The translations under genes were made by a program, and so were the position numbers. Shown here piece by piece: positions 1-64,000 of a stretch of DNA of 64,000 nt. This DNA comes from Funiculus sociatus GB2-C1 (GTDB lineage Bacteria; Cyanobacteriota; Cyanobacteriia; Cyanobacteriales; FACHB-T130). The notes beneath the pieces are model-generated. The model was not told where the DNA came from. It made no database searches and saw only the letters and a program-made list of their open reading frames with translations. Location of the stretch: the NCBI RefSeq assembly GCF_039962115.1, contig NZ_JAMPKJ010000010.1, positions 1 to 64,000 on the forward strand, given 5' to 3'. Position 1 is the stretch's first letter. Every line of letters starts with the position of its first letter.

Positions 1-132
1 TAACTCAGGATGGTTAGCATTGACCATTTTTTGAATTTTTCTCTACGCCCTTTTTTTCAGATTTTTACCCGCTTTGCAACCCCACTTCTTGAGAATGGTG
101 CAAGATGTCAGTTTTAACGGGTTTTAGCTTTG

Positions 133-156
133 AGCCGTGAAATAAATTTCACGGCT
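133..156. terminator. Hairpin downstream of the dienelactone hydrolase gene
   Basis: An 11-bp perfect stem (AGCCGTGAAAT / ATTTCACGGCT) lies about 60 bases past the stop of the minus-strand gene ending at 218. No clear T-run follows on either strand, so it may be an RNA-stabilising hairpin rather than a true intrinsic terminator. Confidence 0.4.
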
Positions 157-217
157 TTAGTTCACGACTCAAAAGTTAAGTGCCATTCAACCTACACGGG
201 TTTTTAACTCAAGCTTC

Positions 218-1051
218 TCAAGCGACACCATGCTGCTTAAACCATGCCTGTAGGCGTTTCCAACCATCCTCAGCTTCCTCTTTCCGGTAGCTGGGGCGGT
301 AGTCGGCAAAGAAACCGTGCGGAGTGTCTGGGTAAAGTACAATTTCCGAAGGACTCTCTGCGGCTTTGAGAGCTTGACGCATCTTTTCTACCGTCTCATT
401 AGGAATTCCGTTGTCACTGCCGCCATAGAGTCCCAGAACTGGCGCTTTCAACTCATCTGCAATGTCAATGGGGTGTTGGGGAGTAAGGGGACTAGACTCG
501 CTAACTAAGCGTCCGTACCAAGCAACTCCAGCTTTTAGATTCGGGTTGTGAGCAGCATACAGCCAAACGACGCGCCCACCCCAGCAAAAGCCTGTGATTC
601 CGAGTTTATCTGCGTTCCCCTTACTTGATTTGGCTGCCCAAGCGACAGTTGCATCCAGATCAGACATGACTTGAGCATCTGGAACTTTTGAGACAACTGT
701 GCTGATAATTTCCTGAACGTCGGTGAGTTTGGAGACATCGCCTTGACGGGCATAAAGTTCAGGCGCGATCGCTAAATAACCCATTGTGGCAAAGCGGCGG
801 CATATATCTTGCAGATGTTCGTGTACGCCGAAGATTTCCTGCACTACTAACACTACCGGGAAATTGCTGCCAGTCGCAGGCATTGCCCTATATGCTGGAA
901 TTTCCCCATCTCCTACCGGAATCTTCACCTCACCCGCCACCAAACCTTTAGCATCTGTGGTGATAACTTGGGCAGAAATCGGGTGAACTGCTAGGGCAAA
1001 TCCTGCGGCCAGCGTGGTTACAGCGATAAATTGTCTGCGTGTGAATTGCAT
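218..1051 (-). CDS. Dienelactone hydrolase family protein, Tat-exported
   Basis: 277 residues. An alpha/beta hydrolase of the dienelactone hydrolase family, whose members hydrolyse lactones or esters. The N-terminus has a Tat-type signal (TRRQF followed by a hydrophobic stretch, then an A-x-A-like site around residue 27), so the protein probably works in the periplasm. The nucleophile motif is GFCWGG around residue 155, with Cys as nucleophile as in true dienelactone hydrolases. The other triad members are probably the Asp in the GGSDNG segment and the His in PDTPHGF. EIFG near residue 73 is also typical of the family. It starts at ATG 1051, is single, and has no operon partner. The natural substrate cannot be told from sequence. 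Confidence 0.88.
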
Positions 1052-1189
1052 TAGCGGTTTTTCTCCAACATATTCTTACAAAAGTGCGCTTATGTCACAT
1101 GGTGGCGCTACACAAGCAAAGCCTGCCAACGCAAAGGCTTTATATAATTTAAGGCAGCAAAGACAAACTTCGTTGGCAAAGCATCCCGG

Positions 1190-2032
1190 CTAAGGCGATG
1201 TGGGCGACTGGCGAAATAGGTGGCTGTGTTCGGGATGGTAAAGACGCGAACGGCGTTTCTCCGTCGCCAGAGGCTCTTGCCCTGCCACATTCCCTAAAGC
1301 TGGACTAATTACATAAAGTGTGGTACGGATTAAATTTTCCTGCCTAGTTACAGCTGCCATTTGGTGCAGGGGAACTACCCAAATTTTTTCATCATGCCAC
1401 CCTAAGCGAAAGCAAATCGCTACTGGTGTCTCGGCGGGGTAATGTTGCATCAGTTTCGCTTGTGCATCTTCGACATGACGCGCCGCCAGGTAAAGACATA
1501 AAGAAGCTTGATGCGCTGCCAGAGATGCTAACTCTTCTCGTTCTGGTACGGCGGAGGCGCTACCACTGATGCGAGTCAGGATAATAGTCTGTACCAATTC
1601 TGGTACAGTTAGTTCAACTTTGAGTTTGGCAGCAGCAGCTTGGAAGGCGCTGATGCCGGGGACGACTTCAAAAGGAATATCTGCCTCATTTAAGGCTTGC
1701 ATTTGCTCGTGTACGGCACCGTAGAGACTAGGATCGCCAGAGTGGAGGCGGACTACAGATTTATGCGATCGCACTCTTTCGATCATCACTGGTAAAATCT
1801 CTTCGAGAGTTTTATTGCCAGTGCGGATAATCTCCGCGTCCGCACGCACACCCTGCAAAATCTTCACAGGAACCAGGGAATCAGCAAATAAAATTACATC
1901 TGCAACAGCCAGTAATTTTTGCGCCTTGACAGTCAATAAATCTGGATCTCCCGGCCCTGCACCGACGATGTAAACTGCTGGTGCCAAGGGAGGCAATGAT
2001 TTTTCACAGATAGATTCAGTTACATCAGACAC
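1190..2032 (-). CDS. cobM: Precorrin-4 C(11)-methyltransferase
   Basis: Transfers a methyl group from S-adenosylmethionine to C-11 of precorrin-4 in corrin ring synthesis. The N-terminal VGAGPGDPDLLTVKA loop is the classic SAM-binding motif of the tetrapyrrole methylase family, and LHSGDPSLYGA and VVPGISAFQAAAAKL are further family signatures. The reading frame is open to 2113, but its first 27 codons run through three copies of the spacer heptamer GGGGATT. I therefore place the start at the GTG at 2032, giving 280 residues, nearer the usual 250-260. The upstream start remains possible. Two other cobalamin genes in the window (cbiG/cobJ and cobQ) are unlinked to it. Confidence 0.9.
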   Translation of the reverse strand: MSDVTESICEKSLPPLAPAVYIVGAGPGDPDLLTVKAQKLLAVADVILFADSLVPVKILQGVRADAEIIRTGNKTLEEILPVMIERVRSHKSVVRLHSGDPSLYGAVHEQMQALNEADIPFEVVPGISAFQAAAAKLKVELTVPELVQTIILTRISGSASAVPEREELASLAAHQASLCLYLAARHVEDAQAKLMQHYPAETPVAICFRLGWHDEKIWVVPLHQMAAVTRQENLIRTTLYVISPALGNVAGQEPLATEKRRSRLYHPEHSHLFRQSPTSP

Positions 2033-2049
2033 TGTAAAACCTCGGAAAT

Positions 2050-2070
2050 GGGGATTGGGGATTGGGGATT
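2050..2070. repeat. Three tandem GGGGATT heptamers
   Basis: Exact 7-bp tandem repeat (three copies) just upstream of the preferred cobM start. It is of the short tandemly repeated repetitive (STRR) type known from filamentous cyanobacterial spacers. Related words occur at 21045-21120 and 49125-49150. Confidence 0.75.
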
Positions 2071-2099
2071 GGAGAAACAGAGATTTTAATTTGTTGGTT

Positions 2100-2129
2100 T
2101 TGATGAGCCGCACCCGTGGTATCTATTAT
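2100..2129 (+). promoter_or_regulatory. Candidate promoter for an orphan small RNA
   Basis: TTGATG at 2100-2105 and TATTAT at 2124-2129 are separated by 18 bases, close to the sigma-70 consensus. No plus-strand gene follows, but a strong terminator ends at 2263, so the pair would delimit a transcript of about 125 bases. This is inference from sequence only. Confidence 0.35.
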
Positions 2130-2135
2130 CTGAGA

Positions 2136-2263
2136 TGCTGTAGAACAAAAAATTTGGCTTATTTGCGGCAATGTTCCGGGTTTTTCCGATTTTCCTAGTA
2201 ATCAAGTAATGGTAGATGCACCCTGGTTTGGCTCTAGAGTTAATCTCTAGGGCTTTTTTTTTT
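2136..2263 (+). ncRNA. Putative small RNA ending in an orphan terminator
   Basis: No protein-coding frame is evident here on the plus strand, yet the stretch is bounded by a plausible promoter (2100-2129) and a textbook intrinsic terminator (2231-2263). The flanking genes cobM and lgt both lie on the minus strand, so the terminator belongs to neither. I do not recognise the sequence as Yfr1, Yfr2, SRP RNA or tmRNA. The start is estimated from the promoter spacing. Confidence 0.35.
2231..2263 (+). terminator. Strong intrinsic terminator, plus strand, with no gene upstream
   Basis: A 9-bp stem (GCTCTAGAG / CTCTAGGGC with one G-T pair) has a TTAAT loop and is followed by ten consecutive T. It faces the plus strand between two minus-strand genes. 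Confidence 0.8.
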
Positions 2264-2317
2264 GCAAAATTTCCTTTATCTTTTGAGGAATTGCTAATGT
2301 TGTGACCGCGTCCTTCA

Positions 2318-2348
2318 GATACCCGACTTCTTGAAGAAGTCGGGTATC
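2318..2348. repeat. CCCGACTTCTT palindrome, copy 1
   Basis: Perfect 15-bp arms around one central base. The same CCCGACTTCTT/AAGAAGTCGGG core recurs near 13867 and, one arm altered, at 16436. The flanks also resemble the 16.4 kb copy (TGTGA, then CCTTCAG, before the palindrome), so it is probably part of a dispersed repeat. It lies downstream of lgt and could also terminate that transcript. Confidence 0.75.
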
Positions 2349-2473
2349 TCGCCTTCTCACCTTCAGATTTGTGGACTTTTTCAAATCAATTAAATACACA
2401 GGAAAGAGGGAACAGAGAAGTTCATCAATTCTGCAAGGATTACTATATCCTGGTTATTCCGATTACCTAATGG

Positions 2474-3352
2474 CTAATGACTAATTTCATCAGCATTCTG
2501 ATTATTGGGGGATGATACAACATCTGGCAGAGAGCGGCGGAATAGATAAAGCCAAGCTAAACCAGCTAATCCTAGAGTCATTCCACTCAGACTTATTACT
2601 TGAGCAATCCGCAGTGGGCCCAGCATCAGACTATCGGTACGTAATCCTTCAATCCAGACGCGGCCGGCACTATAAGCCACCATGTAAATTAAAGCGAGAG
2701 TACCCAATTTGAGGCGTGGTCTCTTCAAATCCCGAAAAAACAAAGTTATCAGTAATCCAAACACCATTAAATTCCAAAGGGATTCATAGAGAAAGGTAGG
2801 ATGGAAATACTCAAAATTTTTGTACCCAGCCGGACGATTAGGGTAAGGAATAAAGAGTTTCCAGGGCAGATTTGTCGGACGACCGAAGGCTTCAGAATTG
2901 AAGAAATTGCCCCAACGTCCGATTGCTTGACCGAGAATCAAAGAGGGCGCTACCAAGTCGGCTAATTGCCAGAAGGGAATTTTTTGAAGTCGGGCAAAAA
3001 TCAAAGCTGCCAAGCTACCGCCGATTATGGCTCCGTGAATGGCAATGCCACCTTTCCAGATCGCAATAATATCACCTGGCTTTTGGGCGTACTCTGACCA
3101 CTGAAACAAAACATAGTAGAGTCGGGCGCTGGGAATTGCCGAAACGATTAGCCATAGTGCCAAGTCGCTGATTATGTCTGGGTTGACTTTACGGCGCTTT
3201 GCCAGATATTGAGAAAGGCTTACCCCAATTAATACTGCTGAGGCAATTAAAAGGCCGTACCAACGGATGGCTAAAGGCCCTAGTTCAACTAGAGTCGGGC
3301 CTGGGGAGGCAAATTGAAAAGCTAGAGGCAAAGTGGAAATATCAAGAAGCAT
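2474..3352 (-). CDS. lgt: Prolipoprotein diacylglyceryl transferase
   Basis: 292 residues, usual size. This inner-membrane enzyme transfers diacylglycerol from phosphatidylglycerol to the lipobox cysteine of prolipoproteins, the first step of lipoprotein maturation. The family signature [13 protein letters not shown] is present around residues 145-157, and [12 protein letters not shown] further on is also diagnostic. Several hydrophobic segments fit the seven-helix topology. It starts at ATG 3352, is single, and is divergent from rlmN with about 180 bases between them. Confidence 0.95.
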
Positions 3353-3530
3353 GGGCTTTGGTTGATCGTATCTTGGGGATCGACCCGTTAATGTGCTTTG
3401 CTTTCATGTGAGCATCGCACTTCAATAGTGTATCGGATGCTTGCTTCGAGTCTTGTATTTCATGAGCTATACCCTACTCCACTTTTAAGCCAGAAGCTAT
3501 AGCATAGAGATCCTAGAAAGATTTGCTGCT

Positions 3531-4592
3531 ATGTCTCAAGTTACTCCTATGATTACTACCGATTCGTCTACCAAAACCTTAACTCGTCCCCTGTTGGGAT
3601 TAACCCTGTCAGAATTAACCCAATGGGTTCAGGAACAGGGACAACCCGCTTACCGGGGACAGCAACTATATCAGTGGATTTATCAAAAAGGGGCGCGATC
3701 GCTTTCTGACATTACTGTATTTTCTAAACAGTGGCGCGACCAAGTAGCCGATTTCCCCATCGGACGCTCCACCCTACATTACCGCTCGGTCGCCCCAGAC
3801 AAAACGGTAAAATATCTGCTGCGACTTGCTGACGGTCAAATTATCGAAACTGTTGGTATTCCCAGCGAAAAACGCTTCACTGTCTGCGTATCGTCTCAGG
3901 TGGGTTGTCCGATGGCGTGCGACTTCTGCGCCACTGGTAAGGGAGGTTTCATCCGCAACCTCGCCAAACATGAAATCATCGATCAGGTGTTGACGGTTCA
4001 AGAAGACTTCGGGCGACGAGTTAGCCACATTGTATTTATGGGGATGGGCGAACCGTTGCTGAATACAGATAATGTACTCGGTGCAATTGAATCTTTGAAC
4101 AAAGATGTGGGAATTGGACAGCGGTGGATGACAGTTTCCACAGTGGGAGTACGCGATCGCATTCACCAACTCGCTAAACATCAACTGCAAGTCACTCTCG
4201 CCGTCAGCCTGCACGCCCCAAATCAGCCGCTACGCGAAAAACTCATCCCTACCGCACACCGCTATCCTCTAGACGAGTTATTAGCAGAATGTCGCGAGTA
4301 CGTAGAGATAACTCGTCGTCGCATCTCTTTTGAATATATCTTGCTGGCGGGTGTAAACGACCTCCCAGAACACGCCGAACAATTAGGCAAACACTTGCGG
4401 GGTTTCCAGTGTCACGTTAACTTAATTCCCTACAATCCTATTCAAGAAGCCGATTATCAGCGTCCTAGTTCTATGCGGATTCAATCTTTTGTTTCCGCTT
4501 TGAAAAAGCAACATATTGCTGTTAGCATCCGCTACTCGCGTGGTTTGGAAGCAGATGCAGCTTGCGGACAACTTCGTGCCAGTAAAAAGTAA
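3531..4592 (+). CDS. rlmN: 23S rRNA (adenine-2503-C2)-methyltransferase, radical SAM
   Basis: 353 residues. A radical SAM enzyme that methylates C2 of A2503 in 23S rRNA and, in some bacteria, A37 of certain tRNAs. The cluster-binding cysteines are C126, C130 and C133 in a CxxxCxxC motif within [21 protein letters not shown] and the C-terminal SRG-adjacent cysteine (AACGQL) fit the RlmN methyl-relay mechanism. It starts at ATG 3531. It converges with the small zinc-ribbon gene, with which it shares a bidirectional terminator. Confidence 0.95.
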
Positions 4593-4610
4593 ACTCTCAT
4601 CGGTAATGTA

Positions 4611-4638
4611 AAAAGGCAAAAGAATTCTTTTGCCTTTT
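4611..4638. terminator. Bidirectional terminator between rlmN and the zinc-ribbon gene
   Basis: A perfect palindrome (AAAAGGCAAAAGAATTCTTT and onward) has A-rich and T-rich flanks, so it can act on both strands between the two convergent genes. Confidence 0.85.
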
Positions 4639-4646
4639 TTTACTGT

Positions 4647-4841
4647 TTATTTATGGGCGTATAGTCCAGGCGCATAAGCTTCTATCACTTTGCCCGTGAG
4701 AGAGCAAGTCACCATCAAGTAGTCGCAGCTGTGGCATTGTGTCCGAGTCAGATTACTACTATTAATATAGTAACGTTCCGCCGGACTGCCACAGTTTGGG
4801 CATCTAATTGCTTGGACTATTTCCATTTTTAAAGTCTTCAT
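4647..4841 (-). CDS. Small zinc-ribbon protein, function unknown
   Basis: About 64 residues from ATG 4841. An internal ATG at 4826 is an equally good start, and a longer frame to 4886 lacks family-like sequence. Two CxxC pairs (CPNCGS and CHSCDY) form a single zinc ribbon, and YYINSS between them is typical of a small conserved cyanobacterial family. Some databases label such proteins 'PriA-like helicase', which length alone makes untenable. Probably a nucleic-acid or protein-binding zinc finger. Confidence 0.75.
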   Translation of the reverse strand: MKTLKMEIVQAIRCPNCGSPAERYYINSSNLTRTQCHSCDYLMVTCSLTGKVIEAYAPGLYAHK

Positions 4842-4886
4842 TTGAGTCAGTTTCTTAAAGTAAAAATTTGTCAAATTTAGCAGCAA

Positions 4887-5506
4887 TGCCGCTAGATAAA
4901 AATGAGCTAAATTAACAATTTAGCTAAACTCAATGTTTTAAAAATTGTAAAGATTCAGAAGTAGAAATACAAAATTAATTGTATTGGTGTATGCCCTACG
5001 CCTCTACGCATAATGACTTTTTCTTGCTCTTTACTCCTGAAGGCTTACATAAAAAAGATTGAGCTTTCTTTTCTATTATGTCCCTATGATTCCTAATTAG
5101 CCAGCATATTTAAGGATTTTTAATTAATTCAGTCCTAAGAAATATAATCTATATCCTTTGATCCCCAGGCGGATTACCTGCATATAAAGGGCGTATTCGC
5201 CATAAATAGCCGTATTTAGACCTTTGAAAAGCCAATATAATTTAAAGATTGTGTAAAGTTTGCCTTACATTAAGCGCCGATTTGTATGTTTTTTTACACC
5301 AGTTAGAAATGTTTCTTTGCTAAAAATACAACCAGAAGGATATTTTTTTTATTAAAAATAAAAATATTGAAGGTTTAATTAATATTTTTCATCAGCCTGT
5401 GGATATATTCAAAAGTGACAAAAGATAGAGATAGACGCGATCGCCTACTTCAACGCACCTCTGCGTTAGCGTTGCGGCGCGACCGCGCTATCGCCAGCGT
5501 TTAAAC
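4887..5506. other. AT-rich spacer of about 620 bases, no gene seen
   Basis: I find no convincing reading frame on either strand. The stretch 5200-5400 is strongly AT-rich with homopolymer runs. 5430-5500 contains HIP1-like CGCGATCGC words and reads like repeat debris. The promoter of the zinc-ribbon gene should lie at its left end. Confidence 0.6.
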
Positions 5507-7840
5507 TTAAAACCTCAGCTGGCGCGAAGTGCCATCATCAACGAAACGCTGTTCGCCCACACCAACAACTTGTACAATGGTTTCGCGACTTGGTGTCCAT
5601 TGCCCTTGACGCGCTTCGATATCTACAATTGTTTCCAGCCCCTCAGAACTAACACGGTAAGTTGTAGTCGCCCAAGCACCATTTTGATATTCAAAAGTAT
5701 GCCCATCATCTTCGTAAAGCGTAAATTCGCCATTTCCGGGGAAGATGCGAAGAGTAAGTTCCTCTAATGGACGCTCATCAACATACTGCATCACAGGCTG
5801 CATTGGGATAATCGCACCAGCACGCACGTAAAGCGGCATTTTTTCTAACGGTGCGTGTGCTAAAATATGCGTCGCTCCTTCGTAACGCTCTCCAGTCCAC
5901 CAGTCGTACCAGGTACCTTGGGGAAGATACACAGCGCGGTATTCAACTCCCGGACGATAAACGGGTGCAGCCATCAGCGACGAACCGAGCAATACCTGAT
6001 CGTAAAGTTTATAAGTGTGGGTATCGTTGGGGAAATGATACAGCAAAGGGCGCAAAATCGGTGCGCCTGTGGTCGCGGCTTCCCAGAAAAGAGTGTAGAA
6101 ATAAGGTAGCAGCTGGTAGCGGAGATTAATGTATTCGCGGCAGATATTTTCTGTGCGATCGCCAAATACCCAAGGTTCGTGCTGCGCTGTCGTCATCGCC
6201 GAGTGTCCGCGCATCAGTGGGTACAGCATCCCCACTTGCATCCACCGCGCAAATAACTCAGCGGTGGCATTTCCGGCAAAACCGCCAACATCGCACCCGA
6301 CAAAAGCCACACCCGATAGTCCCATATTACAGAGCATCGGCAGCGAGTTTTCCAGGTATTCCCACAACGATTGATTATCGCCCATCCATACGGAAGAGTA
6401 ACGCTGAACGCCGGCAAAACCGGATCGGGTTAAGATAAACGAGCGCTGATTAGGACGCAATTTTTTCATGCCTTCATAAGCAGCTTGCGCCATTGACTGT
6501 CCGTATAAGTTATGAGTTTCGGTGTGGGTAGTGCGTTCTGCTTCGGAACCTTGCGGCGCATCGGGGGGAAACCAAATTTTTTCCCCCGGATCTCCGAAAG
6601 GACGATCTGCGATCGCTGGTTCGTTCATATCATTCCAAATCCCAGCAACACCCGCCTCAGTTAAGCTGCGGTGCAAATCACCCCACCACTCTCGCACTTC
6701 CGGACGCAAAAAGTCGGGAAAAACAGCTTTATCCGGCCAAACGTAGCCGTGGAATAACTCACCATCTGTCTTTCGCACAAAGTAGTCTTTTTCAACACCC
6801 GCGTCGAAAACGTGATAATCGCCTTCTGGCTCATACTTCACTCCCGGATCTATAATAGTCACCGTCTTGAAGCCATCCTGCGCCAGTTCGCTTACCAATT
6901 TTGCTGGTTCAGAGAATCGCTTCGGACTCCAGGTAAAAACCCGGTAGCCGTTCATGTAGTCGATATCTAGATGAATTACATCGCAGGGAATGCGACGTTT
7001 CCGAAATTCGGCTGCAAGTTCCCGCACCACATCTTCTGACTCGTAACTCCAGCGACATTGGTGATAACCAATAGCCCACTTCGGCGGTAACGGCATTCTA
7101 CCGGTTAACTGGGTGTAGGTGCGAAGAATTTGCGCGGGTTCGGAACCATAAACGATGTAATAATCCAACTCATCGCTTCGCGTTTCCATCCGCAAGACTC
7201 CTGGTTCTTCTGCACCAATGTCAAATTGACTCCAGAATGTGGTGTTGAAGAAGATGCCATAATTAACATTTGGGCGCAGGGCGATAAAAAATGGGATGCA
7301 AGTGTACATCTCATCAGTGAGCGAGTCATAATCTAGAGCATCAAGTGTCCAGTTCGTCTTAACTTCGCTTAGTTTGTCGAGTAGTCGGGTGCGTTCGCCA
7401 AAGCCATAGAAATGTTCGTCAGCTTCGATGCGCTTCCAAGTTACGATCGCGCCTGTACGCCAAGCCATTCCCATACCAGTATCGTGCGCGATCGCTTGAC
7501 CTGCTTGATCAAAACACTCTACACGACACTCGTTACGTTGAACGCGCACGCGAAGCTGTTCTGTTAAAATTTCTACCGCTGCATCAGTTTCTTTTACTTC
7601 AAACGGTACAACTGACCATTCTGCATCATCGGGTGTCACCGCCCAAGACCGACGCGGCATAAATTCGCCCTTTGGTGCCAAGCGTACCCGAATTAAATTT
7701 GCTGCTAGTATGCTGATGGCAAGACGCGAACCACCACAATCAAAATCTACACCCTGCTGGTGACGTTGTATTCCTTGTACTGCCCCTATAGTTGACCAAG
7801 ATGCCCCTGTTGTGGGAAGTTTTCCAAAATATTGCGGCAT
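5507..7840 (-). CDS. Alpha-glucosidase, glycoside hydrolase family 31
   Basis: 777 residues, usual length for bacterial GH31. Hydrolyses terminal alpha-linked glucose or related sugars by a retaining mechanism. The catalytic nucleophile is Asp404 in GIWNDMNEP and the acid/base is probably Asp488 in WMGDNQS. The N-terminal beta-sandwich carries the family FYGFGER segment (about residues 163-169), and the catalytic barrel contains the IPCDVIHLDIDYM strand. There is no signal peptide, so it is cytoplasmic, and no sugar transporter or glycogen gene is beside it. Maltose, xyloside or another alpha-glycoside are all possible substrates. Confidence 0.93.
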   Translation of the reverse strand: MPQYFGKLPTTGASWSTIGAVQGIQRHQQGVDFDCGGSRLAISILAANLIRVRLAPKGEFMPRRSWAVTPDDAEWSVVPFEVKETDAAVEILTEQLRVRVQRNECRVECFDQAGQAIAHDTGMGMAWRTGAIVTWKRIEADEHFYGFGERTRLLDKLSEVKTNWTLDALDYDSLTDEMYTCIPFFIALRPNVNYGIFFNTTFWSQFDIGAEEPGVLRMETRSDELDYYIVYGSEPAQILRTYTQLTGRMPLPPKWAIGYHQCRWSYESEDVVRELAAEFRKRRIPCDVIHLDIDYMNGYRVFTWSPKRFSEPAKLVSELAQDGFKTVTIIDPGVKYEPEGDYHVFDAGVEKDYFVRKTDGELFHGYVWPDKAVFPDFLRPEVREWWGDLHRSLTEAGVAGIWNDMNEPAIADRPFGDPGEKIWFPPDAPQGSEAERTTHTETHNLYGQSMAQAAYEGMKKLRPNQRSFILTRSGFAGVQRYSSVWMGDNQSLWEYLENSLPMLCNMGLSGVAFVGCDVGGFAGNATAELFARWMQVGMLYPLMRGHSAMTTAQHEPWVFGDRTENICREYINLRYQLLPYFYTLFWEAATTGAPILRPLLYHFPNDTHTYKLYDQVLLGSSLMAAPVYRPGVEYRAVYLPQGTWYDWWTGERYEGATHILAHAPLEKMPLYVRAGAIIPMQPVMQYVDERPLEELTLRIFPGNGEFTLYEDDGHTFEYQNGAWATTTYRVSSEGLETIVDIEARQGQWTPSRETIVQVVGVGEQRFVDDGTSRQLRF

Positions 7841-7936
7841 AGTTTCTGGTTTTACAAATCAATATCGATTCCACCAGTTCCAATGGACAATATACCCACA
7901 GGCTGAATTACTTCGTCTGTAGGTTGGCGAATAAAA

Positions 7937-8071
7937 AACCTAACCCCCAACCCCTTCCCACCTCTTTCTAACCCTCTCCTAAGAGGAGAGGGAAGCCAAA
8001 TAAATGTTTTATACGAGGAAGGGGAGAAAAAAACTCCTCCCCTAGCACCTGGTGGGCTGGGGAGAGGTCAC
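7937..8071. repeat. Pyrimidine/purine-rich inverted repeat spacer
   Basis: CCCCCAACCCCTTCCC and CCCTCTCCTAAGAGGAGAGGG words, followed by GGGGAG stretches, form several overlapping inverted repeats between the GH31 gene and the gene at 8176. This is a common type of dispersed spacer repeat in filamentous cyanobacteria. A similar but shorter one lies at 43045-43085. Confidence 0.5.
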
Positions 8072-8175
8072 AAACTCACAATTAATCCTGCAAAAGTTGT
8101 GTTGGAAACAGTACAGATTGCCCGTCCAAGGGTTAATAAAGATATAAAATCGAGCAAATTAAGTAACGCTGTCTT

Positions 8176-8784
8176 ATGCTTTCGCAAATTGTGCGCCCAA
8201 TGGTTCGCACTCAAATTCGGTCACTGGCTAACTCTTTGGCAACACGTTCCACACTGATTTCGACGATAGCCCAATGGCTGGGATTTCTTGGTGTACAGGC
8301 ACAGGTGACTCACCTGGAGGCGGACTCTGACCAAAAAATTTCTATTTGTTTGACAGTAGGGAAACCCGAAGGGTGCGACTCTCACGACTGGCAGCAAATT
8401 GTCCACAATCTCAACCAAGGAGCAAATGATGTCCCAGTCGAGTATTTACAGCCTCAGTTGACACCTCAGCAACAAAGTAAGCTACAGCGGTTGTTTGCTT
8501 ATTTAATTCAAGTTGCCGAACCGGAGGTGAGAGTTGGTTGGGAAATCCGATCTCATCAGCTGCAAGCACTGGGTTTAGATGAGCAAATGCTACTAGGCAT
8601 CAGGTCGGCCCTGAAAGTTCCCCAGTCGCTTGACCGCCTGATGGCAGGAATTGATCCAGACTTAGCAGCGATCGCACTTCCCAAAGCTGTCAGCATTGCT
8701 TGGCTTGATGGACAAGTTAATTCCTCGGAAGACGACGCTTTAACTGCACTTTTGGAGGTGATGAAGCAACCTGCAAAAGTGTAG
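8176..8784 (+). CDS. Conserved hypothetical protein
   Basis: 202 residues, starting at ATG 8176. It has no signal peptide and no membrane segment. The N-terminal half is mixed and the C-terminal half is predicted mainly helical (LDRLMAGIDPDLAAIALPKAVSIAWLDGQVNSSED). The DGQVNSSED segment superficially resembles the acidic loops of TerB-like helical proteins, but the match is too weak for a call. It converges on the quinone reductase-like gene with 18 bases between stops. Confidence 0.75.
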   Translation: MLSQIVRPMVRTQIRSLANSLATRSTLISTIAQWLGFLGVQAQVTHLEADSDQKISICLTVGKPEGCDSHDWQQIVHNLNQGANDVPVEYLQPQLTPQQQSKLQRLFAYLIQVAEPEVRVGWEIRSHQLQALGLDEQMLLGIRSALKVPQSLDRLMAGIDPDLAAIALPKAVSIAWLDGQVNSSEDDALTALLEVMKQPAKV

Positions 8785-8802
8785 TCCATAGTCGAATTAT
8801 TG

Positions 8803-9804
8803 CTAATCAATTACTAAGGCAATTTTCCCTGTAACTGACCCAGCTTCTAACATTTTGTGAGCTGCTGCTGCTTCTGCTAAAGGGAAGGTTTTACTAAGGT
8901 GAATTTTCAGCGAACCTTCATCAATCCAGGTTGCACATTGTTCTAAAATTTCTCCGTGATGCTGTTGCGCTTCCACAAGTCCCTGCAACATCGGAGTTAG
9001 CATCAGTTCAAAGCTGATTCTGAGATTGCGCGATCGCGCTGTCTTCCAATTAATATAAGCTGGGTCAGGCTCCAAAATCGTCACGACATCCCCGTAAACC
9101 CGCACCGCCGGAAAAGTTTTATAAAATGTTTCCCCGCCTATCGTATCAAAAGCTAAATCTACGCCCTCTCCTCCAGTCCAATCCAGAGTAGCTTGCACAA
9201 AGTCTGTTTCTTTATAAAAAATTACCTGATCCGCACCCAACTCGCGGACAAACTCAGCCTTTTCTTCAGAACTGACAGTAGTACAAACATCCGCACCTTT
9301 CAATTTAGCTAGTTGAATTGCTACATGACCAACACCACCAGCACCAGCATGAATTAATGCCTTCTCTCTAGGTTCCAAACGTCCTCGTTCATATAAGGCT
9401 TCCCAGGCGGTAATTAAAACTAGAGGTGCAGCAGCAGCTTCAGCAAAGTCCAACGATGCAGGTTTCTTAGCAACAAAATGCTCATCTACCACAGCTTTTT
9501 GTGCATAATTCCCCAATTTAGCACCCAGTCCACCACAGCAGAAATACACCTCATCCCCTACTTGAAATCGCTGCACCGCATCACCCACAGCTTCCACCAC
9601 GCCAGCACCATCACAACCTAAAATAGCTGGCATTTGATCGGGATAAAAAGTGCCGCGTCCCCGCAATTTCGTATCAATTGGGTTAATTCCTGCTGCATGG
9701 AGACGCACCAAGATTTCTGTATCTTTTTCTATGGTGGGATCTGGTACTTCTTGAAGTTGTAAAACTTCAGCTTCGCCGGCTTCTGTCATCAAGACTGCTT
9801 TCAT
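8803..9804 (-). CDS. Quinone oxidoreductase-like medium-chain dehydrogenase
   Basis: 333 residues. Medium-chain dehydrogenase/reductase superfamily, zinc-independent quinone oxidoreductase branch. The GroES-like N-terminal fold carries HAAGINPIDTKLRG, and the Rossmann segment has HAGAGGVGHVAIQLAK (about residues 151-166). The catalytic zinc ligands of alcohol dehydrogenases are absent, which fits NADPH-dependent reduction of quinones or enones. It starts at ATG 9804 and is single. The substrate is unknown. Confidence 0.88.
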   Translation of the reverse strand: MKAVLMTEAGEAEVLQLQEVPDPTIEKDTEILVRLHAAGINPIDTKLRGRGTFYPDQMPAILGCDGAGVVEAVGDAVQRFQVGDEVYFCCGGLGAKLGNYAQKAVVDEHFVAKKPASLDFAEAAAAPLVLITAWEALYERGRLEPREKALIHAGAGGVGHVAIQLAKLKGADVCTTVSSEEKAEFVRELGADQVIFYKETDFVQATLDWTGGEGVDLAFDTIGGETFYKTFPAVRVYGDVVTILEPDPAYINWKTARSRNLRISFELMLTPMLQGLVEAQQHHGEILEQCATWIDEGSLKIHLSKTFPLAEAAAAHKMLEAGSVTGKIALVID

Positions 9805-9900
9805 CTTTAATTCCGATAGCTTTTTGATAATATTTTACGCGATGTGCAAGTTTTATTAATTAAAATTATATTTTATTCTTTTGAATAAATTTTGATGGTT

Positions 9901-10006
9901 CTATAGTAATCCTAAATGATTCGTGAAACCCTGTAGGGACACGGCACTGCCGTGTCCCTACGCCAAGGCGAATACTCATTCACAACTTAAATAGGATTGC
10001 TATATA
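9901..10006. mobile_element. MITE-like element, TATAGCAATCC family, copy 1
   Basis: About 106 bases bounded by imperfect inverted ends (TATAGTAATCCTAAATGATT at the left; reverse complement of the right end TATAGCAATCCTATTTAAGT). A 29-bp palindrome of GTAGGGACACGGCA type fills the middle (9933-9961). It encodes nothing. Related elements are at 16395, 29660 and 40428. Confidence 0.6.
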
Positions 10007-10062
10007 GTAGAATATTGCTTGTATAGAAGGAAAAAATATTCGATTAACTTCCTCCTCTCAGC

Positions 10063-11016
10063 TTAAGTTGGTAGCGAGTTTATTAGCGAGTTAATCGCTC
10101 TAATTCCTACTAACGCCACCAAACATCCTAAGCTTATAATACTCGCAGGGCGCAAGATGCCCTGTAACTGTTGCAAGCTTCGATCTAACTCGCTTTCGTA
10201 ATATTCCCCCATTTTTCGCAACGCCTCGTCGAGATTTCCTGTTTCTTCGCCAGTACGAATATACTGAATTGCAACTGGCGGTAATTTGCTTTGTAAACTT
10301 TCGCTGAGGGTTCTTCCGGCGCGAATTTGTCGAGAAGCTTTCGCGACATGGGTTGATATTTGAGGATCGGGGATATGCGATCGCAATAATTCTAAGGCGG
10401 TGAGGATAGGGATACCGCAACTTAAGGGCAACGCCAACTCGGTAAAATAAAGTAGCGATCGCGTTTGGATTATTTTCCCCAAAACGGGAAGTTTCGCTGC
10501 TAACCGCTGTAACCCTCTACCTGGAAAGCGAAAACTCAACAAACTTACACCAACTAAAAGCAATGCTAACCCAATACTGCACAGCCAAAAACCAGGATGG
10601 GTGAGATTTTGGGGGTTACGTTTAAAAATTGCAGCTGCGAGTACCAACAGACTCCAAATCAGCGCGATCGCGCTTTGCAGTACCGAACGATACAGGCGTT
10701 CTCGTTTGGCTTTGGTAAAGTGTGCGATCGCTAGTTTTTTAAAAGCTTCTGTTAGCGATCCACTATATTCTGAATAGCCTATCAAGCTTATCGTCCAACT
10801 GTCAAAATATCGAGAATCAAGAGCAAGCGCCCCCGCCAAACTTTGACCTGCTCCCACAGCTACTGCTACTTTCTGTAAATAGCTTCCAAAAGCAGAATTT
10901 TGACCTTTTCCCGCCAAGTTTAAGCTTTGCTGTATCGACATGGCATTCAGCAAACTTGCGAATTGTTGAAAAAATAGAGCCTTTTGTTTGGTTGTTAATT
11001 TTGCTGGTAGAGGCAC
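10063..11016 (-). CDS. Type II secretion system F / PilC-like membrane protein
   Basis: 317 residues with two T2SSF domains: an N-terminal four-helix domain around residues 10-90 and a second around 187-300, separated by hydrophobic segments. GEETGNLDEALRKMGEYYE is the hallmark motif of GspF/PilC inner-membrane platform proteins. At 317 residues it is shorter than typical PilC (about 400). No pilin, ATPase or secretin gene is nearby, so it is an orphan. It starts at GTG 11016 with no better start nearby. The role is inferred from family only: a pilus or secretion platform, or a divergent paralogue. Confidence 0.85.
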   Translation of the reverse strand: MPLPAKLTTKQKALFFQQFASLLNAMSIQQSLNLAGKGQNSAFGSYLQKVAVAVGAGQSLAGALALDSRYFDSWTISLIGYSEYSGSLTEAFKKLAIAHFTKAKRERLYRSVLQSAIALIWSLLVLAAAIFKRNPQNLTHPGFWLCSIGLALLLVGVSLLSFRFPGRGLQRLAAKLPVLGKIIQTRSLLYFTELALPLSCGIPILTALELLRSHIPDPQISTHVAKASRQIRAGRTLSESLQSKLPPVAIQYIRTGEETGNLDEALRKMGEYYESELDRSLQQLQGILRPASIISLGCLVALVGIRAINSLINSLPT

Positions 11017-11102
11017 TGTTAAATTTATTATTGCTGTTTACAATAATTCTAGTAGGTTGAGGGGCGCGGTGTTTCAAGTAACAAAACCCCCCAAATCCTA
11101 CT

Positions 11103-12407
11103 TTAAGCTTTTTTAGGCATTACTAGATCGGCAATTACGGGCAGATGATCTGACCCCACATCCCTACCTCTGCGAAAATTTTTAACCTGAATTTCTGGAC
11201 TGACTAAACAATGATCTAAGGGAATATAAACCCACGGAATAGGAGTTTTCCATGTTGGTAGGATGCCAAATCCCTGCCGAGTGTTAATAAGTCCGGCATT
11301 ATCTACCATTCTTTGGTAGAACGGCGACCACATAGTTGTATTCAAATCTCCAATTAACACAACTAGATTTTTAATTCTAGGAACATAATCTCCTATCGCT
11401 TTAAACTGCTGATTACGCTGTTTAAAAGAAGAGTTTGTAGTGGGGATATTAGGATGAGTGGCGATAATTGACACCACTTTTCCTTGAATAGTTACATCTG
11501 CCAGTAAAGCAGGTCTACCTTCTCCCAAAGATTTTATTTGGGTGTTTTCCAGAGGCACTTTACTATAGATTTGTAGATTTAGGCTTTTTTCGGGCATTTT
11601 TGATGTAAAAGTGTATGGAAGAATATCTTGTAATTTTTCTAACTCTTTTGACCAAAGATTGTTGACTTCTAAAAAAACAGCAACATCTGGTTTTTCTTCT
11701 CTGACTAGCGAAATGACTCTAGAATGACTTTCATTTTTATAATATACATTCGATAGTAGAAATCTAGAACTTTTTTGTAATTGTTCAGATGCTATTGCTG
11801 GCTGAGGAATATACCAAGGCAGAACCTCAAGCAAGTTTAAAATTATACAAAGTATCGTAATAATAAATAAAAGTTTTTTCCTGCGTTGTCTGAGTAAAAA
11901 TAAAATAAAAGGACAAAAGCTAAGAATTAAATATTGAAGCTTGAAATGGGAAGTAAGTTCTAATAATTTGTGGAATCTTCCAAAATAACCAGCCAGAGAG
12001 AAAAGGGCTAGGACAACAGTTAAGAAGGTAAATTCTTTTTTGAGGAGGCGTTTTCCTTGAGGAAAAGGGCGGATAGGGTTTTTAGTGACAGCCCATTTGA
12101 GCTTAATTTTTAAGTCAGTAGAAAGTGGGAAATTGTCAATCTCTTTAAGGAGGGTTTCTTCGGGTTCAGAGTTGCAGCGCTTTTGATAAAACCAGATTAG
12201 CAAACCATCAACAACAATTTTACTCAAAGCGTTGGCAATTAATCCGGCAATTACTAAAATTATCAAACCAGCCCCTGCACCCAAGGGAGAACCGAGCTTT
12301 CCCAGCGCTGTGCTAATAGTTGCGTCACCGACTGAACCAGGCAATTTCGTCAGGAGTATGAAACCTGGCAATGATAGAGTGATTAGGATTCTGGCGATCA
12401 CATCCAT
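11103..12407 (-). CDS. Membrane-anchored endonuclease/exonuclease/phosphatase family protein with extra N-terminal domain
   Basis: 434 residues in two parts. The C-terminal half (from about residue 213) is an EEP-fold hydrolase: VRVISLVREEKPDVAVFLEV-type opening, GDLNTT metal-binding motif and GSDHLPVIADL ending. It is preceded by three closely spaced hydrophobic helices (about 125-200) ending in VLPWYIP, the usual membrane anchor of this family, which places the catalytic domain outside the cytoplasm. The first 110 residues are additional. They hold two hydrophobic segments and an acidic/basic stretch (SEPEETLLKEIDNFPLSTDLKIKLKWA) that I do not recognise, suggesting a gene fusion. Lipid phosphodiester, nucleic acid or phosphoinositide substrates are all possible. 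Confidence 0.85.
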   Translation of the reverse strand: MDVIARILITLSLPGFILLTKLPGSVGDATISTALGKLGSPLGAGAGLIILVIAGLIANALSKIVVDGLLIWFYQKRCNSEPEETLLKEIDNFPLSTDLKIKLKWAVTKNPIRPFPQGKRLLKKEFTFLTVVLALFSLAGYFGRFHKLLELTSHFKLQYLILSFCPFILFLLRQRRKKLLFIITILCIILNLLEVLPWYIPQPAIASEQLQKSSRFLLSNVYYKNESHSRVISLVREEKPDVAVFLEVNNLWSKELEKLQDILPYTFTSKMPEKSLNLQIYSKVPLENTQIKSLGEGRPALLADVTIQGKVVSIIATHPNIPTTNSSFKQRNQQFKAIGDYVPRIKNLVVLIGDLNTTMWSPFYQRMVDNAGLINTRQGFGILPTWKTPIPWVYIPLDHCLVSPEIQVKNFRRGRDVGSDHLPVIADLVMPKKA

Positions 12408-12590
12408 CGATTATCTTGGTGTATAGTGCGTCCGGTAGTATAGCTATTCCCCAAAGAGTGCTGGATACGTTCTTTCAGGGGAGCAAAAAGCGATCGCGCT
12501 GGTGACAATCGCCAATAACATTTAAAAATTCGCAGTTTTTGGGCTAAGGAACCAGTAAAATTGCCTTAAGCTAGCTGAGACTTATCCCCC

Positions 12591-13142
12591 GTGATTGCAA
12601 TTTATCCAGGCAGCTTCGATCCGATTACCCTCGGTCACTTGGACATCATTAAGCGCGGCTGTCGCCTTTTTGAGCAGGTGATCGTCGCCGTGCTGCGTAA
12701 TCCTAACAAAACGCCACTGTTTACAGTGGAGGAGCGGATAGAGCAGATACGCATATCTACCCAAGGCTTGCAAAATCTAGAAGTAGACAGCTTTGATGGT
12801 TTGACGGTTAATTATGCCAGAATACGGGGGGCAGGTGTGCTGCTGCGCGGTTTGCGGGTGCTTTCTGACTTTGAACATGAGCTACAGATGGCTCACACTA
12901 ATAAAACGCTTTTCGAGCAGATTGAGACGGTTTTTCTGGCTACTTCTAACGAGTACAGTTTCTTAAGTAGTAGCGTAGTGAAAGAGATTGCCAGATTTGG
13001 CGGCTCTGTTGATCATCTTGTTCCCCAGCACGTCGCCTTAGATATCTACCGATGTTACGCCAAGACTCTTCCCGACTCGACCCCGACAGTAGTGGACGCT
13101 TCCCGGAAAATGAATTACCCGATAGTGGATCATCCGGTGTAG
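12591..13142 (+). CDS. coaD: Phosphopantetheine adenylyltransferase
   Basis: 183 residues, starting at GTG 12591. Catalyses the fourth step of coenzyme A synthesis, adenylating 4'-phosphopantetheine. [14 protein letters not shown] carries the nucleotidyltransferase TxGH motif (T13, H16), and [13 protein letters not shown] is the C-terminal ISSTxIR-equivalent. It is about 20 residues longer than the typical bacterial enzyme. The extension is encoded in the 91 bases that overlap the start of the next gene. Confidence 0.94.
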
Positions 13143-13756
13143 ATATTCAGGGGGAACTCGACCGAATTGAGGAAATGATTCTCGATAGTAGGCGCATCCC
13201 TTTAACTGGTATCCGCTTGATTGATGAGGAACCGTTGCTGGATCAGTTGGATCTGGTGCGGATTAATTTGCCATCGGCTTTTCAGGAAGCGGAAGAAATT
13301 GTCCGCCAGAAAGAAGAAATTCTCCTGCAAGCTGAGGAGTATGCACAGCAGATCATTGAGGCGGCTGAACGACGCGCCGATCAGATTTTGGATGAAATGG
13401 GCATTATCCGACAAGCCGAACGGGAAGCTCAACAAATCCGGCAAGCTGTGCAGCAGGAGTGCGAAGCGATGAGCGAGCAAACAATCTCTGAGATTGAGCG
13501 AATGCGCCTACAAGCACAACAGGAACTACAAGAGATGCGATCGCTTGCTATGCAAGAAGCTGAAGACATTCAAAACGGAGCTGACGATTACGCCGATCGA
13601 GTTCTGGTAAATATCGAGCAGCAGCTTAACGATATGTTAAAGGTAATCCGCAACGGTCGGCAACAGTTGCAAAGTGATGTTCCGACTCCACGTAACTCCC
13701 ATACTGATGCTGGTGGTTCCTCAACCCGCACTTCCCCAAATTCACCTAAAAAATAA
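13052..13756 (+). CDS. Coiled-coil protein of the DivIVA / ATP synthase b-like type, overlapping coaD
   Basis: 234 residues. Apart from a disordered N-terminus (about 1-30) and a Ser/Thr/Pro-rich tail (about 210-234), it is a long Glu/Gln/Arg-rich coiled coil (residues 70-200) with heptad-like [19 protein letters not shown]. Databases often label such proteins DivIVA- or AtpF-like on composition alone. The first 91 bases lie inside coaD in another frame. The next in-frame ATG is at 13175, which would cut off the N-terminal segment before [12 protein letters not shown] prefer the upstream ATG. The tight overlap indicates co-transcription and perhaps translational coupling with coaD. No enzyme motif is present. 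Confidence 0.8.
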
Positions 13757-13802
13757 GCAACGTTAGTTTCTTTCGAGCCTCTGCCTCCCCCAAAGGCGAG
13801 AA

Positions 13803-13842
13803 AAGCTCTAGTAGTAAGGCAGTCGCTTCACTACTAGAGCTT
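13803..13842 (+). terminator. Intrinsic terminator after the coaD operon
   Basis: Stem AAGCTCTAGTAG / CTACTAGAGCTT with a 16-base loop, followed by TCTT. It lies about 45 bases past the stop of the coiled-coil gene. Confidence 0.65.
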
Positions 13843-13861
13843 TCTTCGGCAAAGTTGTTTC

Positions 13862-13895
13862 AAAAGACCCGACTTCTTAGAGAAGTCGGGTCTTT
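13862..13895. repeat. CCCGACTTCTT palindrome, copy 2, with MITE-type right flank
   Basis: Perfect arms AAAAGACCCGACTTCT / AGAAGTCGGGTCTTTT around TAG. The following 30 bases (GCCTTCACGAATTATTTAGG and CTGCTGTAG) match the right end of the 16.4 kb element, so this is probably a half-degraded copy of the same repeat. Because of the T-run it could also serve as a terminator for cysC on the minus strand. Confidence 0.7.
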
Positions 13896-13954
13896 TGCCT
13901 TCACGAATTATTTAGGACTGCTGTAGCATTCCCAGTCGGAGACTCTTAACGAGA

Positions 13955-14545
13955 CTAGATTACATAACTATTTGCTACTAATTTGCCATTGTTGCTAAAA
14001 ATGCCTAATGGTTTAACATAGCCCATTTCTTCTAGCTTCAATATCACTTTTTCCATGCTTTGAGCTATGCTTTCGGCGTTTGTACAACATTCTACTTCCG
14101 GGTTGAGAGGCGGCTCATAAGGGTCATCAATACCAGTGAACTGTTTAATCTCTCCAGCCCTAGCTTTCTTATACAAGCCTTTAACATCGCGCTGTTCGCA
14201 AGTTTCTAGCGGTGCATTGACATAGACTTCAACAAAATCCCCGATACGCGATCGCACTTCTTCTCTAATTTCCCGATACGGTGAAATTGCTGAAGTAATT
14301 ACTATTACCCCATTCCGCGTCAGCAGTTGAGACACAAAACCAATGCGGCGGATGTTCTCGTCCCGATCCTGTTTACTAAATCCCAAATCCTTAGTTAGGT
14401 TTTCGCGCACAATGTCACCGTCGAGAATCTCAACCTTGTATCCCCGTGCCTGTAAAGCTTGGGCTACTGCCTTGCTAATGGTGGTTTTACCTGCACCGCT
14501 TAAACCCGTAAACCAAACGGTTACACCACGCTGTTGTCTTTCCAT
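13955..14545 (-). CDS. cysC: Adenylylsulfate kinase (APS kinase)
   Basis: 196 residues. Phosphorylates adenosine 5'-phosphosulfate to PAPS in sulfate assimilation. Walker A is GLSGAGKTT at residues 14-22. The family segments DGDIVRENLTKDLGFSKQDRDENIRRIGFV and ISPYREIREEVRSRIG are intact, as is FTGIDDPYEPP near the C-terminus. It starts at ATG 14545. The sequence continues about 20 residues beyond a minimal APS kinase. No other sulfur gene is adjacent. Confidence 0.95.
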   Translation of the reverse strand: MERQQRGVTVWFTGLSGAGKTTISKAVAQALQARGYKVEILDGDIVRENLTKDLGFSKQDRDENIRRIGFVSQLLTRNGVIVITSAISPYREIREEVRSRIGDFVEVYVNAPLETCEQRDVKGLYKKARAGEIKQFTGIDDPYEPPLNPEVECCTNAESIAQSMEKVILKLEEMGYVKPLGIFSNNGKLVANSYVI

Positions 14546-14881
14546 TTTGCCTCACTGAATTTTTAAGTGTGCTTCCCTGTGAATACAGGCGATTCCAGAA
14601 AATTTAGCTTAAGAGCATCGGTAGATCAAATAAGCTTTCTGTACGCCTCAATTTAGTATTCCCCGCCATAAAGACGAAATTTGCACCCTAAAAGTTTTCA
14701 AGTAACAAGTATAAGCTAAGACTTTCATTTGCTTTGGCTACGGGGAAACTGGACAGAAGGGGACAAGAGACTACAAGCGCTACAGAGGAAATTCCCAATC
14801 CCCACTTCCTTTTTGCTCAAGATAAACACCCTCAAAGCCTGTGTCTTTTACACTGGTTAAGAAAAGAGAGTATTTGCCATC
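14546..14881. promoter_or_regulatory. Divergent spacer between cysC and gor
   Basis: 336 bases that should hold both promoters. The sequence around 14790-14815 (CCCAATCCCCACTTCC) is STRR-like. I see no convincing gene and no operator that I can name. Confidence 0.4.
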
Positions 14882-16282
14882 ATGACATTTGATTACGATT
14901 TATTTGTGATTGGGGCGGGTTCTGGCGGTCTAGCGGCATCAAAACGGGCGGCTAGCTATGGGGCAAAGGTAGCGATCGCAGAAGGAGATTTAGTCGGCGG
15001 TACCTGCGTCATCCGTGGCTGTATTCCCAAAAAGCTCATGGTCTACGCCTCTAAATTTTCCCACCTGTTTGAGGATGCCGCAGGCTATGGCTGGACTGTG
15101 GGAGAGAGAAGCTTAAACTGGGAGCATCTGATGACGACTATCGACAAGGAAGTCCACCGTCTGAGTCAGTTGCATATTGGATTTTTGGGAAAAGCTGGGG
15201 TGGAGTTAATTAAGAGTCGTGCCACTTTGGTAGATCCTCATACCGTAGAAGTTGATGGAAAAAGGTACAGCGCTGACAAGATTTTGATTGCAGTGGGTGG
15301 GGAAGCCATCAAGCCGAATTTACCAGGGATGGAACACGCCATCACGTCCCGCGAGATATTTCTCCTCAAGGAACAGCCGAAGCACATCGTCATTATTGGC
15401 GCTGGCTATATTGCTGTAGAATTCGCTTGTATTATGCACGGACTGGGATCGAAAGTCAGTTTGTTGCTTCGAGGCGATCGCATTCTCAAAGGTTTTGATG
15501 ACGATATTCGCGCTAGCATTCAGGATGCCATGAGCCATCACGGCATCAACATTATCACGAATGTTACCGGGAAAGGCATTGAAAAAACCCCAGAAGGTCT
15601 GAAGGTTGCCTTTACCGAAAAAGGCAAAGACGTGGATACAACCCTGACCGCAGACCAAGTTCTAGCCGCCATTGGTCGCGCACCTTTGTTGGGAAAACTT
15701 GGTTTGGAGAATGCGGGGGTTAAGGTTGTTAATTGTGAGGACGAAGATTTACCCAGGTTGCACGGCTACAGCGTCAACTGTGCCATTGAAGTCGATGAGT
15801 ACAGCCGCACCAACCAGCCGAATATTTTCGCTGTAGGCGATTGCACGAACCGGATCAATTTAACGCCCGTCGCCATTGGCGAAGGTCGCGCTTTTGCCGA
15901 TACTGAATTTGGCAACAATCGCCGGGTATTCAATCACGAAAATGTTGCCTCCGCCGTATTTACCCAGCCAGAAGCCGCTACGGTGGGAATCAGCGAAGCC
16001 GATGCGCGGAAAAAGTTGGGCGATGACAACGTACAAATTTATCGCGCCCGATTCCGTCCTCTGTTCCACAGTTTGACGGGCGCGGATGAGAAAGTCACGG
16101 TCAAGTTAGTAATTGACAAAAATACCGACCGCGTGCTAGGTGCTCACATGGTGGGCGACTATTCAGCGGAGGTGATTCAAGGAATCGCGATCGCAGTCAA
16201 CATGGGAGCCACCAAAAAAGACTTCGATGCTACCGTTGGCATTCATCCTTCGACAGCAGAAGAGTTCGTCACTCTGCGATAA
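14882..16282 (+). CDS. gor: Glutathione-disulfide reductase
   Basis: 466 residues. Flavoprotein that reduces oxidised glutathione with NADPH. The N-terminal FAD-binding GAGSGGLAASKRAA segment is followed by the redox-active disulfide in GGTCVIRGCIPKKL (CxxxxC, about residues 43 and 48). The NADP-binding GAGYIAVEFA lies near residue 175. The second FAD segment IFAVGDCTNRINLTPVAIGEGR and the C-terminal HPSTAEEF with the catalytic His-Glu pair are intact. A fragment of this gene is repeated 2.2 kb downstream (17163-17238). Confidence 0.95.
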   Translation: MTFDYDLFVIGAGSGGLAASKRAASYGAKVAIAEGDLVGGTCVIRGCIPKKLMVYASKFSHLFEDAAGYGWTVGERSLNWEHLMTTIDKEVHRLSQLHIGFLGKAGVELIKSRATLVDPHTVEVDGKRYSADKILIAVGGEAIKPNLPGMEHAITSREIFLLKEQPKHIVIIGAGYIAVEFACIMHGLGSKVSLLLRGDRILKGFDDDIRASIQDAMSHHGINIITNVTGKGIEKTPEGLKVAFTEKGKDVDTTLTADQVLAAIGRAPLLGKLGLENAGVKVVNCEDEDLPRLHGYSVNCAIEVDEYSRTNQPNIFAVGDCTNRINLTPVAIGEGRAFADTEFGNNRRVFNHENVASAVFTQPEAATVGISEADARKKLGDDNVQIYRARFRPLFHSLTGADEKVTVKLVIDKNTDRVLGAHMVGDYSAEVIQGIAIAVNMGATKKDFDATVGIHPSTAEEFVTLR

Positions 16283-16303
16283 ATTCCCCCTACTGTGTTA
16301 TTA

Positions 16304-16333
16304 TCCCCCCGCTCCTGAAACTTTCTAGGGGCG
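16304..16333 (+). terminator. Probable terminator of gor
   Basis: An imperfect GC-rich inverted repeat (CCCCCCGCTCCT / AGGGGCGGG) starts about 22 bases past the gor stop. The following sequence is only moderately T-rich. Confidence 0.5.
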
Positions 16334-16394
16334 GGTGTTGCTATTTAAGTTATCTGTTGGACTTAGAGAATCTCAATCGCTATTAAATTATGTT

Positions 16395-16493
16395 ATGTAG
16401 CAATCCTATTTGAGGTGTGAGCCAGCCCTTCAGTTCCCCGACTCTAAGAAGTCGGGGATCTAGCCTTGAGGAATCATTTAGGAGTGCTATATC
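16395..16493. mobile_element. MITE-like element, TATAGCAATCC family, copy 2
   Basis: About 99 bases with imperfect inverted ends (left TGTAGCAATCCTATTTGAGG; right reads ATAGCACTCCTAAATGATTC on the minus strand) and a central CCCCGACT...AGTCGGGG palindrome (16436-16458). It links the CCCGACTTCTT palindromes at 2.3 and 13.9 kb to the MITE-like family at 9.9 kb. Confidence 0.6.
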
Positions 16494-16594
16494 TATGGCT
16501 GCTAATGAGTGCCTCGGCTGCTCATGAATAATTACTAACTATTAATCGACCATCAACGAAGCAATTATCGAGACATAGTATTATATTTAATCTA

Positions 16595-16813
16595 TTATTC
16601 CTCGTTCTCACCAAAGTTAAGTGTTTCTTCGGATGCTCTTTCTGCACTTCTTTGTATATCGATAGGTCTATTTAACACGCATCCGGCATTATCCGGACTA
16701 AGATTACAACCATTTATATCTGGAGTTAAACTAGATAAAAAACCTGCGCCCATTCCCAGCATTAAAGCAGTTCCAGCAGTAGCTATAGATAAATTTTGGT
16801 AAGTCTTAATCAT
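16595..16813 (-). CDS. Small exported or membrane protein, unknown
   Basis: 72 residues, starting at ATG 16813. The N-terminus is a hydrophobic signal-like segment (residues 8-28, ATAGTALMLGMGAGFLSS). The remainder has two cysteines spaced eight residues apart (NGCNLSPDNAGCVLN) and an acidic tail. I recognise no family. It is probably a small periplasmic protein with a disulfide. Confidence 0.5.
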   Translation of the reverse strand: MIKTYQNLSIATAGTALMLGMGAGFLSSLTPDINGCNLSPDNAGCVLNRPIDIQRSAERASEETLNFGENEE

Positions 16814-17339
16814 ATTTACTGAGATTGGCTAAACACGTAAATCAATATACTTATAATTACGAAATTTTCAGGTAAAGTTTTAGCAAATAGAATCAAAAAT
16901 CAGTAAATTTTCGATAAAGGCTTTAAGGACTTGGGCAAATTTTAAGTAGATATTTTTGACAGGTTGCCATAAATAATTAGAGATAACAAATAAAAGCCGT
17001 ATTTATACTTAAGTGTTTACCACATTCTTCCGCCTTCAGTTTTGAGTGCTTACGTAGTTATACGGATAAAGTTAAGAATAAGCATAGCTACTTAAAATTC
17101 TCTGAGTGAATTTGAAAGCGGCGGTATGGTGTATTAGTCATAAAAGAGCGATCGCCTGCACCAGCATCAAAAGAAGTTAGCGATCGCAGAAGGATATCTA
17201 GTCTGCGGTACCTGCGTTCATCCGTGGCAGCCTTCTCGAAGAGTAAGCCAACAAATTGCACCAGTGCTGGGTTGAGTTCACGAAACCCAGCCTACACATC
17301 CGAGATTTGTCAGTCAATCAGCCCATCTAACCTACCGCC
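16814..17339. other. Spacer of about 525 bases with a gor fragment near its end
   Basis: Apart from the gor remnant at 17163-17238 I see no gene. The left part is AT-rich and includes the upstream region of the small exported protein. Confidence 0.55.
17163..17238 (+). pseudogene. Degenerate fragment of the glutathione reductase gene
   Basis: The core 17177-17229 matches gor bases from about 14969 to 15019 over some 51 columns with four mismatches and one inserted T, including TAGCGATCGCAGAAGGA and GCGGTACCTGCGT. Upstream, GCATCAAAA also matches (gor 14939), with about 20 bases deleted between. A weaker match continues about 18 bases beyond. The frame is broken, so it cannot encode protein. 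It is a remnant of a partial duplication. Confidence 0.75.
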
Positions 17340-19328
17340 TCAATCACACTGCCAAATCTTGATAGTTTTGTCATTACTACCACTGACAATCGTTTTACCA
17401 TCAGGACTAAAGGCAACTGACCCAATACTCTCTGAATGTCCCGAAAGAGTATTGATCAATTCTCTTGTCCCCAAATGCCACAATTTAATTGTTTTGTCGT
17501 TACCACCACTAGCAATAATTTGCCCATCAGGACTGAAAGCAACACTGCGAACACCGCTTGTATGCTCAGAGAATGTGTGGAGTAGGCTGCCAGTGTGAAA
17601 ACTCCAAATTTTGATGGTGTTGTCCGCACTGCCACTAGCCAAAGTCTTTCCATCAGGACTAATGGCGACTGACCAAACATAATTTAAATGTTCAGTGAGG
17701 GTTCGGATTGCTTTTCCAGTGCTTAAATCCCATATTTTGATAGTTTTGTCGCTACTCCCACTAATTAAGTTCTGTCCATCGGAACTAAAAATAATAGGAC
17801 AAACAGCCTCTTTATGACCCGTAAGAGTACAAATTACCTCGCCAGTGTTAAAGTCCCATATTTTGATAGTTTTGTCCTTACTGCCACTAGCGACAGTTTT
17901 ACCATTGGGGCTAAAAGCAACACAATGAAGCTCGTCTGAATGTTCAGTAAATGTTACCCCTGTACGTGAATACCACAGTTTAATAGTATTATCGGCACTG
18001 CCACTAGCGAGAGTTTGCCCATCAGGGCTAAAAGCAAGTGAAGAAACACTACCTGAATGTCCGGTGAAGGTGCAAATAGAATCTCCAGTGGTCAAATCCC
18101 AAATTTTGATGGTGTTGTCTGCACTGCCACTAGCAATTTGACCATCAGCGCTAATAGCGACAGAATAAACATGATTTGAATGCCCAGAGAGAGTATTTGC
18201 ACATCTCCAGGGCTGAGTTTTACTAGTTTCCCAATCTGCCAGCAATTTTAAGTCAGTATTATAGGCTTTTTGATACTGTTGCTGAGTCAGCTTAAGCTTA
18301 TCAGTAATTGTTTTTGACCAGGCGTTCGGAATCTCTGAGTCTAAATTAAATAGCTGAGGTTCATAATTTGGGTCGATGTTGAGGTAGTACCAATCTGCTA
18401 AAAAAGCTGCTAACAGCTTGTGAAGGGTGACAATTGTCTGCCGAATGATGCGAAGACTTTGAATTTCATCATTTCCGGCTTCCTGTAGTTGCTTTTTTGC
18501 CTCTTCCCAGTTCCAAGGCTCAAACGACAAGGAAACTGTATCTTGCAGTCCCCAGAACCGAACATTAAAGTAAACTTCATGATCGGTAATGTCGCTGTAA
18601 ATAATTGCCGTAGGGACAGCAGCCAAAATAGTCTCCAACTGTTTGACTTCTGCATCAAAAATCGAACGCTCAAAATACTTCCCGTAAAACTCAACAGGGC
18701 AGATTTCGCCGTCTAGGGAATAATGTCGTTCCAGAAATCCTTTTAATTGATTGCGAACCTCTTTTTTTAGGCTGTCACGGAATGATAGTGGAAAATCATC
18801 GCTGATATCTGGTGGTGGAACCAACATCAGTAATCGAGGTTTTTTTTGCTCATCACCAAAAATCCGTTCAACTTCATCACGACTCAAAACACCAGGCCAT
18901 TTTTGCTGATCGAAAATAGCCTGAATTTCTTTTTGCTTGAGTTCAATTTCTTTTGCAGTCTTCTCCCGCATCAGTTCTAGATACAAGGAACTCATCTGAC
19001 GCTTGTCTGCCAATTCCTCTGCTTTTAGTTGCAGTTCTCGTTCTGTGAGCTTAAGGGAGCGTTCTTCGCGTTCAGCACTTGCCGATTCAATCTGGAGGTC
19101 TGCTTTCAAGCGGAGGTCTTGAAGTTCTAGTAAATTCTGCTCTCTTGCCTCTCTGCGCCGATAGTAGTCAATTTCTGCCTGACGCGCTCGCTGATCTAAT
19201 CTAACTTCCTGAACTTTAGTAGGAAGATTAGATGTCTCATCGACAACATTTTTAAAAAATGTTGAAGCAATTCTACCAGCAGCACTAGCAACAAATCCGA
19301 CGACAGCACCAATAATATTAAATGGCAT
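17340..19328 (-). CDS. WD40 repeat protein with coiled-coil and unrecognised N-terminal domain
   Basis: 662 residues. Residues 1-25 are a hydrophobic glycine/alanine-rich segment (NIIGAVVGFVASAAGRIAS) that could anchor the protein in a membrane. Residues 40-145 form a long charged coiled coil. Residues 160-370 are a globular region (RLLMLVPPPDISDDFPLSFRD..., FYGKYFERSIFDAEVKQLE..., ADWYYLNIDPNYEPQLFNL) that I do not recognise. Residues 380-662 are seven WD40 repeats ending in IKIWD/IKLW, enough for one closed beta-propeller. The repeats are highly similar, suggesting recent amplification. Probably a scaffold or sensor that assembles on a partner. It is single, starts at ATG 19328, and no partner gene is adjacent. 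Confidence 0.87.
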   Translation of the reverse strand: MPFNIIGAVVGFVASAAGRIASTFFKNVVDETSNLPTKVQEVRLDQRARQAEIDYYRRREAREQNLLELQDLRLKADLQIESASAEREERSLKLTERELQLKAEELADKRQMSSLYLELMREKTAKEIELKQKEIQAIFDQQKWPGVLSRDEVERIFGDEQKKPRLLMLVPPPDISDDFPLSFRDSLKKEVRNQLKGFLERHYSLDGEICPVEFYGKYFERSIFDAEVKQLETILAAVPTAIIYSDITDHEVYFNVRFWGLQDTVSLSFEPWNWEEAKKQLQEAGNDEIQSLRIIRQTIVTLHKLLAAFLADWYYLNIDPNYEPQLFNLDSEIPNAWSKTITDKLKLTQQQYQKAYNTDLKLLADWETSKTQPWRCANTLSGHSNHVYSVAISADGQIASGSADNTIKIWDLTTGDSICTFTGHSGSVSSLAFSPDGQTLASGSADNTIKLWYSRTGVTFTEHSDELHCVAFSPNGKTVASGSKDKTIKIWDFNTGEVICTLTGHKEAVCPIIFSSDGQNLISGSSDKTIKIWDLSTGKAIRTLTEHLNYVWSVAISPDGKTLASGSADNTIKIWSFHTGSLLHTFSEHTSGVRSVAFSPDGQIIASGGNDKTIKLWHLGTRELINTLSGHSESIGSVAFSPDGKTIVSGSNDKTIKIWQCD

Positions 19329-19464
19329 AAAATTTAAATTTGAGAAAATTTCTAGTTATCGCTAAATCTGGGTCATTAGCTTGATATGTTCAAGTGTAGC
19401 CCAGCCCTAAGTGGGAGTCACTGGTTGAGAAGAGCGTGGGATGGAGTTGTGCGATCGCATCTTT

Positions 19465-19492
19465 GAACCTTTTGGCCAGCAGCCCAGTCTAA
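19465..19492 (+). promoter_or_regulatory. Candidate ECF-type promoter of the sigma factor operon
   Basis: GAACCT (19465-19470) and GTCTAA (19487-19492) are separated by 16 bases, matching the general GAAC-N16-GTC form of ECF sigma promoters, about 30 bases before the sigma gene. Autoregulation would be typical of the group but is inferred. Confidence 0.35.
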
Positions 19493-19517
19493 AGTCTCGT
19501 CCATCAAACAGCGGTGA

Positions 19518-20123
19518 GTGGAGATGCAATCGGTGTCATCTGTACCAATCGATGCGCTAACCAACGATCAACCCAACGACAAGCGCGACACCGACGCCAA
19601 CCTCATCAAGCGTTGCAAGGAAGGCGACACACAGAGCTTTCGACAGCTTTATCTGCGTCATCAGCAGCGAGTCAGGTCAACTATTTATCAACTTTGTGGC
19701 ACCTCATCCCTGGATGATTTAGTGCAAGAGGTCTTCCTTCGCGTCTGGAAAGGATTACCAAAGTTGAGGGAAACATCTCAATTTTCCACCTGGCTTTATC
19801 GCATCAGCTGGAATGTCGCGTCCGACCAGCGGCGACAGTTTGCACAAGCGTATTCCCAGAGGCAAACCCTGACAAATTCTCTGCCAGTCGAGCAGTCAGC
19901 TCCCGATTTGATGCACCTGCACTATCAGGATATTGTGCAGCGCGGACTCAATGAACTAAGTTTCGATCATCGCGTTGTACTGGTTTTGCACGACTTGGAA
20001 GACGTTCCGCAAAAAGAGGTAGCAACTATCTTGTCGATTCCAGTAGGTACAGTGAAGTCTCGCCTCTTCCATGCTAGAACGTTGATGCGGCAATTTTTCC
20101 AGCAACAAGGAGTCCAACTATGA
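19518..20123 (+). CDS. RNA polymerase sigma factor, ECF (sigma-70 family)
   Basis: 201 residues. Region 2 (SFRQLYLRHQQRVRSTIYQLCG, DDLVQEVFLRVWKGLPKL, FSTWLYRISWNVASDQRR) and region 4 (VVLVLHDLEDVPQKEVATILSIPVGTVKSRLFHARTLMRQ) are both present with a short linker, the ECF layout. The start may be GTG 19518 or ATG 19524. It overlaps the anti-sigma gene by four bases (ATGA), so the two are co-translated. Probably held inactive by the next gene product and released by an envelope signal. Confidence 0.93.
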   Translation: MEMQSVSSVPIDALTNDQPNDKRDTDANLIKRCKEGDTQSFRQLYLRHQQRVRSTIYQLCGTSSLDDLVQEVFLRVWKGLPKLRETSQFSTWLYRISWNVASDQRRQFAQAYSQRQTLTNSLPVEQSAPDLMHLHYQDIVQRGLNELSFDHRVVLVLHDLEDVPQKEVATILSIPVGTVKSRLFHARTLMRQFFQQQGVQL

Positions 20124-20476
20124 CTCAGTTTCCTAATGATGACAAACGTTTGGTAGAGTTTCTACGCCAAAACCAGGGTGATGTTCCAACGGCTGCACCA
20201 GGTTTAGAGAGCAAGATTATGCAGGCGGTGGCGTCTTCGCCTAGACAATCGCACAAGCGGCGGCAGATGTGGATTGTACCACCAGCGATCGCTGCTTGTC
20301 TGCTAGCGGCTGTAACAGGATATCTGATGCTGGTGCCTACCACAGCATCCGTTAAAACTGCCGAGTTAGAAGCATTTATGGAAAATAACTGGGATAGCGT
20401 CGTAGACGAAAGCCCAGAGACATCCAAAAGCCAAGATCCAGAAGCCTCTTGGTGGCTTGCAGACAATAACAATTAA
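20120..20476 (+). CDS. Membrane-bound anti-sigma factor
   Basis: 118 residues. The short cytoplasmic N-terminal part would bind the sigma factor. One transmembrane helix (about residues 52-74, IVPPAIAACLLAAVTGYLMLVP) is followed by a short periplasmic tail. There is no clear zinc-binding HxxxCxxC motif, so it is not a ZAS-type anti-sigma factor by sequence. The call rests on the ATGA overlap with the ECF gene, the size and the topology. Confidence 0.75.
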   Translation: MTQFPNDDKRLVEFLRQNQGDVPTAAPGLESKIMQAVASSPRQSHKRRQMWIVPPAIAACLLAAVTGYLMLVPTTASVKTAELEAFMENNWDSVVDESPETSKSQDPEASWWLADNNN

Positions 20477-20549
20477 TTAGTCAGTAGAAAATAACTGATA
20501 ACTGACAACTCACAATTAACAACCAACCCTAACAAAGGATTTCATTTCC

Positions 20550-21044
20550 ATGTCACTAAGTCGTGTTTCTCTTGTAGCCGTTCTCATGCTATCTATGGGT
20601 AGCAGCGCGGCTTTTGCCACTCCTACGCTGTTACCCCAAACGGTTGCACAAACCCCCGGCGATTCCACCAGTCCTCAACCGCAGCGTCGTAAAAATCGGG
20701 ATTCGTTCCTTCAGGAACTTAATTTAACCCCGCAGCAAATGCAGCAGATGCAGGCAATGCAGGCTAGATACAAACCCCAAATTTCCCAACGCGCACAAGC
20801 CATGCGTCAAGCTAAGCAAGAGCTGGCTTCGCTGATGAGCAGCACTACAGCTTCCACTAGCCAAATTACCGCTAAAAATCAGCAAGTTGAACAGTTGGCG
20901 CAGCAGATAAGACAGTTGAAGTTTGAAAGCATGATGGCGATGCGGGAAATTATGACTCCAGAGCAACGCACTAAGTTTGCCCAACTGATGCAACAGCGTC
21001 GGCAAAATTACCAAAATCGGGCTGGGAAAAGAAACGCACAATAG
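20550..21044 (+). CDS. Periplasmic Spy/CpxP-like protein (LTxxQ motif)
   Basis: 164 residues with a signal peptide (residues 1-23, VSLVAVLMLSMGSSAAFA). The mature protein is Gln/Met-rich and helical. LNLTPQQMQQMQAM carries the LTxxQ motif of the CpxP/Spy/ZraP family, a second TPEQR segment lies near residue 137, and the tail is basic. Members are periplasmic chaperones or metal-stress sensors. As the third gene of the ECF/anti-sigma run it is the likely effector or signal sensor. Confidence 0.82.
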   Translation: MSLSRVSLVAVLMLSMGSSAAFATPTLLPQTVAQTPGDSTSPQPQRRKNRDSFLQELNLTPQQMQQMQAMQARYKPQISQRAQAMRQAKQELASLMSSTTASTSQITAKNQQVEQLAQQIRQLKFESMMAMREIMTPEQRTKFAQLMQQRRQNYQNRAGKRNAQ

Positions 21045-21120
21045 GGGCTGGGGGCTGGGGACTAGGGACTAGGTAAGACTTTTCCTAATCCCCAATTCTC
21101 AATTCCCAATCCCCTATCCC
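21045..21120. repeat. STRR-like heptamer spacer
   Basis: Runs of GGGGCTG, GGGACTA, CCCCAAT and CCCAATC words with opposite polarity in the two halves, able to fold as a hairpin. It fills the whole gap between the LTxxQ gene and the hydrolase gene, whose ATG immediately follows it. Confidence 0.65.
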
Positions 21121-21122
21121 CA

Positions 21123-21758
21123 ATGACCAATTACATTTATCTACACGGATTTGCTTCTAGCCCGAAATCTGCAAAAGCTGAATATTTCTTACGTCGCTTC
21201 CAATCTCTAAATATTTCCCTAAAACTCCTCGACCTCAATCAAGGCGACTTTTCTCACTTGACAATAACACGACAAATAGAACAAGTTGCCGCCGAATTTC
21301 CTACAGATGAAACACCAGTAACTTTAGTTGGTTCCAGTTTAGGCGGTTTAACTGCTGCACATACCTCACAAAAATATTCAAAAGTCAAACAATTAGTTTT
21401 ATTAGCTCCAGCCTTTGGGTTTCTCTCCCACTGGGTGCCAAGATTAGGGGAAGAACAAGTGCAACGCTGGCAGGAGGAGAAGTATTTGCAGGTGTATCAC
21501 TATGGAGACAAGCGATCGCTTCCTCTACATTACAAGTTTGTCACCGACGCTTCCCAATATCTGGACGAACACCTACAACGGCCAATTCCCACCCTGATCC
21601 TACACGGGCGTTACGATGAAGTCATTCCGATCACAGCCAGCCGTAACTATGCAGCCTCACGCCCTTGGGTGGAATTAATCGAACTAGAAGACGATCACAG
21701 CTTGGGCAACGTCCTGTCTGAGATGTGGAAATTGATTCAAGCCTTCTGCCAGTTGTAG
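21123..21758 (+). CDS. YqiA/YcfP-family alpha/beta hydrolase
   Basis: 211 residues. A short esterase of the UPF0227 type: LHGFASSPKSAKAEYF at the N-terminus, nucleophile elbow GSSLGG (about residues 68-73), and HGRYDEVIP and DDHSLG holding the acid and His of the triad. No signal peptide, so cytoplasmic. Starts at ATG 21123. The substrate is unknown. Confidence 0.85.
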   Translation: MTNYIYLHGFASSPKSAKAEYFLRRFQSLNISLKLLDLNQGDFSHLTITRQIEQVAAEFPTDETPVTLVGSSLGGLTAAHTSQKYSKVKQLVLLAPAFGFLSHWVPRLGEEQVQRWQEEKYLQVYHYGDKRSLPLHYKFVTDASQYLDEHLQRPIPTLILHGRYDEVIPITASRNYAASRPWVELIELEDDHSLGNVLSEMWKLIQAFCQL

Positions 21759-21860
21759 TAGGTTGACTCCTTGGAACCTCACCCAACACCGAAACTTTCT
21801 TTTTACTGCACCCCGATTTATCGGGAAGTTTAGGCGATCGCATGAGTACCTAAAAAAATT

Positions 21861-21886
21861 AAACCCGCCACAAGAGAGGCGGGTTT
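21861..21886 (+). terminator. Terminator after the YqiA-like gene
   Basis: AAACCCGCC / GGCGGGTTT perfect 9-bp stem with an 8-base loop, preceded by A-rich sequence. It shares the AAACCCGCC stem with the terminator at 22301. Confidence 0.65.
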
Positions 21887-21993
21887 ATCAACGAAATGAA
21901 CGGTCAGAATACTCAAACGAAAGACAAAAAGTTAATGACAATTAGGATTACTTTAACTTACTAGAGTGGGCTGAACTCGCAACGAACCTTTTT

Positions 21994-22218
21994 CTAACTT
22001 TGCCTCTCTTCCACCAATTCAGGCAGTAATTTTAGCTCTACGTCCAACAACTCAATAAAAGAAGCGAATGAGTTTGAACGCCATGCTAATTTGTATTGAT
22101 AGCAACCAGATTCGGCGTTGCGTGGGATGAGAGCGGGAGGCACAGGCTCAAATCCGAAGTTTGTTATCGAAGTTTCGTACTTCGTTGTGCCTATATTTAA
22201 GTTACCACCTAATTTTGA
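21994..22218 (-). pseudogene. Possible C-terminal remnant of a gene without a start
   Basis: The minus strand stays open for about 74 codons without ATG, ending in a segment that reads like real protein (FASFIELLDVELKLLPEL). It begins after an in-frame TAG at 22219-22221. It may be the end of a decayed gene or an open frame by chance. No family is recognised. Confidence 0.2.
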
Positions 22219-22300
22219 CTAAAAGCTCGATATTTAATAAAATTCATACTCCTTTATCTGATGCAACGATTTGAAAATGTTTGTTTATAAACTGAAGAAT

Positions 22301-22325
22301 AAGGGCGGGTTTCAAACCCGCCCTT
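22301..22325. terminator. Terminator of the Thr/Gly-rich membrane protein gene
   Basis: A nearly perfect palindrome (AAGGGCGGGTTT / AAACCCGCCCTT) lies 26 bases past the stop of the minus-strand gene at 22351. Confidence 0.75.
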
Positions 22326-22350
22326 ATTAGAAGAAAGTGGCTTTTAACGC

Positions 22351-23349
22351 TTACTGACCTGAAGAACTACCGCCTGATGTAGTGCCAGTTGTCCCACCAG
22401 TGGTAGAAGTGCCGCTTGGCGTGGTGCCAGTTGTCCCGCCAGTGGTAGAAGTGTCTCCTGGTGTGGTGCCAGTTGTTCCGCCAGTGGTGCTACCCGGTGT
22501 CGTAGTAGTGCTGCCGTTGGTGGTGCTGCTACCTGGTGTCGTAGTAGTGGTGCCGGTGGTGCTGCCACCCGGTGTCGTAGTAGTGGTGCCGTTGGTGCTG
22601 CCACCCGGTGTCGTAGTAGTGGTGCCGTTGGTGGTGCTACTACCTGGTGTGGCACCATTGGTAGAAGTGCGACCTGGTGTGGTAGTGGTGCTGCGGTTGG
22701 TAGAAGTACCAGAAGTACCTGTTCGGTTTTGGCTTTGTGGTTGAGCAGGAGCTTCGTTAATAATTGTCGTGTTGTTTGGTCGAGCTGGCTGTTGGCTAGA
22801 AGGCGCAGGAGAAACATTAACGTTAACATCTGGCGCTTTTTGAGCAGGCGGTGCTGCTTGTCGCTGAGGAACCGGAACTGGAACCGCTTTTTCAACAACT
22901 CTTTCTCTGATTATGGTGTTAGTTTCGCCTGACTCTTGAGAAGCATCAGATGAACTAGAAGGTGCCGTTGAGTTCGGCGAAACTGAAGGCACAGGTGAAG
23001 CTGTAGGTACAGGTACAGGTACAATCTGAGCTGGTGGATTGTATTGTTCTACCTGATTATTTCGCTGGTTGAGGAGGAAGAGACTACCGAGGGTTAGACC
23101 CAGCAGAGAGGTAAGACCAATTCCTAGCAATAAGCCACGAGCAGCATTGTTATTATCGCGGACTTCTTGTACTTCATCTTGGCGGTGGTGTTCAGTAACT
23201 CGACCATGTACGTAGCCATCCCGGTAAGAGTTCGCCTTGGCAGGATCTACGGTGTTATTTGTATGAACTGTTTTATTGGTGTGAACCTGACTGTTCGGGT
23301 TCGGGTTAACTTCAGGCTTGTCGTTATTGCGATTTTGTAGGTTAGACAT
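22351..23349 (-). CDS. Membrane protein with Thr/Pro/Gly-rich repeat domain
   Basis: 332 residues. Residues 1-65 are polar and Asn-rich. One membrane segment (about 70-93, LLLGIGLTSLLGLTLGSLFLL) follows DNNNAARG. After a Pro/Val linker and a basic stretch (IIRERVVEKAVPVPVP), residues 210-332 are repeats of the TTTTPGGSTNG type. Such low-complexity tails are typical of surface-exposed or cell-wall-spanning regions. The opposite-strand frames here are composition artefacts. The N-terminal half resembles the upstream gene (23400). Confidence 0.78.
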   Translation of the reverse strand: MSNLQNRNNDKPEVNPNPNSQVHTNKTVHTNNTVDPAKANSYRDGYVHGRVTEHHRQDEVQEVRDNNNAARGLLLGIGLTSLLGLTLGSLFLLNQRNNQVEQYNPPAQIVPVPVPTASPVPSVSPNSTAPSSSSDASQESGETNTIIRERVVEKAVPVPVPQRQAAPPAQKAPDVNVNVSPAPSSQQPARPNNTTIINEAPAQPQSQNRTGTSGTSTNRSTTTTPGRTSTNGATPGSSTTNGTTTTTPGGSTNGTTTTTPGGSTTGTTTTTPGSSTTNGSTTTTPGSTTGGTTGTTPGDTSTTGGTTGTTPSGTSTTGGTTGTTSGGSSSGQ

Positions 23350-23399
23350 GGTTACTACTAAAACTCCTGAATGAATAGATTTTTAAAACTTGTGTATTT

Positions 23400-23777
23400 T
23401 CAGTAGATGTGAGCAACATCTGATGTACTCCATCGCCCTTGCTTTATTTGATTTTTGATGCTTGACTCTTTGTTACTGCTTTGAGATGGAGTATCGTTGA
23501 GGGCAGGCACTATAAGCAGAGAATCTTCATTTTTGTGAGCTATAAAGAAGAGAGCGGCAACAAGAAAACTTATAATCGACGTGAGGCTAAGATTCATTAG
23601 CCCATTAATAACGGCATTGTTATTTTTATCAGCTAAGTAACTCCGTTCCTGAAAACGACGCTCAGAAGCTCGATTTTGAAGGTTGCTATTCCGGGAGGTA
23701 AACCGATGAGGATTAGCTTTTCCCTGATTCACCGATTCTGGCGTCTGATTTGTATCGGTTTTAGGGTAGTTGCACAT
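23400..23777 (-). CDS. Small membrane protein related to the downstream repeat protein
   Basis: 125 residues: polar N-terminus, one membrane helix (about 65-82, LTSIISFLVAALFFIAH) and a short tail. SNLQNR, an Asn-rich NNNA segment just before the helix, and the LTS motif within it are shared with the 22351-23349 protein. The two are probably paralogues, one having gained the repeat tail. They are 50 bases apart in the same direction. Function unknown. Confidence 0.6.
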   Translation of the reverse strand: MCNYPKTDTNQTPESVNQGKANPHRFTSRNSNLQNRASERRFQERSYLADKNNNAVINGLMNLSLTSIISFLVAALFFIAHKNEDSLLIVPALNDTPSQSSNKESSIKNQIKQGRWSTSDVAHIY

Positions 23778-24019
23778 GGGGAAAAGATCGAACTTGTAAT
23801 TTAGCTGAGGACACAGAGAACACCCTGAAATTCGTAGGCGATCGCATTCGGCTAAGAAGTTATTTCACCTAGCTTTTTGTCCTGTAAGCAATAAGATATC
23901 CGCTGGAAACTACCAAATCGCTCTATCTGGAAAGGTATTATGTACTACACCCAAGGATTGACCTTCCTCAGTAGTTCCTTGGCGTTGTCAGGTTCTAACA
24001 ACCTTTCAATGACTGATCT

Positions 24020-24799
24020 CTAACGCAATAGAGCGCTCCAGGTGGCGGGGCCAACAACACCGTCGGCGGTTAGCTTAAATCTCTGTTGAGCGGCTATGAC
24101 GGCTGCTTGGGTAGGAGCATCAAAGACACCGTTAACTGCTCTTCTGTAAAGGCCAAGAGTTCGCAATCGCTGTTGCAATGTGGTGACGGCGGGGCCTTGC
24201 ATTCCCACTCGGAGAATGGGAAAGTCAGTCGCGGATCTGGTAGCCTGGTTTACCCGTGCTTGTGGAGTTGGGCGGGGTGTTGGCTGACGGTTGGGGGTTC
24301 TGGGGGTTCTGGGGGTTCTGGTAGGTGTTGTCTGACGCTGGGGGACTCTAACTGCGGGACGGGGAGTTGCTGCTGGAGTAGGAGTGGCGGCGGCTGTTGT
24401 TGTGGTTGGGACAGGAAAAGATGCGGCTCCTGTAGTTGATGTGGGTGCTGGTGTTGGGGCGGGTGTCGTTGCTGCGACTGTTGCTGACGGTGGGGATGTA
24501 GGAAATAAGCGTCTCCAGGTTTCTGCACCAACGACTCCATCAGGCTTTAATCCAGCTGCTTGCTGAAACCGGGAGACTGCGATCGCTGTACTATCTCCAT
24601 ACACGCCATTCACTTCGCCAGTATAGTAACCCAAGAGTTTGAGAACTGCCTGGAGTTCACTCACTGCACCACCTTGGCTTCCAGTTTTTAAGTTTGGGCG
24701 GTTGATTGCTGTCGGAGTTGTCTGGGCAAAAGAAGGCAAATTGTTAAAGGCAAAAGGCAAAAGTAAAAAGGCAAAAGGCAAAAGAAATAATTTTTTCAT
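24020..24799 (-). CDS. Exported peptidoglycan-binding domain protein
   Basis: About 259 residues. Signal peptide (about 1-27, LPFAFLLLPFAF) then two PG_binding_1 domains: LKTGSQGGAVSELQAVLKLLGYYTG (about 38-93) and LRVGMQGPAVTTLQQRLRTLGLY (about 197-257), with a Pro/Thr/Ala-rich linker between. They bind peptidoglycan in the periplasm. No hydrolase domain is present. ATG 24799 and GTG 24805 are both possible starts. It follows the M16 pair by about 30 bases and may be co-transcribed. Confidence 0.88.
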   Translation of the reverse strand: MKKLFLLPFAFLLLPFAFNNLPSFAQTTPTAINRPNLKTGSQGGAVSELQAVLKLLGYYTGEVNGVYGDSTAIAVSRFQQAAGLKPDGVVGAETWRRLFPTSPPSATVAATTPAPTPAPTSTTGAASFPVPTTTTAAATPTPAATPRPAVRVPQRQTTPTRTPRTPRTPNRQPTPRPTPQARVNQATRSATDFPILRVGMQGPAVTTLQQRLRTLGLYRRAVNGVFDAPTQAAVIAAQQRFKLTADGVVGPATWSALLR

Positions 24800-24829
24800 C
24801 GTCACTTTTTCCTCTTTACTTTTTCCTTT

Positions 24830-26110
24830 TTAAGCTTGAATTTCTATCTTTTCAGATGGGCCAACTAGCGATACGTAAGGCTCTATGAAGTATTGGGAAG
24901 CCGCTGTTTGTGCCATTTCTGGGGTGACACTGGTGATTTTTTCCTGAAACTGGGTGTCAAACTCTATTCCCAATCCTAAAGTTTCGTACCAGCCGAAAAC
25001 CTGGGCAATTTGGGAATTTGTTTGTTTGCCTAGAGCGTACTGACCGAGCAGTTTGTTCTTGGCAGATTGCAGTTCCGTGTCGCTCAGTTGAGTGGTGCAA
25101 AGTCGTTCCACTTCGGTTCGCAAGCCTTCATAAGCGATCGCAGTGTTTTCCGGTGCCGTACCCATATATACTACAAACTGCGACGTTTCTAACCGTGTGG
25201 GAAAAAAAGCTGACACATCGTAAGCCAATCCTCGCTTTTCCCGCAGTTCTACAAACAATCGGCTGGAAAGACCGTTACCCAGGTAAGTATTCAGCAATTT
25301 CAGGGCTGAATAGTCGGTTTCTTTCACTGATGGGGCTATGTGTCCCAACATTACAATTGATTGCTGCGTCTCTTGCGGAGTTTTTGCCCAGTGGGGTTGG
25401 GGGGTAATTTTGGGTAGAGTTAGGGTAGGCAAGGGTGTTGGGGGAGCTTGCCAATCTCCAAACACTTGATTAACCAAATCTACCGCATCTTCTGGGGTTA
25501 AGCGGCCGACTAAACTAATTACGACGTTATCGGGGCGGAAATAAGTTTGATGGTAGCGCTGGAGGTGGGCGCGATTTAGCCCAGACATAGTGGCTTCTGT
25601 TCCCAGGCTGGATAAGGCGTAGGGATGATCTTGATACATCGCCTGTCGCAACTGGTCAAAAGCAATTGTAAACGGCTGCTCCTGCTGGGAACGAATATCT
25701 TGCAAGGCGAGACGGCGTTCCAGTTCCACTTCCGCTTCAGGGAAAGTAGGCGATCGCATAATTTGCCCCGCCAGACTTAACATATCGGGAAAGTCTGCGG
25801 AAACTGTCTTGAGACTGAGTAAAAAATAATCCGCAGCCGCATCAGTACCTAAACTGGCTCCGACTGACTCCACTCGCTCAGCAATTTCCAGGGAAGAAAG
25901 TTTTTCAGTCCCTTTGGTGATTACTGCTGCTAAGAGGTGAGATACTCCAGCCTCTTCTCGTGCTTCCCAAGCCCCTCCAGCCCGCACAAAAATGCGTCCG
26001 GCAATGATATCAGCCGCTGGATTCTCTACTGTAATTAATACGATGCCATTATCTAAAACGGTGCGATGAATATTTGGATGAACAAGCGATCGCGTCACAC
26101 TTTGAGCCAT
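24830..26110 (-). CDS. M16 family peptidase-like protein lacking the zinc motif
   Basis: 426 residues with both M16 half-domains. The zinc-binding HxxEH of active members is replaced by HLLAA (H58-A62), so this is the non-catalytic subunit type that contributes the Arg/Tyr pair of the active site (RGLAYDVSAF near residue 320). It lies 68 bases downstream of the zinc-containing gene in the same direction, and the two probably form a heterodimer. ATG 26110. Confidence 0.92.
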   Translation of the reverse strand: MAQSVTRSLVHPNIHRTVLDNGIVLITVENPAADIIAGRIFVRAGGAWEAREEAGVSHLLAAVITKGTEKLSSLEIAERVESVGASLGTDAAADYFLLSLKTVSADFPDMLSLAGQIMRSPTFPEAEVELERRLALQDIRSQQEQPFTIAFDQLRQAMYQDHPYALSSLGTEATMSGLNRAHLQRYHQTYFRPDNVVISLVGRLTPEDAVDLVNQVFGDWQAPPTPLPTLTLPKITPQPHWAKTPQETQQSIVMLGHIAPSVKETDYSALKLLNTYLGNGLSSRLFVELREKRGLAYDVSAFFPTRLETSQFVVYMGTAPENTAIAYEGLRTEVERLCTTQLSDTELQSAKNKLLGQYALGKQTNSQIAQVFGWYETLGLGIEFDTQFQEKITSVTPEMAQTAASQYFIEPYVSLVGPSEKIEIQA

Positions 26111-26113
26111 TGG

Positions 26114-26133
26114 TAATTGAAGGATTGCTAATT
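26114..26133. repeat. 20-base word shared with 55689-55708
   Basis: TAATTGAAGGATTGCTAATT occurs identically here, 3 bases upstream of the M16 gene start, and at 55689-55708, upstream of the ferredoxin gene. It may be a shared leader or a spacer repeat. Confidence 0.6.
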
Positions 26134-26178
26134 AAAGTATGGCTAATTGCTAGTTGCCAATTGCCACCTCTATTCACG

Positions 26179-27444
26179 CTAACAGGCTTTGAGGCTTGTG
26201 ACTGCATATCGATAGGGTGAGAGATACTGCTGCGCTAGTTGCTGGAGTTGGCAACTCTCAAAAGACTCAATTTTCTCTGGATAGGTGACTGCTAGTTCAG
26301 CAGTGGCGATGGTGTTGTAGTAACCATACAAGCCTGCTAGTTGGCTGGGTGTCTCTGTAGAAAAAGCATAGTCATTACACAGCAGGCGCTTACACCGAGC
26401 AACTTCTGCCTCCGAAACAGGTCTATTCTGCAACTCGGAGATCGCATCGCCGATGAGTGCTTCGACTCGATCTAAATTCTCTGGCTCTAAGTAGGCACTA
26501 ATTGTAAACAAACTTGAGTCTTGCTGAAGCGAGAAACTACTACTAATGTGCTGCACTAATTGTTGTTCTTCGCGCAAGTTTCTTACTAAGCGGGAAGTTC
26601 GCCCTTCTGACAACAGTACGGCTAGCAAATCTAAACCACAAGCGCTTTGCAGCTGATCTACCCCTGGCCCCGTCCATGCCATCATTAGACGTGCCTGCTC
26701 TAGCCTGGGTAAGTAGAATTCCTGGCGGCGAATGTCGATTATCGGAGGTTCGGCTTCGGCTAGGTTTAGGGGACAAGCAAGCGGGGAACAGAAGTGTTGG
26801 AATGACCGATTTATCAGTTCTAGTGCTGGTTCTTTAGCAACTCCGCCGATAATTACCACGGTCATGTTTTCGGGTTGGTAATGGGAACGGTGGAAGCAGC
26901 GCATCTCGTCAGGCGATCGCTCCATCAGTATTTCTTCCGTTCCCAAAACCGGGCGTCCGTAAGGGTGACGCTGGTAAATGCTTTCTGTTAGTGCTTGGAA
27001 TCCTAGAAAATCGGGATTGTCGTATGTCTGGCGGATTTCCTCTAAAACTACATCCCGTTCCCGCTCAAATTCTAAATCGGGGATGGCGGCGTTTAAGAGA
27101 ATTTCTGCTAGTGCAGGCAGAGTGTCTTCTAAATACTGCGCTGCTGTGGTAATGAAAAAATGTGCATAATCGTGGCTTGTCGCAGCGTTTGTCATCCCGC
27201 CGCGACTTTCTATTACATGGTCAAATACACCAGGCGGTAGCCTTTCGGTGCCTTTGAAAATCATGTGTTCCAGAAAGTGCGCCATTCCCAACCACTCTTG
27301 GGGTTCTCGCGTCGCACCTGCTTTAACCCAAACATCTACCACCACTACCGGGGTGGCTGGTAGATGTTGATGAATCACGGTTAAACCGTTGTCCAGCGTT
27401 ACTACATCAGCTGGGAATTGTGAAGTCTTTAATAGTTGTAACAA
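26179..27444 (-). CDS. Zinc-dependent M16 family peptidase
   Basis: 421 residues. HFLEH (H56-H60) is the inverted zinc motif, with the third ligand probably in DVVLEEIRQ (about residue 136). GHPYGRPVLGTEE-type and YQPENMTVVIIGG segments are typical. The catalytic partner of the downstream non-zinc homologue; such pairs degrade or process peptides. No clear signal peptide is seen. The start is TTG 27444 with no ATG nearby. Confidence 0.93.
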   Translation of the reverse strand: MLQLLKTSQFPADVVTLDNGLTVIHQHLPATPVVVVDVWVKAGATREPQEWLGMAHFLEHMIFKGTERLPPGVFDHVIESRGGMTNAATSHDYAHFFITTAAQYLEDTLPALAEILLNAAIPDLEFERERDVVLEEIRQTYDNPDFLGFQALTESIYQRHPYGRPVLGTEEILMERSPDEMRCFHRSHYQPENMTVVIIGGVAKEPALELINRSFQHFCSPLACPLNLAEAEPPIIDIRRQEFYLPRLEQARLMMAWTGPGVDQLQSACGLDLLAVLLSEGRTSRLVRNLREEQQLVQHISSSFSLQQDSSLFTISAYLEPENLDRVEALIGDAISELQNRPVSEAEVARCKRLLCNDYAFSTETPSQLAGLYGYYNTIATAELAVTYPEKIESFESCQLQQLAQQYLSPYRYAVTSLKAC

Positions 27445-27601
27445 ACTCTTTTATCTCTAACCCAAGTTAGATGCGCTTTAAATTACCTTATCTTTATCCC
27501 AACACAAATATTAAACTGTGTTGATCCAGAGGTTAAATCTCTGTAGTTATGTATTAACAATTATGAGGAATCCCTCACAATTTCTGTAGCTAGTTATACA
27601 A

Positions 27602-27634
27602 AAATCCCCTTATCGTGAAGACAAGGGGATTTAA
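27602..27634 (-). terminator. Terminator of the purK-6S RNA transcript
   Basis: Stem AATCCCCTT / AAGGGGATT followed on the minus strand by TTTTTG. It lies directly after the 6S RNA. Confidence 0.85.
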
Positions 27635-27640
27635 TTTTTT

Positions 27641-27825
27641 AAGTTCACCGCAACGCCGTCTTACCTCAGTTTATGACCTGGTGAAAACCAGGTGGGTACC
27701 GTGGCTCTGGCTTAAAGTTTCCGGGTACTTGCCCGGTTTACTGCTGCCAGAACACTTTGGTTCCCTTAAGAACAAAGCATAGTCAAAAAACGTTATTGGC
27801 AGTCACCAACGCCGCAGTAGAACTT
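27641..27825 (-). ncRNA. ssaA: 6S RNA (cyanobacterial 6Sa)
   Basis: 185 bases, downstream of purK. On the minus strand it begins AAGTTCTACTGCGGCGTTGG and ends GCGTTGCGGTGAACTT. The ends pair as a long closing stem (6 bp, one bulged T, then about 12 bp with G-U pairs). The middle folds into a long hairpin (GGGAACC with GGTACCC, TCTGGC with GCCAGA, CCGGG with CCCGG), with an extra ACCTGGT/ACCAGGT hairpin on the 3' side, the 6S shape of a stem, central bubble and terminal loop. 6S RNA binds RNA polymerase holoenzyme. Downstream of purK is, as I recall, also its location in other cyanobacteria. Confidence 0.87.
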
Positions 27826-27830
27826 TTTTT

Positions 27831-27836
27831 ATTGTA
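27831..27836 (-). promoter_or_regulatory. -10 element of the 6S RNA promoter
   Basis: TACAAT on the minus strand sits five bases before the predicted 6S 5' end. No strong -35 box is visible. This supports independent transcription of 6S RNA from purK. Confidence 0.55.
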
Positions 27837-27937
27837 GCAGGGGAAAGGGTAAATAAGAGAAGGCAGGCAGAGCCTCGCTTACATGGTTCTCAGGGACAGA
27901 CTGGGATCGAGTAGGGCTGGGGGTTCCCGGCTTTAGA

Positions 27938-29113
27938 TCAGCGCTGTTGGGGGTACCAGATGGACTCGATGGTTTGCGCGATCGCTTCTGCTTCTGCTCT
28001 ATTGGCTATATCTAGCAAAACTGTAACATGACCCAACTTGCGACCGGGGCGGGATTCGGTTTTGCCGTACCAGTGGACGTAAGAAGCGGGTAACTCGGCT
28101 AGTTGTTGCCGTTTGGCAAAATAGTCATTCTGGGAATGCTCGTAACCGAGTAAGTTTACCATGACGGCACCAGCGCTCTTGAGGGCGGGATTGCCCAATG
28201 GTAAACCGCAAACGGCTCTTAGATGCTGCTCAAACTGGGATGTAACAGAAGCATCCAGGGTGAAGTGTCCGGAATTATGAGTGCGGGGGGCAATTTCATT
28301 TACCAACACTTTCCCGTCATTGGTCAAGAATAGCTCAATGCCGAAGATGCCAACGGCTTGTAGACTGTTTAGCAAAGAGTGCGCGATCGCATTTACCTCT
28401 TCCTCCACTGCTAGACTAATCTCAGCTGGCACCAAAACACGACGACAAACTTGGTCTTCCTGCTGGGTTTCCACAACTGGATAAACAACAATTTCCCCAT
28501 CCACAGAACGCGCCGCCATCACAGCCAATTCTCGCTCAAAAGGGACAAATTCTTCTAACAAAACTGGCGCATATTTGAGCTTTTGCAAAGTTGACTGCAA
28601 AGCTTCACTATCTTTAATAATGAAAGTTCCTTGACCGTCGTAACCGTGACGGCGGGTTTTCAGAACCAGGGGGAAATCCAACTGCGGAAGATTCAGTGGT
28701 TGAGGGAATGATTTGGTCAGATTTAATTCATCATTCCCAACTTCTCCCTCAAGCGTCATAAAACTGGGAGTTGGTAAGCCGATATCCTCTAAATAACAAC
28801 GCTGATCGTATTTATCTAACAGGGGAGCTAATACTTCCAACCCAGGACGAAAAGAGATACCTTGTTGTGCCAATTCCCTCAAGGCTGGCAGATTAATAAA
28901 CTCATTTTCAAAGGTAATTACATCGCAGCGATTCGCCAACTCAAGTGTAGCGGCGGCATCATCAATTGCAGCAAAAATCGTAGAATCAGCAATTTCCACA
29001 GCCGGATCTGTCGAATGGGGAGTTTGCACTATTAATTTCACCCCCAAAGACTCAGATGCACCAGCCATCATCCAAGCTAATTGTCCGCCGCCAATTACAC
29101 CTACACGTTTCAT
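27938..29113 (-). CDS. purK: 5-(carboxyamino)imidazole ribonucleotide synthase
   Basis: About 391 residues. ATP-grasp enzyme of purine synthesis: carboxylates aminoimidazole ribonucleotide using ATP and bicarbonate. The N-terminus MKRVGVIGGGQLAWMM is diagnostic, and FPLVLKTRRHGYDGQGTFII and VLVNEIAPRTHNSGHFTLDA are the nucleotide/metal segments. The GTG at 29119 would also fit, but ATG 29113 overlaps the upstream stop as ATGA, so I prefer it. It is coupled to the pentapeptide gene and followed by 6S RNA. Confidence 0.95.
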   Translation of the reverse strand: MKRVGVIGGGQLAWMMAGASESLGVKLIVQTPHSTDPAVEIADSTIFAAIDDAAATLELANRCDVITFENEFINLPALRELAQQGISFRPGLEVLAPLLDKYDQRCYLEDIGLPTPSFMTLEGEVGNDELNLTKSFPQPLNLPQLDFPLVLKTRRHGYDGQGTFIIKDSEALQSTLQKLKYAPVLLEEFVPFERELAVMAARSVDGEIVVYPVVETQQEDQVCRRVLVPAEISLAVEEEVNAIAHSLLNSLQAVGIFGIELFLTNDGKVLVNEIAPRTHNSGHFTLDASVTSQFEQHLRAVCGLPLGNPALKSAGAVMVNLLGYEHSQNDYFAKRQQLAELPASYVHWYGKTESRPGRKLGHVTVLLDIANRAEAEAIAQTIESIWYPQQR

Positions 29114-29601
29114 CGACACCCCAAAGAATCGCGAGTTGCAACGCCTGTTTTAGAATTTACACCAGATGCTTTGGCACAGAGTTCTTTTATTTGCGCTCTA
29201 TTCAAAATCGCATCAGAAAAGTCTGCGCCAGTGATATTTACATCATCAAAAATCGTCCGTAATAGAATACTTTCCACTAAAACGGCATCGCTTAAATCAG
29301 AGCCGATTAATTTTACCTGATCTACCATCGCATGAGTTAAATTTGCCCCGTGTAAATTAACATTTGTCATCACAGAGGCACTAAAAATTGCGCCCCGCAA
29401 GTCAGCACCCTCCAAGTTAGCTAGTTCCATATTAGCGTTGGAAAATTCAGCTACTTCTAGGGTTTGACCGGAAAAATCCCTTCCTTTGAGTTCCGCGTTG
29501 CTAAACGACAGGGGAGGAGGATAATCTGATGCTTGTGCTGGTAATGCCCAGATTAAGAGAATTATTGCCAGTAAGAATGCTGCTAGTTGGCGAAGGTTCA
29601 T
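29110..29601 (-). CDS. Exported pentapeptide repeat protein
   Basis: 163 residues with a signal peptide (about 1-24, ending PAQA). Residues 35-140 are A(D/N)LxG-type pentapeptide repeats (ANLEGADLRGAIF, ANLTHAMVDQVKL) that form a right-handed quadrilateral beta-helix. Two cysteines near the end (LCAKA and GCR) might form a disulfide. The stop overlaps the purK start. Function unknown; this is a common cyanobacterial family. Confidence 0.87.
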   Translation of the reverse strand: MNLRQLAAFLLAIILLIWALPAQASDYPPPLSFSNAELKGRDFSGQTLEVAEFSNANMELANLEGADLRGAIFSASVMTNVNLHGANLTHAMVDQVKLIGSDLSDAVLVESILLRTIFDDVNITGADFSDAILNRAQIKELCAKASGVNSKTGVATRDSLGCR

Positions 29602-29659
29602 AAAAAAGTGCTGAGTGTTAACAATAATTGTAGGGTAGGGCGATCGCTATATTTGCCGC

Positions 29660-29838
29660 CTATAGCAGTCGTATTTCATTTGTATGTCGCGAAACCCATC
29701 AAATCCCTTCCCTTGTTGGGTTTCGTTCCTATTTGAAATGTAGAGACGCGAAATGCAAGTGTCTCGACTTGAAACGAAGCGCCCAGACGTGGAGGAAGAG
29801 GAAAGAAGGAATTTCATAAATAAATTAGGATTGCTACA
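29660..29838. mobile_element. MITE-like element, TATAGCAATCC family, copy 3
   Basis: About 180 bases between the pentapeptide gene and the holin-like gene. Left end TATAGCAGTCGTATTTCATT, right end (minus strand) TGTAGCAATCCTAATTTATT. It encloses GAAACCCATC...TTGTTGGGTTTCGTTCC, a second inverted repeat also seen at about 58495-58540. Confidence 0.5.
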
Positions 29839-29898
29839 TCAGTTTCCAGATTGGGGGGAAAGGGTTAAAATTTTGAGAGTTAGTTTCAACTAAAGCTT

Positions 29899-30249
29899 AT
29901 GCCATATTTTTTGGTAACTTGGCTGATTACAGCGATCGCGCTGGTGATTACAACTTATATTGTCCCTGGTTTTGCGGTCAAAACTTTTGTTGATGCCCTT
30001 ATTGCTGCGATTGTTTTGGGATTAGCGAATGCAATTGTCAAACCTCTATTGGTACTTTTGACATTGCCCCTGACGCTGGTGACTCTGGGGCTATTTCTAT
30101 TTGTTGTGAACGCACTTACTCTTTGGCTGGTAGCATATCTTACGCCTGGTTTTGTAATTACAAATTTATTGTCTGCTTTGGTGGGTTCAATTGTGTTAAC
30201 TGTGGTGGCTAGTGGGCTGAACTTTTTGTTCAACAGAGCCGCCCAATGA
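29899..30249 (+). CDS. Membrane protein of the phage holin 4-2 family
   Basis: 116 residues with four hydrophobic segments and few charges. LANAIVKPLLVLLTLPLTLVTLG is the typical signature. Despite the name, such proteins are common bacterial membrane proteins and there is no phage gene here. ATG 29899. It converges on the CbiG/CobJ gene with one base between the stops. Confidence 0.85.
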   Translation: MPYFLVTWLITAIALVITTYIVPGFAVKTFVDALIAAIVLGLANAIVKPLLVLLTLPLTLVTLGLFLFVVNALTLWLVAYLTPGFVITNLLSALVGSIVLTVVASGLNFLFNRAAQ

Positions 30250-30250
30250 G

Positions 30251-32161
30251 TTAACAATTTTCGTTATCAAATCCCAAGTAACCGCGTGGGGTAATCATCC
30301 ACTCGGCGTGGGTGCGGGTGCTTTGATTACCAATTAACACGGTAGTCAACATATCGATTGACATGGTGAGCAATTTGTCAAGTGTCGTCAGAGCAATTTG
30401 TTCGTCTTGTCGATAAGCAGATTTGACAATTGCTACAGGTGTTTTGGGGTCGCGGTATTGCAGAAAGATTTCTGTAGCTGTGGCAATTTGTTGGGTGCGA
30501 GTTTGCGATCGCGGGTTATACAAAGCTGTGACAAAATCAGCTTGGGCAGCTGCTTTTAATCTCTTCTCAATCACTTCCCACGGTGTCAGCAAGTCGCTTA
30601 AACTAATCGCGCAGAAGTCGTGCATCAAGGGCGCACCGACGCGGGAGGCGGCTGCTTGTAGGGCGGTGATCCCCGGAAAAACCTGAACTGCGGGAGTTTT
30701 GCCATCCCAACCTTTAACTTGCAATTCTTCCAGCACTAACCCCGCCATACCATAAATACCGCAGTCGCCAGAGGAGACAACCGCTACAGTTAATCCCCAG
30801 TTGCCTAATTCAATCGCCCTTTCGGCGCGTTGACGTTCTTGGGTAATCGGTAAAGCTTCTACAATTTGTCCAGGGCGCAAAAGTGGGGTAATTAAGTCGA
30901 TGTAGAGAGAGTAACCAATGACTGCATCGGCTTGAGAAATGGCTGTTTGGGCGGCTGGAGTCATCTGATCTAATTTTCCTGGCCCAGTACCAATTAGGAA
31001 TAAACAGCCTGTGCGCCCAGTGTATTCTAAATTGGATTGCGCGATCGCTACCGTTACCGCCCCCGGTTGCCCTTCCAATCTAAAAATTTGTTTGGGAACC
31101 AGTAGTTTACTAACTTCAGGAAAACGGGCTTCTCCAGCTGCATATATTGCTGCTGCTTCTGCGACGCTGGGGGTTCCAACTTCTGCTTCTACAACATTTG
31201 AAGGGTTGGGAACTGTAACTGAACGTAGTATTTCTGCCCGAAAGGTTCGTAAAGGTAAATTGCGATCGCGACAAAATTCCACTAACCCAACTTCATCGGC
31301 TTTGATATCAATTGTACCGATACCTGCGATCGCGGCAATAGCCAAGTGATTCTTCCGAAAAACTTGCTCAATTGCTGTTTCAATTAATTCTCTAGACGTT
31401 CCCCGTTCGCAACCAATTCCTACCCATAAAACTCTGGGATGCCATTGTACTTTTGGTAAATCTGATTCTCTGGAAAATTGTCGCTGTGTGGAACTAATCC
31501 AAATTCTCGCTTTTGGTGAAACTGATTCTTCTTTATGTGCGGCGGTATATTCCGGAAATCCGAAATAAAACGGATGTTGGGGTAGATGATTTTGCCACAA
31601 GGTAGATCCAGCTTCTTGAATGACTTGAACGAGTTCGCCTCTTGCAACAGCTGCACTAACTTCTGTCCAATCTCCCTCGCCACGACTCCAGCCAAAGGGA
31701 ACTCCGAGTATATCAACACCTGGTAATTTTAATGCAGATGATGCGCCCGTTAAAACTGGAGTTGCGCCAATAGAGTGCGCGATCGCTCTTGCCAATTGAT
31801 CGGCTTTTCCCTGATGACCACTGCACAAACTAATAACAAATTTACCATTTTCATCCAACACCACCACAGCCGGATCGCGGGATTTATCCTGTAACAAAGG
31901 TGCAATCAGTCGCACCACCGCCCCTGCTGCTAAACAGAAAATAAACGCCTGATGTTGATGCCAAATTTCGATTAAATGGTCTTTCAGAGAACCGTGATAA
32001 ACCTCTAGAGACGTTGAATGCAAAGCCTCTACATTGGTTAAGGAATCCGGTACCCAAAGGGTTGCACCAGCCGCCTGAGTTAGAGGCTGTAATATTTTGG
32101 TGGCGCTGGGGGTAGTGGCGATCGCAGCTATCGGCTGAAACTCGCGCCAAACTAATACCAT
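30251..32161 (-). CDS. cobJ: CbiG/CobJ fusion: precorrin-3B C(17)-methyltransferase
   Basis: 636 residues in two parts. Residues 1-340 are CbiG-like (AAGAVVRLIAPLLQDKSRDPAVVVLDE; GIGCERGTSRELIETAI), the lactone-opening step of corrin synthesis. Residues 385-636 are the CobJ/CbiH methylase: GTGPGKLDQMTPAA SAM-binding loop, SSGDCGIYGMAG and FPGITALQAAASR. The fusion is common in cyanobacteria. ATG 32161 abuts the stop of the upstream gene, so translation is probably coupled. Confidence 0.94.
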   Translation of the reverse strand: MVLVWREFQPIAAIATTPSATKILQPLTQAAGATLWVPDSLTNVEALHSTSLEVYHGSLKDHLIEIWHQHQAFIFCLAAGAVVRLIAPLLQDKSRDPAVVVLDENGKFVISLCSGHQGKADQLARAIAHSIGATPVLTGASSALKLPGVDILGVPFGWSRGEGDWTEVSAAVARGELVQVIQEAGSTLWQNHLPQHPFYFGFPEYTAAHKEESVSPKARIWISSTQRQFSRESDLPKVQWHPRVLWVGIGCERGTSRELIETAIEQVFRKNHLAIAAIAGIGTIDIKADEVGLVEFCRDRNLPLRTFRAEILRSVTVPNPSNVVEAEVGTPSVAEAAAIYAAGEARFPEVSKLLVPKQIFRLEGQPGAVTVAIAQSNLEYTGRTGCLFLIGTGPGKLDQMTPAAQTAISQADAVIGYSLYIDLITPLLRPGQIVEALPITQERQRAERAIELGNWGLTVAVVSSGDCGIYGMAGLVLEELQVKGWDGKTPAVQVFPGITALQAAASRVGAPLMHDFCAISLSDLLTPWEVIEKRLKAAAQADFVTALYNPRSQTRTQQIATATEIFLQYRDPKTPVAIVKSAYRQDEQIALTTLDKLLTMSIDMLTTVLIGNQSTRTHAEWMITPRGYLGFDNENC

Positions 32162-32572
32162 CTATATTTCTTCGTCCTCTTCCTCGTCAAAATCTTCGTC
32201 GTCTTCGTCTAAATATTCTTCGTCTTCGTCGAAATCTTCATCGTCTTCGTCGAAATCTTCGTCCAAATCTTCATCATCCTCTTCGGCTGCCGAAATGTTT
32301 TCTATTCTCAGAACATCAGCCTTTATCGGGATGCCTTCCTTGAAAAAGTAAGGTTTCTTACCCAACATCTCTTTGGTTGCGTCGAGTTCGGTGACACTTC
32401 CGATTGTCTCCCAGTCGGAATAAACAAGATTGGTCATATAATAGCCGTCGGTAATATAAGAGCAATTTACATTAGTCAAAAGTGAATCGGGCAACAAAGC
32501 GATCGCGTGAGACTGTTGACCAGTTGAATGCTGGATAAATGAGGCTTTACGAGCATTGTCGCAAATCGACAT
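32162..32572 (-). CDS. Acidic conserved hypothetical protein
   Basis: About 136 residues. I choose ATG 32572, preceded by a GGGGGG ribosome-binding site; a TTG start at 32611 is open but unlikely. The N-terminal 100 residues are folded-looking (SFIQHSTGQQSHAIALLPDSLLTNVNCSYITDGYY, VYSDWETIGSVTELDATKEMLGKKPYFFKEGIPIKA). The last 35 are almost entirely Asp and Glu. Its stop lies just before the cbiG/cobJ start, suggesting co-transcription. No enzyme motif. The acidic tail may bind metal or a basic partner. Confidence 0.75.
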   Translation of the reverse strand: MSICDNARKASFIQHSTGQQSHAIALLPDSLLTNVNCSYITDGYYMTNLVYSDWETIGSVTELDATKEMLGKKPYFFKEGIPIKADVLRIENISAAEEDDEDLDEDFDEDDEDFDEDEEYLDEDDEDFDEEEDEEI

Positions 32573-32756
32573 AAAACCCCCCACAAAACCTGAAATTCGT
32601 AGCTTAGGCAACTATCAAGACACTATTAAACCTTAAAAGCTGAAAATTCGCTTATTTTTAGGATTTTTTTATTTTTGCCATCAATATCGCCTATTTTACG
32701 GTTAAGTACCAAGGGTTACAATTAGCCTTAATGTCTGCCCTAAAGTTCTGGCTAAG

Positions 32757-32915
32757 AGGATGTTTGAAAAGTGCTTTTTCAAACGCTATGGGTTAGAGAT
32801 CCCCCTTGCATCCCCCTTAAAAAGGGGGACTTTGAAGATTTCCCCCCCTTAAAAAGGGGGGCTAGGGGGGATCTCCAAGATTTCAGCGTCACATAGATAA
32901 CTTTTCAAACATCCT
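32757..32915. mobile_element. MITE-like element with AGGATGTTTGAAAAGT ends
   Basis: About 160 bases bounded by perfect 16-bp inverted ends. The interior consists of CCCCCTT...AAGGGGG hairpins (32805-32870). No coding frame. It has the layout of a non-autonomous transposable element, and its inverted ends should point to a partner transposase family elsewhere. Confidence 0.65.
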
Positions 32916-33010
32916 TTAATAGTTAAAGTCAGTTTTAACTGACTAAAATATAGAACTTATCAAAGTTTCAACTTCTTTTAACGGGTGTAGAGACGCTTTT
33001 ATTCTACCAA

Positions 33011-33098
33011 GACTTACGCAGTTAATTAGTGAATGCCTGATTCTGTCGTAGGGGCATGGCATTGCCATGCCCCTACAGCGTGTTGACGTGCGTAAGCC
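33011..33098. repeat. Inverted repeat GACTTACGCA...TGCGTAAGC with internal palindrome
   Basis: Ends GACTTACGCA (33011-33020) and GTGCGTAAGC (about 33089-33097) flank a 29-bp palindrome (33048-33076) that differs from the one at 9933-9961 by paired changes. It may be a small MITE-like unit. It lies between the acidic gene and ndhB. Confidence 0.5.
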
Positions 33099-33130
33099 CT
33101 ATTCACGTCTCTACAATCTTGTGCTATTCC

Positions 33131-34708
33131 CTAACCACCAACCTGAATATTAACGGTTGAAGGCTGATGACTAATCGCTGGTGTCTGAGTGCTAACCACA
33201 GGCACTCCATGCAACATCGTTGTGCGGGTGACGGAACTGTTAGCTAAACTAAACAGCGGGTTAGAAAGAATTCCCGCTACAGATGTCGCTATTAACGACA
33301 GTACCAAAGTCACTTGTAAAGGACGCATTCCTGGTAAATTCCAGCGAATTTCTGGATAGTTCTTCACAGCTTCAGACATTTCTTGTGGTTCCTTGACTAC
33401 CATCATCCTCACAACGCGGATGTAGTAGTAAATGGAGACGACGCTAGTAACTAAACCTAGCAATACTAAGCCGTAAGCACCAGCTTTCCAAGCTGCCCAG
33501 AACAGGTAAATTTTACCGAAGAAGCCAGCTAGAGGCGGAATTCCTCCCAGAGAAAGTAAGCAAATGCTTAAAACTAGCGTCAAGAGCGGATCTTTTTGAT
33601 ACAGTCCTGAGTATTCGCTAATTTGGTCGGTGCCTGTGCGGAGGCTGAATAGAATCACGCAGGCGAAGCCGCCCAGGTTCATGAACAGGTATACCAACAG
33701 GTAAAAAACCATGCTGGAGTAACCTGCTTCGGTTCCGGTAATTAAACCGATCATTACGAAGCCAGCTTGGGCGATGGAAGAGTAGGCGAGTAGCCGCTTC
33801 ATGCTGGTTTGGGTGAGGGCGACGACGTTACCCAAAACCATGCTCAAAACTGCGAGGGCGGTGAAAACAAAGTGCCATTGTTCGGTGATCAGGGGGAAGG
33901 CTGTCACCATTAGGCGAATCGCGAGGGCGAAACCAGCGGCTTTGGAACCGACTGAGAGGAAGGCGACAACAGGCGTTGGCGAACCTTCATAAACGTCTGG
34001 TGTCCACTGGTGGAAGGGAACGGCGGAAATTTTGAAGGCGATACCCGCGATCGCAAATACCAAAGCTATGACTAACCCAAAGGATAAATCTGTGCTGGCG
34101 TTGGCCATTGCTGTGGCGATCGCGCTTAATTCTGTCTCTCCTCCAGATAATCCGTATAACAGCGACAGACCGTAGAGGAATATCGCGGAACTGGAAGCCC
34201 CAATCAGCAGATATTTTAACGCTGCTTCGTTGGAACGGGGATCGCGCTTCATGTATCCCGTCATCAAGTAAGAGGAGATACTGAGGGTTTCCAGGGAGAC
34301 GAAAATCATCACCAGTTCATTCGCACCTGAGAGGAACATTCCCCCCAGCGTTGCGCTGATCATAATGCCGATAAATTCTGCCAAAGATGTGCCACTCTGC
34401 TCAATGTAGCGGATGGACATCAAAATGGTGACGGCACAAGACAGGGCAATGATACCGCGAAATACTACGCTCAGGGCATCTGAGTTGAAGCCGCCGAGGA
34501 AGGAGACGGTGTTGGTGTTATCCCATTGATAGTACAGGGCTACGATAGCGGAGAGTAACCCTGCGATCGCTATGTAGGGTGTGACGCGGGAGGATGTCCG
34601 CCCTACAATCAAGTCAACCACTAGAACTGCTAACAGGGTGACAATTACAATCCCCTCTGGCAATATTGTCCCAGCATTCAGCTGGGCTGCAAGTTCAGCA
34701 AAACTCAT
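33131..34708 (-). CDS. ndhB: NAD(P)H-quinone oxidoreductase subunit 2
   Basis: 525 residues with about 14 hydrophobic helices. A proton-pumping subunit of the photosynthetic NDH-1 complex of thylakoid and plasma membranes, used in respiration and cyclic electron flow. Family segments [24 protein letters not shown] and [32 protein letters not shown] are present. The C-terminus extends a little beyond the last helix. It is single, as is usual for ndhB in cyanobacteria. ATG 34708. Confidence 0.95.
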
Positions 34709-34938
34709 GAGTTATATAGGTTTTGGGTATCAGGCTTATTGTCTGGGACTCTTAATTATTATTGCGTCTCTGGCTGAGGTCTGCTCTAGTTTTTTTTGAG
34801 TGGACTGCCAAGACGCTCTCGGAGGTATCTTGTAGAGACGCAAGCGATCGCATCTGGAGATGGTGTTTAATTAAACACTAAAATAAGTCAAATAAGCGTT
34901 GATAAATCCAGAATATTTATCCCAGGTAAACAGCAATT

Positions 34939-35490
34939 GTGCAGTCTTGGTGGACTGTTACGGATGAAGAATTGATCCTCATCAGTTCTAAAAATCCCAA
35001 TTCGCAATTTGAGCGCAATGCTGACGGCACATTGGTAATTATGCCACCAACCGGAGAAATTTCCGGTAATCGAGAGGCAAAAGCCGGAGCTTATCTGGTT
35101 AGTTGGCTAGAAAGTCAGGATTTAGGCGAGGTTTTTGACCCCAGTACAGGCTTCAAAGCAAATACAGCTATTAAATTGTCGGATGCTGCTTTTGTCGCTA
35201 GGGGAAGATTAGCCGAAGATTGGGATGAGCAAGAAGATAGATTTTTAAATTTAGCTCCCGATTTTGCGATAGAAATTCGTTCTAAAACCGATAGTTTAGA
35301 AACTCTTCAGGCAAAAATGCGAGAGTACATTGATAATGGGGTGCGATTGGGATGGTTGTGTGACCGCCAGAATCAGCAAGCTTGGGTGTATCGGGCGGAT
35401 GGATCGGTGACGCAGTATCCCGCTACAGCCGTTTTAAATGGTGAGGATGTAGTGATTGGATTTACTTTAGCTGTGAGAAGTTTGTTGTAA
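34939..35490 (+). CDS. Uma2 family endonuclease
   Basis: 183 residues, starting at GTG 34939. PD-(D/E)XK-like fold of the Uma2/DUF820 type: FERNADGTLVIMPPTGEISGNREAKAGAYLVSWL, LSDAAFVARG and FAIEIRSKTDSLETLQAKMREYIDNGVRLGWL are the family blocks (Asp and the ExR pair being probable metal ligands). Very common in cyanobacteria, biological role unknown. A second member is at 61063. Confidence 0.87.
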   Translation: MQSWWTVTDEELILISSKNPNSQFERNADGTLVIMPPTGEISGNREAKAGAYLVSWLESQDLGEVFDPSTGFKANTAIKLSDAAFVARGRLAEDWDEQEDRFLNLAPDFAIEIRSKTDSLETLQAKMREYIDNGVRLGWLCDRQNQQAWVYRADGSVTQYPATAVLNGEDVVIGFTLAVRSLL

Positions 35491-35731
35491 GCGCGATCGC
35501 GTTTGGCGAAATCAACCTCCCTTGGAAGTTCATAAATTGAACTGCTAGTAATACCTTTAATCCAGTTATCAAAGTACCCTCTATTTTGATTTCAGGAATT
35601 TATTGGTTTTTAATAAATCGAAATTCCCAGCTAATCAAATTGTTTTTGAAAGCACCAGCTTTGCGATCGCTCTCCACTTCAGGCGATAAACTGGAATTAG
35701 CACTTCTTGCTCTAGCGTAAGTTTCTCAATC

Positions 35732-36025
35732 TTAATCAGCGACATATCGCCATCCTTTAGGCTCATATTCCCGCTGAATTCGCACCATCCAATCGCCTTG
35801 AGGAATAGAAATAGCGTTATGCTCCTCGTGGGTTAAAGTTGCTGTCTCCGAAAGGACGCGCAGATACAGTGTGCCATTTGCCTCGTAGAGTTCAGCTTGT
35901 CCGTCACTGATCCGGTGCTTGTGTCCAGTCACCTCGCCTTCCGCTAAAGTCAGGTGAGATAGCTTTTGTCCCTCGGTTTTCTCAACGCAAAGTAAAATTA
36001 CATCGCCTTGTCGAATCGGTTGCAT
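35732..36025 (-). CDS. Small conserved hypothetical protein
   Basis: 97 residues with a well-defined fold: QGDVILLCVE at the N-terminus, LAEGEVTGHKHRI, an aspartate/glutamate turn, LTHEEHNAISIPQGDW and VRIQREYEPKGWRYVAD. The His-rich TGHKH and EEH segments could bind metal. Similar proteins occur in many bacteria with no known role. It lies between the Uma2 gene and topA on the opposite strand. ATG 36025. Confidence 0.72.
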   Translation of the reverse strand: MQPIRQGDVILLCVEKTEGQKLSHLTLAEGEVTGHKHRISDGQAELYEANGTLYLRVLSETATLTHEEHNAISIPQGDWMVRIQREYEPKGWRYVAD

Positions 36026-36268
36026 CGCTTATGCTCCTACTGCTAGGCGCGTTTAGCCTATATGTTGGCATCTATTCTGGCACAGGATAGAAAGTCGTCA
36101 AGGTCGCCATTAAGATTCCATATAAGTTAAACATTGAGATAGCTTTAAATTAAGTCTGGCGACGCAAGGGCATATGCCGCTCTTTTTGCGAGCCACCGCC
36201 AGTCTTAAAACCTCCTCCAGGCAAGCTTTAGCCGTGCTCCATCAGGCTTGAGTCTGTGGGCGCATCCC

Positions 36269-36297
36269 TTGACATTTGGCATAAATTAATTTAATAA
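36269..36297 (+). promoter_or_regulatory. Predicted topA promoter
   Basis: TTGACA at 36269-36274, 17-base spacer, TAATAA at 36292-36297, about 35 bases before the topA ATG. This is a near-consensus sigma-70 promoter. Confidence 0.6.
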
Positions 36298-36332
36298 GAC
36301 TGTTCAGCCCAGCTGCTATTCCGGAAGTTCCC

Positions 36333-38984
36333 ATGTCAACCCTCGTCATCGTCGAATCCCCCACCAAAGCACGCACCATCAGTAAATTTCTGCCCTCCAC
36401 CTACCGCGTCGAGGCGTCGATGGGTCATGTGCGCGACCTTCCCCAATCTGGTAAAGAAATTCCCGAAGCTTACAAAGGGGAAAAATGGGCGCAGCTAGGG
36501 GTAAATGTGGATGCCGATTTTGAACCCCTGTATGTTGTCCCCAGCGATAAAAAGAAGATAGTCACTACCCTAAAAAACGCCTTGAAAGAGGCTGATGAGT
36601 TGGTGCTGGCAACTGACGAAGACCGCGAAGGCGAAAGCATATCGTGGCATTTATTGCAACTGCTGAAGCCGAAGGTTCCCATTAAGCGCATGGTGTTTCA
36701 CGAAATCACCAAAGAAGCCATCCGCGATGCTTTGAAAAACTGCCGCAGTATTGATGAGCAGGTGGTACGCGCTCAAGAAACACGGCGAATTCTCGACCGA
36801 CTGGTAGGTTATACCCTGTCGCCGCTGCTGTGGAAGAAAATCTCCTATGGGTTATCGGCGGGACGGGTGCAGTCTGTAGCGGTACGGTTGTTGGTGAACC
36901 GGGAACGCCAGCGTCGCGCTTTCCGCCAAGGTACTTATTGGGATCTGAAGGCAACTTTAAGCAAAGATAAGACCCCTTTTGAGGCGCGGCTTGTTAACTT
37001 TAGAGGAACTAGGGTCGCTACGGGAAGCGATTTTGATGAAGCTACGGGACAAATTGTTGCTGGTCGCAATGTGGTTTTGCTCTCGGAAGAGGAAGCCAGA
37101 AGCTTAGAGGCGGGACTGGCTGATAAAACTTGGACAGTGGCTGATTTGGAAGAAAGACCAGTTACTCGCAAACCTTCGCCACCGTTCACCACCTCGACGC
37201 TGCAACAGGAGGCTAACCGAAAACTGCACCTGTCGGCGCGGGATACAATGCGGACTGCTCAAAGTTTGTACGAGCAGGGGTATATTACCTATATGCGGAC
37301 GGATTCGGTGCATTTGTCTGGGCAAGCGATCGCAGCTGCTCGCAGTTGTGTCGAAAAAATGTACGGCAAGGAGTTTCTCAGTCCGGAACCCCGCCAGTAC
37401 ACCACCAAAAGCAAAGGCGCACAAGAGGCACACGAAGCCATCCGTCCTGCTGGTGCCACTTTCCGCACTCCTGATGAAACTGGTTTGAGTGGTCGGGAAA
37501 AAGCTCTTTACGACCTGATTTGGAAGCGCACTGTCGCTACTCAAATGGCAGACTCACGCCAAACTCAAATTACCGTGCAGTTGCAAGTGGAAGACGCGGG
37601 TTTTCGCGCCAGTGGCAAACGGATTGATTTCTATGGCTTTTTACGCGCCTATGTGGAAGGTTCCGACGATCCAGAGGCAGCACTGGAAAACATGGAAGTA
37701 ATTTTACCTTCTCTGAAAAAAGGCGATCGCCCAAACTGCACTAAGCTAGAATCCATCGGTCACGAAACTCAACCGCCCGCACGATACACCGAAGCTTCCC
37801 TAGTAAAAACCTTAGAAAGCGAAGGGATTGGTCGTCCTAGCACCTACGCCAGCATCATTGGCACGATTATTGACCGGGGCTATGCTCAGATGAATGGTAA
37901 CGCCCTAGTTCCCACCTTCACAGCCTTTGCTGTCACGGCGCTGCTAGAAAAATATTTTCCCGACTTGGTGAATACCAGCTTCACTTCCAAGATGGAGCAA
38001 ACCCTGGATGAAATCTCGACTGGGGAAGCTAAATGGTTGCCATATCTGCAAAAGTTCTACTTGGGAGACCAGGGTCTGGCAACCCAAGTTAAGGAACGGG
38101 AAAACGAGATCGATGCTACAGATGCCCGTACCATCGAATTAGACGATCTCGGTGGCGCAAAAGTCCGGATTGGTCAATATGGCCCTTACATTGAGGCGGA
38201 GAATGGCTCTGAAGCAGTCAAAGCCTCAATTCCCAAGGATCTTACCCCGTCAGACATTGATGCCGATTTAGTCGAGACGCTGCTACAGCAGAAAACCGAA
38301 GGCCCCGACAAAGTAGGCTTGCATCCGGAAACTGGGGAACCGATTTATGTGCTAATTGGCACCTACGGCCCCTATGTCCAGCTAGGCGATGCTACGGAGG
38401 AAAATAAAAAACCCAAACGTGCCTCCCTGCTTAAAGGTGTCAACATCGAAGATGTCACCTTAGACATGGCGGTAGGTTTGCTGTCTTTGCCGCGTAATTT
38501 GGGCATTAACCCAGCTACAGGGGGCAAAGTCCAAGCAGGGTTGGGGCGTTTTGGCCCTTACGTTGTCCACGACCAAGGCAAGGAGGGGAAAGAATACCGC
38601 TCTTTGAAAGCTGGCGATGATGTATTGACAATTGGGCTAGAACGCGCAATAGAGCTACTGTCGGAGCCGAAAAAGGGACGCGGCGGTACTCGCAGCAAGT
38701 CTAAGGCACCCTTACGGGAACTCGGTACTCACCCAGCAGACAATGAACCAGTGAATATCTACGATGGCCCCTATGGTGCTTATGTGAAACATGGCAAAGT
38801 AAATGCTTCGCTTCCAGAAGGGGAAACGGTGGAAAATATAACGCTCGAAACTGCACTGAAAGCTTTAGCAGAAAAGGCAGGTTCGACGAAAACCACTCGC
38901 AAGTCAACGGCTAAGAGTGGAACTACTAAGAAAACCACAACTACGAAGAAGACTACATCTACTACTAAGAAAAAATCTTCCTAG
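36333..38984 (+). CDS. topA: DNA topoisomerase I
   Basis: 883 residues. Type IA topoisomerase that relaxes negative supercoils. Toprim motifs ESPTKARTI (residues 8-16) and DEDREGE (about 95-101) bind metal. The active-site Tyr lies in [10 protein letters not shown] (about residue 325). After the core, the C-terminus has several GPYV(Q/V/K) repeats instead of zinc fingers, then a Lys/Thr-rich tail ([18 protein letters not shown]). ATG 36333. The size fits cyanobacterial TopA. Confidence 0.96.
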
Positions 38985-38991
38985 TAGAATT

Positions 38992-39022
38992 GATGCGATC
39001 GCTCTTTGAAAGCGATCGCATC
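38992..39022 (+). terminator. HIP1-containing hairpin after topA
   Basis: GATGCGATCGCT / AGCGATCGCATC perfect 12-bp stem, 7-base loop, containing two HIP1 octamers. It lies 8 bases past the topA stop. No T-run, so it may stabilise the message rather than terminate. Confidence 0.5.
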
Positions 39023-39086
39023 TGCTGCTTCACAGTATCAGTAGTCATAGAAATTTACATTTGGTAATTGGTGGATTTTTTCCCAA

Positions 39087-39115
39087 TTGTAGAGACGTTG
39101 TATACGTCTCTACAA
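39087..39115. terminator. TTGTAGAGACG palindrome between topA and ald
   Basis: TTGTAGAGACGT / ACGTCTCTACAA inverted repeat between the convergent topA and ald genes, about 20 bases downstream of the ald stop. Possibly a bidirectional terminator. Confidence 0.45.
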
Positions 39116-39133
39116 TATCCGATTATCAATTAT

Positions 39134-40225
39134 CTAATGGGCTAAATCTGGGAAAACCTCCTGCACAGCAGGATGCACTAACCGATGATTCTGTACATTC
39201 ACACCCCTCGCCAAAGCCGGGTCTAATTCTAATGCTTTCATGCCTTGATTCGCCAATTTCAAGACATAGGGTAAGGTACTATTATTAAGTGCCTGAGTTG
39301 CAGTCCAGGGAACTGCTCCCGGCATATTAGGAACACCGTAATGAACAACACCCTCCTCTATATATGTAGGATTAGTGTGAGATGTAGGGCGCAGCGTCTC
39401 CACACATCCGCCTTGGTCTACAGCCACATCTACAATTACCGAACCGGGAAGCATCTGTTTTACTAAACTTCTCGTTACGAGGATGGGGGCGCGACGTCCT
39501 AACATTAAAACTGCACCAATAAGTAAGTCTGCTTCTCTGACAACGGCTTCAATTTGCAGAGAGTTACTATAAAGCAGTTCAACTCTGGAACCAAAGAGGG
39601 TTTCCAAATAAGCTAAGCGCTCGACATTGACATCCAAAATCTGCACATGAGCGCCTACACCTACCGCCATTCTTGCGGCTTCTGTACCAACGACGCCGCC
39701 TCCTAAAATTACGACTTTACCAGGACGAACGCCGGGAACGCCGCCTAAGAGAACTCCGCGACCTCCTTGCTGGCGTTCGAGAAATCTTGCCCCAAATTGG
39801 ACGGCGAGGCGACCAGCGATGATACTCATGGGGGTGAGGAGAGGCAGAGTTTTTTTGTCTGGTATTTCTACGGTTTCGTAAGCGATCGCGCAAACTCCAC
39901 TATCAATCAAATTCTCGGTTAAAGTCCGATCTGCTGCTAAGTGTAAATAAGTAAACAGCAGCTGCTCTTTCTGGATAAACTCGTACTCGTGCTTGAGTGG
40001 TTCTTTCACCTTAACTACGAGTTCTCGATTCCAAGCGTCCTTAGCTTGGGAGACAATTTTCGCCCCAGCAAGAATAAAATCTTCATCGGTGAAGCCAGCA
40101 CCAACACCAGCGCCACTTTCCACAAATACTGCATGACCATTTTCATACAATACCCGGACGCTGCTACGACTTAACCCGACTCGAAATTCTTGATCTTTGG
40201 TTTCCTTGGGAACGCCAATTTCCAT
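39134..40225 (-). CDS. ald: Alanine dehydrogenase
   Basis: 363 residues. NAD-dependent interconversion of L-alanine with pyruvate and ammonium, used in nitrogen metabolism. MEIGVPKETKDQEFRVGL and GAGVGAGFTDEDFILAGA at the N-terminus, and the NAD-binding VRPGKVVILGGGVVGTEAARMAVG around residue 165 are diagnostic. PTYIEEGVVHYGVPNMPGAVP is the conserved C-terminal block. ATG 40225. Confidence 0.95.
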   Translation of the reverse strand: MEIGVPKETKDQEFRVGLSRSSVRVLYENGHAVFVESGAGVGAGFTDEDFILAGAKIVSQAKDAWNRELVVKVKEPLKHEYEFIQKEQLLFTYLHLAADRTLTENLIDSGVCAIAYETVEIPDKKTLPLLTPMSIIAGRLAVQFGARFLERQQGGRGVLLGGVPGVRPGKVVILGGGVVGTEAARMAVGVGAHVQILDVNVERLAYLETLFGSRVELLYSNSLQIEAVVREADLLIGAVLMLGRRAPILVTRSLVKQMLPGSVIVDVAVDQGGCVETLRPTSHTNPTYIEEGVVHYGVPNMPGAVPWTATQALNNSTLPYVLKLANQGMKALELDPALARGVNVQNHRLVHPAVQEVFPDLAH

Positions 40226-40747
40226 TTCTCACCTCGATGATTAGCTTTGTTATTATTGGCCGTATCTACAACTAATATCTATTAGTTGCACATTGGAAAA
40301 GTTACTCTATAAAGGTATAGAGAGTTTAAGTTTTACTTTTCTTCTTTAACTGAATTTTTGTGTATTTGTCTCTAGGCAAAGAGTGAAGTTTTTCTCTCCT
40401 ATTTGGGAGAAGCCCTTTAAGAAGGCTGCTATAACAATTATAATTGAGTTATAAAAGTTCCAATTTACACCAAAGTCGGTAACTTTATCAAAACCAGGTT
40501 TCTTTGGCTTCACAAAGCATAAAGGAATTGCTATATCCTATCGAAAGCATTTAAAACTCAAAACGGAAAATCTCAAAATTCCGTTGCAGATGAAGTGGCT
40601 GCCCCACCCAAAGCAAGCTAAGGCATGGTCATCACAGAAGTTTATGATATTTCGTGCTTTCCCATTGACTCAAGGACTAGCACCTTTAAAATATATTAAG
40701 GATTGTAAAATACTCTAGAAGCATCAAGACGTAAGGATTGCCAAACT
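40226..40747. other. Spacer of about 520 bases, no gene seen
   Basis: AT-rich. A MITE-like remnant lies at about 40428-40535 (ends CTATAACAATTATAATTGAG and AAAGGAATTGCTATAT). The rest contains upstream sequences of ald and of the high-light-inducible gene, without a motif I can name. Confidence 0.5.
40428..40535. mobile_element. Degenerate MITE-like element, TATAGCAATCC family
   Basis: The right end (TTCACAAAGCATAAAGGAAT, then TGCTATAT) matches the TTCACGAATNATTTAGGA end of the 9.9 and 16.4 kb elements. The left end CTATAACAATTATAATTGAG is more diverged. Boundaries are approximate. Confidence 0.35.
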
Positions 40748-40918
40748 ATGACCCAACTTCAACCCACCGTCACTCCCAAGCTGGAGCAGCCAAAGTTTGG
40801 CTTTAATGATTACGCAGAGCGCTTGAATGGTCGAGCGGCAATGATTGGCTTTCTGCTGATGGTGATTATCGAATACGTCACTGGGAAAGGTGTACTATCC
40901 TGGCTGGGCTTGCAATAA
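40748..40918 (+). CDS. High-light-inducible one-helix protein (HLIP)
   Basis: 56 residues, ATG 40748 to TAA 40918. ERLNGRAAMIGFLLMVIIEYVTG carries the chlorophyll-binding ExxNGRxAMxGF helix shared with light-harvesting proteins. Single-helix thylakoid proteins of this type bind chlorophyll and carotenoid and protect photosystem assembly under high light. It has a short polar N-terminus and no regulatory motif that I can recognise upstream. Confidence 0.92.
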   Translation: MTQLQPTVTPKLEQPKFGFNDYAERLNGRAAMIGFLLMVIIEYVTGKGVLSWLGLQ

Positions 40919-41140
40919 TCAGGAATCTTGACTTTAGGACTGAGGAATGAGGAAGAAGATAAGCGATAGGATGTGTCTTATTCACTCAGCACTCAGTCCG
41001 CGATAGAAGCGCCGTGAGAGCTATGATGGCTCAGTCTGGGAGCAACCGATGTGTGATGCTTGTTTTCTAACTTCAGGCTCCTGACTGCTAGATGAGATAA
41101 CCTGAAATTAGAATAAATACTATAGGGAATAGAGTAAGTC

Positions 41141-41437
41141 GTGATGAATGCTTTGATGCCTAGATTTTTGAAGTCAGCTTACCGTAAAGAACCAATTACC
41201 AGTTTTATTGTCATTGTTGGTGCCGTAGATGCAGTGATTGGCGGAGTGGATCAAAGCTGGTCATTGCTGACCTTTGGAGTGGCGATGGTGGGGATAGCGA
41301 TCGCTCTGCGGTGGTGGCAGCAGCAGCAACATGAAGTTGAACCCCAACCCCAAAAAGCACAACGCTATCTCCCCGCTTCTTCCCCCCGGACGGCTTTACC
41401 TACACTGAGTGCATCTAAGCACAATCCACGCCAGTAA
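41141..41437 (+). CDS. Small membrane protein, unknown
   Basis: 98 residues with two hydrophobic segments (about 19-37 SFIVIVGAVDAVIGGV and 42-60 LTFGVAMVGIAIALRWW), followed by a Gln/Pro-rich tail. GTG 41141 and ATG 41144 are both possible starts. It precedes merR by 21 bases and may be co-transcribed. No family recognised. Confidence 0.65.
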   Translation: MMNALMPRFLKSAYRKEPITSFIVIVGAVDAVIGGVDQSWSLLTFGVAMVGIAIALRWWQQQQHEVEPQPQKAQRYLPASSPRTALPTLSASKHNPRQ

Positions 41438-41458
41438 AGACTTTGTAAGCATACAAGA

Positions 41459-41887
41459 ATGATAGCCACTTCTACTTCAGGTAAATGGCTGAAAATTGGT
41501 GAAGTTGCACATCGTAGTGGTCTTTCGGTGAAAACTATTCGCTACTACGAAGATATTGGGCTATTGTCCCCAGTGGTGAAACGAACAGAATCCGGCTATC
41601 GACTGTTTAGTAGCGAGATAATTAATCGGCTGGCGTTCATCAAGCGATCGCAATCTCTCGGACTTAGTTTGGGCGAGATACAAGAAATTTTAGCTGTCCA
41701 CGACGGGGGGGAGTTGCCTTGTGGTGCATTAAAACAGCATCTGCTTTCCAAAGTAGACGCGATCGCTTCTCAAATTGAATCCCTCGAAATCCTCAAAGCT
41801 GAACTACAAGGGTTACTCTCTGGTTGGCAAGACCGTCCACCCGCTCACCGCATCGATCGGACTATTTGCCCAAATATCCAAGATTAA
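41459..41887 (+). CDS. MerR-family transcriptional regulator
   Basis: 142 residues. Winged helix-turn-helix (residues 11-50, LKIGEVAHRSGLSVKTIRYYEDIGLLSP) and a long dimerisation helix. Cys88 (LPCGAL) and Cys137 (TICPNI) lie where metal-sensing members carry ligands, with His130 nearby; the middle Cys of the typical trio is absent, so the metal is uncertain (Zn, Cu, Cd or another thiophilic ion). No metal efflux pump is adjacent. Confidence 0.9.
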   Translation: MIATSTSGKWLKIGEVAHRSGLSVKTIRYYEDIGLLSPVVKRTESGYRLFSSEIINRLAFIKRSQSLGLSLGEIQEILAVHDGGELPCGALKQHLLSKVDAIASQIESLEILKAELQGLLSGWQDRPPAHRIDRTICPNIQD

Positions 41888-41916
41888 AGGCAAAACAAAA
41901 AAGGTAGAAAATTAGA

Positions 41917-43035
41917 ATGAAAAAGGAAAAGTGCCAAAATTTAAAGTTACGTATATCGAGAAAAACAGAAAAACGTAATTTTATTTACACTTTTCTCTTT
42001 TTCCCTACTTTTATATTTTGCCTTTTACCTTTCGCCTTTTTTCAAGTTAAGGCTCAGACTGAAATTCCCCAGGTTCTGCCGTCTGAAACTTCAGACACCT
42101 CACTACCTCAAGCCTGGAGAAATGTGCAGCTCATCCGCACACTCAAAGGTCACTCCACAACTGTTGAATCCTTAGCTTTCAGTCCTGATGGGACAATTCT
42201 TATTAGTGGGGGCAGTGACAATGAGGGCAGAATTAGATTTTGGTGGTTAAAAACAGGGAGACAAGTTTCTAACCTCCGGGCGCATCGTCGGGCAGTTCTT
42301 GCCCTAAAATTTAGCCCCGATGGAGAAACATTGACCAGTTCTAGTAATGACTCTTCACTCAATTTTTGGAACTGGAAAACTGGAAAATATACTCGTACCT
42401 TTTTAGACCACACGAGTAACATTTTGTCAACAGCAATCACGCCAGATAATGAAATTCTGGTGACAGGTGCTTTGGATGGAATTAGAGCATGGAATCTGAA
42501 GACACAGCGCCCTATATATACTTTGGTGCGGTTTGATAACCAAACCTACGCTGTAGCGGCTAGTTCGCAAGGAGATATCCTTGCAAGTGGGGGTAGAGAC
42601 CCAGTAATTAAACTGTGGAACATAAAAACTGGAAGCTCCATTGGTTCAATTCCGGGGCATTCTGGTGCAATCAGCACCCTGGCATTTGACCCTAGAGGTA
42701 ATATTTTGGTCAGTGGCAGCTATGACCGCACAATTAAAGTTTGGAATTTAACAACTGCGCGATCGCTCTACACGCTTTCGGGACATACAGGCTTGATTCG
42801 GGCTATTGCCATCCATCCTTCGGGAGAAATGCTTGCCAGTGCCAGCCGTGATGGTGTTCGCTTGTGGAACTTGAGAACTGGGGAGCTAATAGCCTTACTT
42901 GTAGGACATTCAGACTGGGTGAACTCGGTAGCTTTTAGTCCTGATGGAAGCACCCTTGCCACTGGCGGTTTTGATAGAACAATTAAAATTTGGCAAGTTC
43001 CCGCCACACAAACTGATACTCAAGTAAGGAAATAG
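41917..43035 (+). CDS. Exported WD40 repeat protein
   Basis: 372 residues. After a basic N-terminus (about 1-25) comes a hydrophobic signal segment (FLFFPTFIFCLLPFAFFQVKAQ), so the seven WD40 repeats (about 70-365) form a beta-propeller in the periplasm or on the membrane. Repeats end in IKLWN, RAWN or IKIW. The signal is encoded by the TTTTGCCTTTT word common in spacers. It precedes the multi-PAS kinase by 280 bases. Role unknown. Confidence 0.85.
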   Translation: MKKEKCQNLKLRISRKTEKRNFIYTFLFFPTFIFCLLPFAFFQVKAQTEIPQVLPSETSDTSLPQAWRNVQLIRTLKGHSTTVESLAFSPDGTILISGGSDNEGRIRFWWLKTGRQVSNLRAHRRAVLALKFSPDGETLTSSSNDSSLNFWNWKTGKYTRTFLDHTSNILSTAITPDNEILVTGALDGIRAWNLKTQRPIYTLVRFDNQTYAVAASSQGDILASGGRDPVIKLWNIKTGSSIGSIPGHSGAISTLAFDPRGNILVSGSYDRTIKVWNLTTARSLYTLSGHTGLIRAIAIHPSGEMLASASRDGVRLWNLRTGELIALLVGHSDWVNSVAFSPDGSTLATGGFDRTIKIWQVPATQTDTQVRK

Positions 43036-43312
43036 ATTGTTTGACCTCTCTCCCAACCCCTGACCTGGAAGGAGAGAAGAGTTTTTACCCGCTTCCCAGA
43101 AAAAAAGTTCTTCCTTGAGAGGCAGTTCTTCAGGTCTGTGTTGGGGGCTTCTGTAGGGACATTGCCATTTCCCTGCCAACGTGGACTGAACACTATAACC
43201 GCGATATATTCCAGCCAACGGAGAAACCCTATATAACGCTATATAGAGATTAGGAGTCCATTTTTGGGAAAACTAATTTTAGTTCTTTATAAGACTTAGG
43301 AAGTAAAGACTG

Positions 43313-46300
43313 GTGATGATTGACAATGCCAGCGAAGTAAGTAGTATAAATGATTACAAAAAACCAGGGGTAGAACGTTTTTTCAATCTATCCCTAGAAA
43401 TGCTTTGTATCGCTGATGCTGATGGATATTTCCAGCATCTAAACCCGGCATGGGAAAAAACGCTAGGCTTCACTAAGGAAGAACTTAAAAGTAAACCTTA
43501 CCTAGAGTTTGTTCATCCGGAAGACACAGAATCAACTATTTTTGAAGCCAGGAAACTACAAACAGGTGCTGACACAGTAGCCTTTGAAAATCGGTATCTG
43601 TGCAAAGACGGCTCGTATAAGTGGCTTGCGTGGGCTTCTACTTTTTGTGCCGAGGAGGGTTTGGTGTATGCAGTGGCTCGCGACATCAGTGACGCACGTG
43701 CCGCTCAAGAAGCACTGCACAAAACTCAGGAACGCTTGCAACATCTGCTGAATGCTAGTCCAGCCGTGATATATAGTTGCAAAGCTTCCGGCGATTTCGA
43801 TACTACCTTCATCAGCGAAAACGTCACGGCACAGATGGGCTATGAACCAGAGGACTTTTTGGAAGATGGCAGTTTCTGGGAGAACCATATTCATCCGGAA
43901 GATGCGCCGCGTGTCTTTGCAGGGATGCCTTATGTGTTGGATCTTGGGTGTTACTCCCAAGAATATCGTTTCCGAAACCCGGATGGAACTTATCGGTGGA
44001 TGCACGATGAGATGAAGCTGGTGCGGGATGCCGGGGGAAATGTGCTGGAAATTGTTGGTTGCTGGCGAAATATTAGCGATCGCAAGCTGGCAGAAGAGAA
44101 ACTCAAGAAATCAAAAAAAAGACTTTCACTGCTGTTTGAGCAAACGCCACTGGCAATTGTGGAATGGAACGCAAATTTGGAAATTACCCGGTGGAACCCG
44201 GCGGCGGAAGCGATTTTTGGCTATGGGAACGAGGTAATGGGTTGTGACTTCGCCCAAATGCTTATCCCGGAAAGCTGTAGAGAGAATGCGCGAGCTATCC
44301 AAAAGCAACTTCTGACTCAAAAAAATACTACTCGCAGCACCACCGAAAATATTACCAAATATGGTGAAACTATTATTTGCGAGTGGTACAGCACGGCACT
44401 GATTGACGAGTGCGAAAACGTTATCGGAGTCGCCTCCTTTGCACAAGACGTTACCGAGAGCAAAGCTGCTGAGGAGCAACTTCGCAAGCTATATCGGGCT
44501 GTGGAACAAAGCCCAAGTATGGTTTTAATTACAGATAGCTTTGGTTGTATTGAATATGTCAACCCCAAGTTAACCGACTTGACTGGTTTCACCTGTGAAG
44601 AAGTTATTGGCACGAATGTAGATAATTTAGGCGAACAATCGCCGGAAGAATGCCAAAAGTTATGGGAGGCAATTAGTGCGGGTGGCGAGTGGCGAGGAGA
44701 ATTTTATAACCGGAAAAAAAATGGCGAATATTACTGGGAACTTGCCTCTATTTCGCCAGTTTTTAACGATGCAGGCGAAATAACTCATTATGTTAAGGTT
44801 GCTGAAGATATTACTGAGCGCAAGTTGGCAGAGTCAGCTCTACAAAAAGCAAATGAAGCTTTGGAAATGCGAGTTGAGAAACGCACGGCTCAATTAAGAA
44901 ATGCTTTCGAGCAGCTGGAAGAGGAAATTGCTGAGCGCCAGCAAGCAGAAGCGCGATCGCGTGAGAGCGAATCGCGGCTTAATAATATTATGAACTCGCT
45001 GCAAGACGTGGTGTGGTCGGTTAAATGTCATACCTTCGAGGTGCTTTACATCAACCCAGCCGCCGAAACTCTATATCAGCGTTCCAGACAAGATTTTATT
45101 GATAATCCGTATCTGTGGTACGAGGTGATCCACCCAGAAGATCGCGATCGCATTGAGACTACTAACAGACTCATGGAAACGGGCAGACAAGAATTAGAGT
45201 ATCGGATTTTACGACCAGATGGGGAAGTGCGGTGGATTCGCAACAAAAGCTGGCTGATTTACGATGAAACTGATACGCCAACTCGCATAGATGGTTTGGT
45301 ATCCGACATCACTCAGCGCAAGCAAGCAGAAGCAGCATTGCGCGAGAGTGAGTCACGCTTAAACAGCATGATGAATTCCTTGAAAGATGTGGTGTGGTCT
45401 ACTTGTGCCAGCACTTCCAAGATACTTTTCCTCAACCCAGCTGCGGAAATTGTTTATCAACGCCCAACACAAGAGTTCTTCGACAACCCGCACCTGTGGC
45501 TGGAGGTGATTCATCCAGAAGATCGCGATCGCGTGGAGGAGAATTTCCAACAGCTTTCGGAACGGGGCAATTATGAAATCGAGTACCGGATTTTTCGCTT
45601 AAATGGCGAAATGCGTTGGGTTCACGACCGAGGCTGGTTAATTAACGATGAAACTGGCAAAGCAATCCGCGCAGATGGTTTAGTCGCCGACATCACTGAA
45701 CGCAAGCAAGCACAAGAGGCATTGCAGCAGCGAGAAGAACAACTGCGCCGGGTTGTTCAAAATATGCCAGTGATGATGGATGCCTTCGATGCAGACGGGA
45801 ACTTTACCGTCTGGAACCGAGAGTGCGAACAAGTAACGGGCTACAGCGCTTCGGAGGTTGTGGGCAATCCTCAAGCGCTGGAGTTATTTTATCCAGATCC
45901 CACTTATCGCGACTCAATGATGGCTGCATGGGCTGAACTTGGCAATGACTACCGCAGCTGGGAATGGGATGTCACTGCTAAGGATGGTAGTGTCAAGACA
46001 GTAGCATGGTCTAATATATCCGGGCAATTCCCGATTCCCGGTTGGGCAAGTTGGGGCATTGGCGTAGATATTACGGAACGTAAAGCTGCGGAAGAAGCAC
46101 TGCGGCGAAGGGAAGCGCAATTACGAGAACAAGCGCAACAATTAGAACAAACTCTGCGCGAACTCCAACACACTCAAGCCCAATTGATTCAAACTGAAAA
46201 AATGTCTTCTTTGGGTCAACTTGTCGCTGGTGTCGCTCATGAAATTAATAACCCGATTAATTTCATTTATGGCAATCTCACTCACGTAGCTCAATACGCT

Positions 46301-47026
46301 CAAGATTTAATTAATCTCCTTCATCTTTACCAGCAACATTATCCTCATCCCGCGCCAGCGATTGTAAAGGAAGCCGAGGCGATTGACTTGGATTTCTTAA
46401 TTGAAGATATGCCGAAAATTCTGGGTTCGATGAAGATGGGGAGCGATCGCATCCGCGAAATTGTCTTATCGTTGCGTAACTTCTCCCGTCTGGATGAAGC
46501 CGAAATGAAGGCAGTAGATATCCATCAAGGCATTGATAACACTCTGCTGATCTTGCAAAATCGTCTAAAAGCAAGGGTCAGCTATCCCGCCATTGAAGTT
46601 GTTAAAGAGTATGGCAACCTACCGCCCGTAGAATGCTACCCAGGACAGCTAAATCAGGTATTTATGAACATCCTGAACAATGCGCTTGATGCTCTCGAAG
46701 CGTTGGAAGGTTTAGACGAGTCGGAATCAAACCTTCCAACTTTCCCACGTTTGAATCCGCAGATTCGGATTTCTACCGAAGTTCGAGATAGAAATCACGT
46801 AACGATTAAGATTCGGGACAATGGTTCAGGAATGACAGAGCAAATAAAAGCCCGCTTATTTGACCCCTTCTTTACCACCAAACCTGTTGGGAAAGGTACT
46901 GGCTTAGGATTATCCATCAGTTATCAAATTGTGGTTGATAAACATGGCGGCATTTTGAAGTGTTTCTCAGAACCAGGAAAAGGAACTGAGTTTTTAATTG
47001 CCATCCCAATTTGCCAACGCCAATAG
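43313..47026 (+). CDS. Multi-PAS sensor histidine kinase
   Basis: 1237 residues. Seven PAS domains occupy about residues 18-935, with PAS motifs such as HPED and DITERK between. Residues about 512-550 form a coiled coil. PAS5 and PAS6 look like a tandem duplication. The phosphoacceptor is His976 in GVAHEINNP, followed by the HATPase N box NILNNALDAL, G1 DNGSGM, F box FFTTK and G2 GKGTGLGLSIS. There is no membrane segment, so it is probably cytoplasmic and senses small ligands, redox or light. GTG 43313 and ATG 43316 are possible starts. No response regulator is adjacent. Confidence 0.93.
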   Translation: MMIDNASEVSSINDYKKPGVERFFNLSLEMLCIADADGYFQHLNPAWEKTLGFTKEELKSKPYLEFVHPEDTESTIFEARKLQTGADTVAFENRYLCKDGSYKWLAWASTFCAEEGLVYAVARDISDARAAQEALHKTQERLQHLLNASPAVIYSCKASGDFDTTFISENVTAQMGYEPEDFLEDGSFWENHIHPEDAPRVFAGMPYVLDLGCYSQEYRFRNPDGTYRWMHDEMKLVRDAGGNVLEIVGCWRNISDRKLAEEKLKKSKKRLSLLFEQTPLAIVEWNANLEITRWNPAAEAIFGYGNEVMGCDFAQMLIPESCRENARAIQKQLLTQKNTTRSTTENITKYGETIICEWYSTALIDECENVIGVASFAQDVTESKAAEEQLRKLYRAVEQSPSMVLITDSFGCIEYVNPKLTDLTGFTCEEVIGTNVDNLGEQSPEECQKLWEAISAGGEWRGEFYNRKKNGEYYWELASISPVFNDAGEITHYVKVAEDITERKLAESALQKANEALEMRVEKRTAQLRNAFEQLEEEIAERQQAEARSRESESRLNNIMNSLQDVVWSVKCHTFEVLYINPAAETLYQRSRQDFIDNPYLWYEVIHPEDRDRIETTNRLMETGRQELEYRILRPDGEVRWIRNKSWLIYDETDTPTRIDGLVSDITQRKQAEAALRESESRLNSMMNSLKDVVWSTCASTSKILFLNPAAEIVYQRPTQEFFDNPHLWLEVIHPEDRDRVEENFQQLSERGNYEIEYRIFRLNGEMRWVHDRGWLINDETGKAIRADGLVADITERKQAQEALQQREEQLRRVVQNMPVMMDAFDADGNFTVWNRECEQVTGYSASEVVGNPQALELFYPDPTYRDSMMAAWAELGNDYRSWEWDVTAKDGSVKTVAWSNISGQFPIPGWASWGIGVDITERKAAEEALRRREAQLREQAQQLEQTLRELQHTQAQLIQTEKMSSLGQLVAGVAHEINNPINFIYGNLTHVAQYAQDLINLLHLYQQHYPHPAPAIVKEAEAIDLDFLIEDMPKILGSMKMGSDRIREIVLSLRNFSRLDEAEMKAVDIHQGIDNTLLILQNRLKARVSYPAIEVVKEYGNLPPVECYPGQLNQVFMNILNNALDALEALEGLDESESNLPTFPRLNPQIRISTEVRDRNHVTIKIRDNGSGMTEQIKARLFDPFFTTKPVGKGTGLGLSISYQIVVDKHGGILKCFSEPGKGTEFLIAIPICQRQ

Positions 47027-47039
47027 TGAACAAAAATTT

Positions 47040-47270
47040 TCATCCAACGCTTGTGCGCGCGAGAGTGCATGAACCTGTCACACAAAAAAACAGAGGGGAG
47101 TTAACCTTCCCTCTGTTTGATTTTTTGTTGTTTTCAGCTTCGCCCTGGTCTTTTAGCTTTTTCCGGAGCATCTGCTGTTGCTTTTTCAATTGTCTAGCTC
47201 TTGCAGACCCGCCTTTACCTTTGTCGTTTCTCCCCTGTTTGCGGGGAGATTCCCAGCTTTTTAGTCTCAT
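47040..47270 (-). CDS. Possible small basic protein
   Basis: 76 codons open from ATG 47270. The first 50 residues are strongly basic (SWESPRKQGRNDKGKGGSARARQLKKQQQM) and look protein-like. However, the frame then reads through the kinase terminator. If real, it could be a small nucleic-acid-binding protein. Confidence 0.3.
   Translation of the reverse strand: MRLKSWESPRKQGRNDKGKGGSARARQLKKQQQMLRKKLKDQGEAENNKKSNRGKVNSPLFFCVTGSCTLARTSVG
47087..47125. terminator. Terminator of the histidine kinase gene
   Basis: AAACAGAGGGGAGTT/AACCTTCCCTCTGTTT inverted repeat with A-rich 5' and T-rich 3' flanks (TTTGATTTTTTG on the plus strand), about 60 bases past the kinase stop. Also usable on the minus strand. 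Confidence 0.75.
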
Positions 47271-47341
47271 TGTTATAACCCCTAATCCAACATCTGATAC
47301 CCGCAGCCCCCTTTTTAAGGGGGGCTTCTAAAATTGAAGAG

Positions 47342-47425
47342 TGGGCAGGGAGAGAATCGAACTCTCACAACCTTGCGGTCGTCAGATTTTGAGTCTGATG
47401 CGTCTACCAGTTTCGCCACCCGCCC
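47342..47425 (-). tRNA. tRNA-Leu (CAA)
   Basis: 84 bases. Acceptor stem GGGCGGG / CCTGCCC (one G-U pair), D-loop GGTAGACGC, anticodon loop CTCAAAA giving anticodon CAA, long variable arm (CGACCGCAAGGTTGTG) and TpsiC segment GTTCGATTC. The discriminator is A and CCA is not encoded. The first 22 bases also encode the last codons of the M48 gene upstream. Confidence 0.96.
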
Positions 47426-48279
47426 TTGGGTTTAGCTTTATCATTATAGCCTATTGAATGCTGTTCTAGCAAGTTTTGGTATTCTTGGCTACTTGCCCAG
47501 CGATCAATTTCTCTAGCCCGTAAAACTGGGACTGGGTGGGATAGTTGGGCTGTTTGGGCTGATTTGAGCATTTCACCTAGCTGGTTGTTGCTGATGTCGT
47601 CGTAAGCTTTGGCTTGGGCTAAAAATGCCTCCAGGTTTAGTTGAGGCGCGATCGCGGGTGAACCTCCCGCAAGTTTCATTAAAACGGAACTCACTACTCT
47701 GGGGTTTTGGGTGGCTAGTAGTGCAGCGCGATCGCACGTAAACTCCGCACATCGCAACCACTCCATCATCTGCGATCGCACGCTTTCAGCTACTACACTC
47801 CCCCAAGTGGGAATTAATCCCGCCGCTAACACGATAATATTCAACGGTGTCAGGTAAACCCCATGTTCGCACTTGAGGTGTCCCAATTCATGGGCAATTA
47901 CTGCCTGAATTTCTTCCTGTGTCAGCATATCAATTAACGAGGTATGCAACACGATAAACGGTTGCTTGCCTCGCATGGCAAATGTGTAGGCGTTTGGCGC
48001 TGGATGCTGGCGCACATACAGTTGCGGTGGTTCGAGATCCAGAATCTGGCAAGCTTCTAACAGCAGTTTATGCAGATCCGGCAGCTGTTGAGGCCCGACT
48101 AGCACTCCGGCTGCTATATTTTCTAGGTAAAAAACTTGTTCTGCTAGCGGCCCCAGCAGATTCCGCACTAGCATATCCAACCCAGGCACCTGTTTCAAGG
48201 CTGTGGTTGCCTCCAAATCCAGCGGATGGCGGAACTTGTCTGCGGAAAGACCAATTAACGGTGTCTTTGTTGGCAACAT
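47404..48279 (-). CDS. M48 family zinc metalloprotease
   Basis: About 291 residues from ATG 48279; an open frame to 48366 begins with unrelated-looking sequence. HELGH with downstream FTCDRAALL carries zinc ligands of the HtpX/Ste24-type M48 family. Two hydrophobic segments suggest membrane attachment. It could act in protein quality control. Unusual: the last seven codons (G-G-W-R-N-W-stop) lie entirely inside the tRNA-Leu gene on the same strand, and no earlier stop exists. Confidence 0.9.
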   Translation of the reverse strand: MLPTKTPLIGLSADKFRHPLDLEATTALKQVPGLDMLVRNLLGPLAEQVFYLENIAAGVLVGPQQLPDLHKLLLEACQILDLEPPQLYVRQHPAPNAYTFAMRGKQPFIVLHTSLIDMLTQEEIQAVIAHELGHLKCEHGVYLTPLNIIVLAAGLIPTWGSVVAESVRSQMMEWLRCAEFTCDRAALLATQNPRVVSSVLMKLAGGSPAIAPQLNLEAFLAQAKAYDDISNNQLGEMLKSAQTAQLSHPVPVLRAREIDRWASSQEYQNLLEQHSIGYNDKAKPKGGWRNW

Positions 48280-48366
48280 GGAGACAATCTCAAAAAATAA
48301 GGCTTTTATGTGGTGCTGTTCTGGTTCTTGGCTTTGGTTATTGCCCCTAGAACAGGTAATACTCAA

Positions 48367-48628
48367 TTAGTATAGCGAGGGATCTAGGATTTTCGTTGCT
48401 ATTGTCTGCCTTCACGGTGACAAATTGTTGTAATTTTTTATACGTCTTTTTATACCGTACATGATATATTTAGATAATGGAAATCTGTACTTTAGGAGCA
48501 AATACACAGATTTCTATTATTAAGGAAATCACTTTCAAATAAATAATATCATCAAAATAGAGGAAAAAGATAGCTGTTTTTTCAAAGAAAAGAAAGTAAA
48601 AAAACAGCTTGATTTAATGAGAGTAAAA
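48367..48628. other. AT-rich spacer, no gene seen
   Basis: 262 bases, with an AT-rich centre. It should hold the promoter of the M48 gene. I see no other feature. Confidence 0.4.
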
Positions 48629-49048
48629 TTAGGCAAATAACCAATTTTTGACTTTAGTTAAACTATCCCAGTCAGGTTTTCTGGAGAAGCCATCGGCAAT
48701 ACTTTCTTCAACGTCTTCGCGTAATTCAGATTCAATCGCGATCGCACGCCCAGCGACTTCAACATGTTGGCGGACACCCTTTTGCCCAGTTTCGAGCATA
48801 GCGAGCGCCAAGTTAATCCGAGCTTGAGGATCGGCGGGATTCAACTTGACAGCTTTTTGAGCAGCTTTGGCAGCCAAAGATGGGTTGTTATCCAACAAAT
48901 ATAACCAAGACAGACAAACCCAGGCAGCATTTGTTTTAGGGGAGCGATCGCAAATTTCCTTAAAAACAGGAATCAAAGTATCCGGGCCTTCACCCGCTTT
49001 ATAGCGTTCCAGTCCGGTATCGAAAAGGTCGTTAACTTGCTCGGTCAT
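48629..49048 (-). CDS. Small TPR protein
   Basis: 139 residues with about two tetratricopeptide repeats (residues 35-105; AAWVCLSWLYLLDNNPSLAAKAAQKAVKLNPADPQARINLALAML). TPRs mediate protein-protein contacts. It lies just downstream of the SufA/IscA gene (about 100 bases, same strand), an arrangement that may be functional. ATG 49048. Confidence 0.85.
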   Translation of the reverse strand: MTEQVNDLFDTGLERYKAGEGPDTLIPVFKEICDRSPKTNAAWVCLSWLYLLDNNPSLAAKAAQKAVKLNPADPQARINLALAMLETGQKGVRQHVEVAGRAIAIESELREDVEESIADGFSRKPDWDSLTKVKNWLFA

Positions 49049-49121
49049 TTTAAAAAGGCAATCAAGTAAAAAGTAATTCGTACTTGGGGACTGGGAAGAA
49101 GAAAAATTTGCATTCTTGTTT

Positions 49122-49150
49122 TACCCAGTCCCCAGTCCCTAGTCCCCATC
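49122..49150. repeat. CCCCAGT-type heptamer repeats
   Basis: Repeated CCCAGTCCCCAGTCCCTAGT words, STRR type, between the TPR and SufA-like genes. Confidence 0.5.
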
Positions 49151-49154
49151 CAAT

Positions 49155-49520
49155 TTAGACACCAAAAGACTTACCACAGCCACAGTTTTGAGCAGCATTG
49201 GGATTGGTGAATTGGAAGCCGCCGCCAATCATAGCATCGCTGTAGTCAAGCACTAAGCCATAGAGATATAGCATACTCTTGGGGTCACAGACAATTTTGA
49301 AGCCCTCGTAGTCGTAAATCTCATCATTTTCCTGGATTTTGCTGGCATCTTCAAAATCCATCATGTAAGACATTCCCGAACAGCCTCCTTGGCGGACACC
49401 GACGCGCAGGCACAAATCCTTACCTTGTTTCTCCCGCAATTGAAGAACGTGCTTTAGAGCCGCTTCTGTCAACTGTATACCTCGTGTTTGCGACTGAGTT
49501 GCTTGTGTCATCGCGCTCAT
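49155..49520 (-). CDS. Iron-sulfur cluster assembly accessory protein, SufA/IscA type
   Basis: 121 residues. A-type carrier that hands [Fe-S] clusters to target proteins. The three cluster cysteines are visible: one in GGCSGM (about residue 48) and two in NCGCG near the C-terminus. LTEAALKHVLQLREKQGKDLCLRVGVR is the family N-terminus. ATG 49520. Followed by the TPR gene. Confidence 0.93.
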   Translation of the reverse strand: MSAMTQATQSQTRGIQLTEAALKHVLQLREKQGKDLCLRVGVRQGGCSGMSYMMDFEDASKIQENDEIYDYEGFKIVCDPKSMLYLYGLVLDYSDAMIGGGFQFTNPNAAQNCGCGKSFGV

Positions 49521-49816
49521 TCGACTCCTATTTGCTGTTTGTTATAGACGATTTTGAGTAAACCAGCCCACTTTATTAATTTTATCGAACATTGCTAACC
49601 ATACAGGCACTAACGAAGCAAAGCTTTTTATTACCTATGTTGACGATGGCTCATATAGCAGGGCTATAGCCAAGAGAAATTGTATAGCACTGTACATAAA
49701 AGCGGGCAAAATAGAAGTTTATTAAGCAGACGGTATATAGACGATTAGTATTTAAAATGAGGATCTACCAACATAAAGCGCAGACCGCTTTTACCTTCAC
49801 TCAGTTGGCTTAGTAT

Positions 49817-51496
49817 ATGTCTGTTCTCAATCGCTCTACCCTTCGTCGGCTCAAAACACTACACCAAATTCCCAGCGTCTGGGAGGGCGATCGCCGTCGA
49901 TTATCCGCTGGCATGGCACAAAGCTTAGAGTCGGATACTCAGGAAGATGGTGACTGCATTGTTTGGTTAGATGGTGTCGAAGGCATGGTGCGGGCAATGG
50001 ATATGGTAACGTCCGAAACCGGGCCCGAAGCAATGGTTCGCGCCTTGTTGCGTGCAATGGAGTATCCTCACAGCCCAGCAAAACCAGCCCGACCTCAGAA
50101 AATAATAGTCCGCGATCGCGAAGTACAGTTTTATCTGCGCGGTATTCTTCAGGATCTAGATATTGCTATTGATTATGTACCAGAGTTGCCTCTGGTTGAC
50201 GAGCTGTTTCGCTCTTTTCAGGAGATGTCCAGCACTCGTCCGCCGAAGCTACCGCCAGAGTATGTGGAGTTACTGGAGGAAAAGGCTCAGGAAATTTGGG
50301 AAGATGCACCTTGGGAAATGCTGGCTGACCACCAAATTATCTCAATTGAAATTAACCAGTGGGATGTTGGTACTCTTTACGCCTCGGTGATGGGAATGCT
50401 GGGCATGGAGTACGGAATTTTGTTGTATCGTTCTCTTGATTCTCTGAAGCGATTTCGGGCTTCAGTCTTAGCAAAGGAGTCTTTTGAGGAACTCGAAGAA
50501 GCATTTTTAGGGCAAGATTGCTTGTTTATGACCTTCGAGAAGGCGGAAGATGACTTCGATGAAGATGAAGACGAGGACGGAATAGATTTATCTGACTTAG
50601 CCCTATCAGAAATAGGGCCAAGTTTCGGCAACGTGCATCCTTTGGAGGGAATGCGACCGTTTTTGTATGAAGAGGAAGCGATCGCAGTTTATTTTGCACT
50701 GGAAGCTTTGCATCGCTTTTTCCGCGCATCCCATCGCCAACTCTCCGACGACAAGTTCCCCAGCCTCACCAAACGCTTCCGCATCGCCACACCCCCAGCC
50801 GTAGAACCAAAGCAAACTCTCTCGGTAAAGGTGGAAACTGTGCCAGAAGTGGCGACGGAACTATTTAATATGGCCCAGTTGGCAGCGGAGGATGAGGACG
50901 ACGACGAATTCGACGACGAATTCGACGATGAATTCGAGGATATGACGGTGCCGTTGCGGGATGATTTGATACCCAAAGGTTCTTTCTTCAGTCTGGGGAT
51001 GATGACTTGGGAACGGCTGGACTTGCTGCGTCAGACAGCAGAACATTATCAGCCGAAGGATATCGCGGCGGCGGGAGAAGGTTTGCCTGTGATTTTGATT
51101 CAAACTTCCCGTCCGAAGGCAAAGGAGTTGATTGAAAAGATCCAGGGTGCCGGAGGGCTGAAAGGAGTATGCTTTAATCCGGGAGAAGATCCTGAAGAGG
51201 GGGATCTCTACGACTTGGGAATCTTACAAACTGAAAATGGCAATATGTACCTTTTTGGTGAGTTTACAGGAGATGACCCTGTTCATATTGAAGCCCGTCG
51301 CAAGTGGGATCAGCGTTGTCAGAAAACTAAAGGCTACTGCGGCGTGATTATTGCCAGAGGGCTAAAAGGCGCATCGAAGGGAAATCCTCAGCTTGGTGAC
51401 ATGATGGCATTATTTGAAGGGCGATCGCTCTCCTCTGAAGAATTGGGCTTGGGTATGCTTCAGCTAATCCCTCAGTTCGGCTTTGAGTTGGAATAA
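49817..51496 (+). CDS. Large acidic conserved cyanobacterial protein
   Basis: 559 residues, without signal peptide or membrane segments. It has two folded parts: about 1-330 (GDCIVWLDGVEGMVRAMDM, WEMLADHQIISIEINQWDVGTLYASVMG) and about 385-559 (MTWERLDLLRQTAEHYQP, RKWDQRCQKTKGYCGVIIARGLKGASKGNP). They are separated by an Asp/Glu-rich insert around residue 355-375 with tandem DDEF units, and a smaller one near 240. I recognise it as a conserved but uncharacterised cyanobacterial family. No catalytic motif is evident. Confidence 0.8.
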   Translation: MSVLNRSTLRRLKTLHQIPSVWEGDRRRLSAGMAQSLESDTQEDGDCIVWLDGVEGMVRAMDMVTSETGPEAMVRALLRAMEYPHSPAKPARPQKIIVRDREVQFYLRGILQDLDIAIDYVPELPLVDELFRSFQEMSSTRPPKLPPEYVELLEEKAQEIWEDAPWEMLADHQIISIEINQWDVGTLYASVMGMLGMEYGILLYRSLDSLKRFRASVLAKESFEELEEAFLGQDCLFMTFEKAEDDFDEDEDEDGIDLSDLALSEIGPSFGNVHPLEGMRPFLYEEEAIAVYFALEALHRFFRASHRQLSDDKFPSLTKRFRIATPPAVEPKQTLSVKVETVPEVATELFNMAQLAAEDEDDDEFDDEFDDEFEDMTVPLRDDLIPKGSFFSLGMMTWERLDLLRQTAEHYQPKDIAAAGEGLPVILIQTSRPKAKELIEKIQGAGGLKGVCFNPGEDPEEGDLYDLGILQTENGNMYLFGEFTGDDPVHIEARRKWDQRCQKTKGYCGVIIARGLKGASKGNPQLGDMMALFEGRSLSSEELGLGMLQLIPQFGFELE

Positions 51497-51554
51497 AGTT
51501 GGGGCAGTGTTTCCCCGCCCCTACTAACTTCGATACTCAACCGTTGATCCATTT

Positions 51555-51707
51555 ATGGAAGCTGAAACTGGCTTGTCATTAGAGACATTTCCAATTCTCA
51601 ATCCCTATTCTCTCTCTGAAGTGATTGATGATGATTTTTACCTGACTGCACTACAGAATCGGGGGAGTAATTTTAGCTGCTGCCCGTCTTGGAGTAACCA
51701 TTCTTAG
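51555..51707 (+). CDS. Possible small ORF before zds
   Basis: 50 codons open from ATG 51555 to TAG 51707, same strand as zds and 37 bases upstream. The sequence (LETFPILNPYSLSEVIDDDFYLTAL) is not recognised. It might be a leader peptide or chance. Confidence 0.15.
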   Translation: MEAETGLSLETFPILNPYSLSEVIDDDFYLTALQNRGSNFSCCPSWSNHS

Positions 51708-51743
51708 TTAAACTTTGTAAAGAAGTTGAAAAGGACAGATTGA

Positions 51744-53207
51744 ATGCGGGTTGCAATCGTCGGGGCGGGATTGGCTGGAATGGCGGCGGCAGTCGATCTA
51801 GTCGATGCTGGTTATGAAGTCGAAATCTTCGAGTCTCGTCCGTTTGTCGGGGGAAAAGCTGGCAGTTGGGTAGATGCCGATGGCAATCATGTTGAGATGG
51901 GGTTGCACGTCTTCTTTGGTAACTACTACCAGCTATTTGAATTGTTTAAGAAGGTGGGGGCGTTTGAGAATCTGCACCGGAAAGAACACGTCCACACCTT
52001 TATCAACAAAGGCGGCGTTACGGGGGCATTAGATTTTCGCTTCATCACAGGTGCGCCTTTCAATGGCTTGAAGGCGTTTTTCACGACATCGCAACTGTCA
52101 TTGCAGGATAAAGTACAGAATGCGATCGCTCTCGGCACCAGTACCATCGTGCGCGGTTTGGTAGATTTCGAGGGGTCGATGAAAACCATTCGCTCTCTTG
52201 ATAAAATCAGCTTTGCCGACTGGTTCCGCAGTCACGGCGGTAGCAATGGCAGCATCAAGCGGATGTGGAACCCGATAGCCTACGCACTCGGTTTTATCGA
52301 TTGCGAGAATATTTCTGCCCGTTGTATGTTGACAATATTCCAGATGTTTGCATCTAGAACTGAGGCATCGGTATTACGAATGCTGTGCGGTTCTCCTGAT
52401 GAATATCTGCACAAGCCGATTATTAAATATTTGGAAGCAAGAGGCGCGAAAATCCACACTCGTCGCCAGTTAAGAGAAATTTTGTTTACCGGGGAAGGGA
52501 ACGAAACGCGAGTTACTGGTTTCCGAATTGCCAAAGGCGATGGGGAAGAAACCATCACCGCTGATGCTTATGTCTGCGCCTGCGATGTGCCGGGAATCAA
52601 GCGCATTATCCCGCCAGATTGGCGGAAATGGTCGGAATTTGACAATATTTATAAACTAGATGCGGTGCCAGTGGCAACAGTTCAGTTGCGATTTGATGGT
52701 TGGGTGACTGAATTGCACAACCAGGCAGAACGGAAACAGACGGATCATGCGGCAGGGATAGATAATCTGTTATATACGGCGGATGCTGACTTTTCCTGTT
52801 TTTCCGATTTAGCTTTAACCAGTCCATCTGATTATTACCGAGAGGGAGAAGGTTCTCTGTTGCAGCTGGTGCTGACTCCGGGAGATCCGTTTATCAAGGA
52901 AAGTAATGAAGCGATCGCGCAACACGTCCTCAAACAAGTACACGATCTATTCCCCTCTTCCCGCGAGTTGAACATGACCTGGTACAGTGTGGTTAAGTTG
53001 GCTCAGTCTCTCTATCGCGAAGCACCAGGGATGGATGTGTATCGTCCGCAACAAAAAACTCCAATAGCCAATTTCTTCCTTGCGGGTAGTTATACGCAGC
53101 AAGATTACATCGATAGTATGGAAGGAGCAACTTTGTCTGGTCGTCGGGCTGCTAAGGAGATTTTGGAGAATATTAAGGTGGGGGTAAGTGAGTTGTCTGC
53201 GGTTTAA
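51744..53207 (+). CDS. zds: 9,9'-di-cis-zeta-carotene desaturase
   Basis: 487 residues (also called crtQ). Flavoprotein that desaturates zeta-carotene towards lycopene. N-terminal [26 protein letters not shown] is the FAD-binding Rossmann motif, and [32 protein letters not shown] is the characteristic plant/cyanobacterial-type desaturase block. The C-terminal [18 protein letters not shown] also fits. ATG 51744 is preceded by AAGGA. It is followed by the SRPBCC gene after 36 bases. Confidence 0.95.
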
Positions 53208-53243
53208 GAGAAACAACAAAAGGAATAATAAGTAGAAAAATAA

Positions 53244-53702
53244 ATGTCAGATTGGTTAGAGCATAGTGTGCAGGTAGAAGTTCCAATTCCTATTGATGAG
53301 GTGTGGAATCTTTGGTCTGATTTGGAACAAATGCCGCGTTGGATGAAGTGGATTGATTCTGTTAAGGTTTTGGAAGAAGATCCAACTCTATCTCGCTGGA
53401 AACTAGCGACTGGTGGTTTAGAATTCAGCTGGTTAGCCCGGATTGTTAAAATGGAACCAAATCAGATTATTCAGTGGGAATCTGTTGATGGTTTGCCTAA
53501 TCGGGGTGCAATTCGCTTTTACGATCGCAAGGATAGTAGTATCGTTAAACTGACCGTGGCTTACGGTATTCCTGGCTGGCTAGGCAAGCTGGTGGATAAT
53601 CTATTTCTAGGGCGGGCTGTTGAATCAACGATCCAAGCTGATTTGGATCGTTTTCGAGAATACGCTATTCAATCTCAAGCTAAATCCTCATCAGGAAATT
53701 GA
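53244..53702 (+). CDS. SRPBCC (polyketide cyclase-like) family protein
   Basis: 152 residues, START-like hydrophobic-pocket fold: VQVEVPIPIDEVWNLWSDLEQMPRWMKWIDSVKVLEED is typical. It follows zds by 36 bases, suggesting a carotenoid- or lipid-related binding role; this is inference from context. ATG 53244. Confidence 0.88.
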   Translation: MSDWLEHSVQVEVPIPIDEVWNLWSDLEQMPRWMKWIDSVKVLEEDPTLSRWKLATGGLEFSWLARIVKMEPNQIIQWESVDGLPNRGAIRFYDRKDSSIVKLTVAYGIPGWLGKLVDNLFLGRAVESTIQADLDRFREYAIQSQAKSSSGN

Positions 53703-53761
53703 GTAAGCTGGCTTCGGAGAACGAAAACCAGCCTTAGGAACTCTTAACCGAGTATTGATAG

Positions 53762-55414
53762 TTAACGAACTGGTACGAAGCTGATACCTACAAGTATCAA
53801 ACCCCCAACCAAACACACCAGATAGACGCTTAATAAAGACAGTCGGCTTCCCCAGTTAGAATGGGATTCCCGACAGCGTTGGGCGATATCTTTTACCATT
53901 TTGTATTTTTGAGCAAAAGGTAGGGAACCGTAACCAGACTTCTTAAGGGTGCGAAAAATAGCCAGTAGTACACTATCAGAATCGTCAGTTGATTGTGGTA
54001 TTTCTCGCCGCAATTTCCTCAAGATTTTGGCGCTGCGGAAACTAGCAGGAATTGTGAAGGCAATTAGCAATCCCAGGAAAATAAAAATCGCACTCGCCGA
54101 ACCCAAACTCACGCCTACAAAAACCAGAAGACCAACTGCGAAAAGTTTGAAGAAAACATCTGTGTAAGGGTGGCGGGAAAATATTAGTAAATCTAATATA
54201 CGTCCGCCATCCAGCGGCAATATAGGCAGTAAATTGAAGTAATTAATGACCATCAGCAAGCCGATAGCCTCGTGCAACCCTAAAGAGCGTTGGAGAGAAT
54301 CGGGAATTGCCAAAGCGATCGCACTCCCTAAGATTATCCCCGGAACCGGCCCTGCCAACAACACCATCACTTTTTCTTGCACCGTAGCATTATCTTTGCG
54401 TCCGGTAGCAGCAGCACCGAATAAGGGTAAGAAGAAAATCGAGGTGTCTTTATAACCAAAGGCTTTCATCGCCAAAAAGTGACCCATTTCGTGGAGAAAT
54501 AGCACAGCGCTCAGGATAAGCAGTGTCTGCAAGTCGAAAAACGGTATAAAGGAAACAGCAAACACTGCCAAACTACCAAGCAACAACCAGGACTTTATCC
54601 CCTTTCTGGCGCGTCCCCGTTCTATGCGTTCCATCCGACGAAATCCCTCAACTTCGACCTCTTCAGGAATTTGTACGGTGACAGAGGGATTTGTTTTTGC
54701 CTTGGAAGTCCACTTTTTGAGAAGATTAGTATACTTGTTGCTTTCCCGTCCCATTTTGACGGCTGCTTTGAAAGCTGCAAGCCCTTTGAGTTCAAATAGC
54801 TGTGTGTTTTTGATTGGTGACAATTCGCCTAATTTTACCAGACTGTCGAGGTAGGCGGCATGATGCGATCGCAATGTCTCTATAAATTTCTCTGGAGACA
54901 TTTCTTGGGGCGTTTCCGTCAATTCCAGCTTGGTTTTATGAACTTGCCACTGCTGTTGTGTTTCCACAACATACGGATCTTGAAGAATTGTATTCGGTAT
55001 CGTTCCAATAACGCCGAAAGCCTGCCCGTTCATTGTTTGTAGCAGGACATTATCTTCCAAAAAGGTAAAAAAATTAATAGTAAAAAGCTTAACCGATTCA
55101 GGTAGACTACGAATATCTACACTGGCAAATGTCTTAAACTCCTCGTTATATAGCAGCATTTCCCAAGTCTTCGAGGCATCCAGATACGTCATCTGAGCGA
55201 CATTCAAATAGCAACAGAACTTAAACTCTAATTGTTCAAGTTCTAGCAAGGGAATCTCAAATAAATCTCTAATATAGACGGGTATCTGGTCTTCATCTGT
55301 AAAATCGTAGTTGATGTACTGTAAAGTCAAACCTAAAAGGCGCTGAAAAATAATCAAATAGCGTCCTATTATCAGCAAACAATAGATTGCTAAACCGTAA
55401 AGTAAATATTCCAT
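53762..55414 (-). CDS. Site-2 protease-like membrane zinc protease
   Basis: About 550 residues from ATG 55414 (an open frame to 55459 overlaps the ferredoxin gene). Zinc motif HEMGH and NLLPILPLDGGR (NxxPxxxLDG) are the two M50 signatures, both in membrane helices. The first 280 residues are soluble, without recognised domain. Intramembrane cleavage of signalling or anti-sigma proteins is typical of the family. No obvious substrate is adjacent. Confidence 0.92.
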   Translation of the reverse strand: MEYLLYGLAIYCLLIIGRYLIIFQRLLGLTLQYINYDFTDEDQIPVYIRDLFEIPLLELEQLEFKFCCYLNVAQMTYLDASKTWEMLLYNEEFKTFASVDIRSLPESVKLFTINFFTFLEDNVLLQTMNGQAFGVIGTIPNTILQDPYVVETQQQWQVHKTKLELTETPQEMSPEKFIETLRSHHAAYLDSLVKLGELSPIKNTQLFELKGLAAFKAAVKMGRESNKYTNLLKKWTSKAKTNPSVTVQIPEEVEVEGFRRMERIERGRARKGIKSWLLLGSLAVFAVSFIPFFDLQTLLILSAVLFLHEMGHFLAMKAFGYKDTSIFFLPLFGAAATGRKDNATVQEKVMVLLAGPVPGIILGSAIALAIPDSLQRSLGLHEAIGLLMVINYFNLLPILPLDGGRILDLLIFSRHPYTDVFFKLFAVGLLVFVGVSLGSASAIFIFLGLLIAFTIPASFRSAKILRKLRREIPQSTDDSDSVLLAIFRTLKKSGYGSLPFAQKYKMVKDIAQRCRESHSNWGSRLSLLSVYLVCLVGGLILVGISFVPVR

Positions 55415-55442
55415 CTTTTTCCCCAACCTTGTGTCCGGTTTG

Positions 55443-55682
55443 CTACCAGGCGGGATCAACGTAGAGATTGATAGTTAACTGCTCGCTCCCTGCTGGGACT
55501 GCCGTAATACAAGCACAGATGGTATCTTTGCCCTCGACCTCCACTTCGCAGGCGTGACACGAACCCATTAGGCAGCCAGTGGGAATGAACACCCCAGCCC
55601 GCTCTGCTACCTGTAATAACGGTTCTCCTGCCTTAGCGTCAACCGTAACATCATCAGGTAAAAAATGTATGCGGATAGTCAT
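55443..55682 (-). CDS. 2Fe-2S ferredoxin-like protein
   Basis: 79 residues from ATG 55682; an open frame to 55721 runs into spacer repeats. Cluster cysteines C37, C42, C45 (TGCLMGSCHACEV, Cx4Cx2C) and one of C57/C59. The fold is of the plant-type or adrenodoxin-like ferredoxin. It lies between cobQ and the site-2 protease gene, same strand. Confidence 0.92.
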   Translation of the reverse strand: MTIRIHFLPDDVTVDAKAGEPLLQVAERAGVFIPTGCLMGSCHACEVEVEGKDTICACITAVPAGSEQLTINLYVDPAW

Positions 55683-55688
55683 ACTCGC

Positions 55689-55708
55689 TAATTGAAGGAT
55701 TGCTAATT
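55689..55708. repeat. 20-base word shared with 26114-26133
   Basis: Identical TAATTGAAGGATTGCTAATT six bases upstream of the ferredoxin start. The surrounding spacer is full of GCTAATAGCTAATAACTAAT-like words. Confidence 0.6.
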
Positions 55709-55752
55709 GTTGAAAAGCCATTAGCTAATAGCTAATAACTAATAAGTTAGGC

Positions 55753-57255
55753 CTACAAAAATAGGTTTAAATCCAGGTGCGCCATAATCGCATCTGCCAG
55801 CAAGTCCAAAACTGCTTCTCGCTGTTCGCGGTAGTTAGCAACTCCTGTGGCAAGAGACGGAAGTCCCCGCTGCTGCCGCAAGTTATTTAACCAGGAGCGT
55901 CGCCAAGGGCCGTTATCAAAAATACCGTGCAGATAAGTTCCGATAACTGATTGATTTGCATCGACAATTCCCAAATTAGGATCGTCAAATAACGGTTTGC
56001 AGGAGGAGTGTTTTTGTGCGTATGCAGAGGCTGGGTTTATTTCTTCCGATTCCAGCAGCCGCGTGCGTCCCTGATGGATTTCGTAACCTGTAACTGGTAA
56101 ACCAGACTGAGGATAGTTAGAAGTTACAAGTCGCTGGCGGGCGATTTTCTGGGCCGTGAGGACGGTTTTTACAGGTAACAATTCCAGACCTTTAAAGCGT
56201 CCCGTTTCTCCTTCAACTCCTTCTGGATCGGCGAGGAATTTCCCTAGCATCTGGAAACCACCACAGATTCCCAGAATAGTGCCACCTGCTGCTGCATAAT
56301 TTTGAATTGCCTGTGCCATGCCAGTTTTTTGCAGAACCAGCAAGTCAGCGATGGTAGTTTTGGAACCGGGAATAATTACGGCATCCGGATGTCCCAAGGT
56401 ATCTTTGGGGCTAAGGTATTTTACCGTGACGCTGGGTTCGGCTTCTAGGGGGTCGAAGTCGGTGAAGTTAGAAATTCGGGGAAGGCGGATAACGGCAATA
56501 GTCAGATCGCTCTGATTCTTGGTGGTGCGACGGTCGAATAAGCCTAAAGAATCTTCAGCGGGGAAGGCATTGTCTATCCAGGGAATCACACCAACAACGG
56601 GAATGCCAGTGCGTTTTTCCAGCCAGGTGATGCCGGAGTCTAGAAGCGATCGCTGTCCGCGAAATTTATTTATGACAACACCTTTAATTAGCGCCCGTTC
56701 CTCTGGTTCTAGCAACTCCAGAGTCCCCACCACATGGGCAAAAGCGCCGCCCCGGTCGATATCCACCACCAGCATAGTTGCGGCGTTTAAATGCTTTGCT
56801 ACCCGCATATTAGCCATGTCGCGGTGCTTGAGGTTAATTTCTGCGGGGCTACCTGCTCCCTCGCACACCAGCAGATCGAATTCTTCCGAGAGACGTTGCA
56901 GGGATTCTTCAACTGCTTGCCAGCCGATGTCAAAATACTGCTCGTAGTATTCTGCGGCACCAGCTACCCCGACGGCTTTACCCTTGATAATAACCTGCGA
57001 AGTCATGTCCCCTTGGGGCTTGAGTAAAATCGGGTTCATCTCTACCCAAGGTGTCACCCCAGATGCCCAAGCTTGCACTGCCTGAGCATAACCAATTTCT
57101 CCTCCGGTGGGTGTCACGTAGGAATTGAGCGCCATATTCTGCGCTTTAAAGGGAGCAACCCGCCAACCGCGCCGCGACAGAATGCGGCACAGGGAGGCAG
57201 TTATTAGTGATTTTCCTGCGTGGGAAGTTGTCCCCACAACCATAATGGCTTTCAT
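55753..57255 (-). CDS. cobQ: Cobyric acid synthase
   Basis: About 500 residues. Amidates side chains b, d, e and g of adenosylcobyrinic acid diamide using glutamine and ATP. MVVGTTSHAGKSLI is the P-loop-like DTB-type motif, and the C-terminal amidotransferase domain has GICGGFQMLG with the nucleophilic Cys and YLHGIFDN. I chose ATG 57255; ATG 57267 runs into a tandem repeat. Confidence 0.95.
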   Translation of the reverse strand: MKAIMVVGTTSHAGKSLITASLCRILSRRGWRVAPFKAQNMALNSYVTPTGGEIGYAQAVQAWASGVTPWVEMNPILLKPQGDMTSQVIIKGKAVGVAGAAEYYEQYFDIGWQAVEESLQRLSEEFDLLVCEGAGSPAEINLKHRDMANMRVAKHLNAATMLVVDIDRGGAFAHVVGTLELLEPEERALIKGVVINKFRGQRSLLDSGITWLEKRTGIPVVGVIPWIDNAFPAEDSLGLFDRRTTKNQSDLTIAVIRLPRISNFTDFDPLEAEPSVTVKYLSPKDTLGHPDAVIIPGSKTTIADLLVLQKTGMAQAIQNYAAAGGTILGICGGFQMLGKFLADPEGVEGETGRFKGLELLPVKTVLTAQKIARQRLVTSNYPQSGLPVTGYEIHQGRTRLLESEEINPASAYAQKHSSCKPLFDDPNLGIVDANQSVIGTYLHGIFDNGPWRRSWLNNLRQQRGLPSLATGVANYREQREAVLDLLADAIMAHLDLNLFL

Positions 57256-57257
57256 AC

Positions 57258-57320
57258 GAGTTATCAATTAGGAGTTACGAGTTATCAATTAGGAGTTACG
57301 AGTTATCAGTTAGGAGCCAG
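57258..57320. repeat. Three tandem 21-bp repeats
   Basis: GAGTTATCAATTAGGAGTTA plus one base, in three tandem copies (the third with four changes), just upstream of cobQ. Confidence 0.85.
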
Positions 57321-57349
57321 GAGTCATTAGAAAACTGGCAACTGACAAT

Positions 57350-57754
57350 TCAAAACAGTCGAAACCAACGATTTAACGCATTATAGAAGCGATCGCTTAA
57401 AGACGGAGCAGGCACTACGCCTCCCTGTTTCTCCCATTGTTCTACCAGTTGGCGTCCCAACGGTGTGAGGCGGAAGCTATCGGTGATGCCTTGTCCATCC
57501 ACTTCTCGTCGCAGAATGCCCACCTGGATCAGCCACGATAGATAATTTTCGGCGGCTAACTCGCGCAATGGCTTGCGGGTGTATTGGCGCTGCACACCTG
57601 AAGAAACGATTGCTCCCAAAGGAACGCTTGTAGAACGCATCGCCGCAAACAAAGGCAGCAGGAAGGGAGAACAACGCATCGCCCGTTCGGCCCTTTTTAT
57701 ACTTTGAGGGGAATATTGAATTACGGGGGAGCTTTTCGCTGCAACAGAGTTCAT
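57350..57754 (-). CDS. Small conserved cyanobacterial protein (Npun_F0494-like)
   Basis: About 134 residues from ATG 57754. RAERAMRCSPFLLPLFAAMRSTSVPLGAI and EVDGQGITDSFRLTPLGRQLVEQW resemble a family that I recall as Npun_F0494. The C-terminal half looks like a winged helix (LTPLGRQLVEQW). It lies upstream of cobQ on the same strand. Function unknown. Confidence 0.75.
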   Translation of the reverse strand: MNSVAAKSSPVIQYSPQSIKRAERAMRCSPFLLPLFAAMRSTSVPLGAIVSSGVQRQYTRKPLRELAAENYLSWLIQVGILRREVDGQGITDSFRLTPLGRQLVEQWEKQGGVVPAPSLSDRFYNALNRWFRLF

Positions 57755-57967
57755 AGTCAATACCAGTAAACAGCAGGAAATTTAAAGTAGCGATCGCTGC
57801 CAATGCCCTTTTTACATTGACTTATTTTTGCAGTCTGCGGAGAGTGGTTTTTTCTTGTAGCCTGAGACTTACTGCCGTCAACTACCTTAACCTAACCCAA
57901 GCGCGATCGTAAAATATTGTAAAATCTTATGGCTTAAACGATCGTAACCCAGAAGGAAACAGAATCT

Positions 57968-58408
57968 ATGGCTTTAGCAGTTGATACGATGGCACCTGCC
58001 TTCACAGCCAAAGACACCAACGGTAACACCGTTTCGCTATCTGATTTTTCGGGGAAAACGGTAATTCTGTATTTTTATCCTAAAGACGATACTCCAGGCT
58101 GCACCAAACAAGCTTGCAGTTTTCGGGATGCCTATACAGACTATCAGGGAAAAAATATTGTAGTGCTGGGTGTCAGCAAAGATGATGAGAACTCGCACCA
58201 GAAATTCACTGAGAAATTCAATCTGCCTTTTCCCCTACTAGCAGATGTCGATGGCAGCATTATCAAAGCTTATGACGTTGAAGGTAGCAGTGGTTATGCC
58301 CAGCGCGTAACCTATGTTATTGATGGTGGCGGCAAGATTATTCATGTCGATTCCAGCGTTAATACTGCTTCTCACGCGAGTGATATTTTAGCGGCACTTG
58401 CTTCTTAA
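57968..58408 (+). CDS. bcp: Peroxiredoxin Q / bacterioferritin comigratory protein
   Basis: 146 residues. Thiol peroxidase that reduces hydrogen and organic peroxides with thioredoxin. The peroxidatic Cys45 and resolving Cys50 are in DDTPGCTKQAC, the atypical 2-Cys PrxQ pattern. The rest has VVLGVSKDDENSHQKFTEKFNLPFPLLADVDG. ATG 57968 is preceded by AAGGAAAC. Confidence 0.95.
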   Translation: MALAVDTMAPAFTAKDTNGNTVSLSDFSGKTVILYFYPKDDTPGCTKQACSFRDAYTDYQGKNIVVLGVSKDDENSHQKFTEKFNLPFPLLADVDGSIIKAYDVEGSSGYAQRVTYVIDGGGKIIHVDSSVNTASHASDILAALAS

Positions 58409-58438
58409 GCTGAGTGCAAGGTAAGCTAACCAAATAAT

Positions 58439-58469
58439 AAAAGAGGGGCATAATAAATACCCCTCTTTT
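58439..58469 (+). terminator. Terminator of the peroxiredoxin gene
   Basis: AAAAGAGGGG / CCCCTCTTTTT stem with an AT-rich loop, 30 bases past the stop, followed by T-rich sequence. Confidence 0.85.
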
Positions 58470-58557
58470 TATTCCCAGTTGTAAATGGGTTTTAGAAACG
58501 AAACCCAGCACCCAAAAGTATTTGTTGGGTCTCGTTCCTAGGCAGTTTGCTAAAAGA

Positions 58558-58941
58558 TTAATTCTGTGCTGGTGTATTTGTAACTGGGTTTGTCTGATTG
58601 TTCGGAGAAGCTTGATTTTGATTGCGAAGCCGCTCTAATTGTAAACGCCTAAACTCATCGGCGGCAGTATTTATGTTTTGACGCTGTTCAATAGAATACT
58701 CATTCAAATCGCGAGGATTGCCCAGCGTGGCTCGATGAATTAAGTCTAAAACACCGAAAGAACTTCCATTGTCACTTCGAGAAAACGGATCTGTATTTTG
58801 CTCGTTTTGGAAGGTATCTGAAGGTTTCACTTCTCCTGGTGGAGTTAGGGTTGATTGAGCTAATGTTGCTTGAGGCAGCAGGCAAGAGAGGGCTCCCATG
58901 CCAGCAAGGACACCGAAAACCAGCTGGGTTTTTATCTTCAT
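58558..58941 (-). CDS. Small exported protein, unknown
   Basis: 127 residues with a signal peptide (about 1-28, LVFGVLAGMGALSCLLPQATLAQ). The mature part is Gln/Asn-rich with a helix (NINTAADEFRRLQLERLRNQNQ). No known domain. ATG 58941. It is followed on the same strand by nothing obviously related. Confidence 0.72.
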   Translation of the reverse strand: MKIKTQLVFGVLAGMGALSCLLPQATLAQSTLTPPGEVKPSDTFQNEQNTDPFSRSDNGSSFGVLDLIHRATLGNPRDLNEYSIEQRQNINTAADEFRRLQLERLRNQNQASPNNQTNPVTNTPAQN

Positions 58942-58979
58942 GGCAATTTGGGGTATAACACGCTACTCATGATTGTACG

Positions 58980-59867
58980 TTAAGCAAAGCGGCGACGCAG
59001 CAGGGGTTGAATTGCTAGTAATACTAAAGCATCGAAACCGATAAGCACTAGCAGAGCTGTCCCAAAAGTTACAGTTCCCCACGGAGCCTGCATTACCACA
59101 CTACCGAGTCCCCAGTCGCTATTAAGATATAGGTAGCGAATTGACTCAATGGCGTAGCTGAGGGGGTTGAGGGTAGCAACTACCTGTAACCATTTGGGCA
59201 TGAAGGACAAGGGAGCGAGGGCAGTGCTGGCAAATAGTAGCGGCAAGTTAGTAACAAAAATTACCGCAATTAGCTCGACGTGACCGGGTAAAGCAAAAGT
59301 CAAACCAAGGCTTAAAGCAGTTACGCCGACAACGAGGAGGAAGACAATTAGAGCGATCGCGCTCAACCCCAGTATATTTGGCAACCCTGCACCAAGCAAA
59401 GCACTAGCTGTAACAATTACAGCCGTTTGGATAAAGCTCAAAGCGATGATGTAAATAGCACTGGCTGCAACAATCGAGAATCGGGAAGCTAGAGGAGCCA
59501 CCAACAAACGGTTAAGAAACCCGAATTCCCGGTCAAACATTACTGGCAAACCAGCATTCAACGCTCCCGCAAAGGCTGTAAAAACAATTACTCCAGCACC
59601 GAGAAATTGTCCGTAGCTGAGACTATTGCCAAACAAGCCTTGAGGCGCATTTTGAAACAGCGCCCCGAACAAAACCAACCACATCAGCGGTTGAATTATC
59701 CCAGCAATTAGAGTAGAAGGACGGCGTTGCAACTGTATAAACAAACGCTTTGTTAAAGCCAGAGTTTCTTGAATAAAATCGCCAAGTAAACTAGATGCAA
59801 CTGGTTGACTAGCAGCTTGTGGCTGCAAACGAATGTCAGGTTTTGGAGGTGTTAACGTACTACTCAT
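58980..59867 (-). CDS. ABC-2 type exporter permease (DrrB-like)
   Basis: 295 residues with about six membrane helices and the C-terminal ABC2-type membrane motif (VIFVTNLPLLFASTALAPLSFMPKWLQVVATLNPLSYAIESIRYLY). Works with the ATPase encoded 109 bases upstream on the same strand. The substrate is not evident; DrrAB-type systems move lipids, polysaccharides or drugs. Confidence 0.92.
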   Translation of the reverse strand: MSSTLTPPKPDIRLQPQAASQPVASSLLGDFIQETLALTKRLFIQLQRRPSTLIAGIIQPLMWLVLFGALFQNAPQGLFGNSLSYGQFLGAGVIVFTAFAGALNAGLPVMFDREFGFLNRLLVAPLASRFSIVAASAIYIIALSFIQTAVIVTASALLGAGLPNILGLSAIALIVFLLVVGVTALSLGLTFALPGHVELIAVIFVTNLPLLFASTALAPLSFMPKWLQVVATLNPLSYAIESIRYLYLNSDWGLGSVVMQAPWGTVTFGTALLVLIGFDALVLLAIQPLLRRRFA

Positions 59868-59976
59868 CTGAATCTCCCTATGATAATTGTCGGGAGGCTG
59901 AGCCTCCCAAACCTCTTTCCTGGGCTGCGACCGGGGAACGAGATATCAAAGCTATGCCTTGATGTAAAATCTAAAC

Positions 59977-60996
59977 CTATCGCATATTTTGTTTCTTCTC
60001 AGCCTTGGGATCGCGGCTAGCAGATGCTGCAAGTTCAGCATCCATCAAAGTTTTACCCGTAGCAGCCAGGTAAACATCATCTAAACTAGGTCTAGCTTGG
60101 GCAATGCCAAAAGTTGGTAAGCCTGCTGATTGTAATGATTGCTGAATCGTTATCAAAGCGTCACTTTGCGGCTTCACCACTAAATTTAGAGAGTTACCTT
60201 GAGCGCCATTGATAATCACTTCTTGGACAAAAGGTAAAGATATTAGCATATCTTTGGCTTTTTGGGCTTCCTCAATCGGGGAAAACTCGCGGATGCGGAG
60301 AGTAATGCGATCGCCTCCTACTTTATCCTTTAACTCAGACGGCGTTCCAGAGGCAATTACCACACCTTTGTCAATAATCGCCACCCGATCCGCCAGCGCG
60401 TCAATTTCCTCTAAATAATGGCTGGTAATTAACACAGATGTACCACTCGCCCGCAGTTGGCGTAAAAAGTCCCAAACCACCACACGGCTTTCTATATCCA
60501 ATCCCACCGTCGGTTCATCTAAAACCAAGACATCCGGCTGATGCAACAACCCAGCTGCCAAATCTAGCCGCTTGCGTAAACCGCCAGAATAAGTACCAGT
60601 CTTTTTATCGGCGTATTCATGCAATCCCAGTAAACCCAGCACCGCTTCAATTCTCTGTTTCGCGACTGCACCGGGGAGGTGGTAAAGTGCAGCGGACAGT
60701 TGCAGCATTTCCCGCCCAGTTAGCACCTTATCCAGCGCAACTTCCTGAGCCACATAACCTAGTCTAGCCCTTGCCGCTCTAGGATTATCGATAACTGAGA
60801 TGCCAGATACCTCAACTTTGCCAGCATCAGGCTTGGTCAAGGTACACAAGACACGCAGAGTCGTAGTTTTCCCAGCCCCATTTGGCCCTAGAAGACCAAA
60901 AATTTCACCAGGTTCGACCTGAAAAGAAACGTTTTTAACGGCTTCTACTGAACCGTAGCGTTTGGCGAGCTTTTCGATTAAAACAGCGGGAGCCAT
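59977..60996 (-). CDS. ABC transporter ATP-binding protein (DrrA family)
   Basis: 339 residues. Walker A LLGPNGAGKTT (residues 35-45), signature YSGGLRKRLDLA and Walker B VLVLDEPTVGLD are all intact. The C-terminal 90 residues (LRIREFSPIEEAQKAKDML..., GIAQARPSLDDVYLAATGKTL) are the DrrA-type regulatory extension. It is co-transcribed with the permease. Confidence 0.95.
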   Translation of the reverse strand: MAPAVLIEKLAKRYGSVEAVKNVSFQVEPGEIFGLLGPNGAGKTTTLRVLCTLTKPDAGKVEVSGISVIDNPRAARARLGYVAQEVALDKVLTGREMLQLSAALYHLPGAVAKQRIEAVLGLLGLHEYADKKTGTYSGGLRKRLDLAAGLLHQPDVLVLDEPTVGLDIESRVVVWDFLRQLRASGTSVLITSHYLEEIDALADRVAIIDKGVVIASGTPSELKDKVGGDRITLRIREFSPIEEAQKAKDMLISLPFVQEVIINGAQGNSLNLVVKPQSDALITIQQSLQSAGLPTFGIAQARPSLDDVYLAATGKTLMDAELAASASRDPKAEKKQNMR

Positions 60997-61062
60997 AGAT
61001 GTCCCAATTTTACAAATCTAAACAATCTTTATTTCTATTCTAACGGGCGAAGGATGCAGAGA

Positions 61063-61629
61063 TTAAGCCAATAGTTCATTAATGGCGACACTAAAGCCTG
61101 GTAGAACCTTTTGCGTACTAGCCACCTCACCCGCAGCAAACCACAACCGCTGCTGGTGAGTTATCACAAATATGTAACCATTCTCAGGGAACACCAGCCA
61201 AACTTCGTCGCAACCAGACTGGAGATATTCCCTAGCTTTAGCAAACAAATCAAGAGCTAAATCAGTCGGTGAAACTATTTCAGCAACTAGCGGGAAACTC
61301 TGCGGCAAAACGTCAGTATTGCCTAACTGATCTACCAGTTCCGGTGTGAGATAAGCTACATCAGGACGACGACCCTGCTTGTGGGTGCGACATGGCACGT
61401 CGGTATAGACTTTTCCGCGTCCACTGGAAATTGCGTAACTTTTCCAATAAAAAGCTAAATTAGCCTGAATTTCACTATGTTCTAGCGTCATCCCATTTTT
61501 CTCGACGAGTTGACCATCCACCCATTCCATACCATCAGGCGGATTTCGCATAAAATCTTCCAGAGAGAAAACCCCAGTTTCATCTTCCAAAGAGACAACA
61601 GAGGTTGTAGTTAAAATTGCATTCACCAT
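61063..61629 (-). CDS. Uma2 family endonuclease
   Basis: 188 residues. Family blocks: FSLEDFMRNPPDGMEWVDGQLVEKNGMTLEHSEIQANLAFYW, RRPDVAYLTPE and LVAEIVSPTDLALDLFAKAREYLQSGCDEVWLV, with conserved Asp and ExxS positions of the PD-(D/E)XK-like core. It is shorter in the middle than the 34939 member and not closely similar. ATG 61629. Confidence 0.88.
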   Translation of the reverse strand: MVNAILTTTSVVSLEDETGVFSLEDFMRNPPDGMEWVDGQLVEKNGMTLEHSEIQANLAFYWKSYAISSGRGKVYTDVPCRTHKQGRRPDVAYLTPELVDQLGNTDVLPQSFPLVAEIVSPTDLALDLFAKAREYLQSGCDEVWLVFPENGYIFVITHQQRLWFAAGEVASTQKVLPGFSVAINELLA

Positions 61630-61696
61630 AACAACCTATCCCAATCGCAACACTCATTGAAATTATCTCTTTCCTGTGCGCCTGAAGCGGTTCGGA

Positions 61697-63658
61697 TTAA
61701 GCCGGATGAAAATAATCGTATATCTCCTGAGCTAAACGCGGGCCAATACCGGAAACCTCAGCCAGCTGCTTTGGTGAAGCTTCCCGGATATAATCAACCG
61801 AGCGAAAATGCGCCAAAAGTTCCTTTTGTCGCTGAAAACCCAAACCCGGAATTTCATCCAAACGCGATCGCCTTAACTTATCACTCCGTTGCTGACGGTG
61901 GAAACTCACCGCAAAACGGTGCGCTTCATCCCGCAATCGCCGCAAAAGTTGCACGCCCGGTTGTTCCGCATCTGTGTGAAGTGGTAAAGATTCCCCAGGT
62001 AAGAAAATCTCTTCTCGCTGTTTTGCAAGACTCACGACTCGCAAATCTTCCATCAAATTCATCTCTTGCAAAACAGCAACAACAGATGAAAGCTGACCTT
62101 TCCCACCGTCAATCATCACCACATCAGGCCAATCGGAATTTCCCACTCGTTGTAATTGTGGATCTTCAGCATACTTGCGAAAACGCCGCCCAATGACTTC
62201 CGCAAGACTAGCAAAGTCGTCAGAGTGACCAGATGTAACCGTGGGATTCTTAATTTTATAGTGGCGATAGTGCTGCTTTGCGGGCAAGCCGTCAATAAAC
62301 ACTACTTGCGACGCTACAGCATTTGACCCTTGGATGTGGGAAATATCGTAACCTTCGATGCGGTGGGGTAAATCTGGCAAATCCAGAATCGCTGCTAAAT
62401 CTTGCATCGCTTGTTCGTTGCGATCGCCAACTCGTTGCATCCGCGCCAGTTCGTGTTGGGCATTGCGCTCCACCATCTCAACCAATTCTGCCTTAGTTTG
62501 GCGCTGTGGCGCGAGAATACTAACTTTTCGCCCTTTGCGTTCCGTTAAGAATTCCCCCAGCATCTCGCCTTCTGGCAATTCATGCTGCACTAAAATTTCT
62601 GTGGGGATTTCCACAGACTCAGCGTTTTGGTAATGATCGTCCAAAACGCGCTGCAATATTGCTCCCGGAGTTCCTGAGTCCGCTTCAGCAAGAAAGCCTA
62701 AACGTCCCACCAGTTTTCCCGCCCGAATCTGGAACAATTGAATGCAGGCGTGTTTCTCGTCGGCGGCCAGAGCGATCGCATCCCGCGAAACGGTATCATC
62801 TGGCAAAGACACTTTTTGGTCAGCTGTCAGCGACTTTAACCCCGCAATCTGATCGCGTTTCCTCGCCGCCGCCTCAAAGTTTAGTTCCGCTGCCGCTTGT
62901 TCCATTTGCGCTGTCAAGATGTCGATTAATTCGCTAGTGCGTCCCTGGAACACCATTGCTACTTTTTGCACTGTTTTATGGTATTCCTCTGGGGAAATCA
63001 GTTGCTGACAGACACCAGGACAGCGCCCGATGTCGTAATTTAGACAAGGGCGATCTGTAAATAGCGGTTGCGGTCGTTGTCGCAGTAGAAATATTCGCTT
63101 GGCTACTCGCAGGCTATTTCGCAACAGTCCTGCATCAGTGTAAGGGCCATAATACTTGTCTCCTTTTTTACCTACACGCCGATTTCGGGTGATGAAAATA
63201 CGGGGATATTGTTCTGACCAGGTGATCAGTACGTAGGGATATTTTTTATCATCCTTTAGGAGTACATTGAAGTAAGGTTGGTGCTGTTTGACAAGATTTG
63301 CCTCTAGCGCCAAGGCTTCGGCTTCGGTGTCGGTGACGATGAATTCAATCTCAGCAACCTGGCGTACCATCATCGCAATGCGATCGCTTAATTTCTGAGA
63401 GTCTCGGAAATAGGAACGAACGCGCGATCGCAACTTCTTCGATTTGCCGATGTAGAGAATGCGATCGCACCCATCCCGCATGATATAGACTCCCGGTTCT
63501 GGCGGAATCTCCTTCAGGCGATTCTCCAACCGTTCTGGCTCTTTGACTAGCGGCAATGTTTTCCCCGCTGGGGTCATTCCAGCAGACGAGACATAACCGC
63601 TTTGAGTTGTAGCGGGGGATAACTCGTTCCCATCCCTCAGCATTTGCGGATCTGTCAT
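61697..63658 (-). CDS. uvrC: Excinuclease ABC subunit C
   Basis: About 653 residues. Nicks DNA on both sides of a lesion in nucleotide excision repair. GIY-YIG N-terminal nuclease ([30 protein letters not shown], residues about 51-85), UVR domain (around residue 245, [14 protein letters not shown]), RNase H-like nuclease ([17 protein letters not shown]) and C-terminal HhH motifs ([28 protein letters not shown]). I chose ATG 63658, preceded by AAGGAG; a TTG at 63664 is also open. Confidence 0.95.
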
Positions 63659-64000
63659 AAACAAAGCACTCCTTGAAAGCAGTAGTCTTTAACTGGAATA
63701 TGTCCTTGAGAAAAGGGTAGCGCGATCACTAAATCAGTAAAATCTCGCAAGGAGTATTTTTGGCGATTTCGCACTTCAGTAGCATTTCACGCTAGGCATT
63801 CAAAAAAAGTAAAAATCTCAGTAATATTTCGTAACTAGCAATGTTTTTGTATTCCCTATAACCTAATTTTAGAGTAATTTTAAAGATTCGATAAAGCAAT
63901 TACTCTCCTAGATAAATTTATAGTAATTCATAAGATTTTTATCTGGAATAAGCTAAATTATTTTTGTTATTTGATATGCTGAGATAGGTAAGTTATTGAT
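63659..64000. other. Spacer at the window edge, no gene seen
   Basis: About 340 AT-rich bases that should contain the uvrC promoter. No coding frame or hairpin that I would call. Confidence 0.5.

Follow-up and report, generated by a model that had tools for sequence, protein, structure and literature searches.

The 5' end of a tRNA-Leu(CAA) gene as the probable source of a selected C-terminal peptide in a cyanobacterial M48 metalloprotease

We analysed a 64,000-nt stretch of the genome of Funiculus sociatus GB2-C1 (contig NZ_JAMPKJ010000010.1, positions 1 to 64,000; hereafter the window), in which an M48 metalloprotease gene runs into a tRNA gene on the same strand. The protease coding sequence lies on the minus strand at 48279..47404 and specifies 291 amino acids from the ATG at 48279; an in-frame TTG occurs further upstream, at 48366. 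Its 3' end falls inside a tRNA-Leu(CAA) gene, likewise on the minus strand, that both ARAGORN (47425..47341) and Rfam (to 47342) identified. This tRNA forms a full cloverleaf with a CAA anticodon (Rfam score of 57.3 bits against a cut-off of 29), and a search of the 6.47-Mb assembly with its DNA returned, at E ≤ 0.001, only the gene itself, a divergent second copy being possible. The two genes share 22 nt (47404..47425, minus strand), over which the 5' strand of the acceptor stem and the start of the D-arm double as the GGWRNW codons and the stop. The protease gene closes with AAG GGC GGG TGG CGA AAC TGG TAG, where the third base of the Lys codon AAG is G1 of the tRNA and the bases from GGC through TAG are tRNA bases 2-22. 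The C-terminal peptide G-G-W-R-N-W, conserved across orthologues, is thereby encoded at 47407..47424, and the TAG, at 47406-47404 on the minus strand, consists of D-loop bases. The initial annotation had proposed that the final codons and sole stop of the protease are built from the first 22 bases of the tRNA, with no in-frame stop ahead of it; the ORF, ARAGORN and Rfam coordinates bear out the former, and the M48 reading frame indeed contains no stop before the D-loop TAG. Elsewhere in the window, Rfam models matched NsiR1 (RF02399; 2210-2261, plus strand; 52.9 bits, cut-off 39) and 6S RNA (RF00013; 27641-27823, minus strand; 98.9 bits). NsiR1 is a nitrogen-stress sRNA of heterocyst-forming cyanobacteria, and Trichocoleus, the genus of a record matching the window, is not known to form heterocysts.

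The protein encoded upstream of the tRNA belongs to Pfam family PF01435 (8.3e-20; 71.8 bits against a curated cut-off of 20.3), and the record that matches it at 100% is titled Trichocoleus sp. FACHB-40, perhaps the same genome. M48 enzymes bind zinc through an HExxH motif plus a downstream Glu. Both elements, HELGH (H130-H134) and E179, are invariant in the 110 of 148 orthologous proteins that were aligned for residue conservation and for the structure model. At the sequence level, no PDB entry matched at E ≤ 0.001, and the top Foldseek matches in the PDB (Ste24p, HtpX, ZMPSTE24 and BepA) were weak and of M48 type, none of the 71 reaching E ≤ 0.001. Residues 275-291 of the model have pLDDT values below 50, with no secondary structure past residue 275, so that the position of the tail is not confident and the model is uninformative on a binding site; on these grounds, we discarded a structure-based role for the tail. 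The disorder or flexibility predicted for this segment suits a short C-terminal motif for a putative partner.

A search of 40 related genomes returned an M48 match at E ≤ 0.001 in all of them, and in 37 the best match reached residue 291, the last one before the stop. The exceptions were a match ending at residue 274 (G009), a gene in two pieces, the second of which reached residue 291 (G033), and a genome with only a 36% match (G029). A class-wide draw recovered an orthologue at E ≤ 1e-60 in 205 of 291 genomes and none at that threshold in the other 86, while a draw across the phylum yielded matches at E ≤ 1e-35 in 46 of 98 genomes, including seven outside the class (33-40% identity) that all end by residue 274. 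We read 153 loci, 148 of them distinct once five duplicates were removed: 86 share the overlap and its register, 42 carry the tail without an attached tRNA (separated loci) and 20 lack the tail, a ratio that is not a frequency because the genes were picked by hand to spread genera and include odd endings. Overlapping loci span 42 family and 76 genus codes, as against 8 family and 28 genus codes for the separated tail and 11 and 17, respectively, for the tail-less state; five family codes contain both overlapping and separated loci. ARAGORN sized the overlap at 22 nt in 78 of the 86 loci and at 23 nt, through one extra leading base, in the remaining 8. Recurrence of a single register in this many orthologues excludes a chance overlap. 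With regard to the C-termini of homologues and their adjacency to the tRNA, raised in the initial annotation, 20 orthologues lack the tail, and the 86 overlapping ones end inside the tRNA in the same way. Some orthologues end near residue 272. Three from family f43 (L153, L156 and L157) lack GGWRNW and terminate in AWW or GWW, possibly a remodelled aromatic ending.

All 86 overlapping loci use TAG as the stop codon and keep the D-loop register in frame, and their tails vary along with the acceptor stem into GEWRNW (6), GKWRNW (2) and GEWWNW (2). Among loci that also contain the tRNA, a D-loop shorter by one base turned up in 1 of the 22 separated and 6 of the 8 tail-less ones, a pattern consistent with constraint. 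The shared codons sit on tRNA bases that are near-invariant, and the peptide is therefore hardly free to vary in the overlapping state. From the overlapping loci alone, selection on the tail is inseparable from selection on the tRNA.

A second element of the tRNA gene is also embedded in the protease gene. Among promoter-like sites in the scanned region, the best, with 10 of 12 sigma-70-like matches, is TTGCTA-18-TATAAT at 47472..47443 on the minus strand. Its -10 box TATAAT (47443..47448) encodes Tyr-Asn in the protease frame, and the candidate -35 box TTGCTA (47467..47472), set off by an 18-nt spacer, Leu-Leu. From this site, transcription of the tRNA is predicted to start near 47436. That position is near, though not strictly inside, the stretch between 47430 and the tRNA in which, according to the initial annotation, a start would refute its reading. 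A hexamer agreeing with TATAAT at five or more of its six positions was scored as a TATAAT-like box. Of the 86 overlapping loci, 76 have one at 12-25 nt ahead of the tRNA, versus 13% of shuffles; in the separated protease genes, the corresponding stretch has one in 3 of 42, versus 7% of shuffles. In the range of 8-45 nt, a looser test without shuffles of its own, the box was present in all 86 overlapping loci, as compared with 5 of the 42 separated protease genes, none of them exact. The best copy is phased as Tyr-Asn in 83 of the overlapping loci, and so is every one of the 66 exact copies. The Tyr-Asn pair itself appeared at the tested offsets in 63 of the 86 overlapping genes versus none of the 42 separated ones, which indicates that it is kept only as a promoter. 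Within those 63 loci, Tyr is written TAT in 60 and Asn AAT in all 63, against 55% and 65%, respectively, in core codons of the same loci. The -35 box is weaker: among the 76 loci with a -10 box in the narrow range, the best match reached at least four of six positions in 46, as opposed to ~21% of shuffles, and we rejected the idea that it is under constraint equal to that on the -10 box.

The promoter seems to accompany the tRNA wherever the latter lies. Free-standing tRNAs in the loci read carry a -10 box in 29 of 30 cases, distributed among the three phases as 12/11/6; the box is present in all 22 separated tRNAs of the same locus, in all 18 located elsewhere in separated genomes, and in 6 of 8 tRNA-Leu(CAA) genes of tail-less genomes. 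One of the three possible phases of the -10 box places TAA in the protease frame, and in two f52 loci (L162 and L163) the protease stop TAA is indeed the middle of the tRNA -10 box (c-TATAAT), the protein ending before the tRNA. The in-frame -10 box in every overlapping locus indicates separate tRNA transcription, and we infer from these promoter sequences that the main source of the tRNA would be its own embedded promoter rather than co-transcription with the protease.

The separated loci disentangle peptide from tRNA. In 22 of them the tRNA lies 77-1643 nt downstream, and in 20 it is not within the locus; for 19 of these 20, tRNA-Leu(CAA) was identified elsewhere in the genome, and none was found in G311, a genome 72% complete. 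An alpha-hydroxy-acid (lactate/glycolate) oxidase-like gene, named by eye, stands between protease and tRNA in L011 and L036. GGWRNW is kept in 35 of the 42 separated proteases, the seven deviating tails being RGWRNW (two), LGWSNW, GKWRNW, IGWRHW, GSWINW and GSWLNW, and both Trp residues are present in all 42. At the DNA level, these tails use all six Arg, all four Gly and all three stop codons (TAA, TAG and TGA in 21, 15 and 6 loci, respectively); they comprise 39 distinct 21-mers in 42 rows versus 14 in the 86 overlapping rows, and only 4 of the 42 use a 21-mer also present in an overlapping row. Parsimony on the tree, which treats changes as independent, assigned to the separated tails 63 third-position changes in the four degenerate codons versus 15 first- or second-position changes, with none in the Trp codons; 10 amino-acid changes fell in the six tail residues, versus 188 in the eight preceding linker residues. 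Third positions have been recoded while the peptide was kept, and as judged from these substitution patterns the GGWRNW ending is under purifying selection as a peptide once the tRNA has moved away. A search of five genomes with GGN-TGG-MGN-AAY-TGG-stop gave nine matches and showed no second protein with this exact ending. These matches were the M48 tail in all five genomes (in G000 these bases also belong to the tRNA), tRNA-Leu(CAA) genes in G162, G239 and G219 (366791), and a further site in G219 (376069) at which ARAGORN called no tRNA. Overlapping this further site are 40 bases that match tRNA-Leu in its 5' part (G219:C1:376051-376090; L199/L207) and that might be the first exon of a tRNA-Leu gene with an intron.

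On the tree, switching between overlap and separation requires a minimum of 17 changes, a rough figure given that deep branches are weak and 59 of 144 inner branches of the main tree are open; we therefore claim neither dates nor exact counts of gain and loss. Well-supported branches force at least 7 changes of the separated label, a count obtained with 147 rows (86 overlapping, 41 separated and 20 tail-less) in which L099, ending in GKWRNW, was labelled tail-less and the truncated L081 was left out; the later counts of 86, 42 and 20 take L099 as separated and include L081. Separation of the tRNA from the protease gene thus looks repeated, as far as gene arrangements on this tree tell. Tail-less lineages (f6, f43, f49, f52, f54 and part of f58) are nested among tail-bearers, implying that the tail is dispensable there. 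In a subset tree rooted with paralogues, which carried long-branch warnings among the outgroup rows, six tail-less rows (f37, f46, f59, f60 and f61) fell outside a node (support 80) uniting the 44 remaining orthologue rows. In family f46, the tRNA follows the protease gene at distances of 8 and 37 nt, adjacent without overlap.

We consider it probable that the protease captured (exapted) the 5' end of the tRNA as a peptide motif at its C-terminus, where selection now acts on it as protein. That the tail was kept after departure of the tRNA suggests that it became a useful part of the protease. In the simplest story, an ancestral cyanobacterium would have had the M48 gene just upstream of tRNA-Leu(CAA); loss of the protease stop would have let the frame read on through the tRNA promoter and the first 22 bases of the tRNA up to the D-loop TAG. 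The tail would then have gained a use, the tRNA would have separated repeatedly, and the tail would occasionally have been lost. At present, two transcription units would share this DNA. One would produce the tRNA, with a leader of ~10 nt, from the promoter inside the protease gene; the other, starting at an upstream promoter, would produce an M48 mRNA whose translation reaches the TAG either ahead of RNase P cleavage or in its place. Ribosomes would open the tRNA fold while translating this longer transcript, whereas transcripts cut first by RNase P would become nonstop messages and enter ribosome rescue. Nonstop disposal of nearly all M48 transcripts would bar selection on the tail, and a meaningful share is thus presumably translated to the TAG. 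At the end of a flexible linker, GGWRNW may serve as a short motif by which a putative partner recognizes the C-terminus.

The main alternative is the regulated nonstop switch of the initial annotation, in which RNase P would cut a shared transcript at tRNA G1 and remove the stop, ribosomes would stall and tmRNA would tag the protease, so that a transcript would serve either tRNA maturation or protease synthesis. RNase P acts on tRNA 5' ends in general, and the geometry of the locus forces stop removal in any transcript that it cuts. The idea also parallels the model proposed, there as a hypothesis, for selB-selC in the excerpted text of PMC8124441. Nonetheless, we regard such a switch as unlikely: the in-frame promoter points to separate transcription of the tRNA, selection on the tail after separation means that the full-length protein matters, and repeated separation shows that the coupling is not needed. 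Somewhat less likely still is an M48 RNA with two fates, each copy giving either mature tRNA-Leu(CAA) together with a protease that lacks the tail and bears a tmRNA tag, or the complete protease, directed by GGWRNW to a partner or membrane.

Capture of the tRNA end as a selected motif also has to be weighed against a neutral relic, that is, read-through fixed by drift and a tail retained solely because tRNA function fixes its codons. The coincidence of these codons with near-invariant tRNA bases in overlapping loci would fit such a relic, but it is contradicted by the 42 separated loci, where the peptide persists despite thorough reshuffling of third positions and stop codons, and we deem it improbable. 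The recent tRNA-linked accident envisaged in the initial annotation finds no place in a distribution over 42 family and 76 genus codes with a tail under purifying selection after repeated separation, and was rejected. As for an annotation or assembly artefact, with the true M48 end lying earlier (as the orthologues ending near residue 272 might hint) or a base missing here, its probability is negligible and we rejected it, since the same open frame and register recur in 86 distinct loci from 42 family codes, other species included.

Among known systems, integrase genes of the SSV type contain a tRNA-derived att site and in this sense also translate tRNA-derived sequence within a protein; unlike in the M48 case, that fragment serves site-specific integration. 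A same-strand overlap of a coding sequence and a tRNA was thought rare by the initial annotation, and the arrangement is indeed unusual, the bacterial precedent that we found being selB-selC (tRNA-Sec) of Alpha- and Gammaproteobacteria and Nitrospirae, as described in the excerpted text of Mukai 2021 (PMC8124441). According to the same excerpt, the stop lies inside the tRNA in Dyella/Luteibacter, some relatives have lost the overlap via a new stop or a spacer, sometimes with a translated remnant, some remnants are highly degenerate, and nonstop mRNA arising from tRNA processing was hypothesized to repress the protein. As there, same-strand tRNA sequence is translated here in frame as a C-terminal extension, and to the extent that the excerpt describes it, the M48/tRNA-Leu case works like selB-selC, its closest known counterpart. 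It is nevertheless outside that family: the genes are M48 and tRNA-Leu(CAA) rather than selB and tRNA-Sec, the overlap covers 22 nt from the tRNA 5' end with an in-frame embedded promoter, and the peptide is maintained with synonymous recoding after repeated separation, a test of which we saw no counterpart in that excerpt. Mitochondrial overlaps, such as tRNA-Lys inside cox1 of Armadillidium, for which an either-or model was hypothesized (via PMC8124441), likewise have tRNA and protein share bases on one strand, but belong to compact organelle genomes, and the excerpt describes no tRNA-derived peptide kept after separation. None of the matches listed in our search of the open-licence PMC literature (titles and abstract beginnings) reported an M48/tRNA-Leu overlap.

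The M48/tRNA-Leu locus adds to the few bacterial tRNA/protein overlaps found in print. Repeated separation of the two genes makes selection on the tRNA, on its promoter and on the peptide distinguishable, with Tyr-Asn kept as promoter only and GGWRNW as protein. The overlap raises the question of how the ribosome and RNase P share one RNA. If the M48 RNA does have two fates, tRNA maturation, ribosome load and proteolysis would be linked, and the separated lineages would have dropped the switch and kept the motif. Capture of the tRNA end would offer a clear example from nature of a protein motif that came from a noncoding housekeeping gene and later became independent of it.
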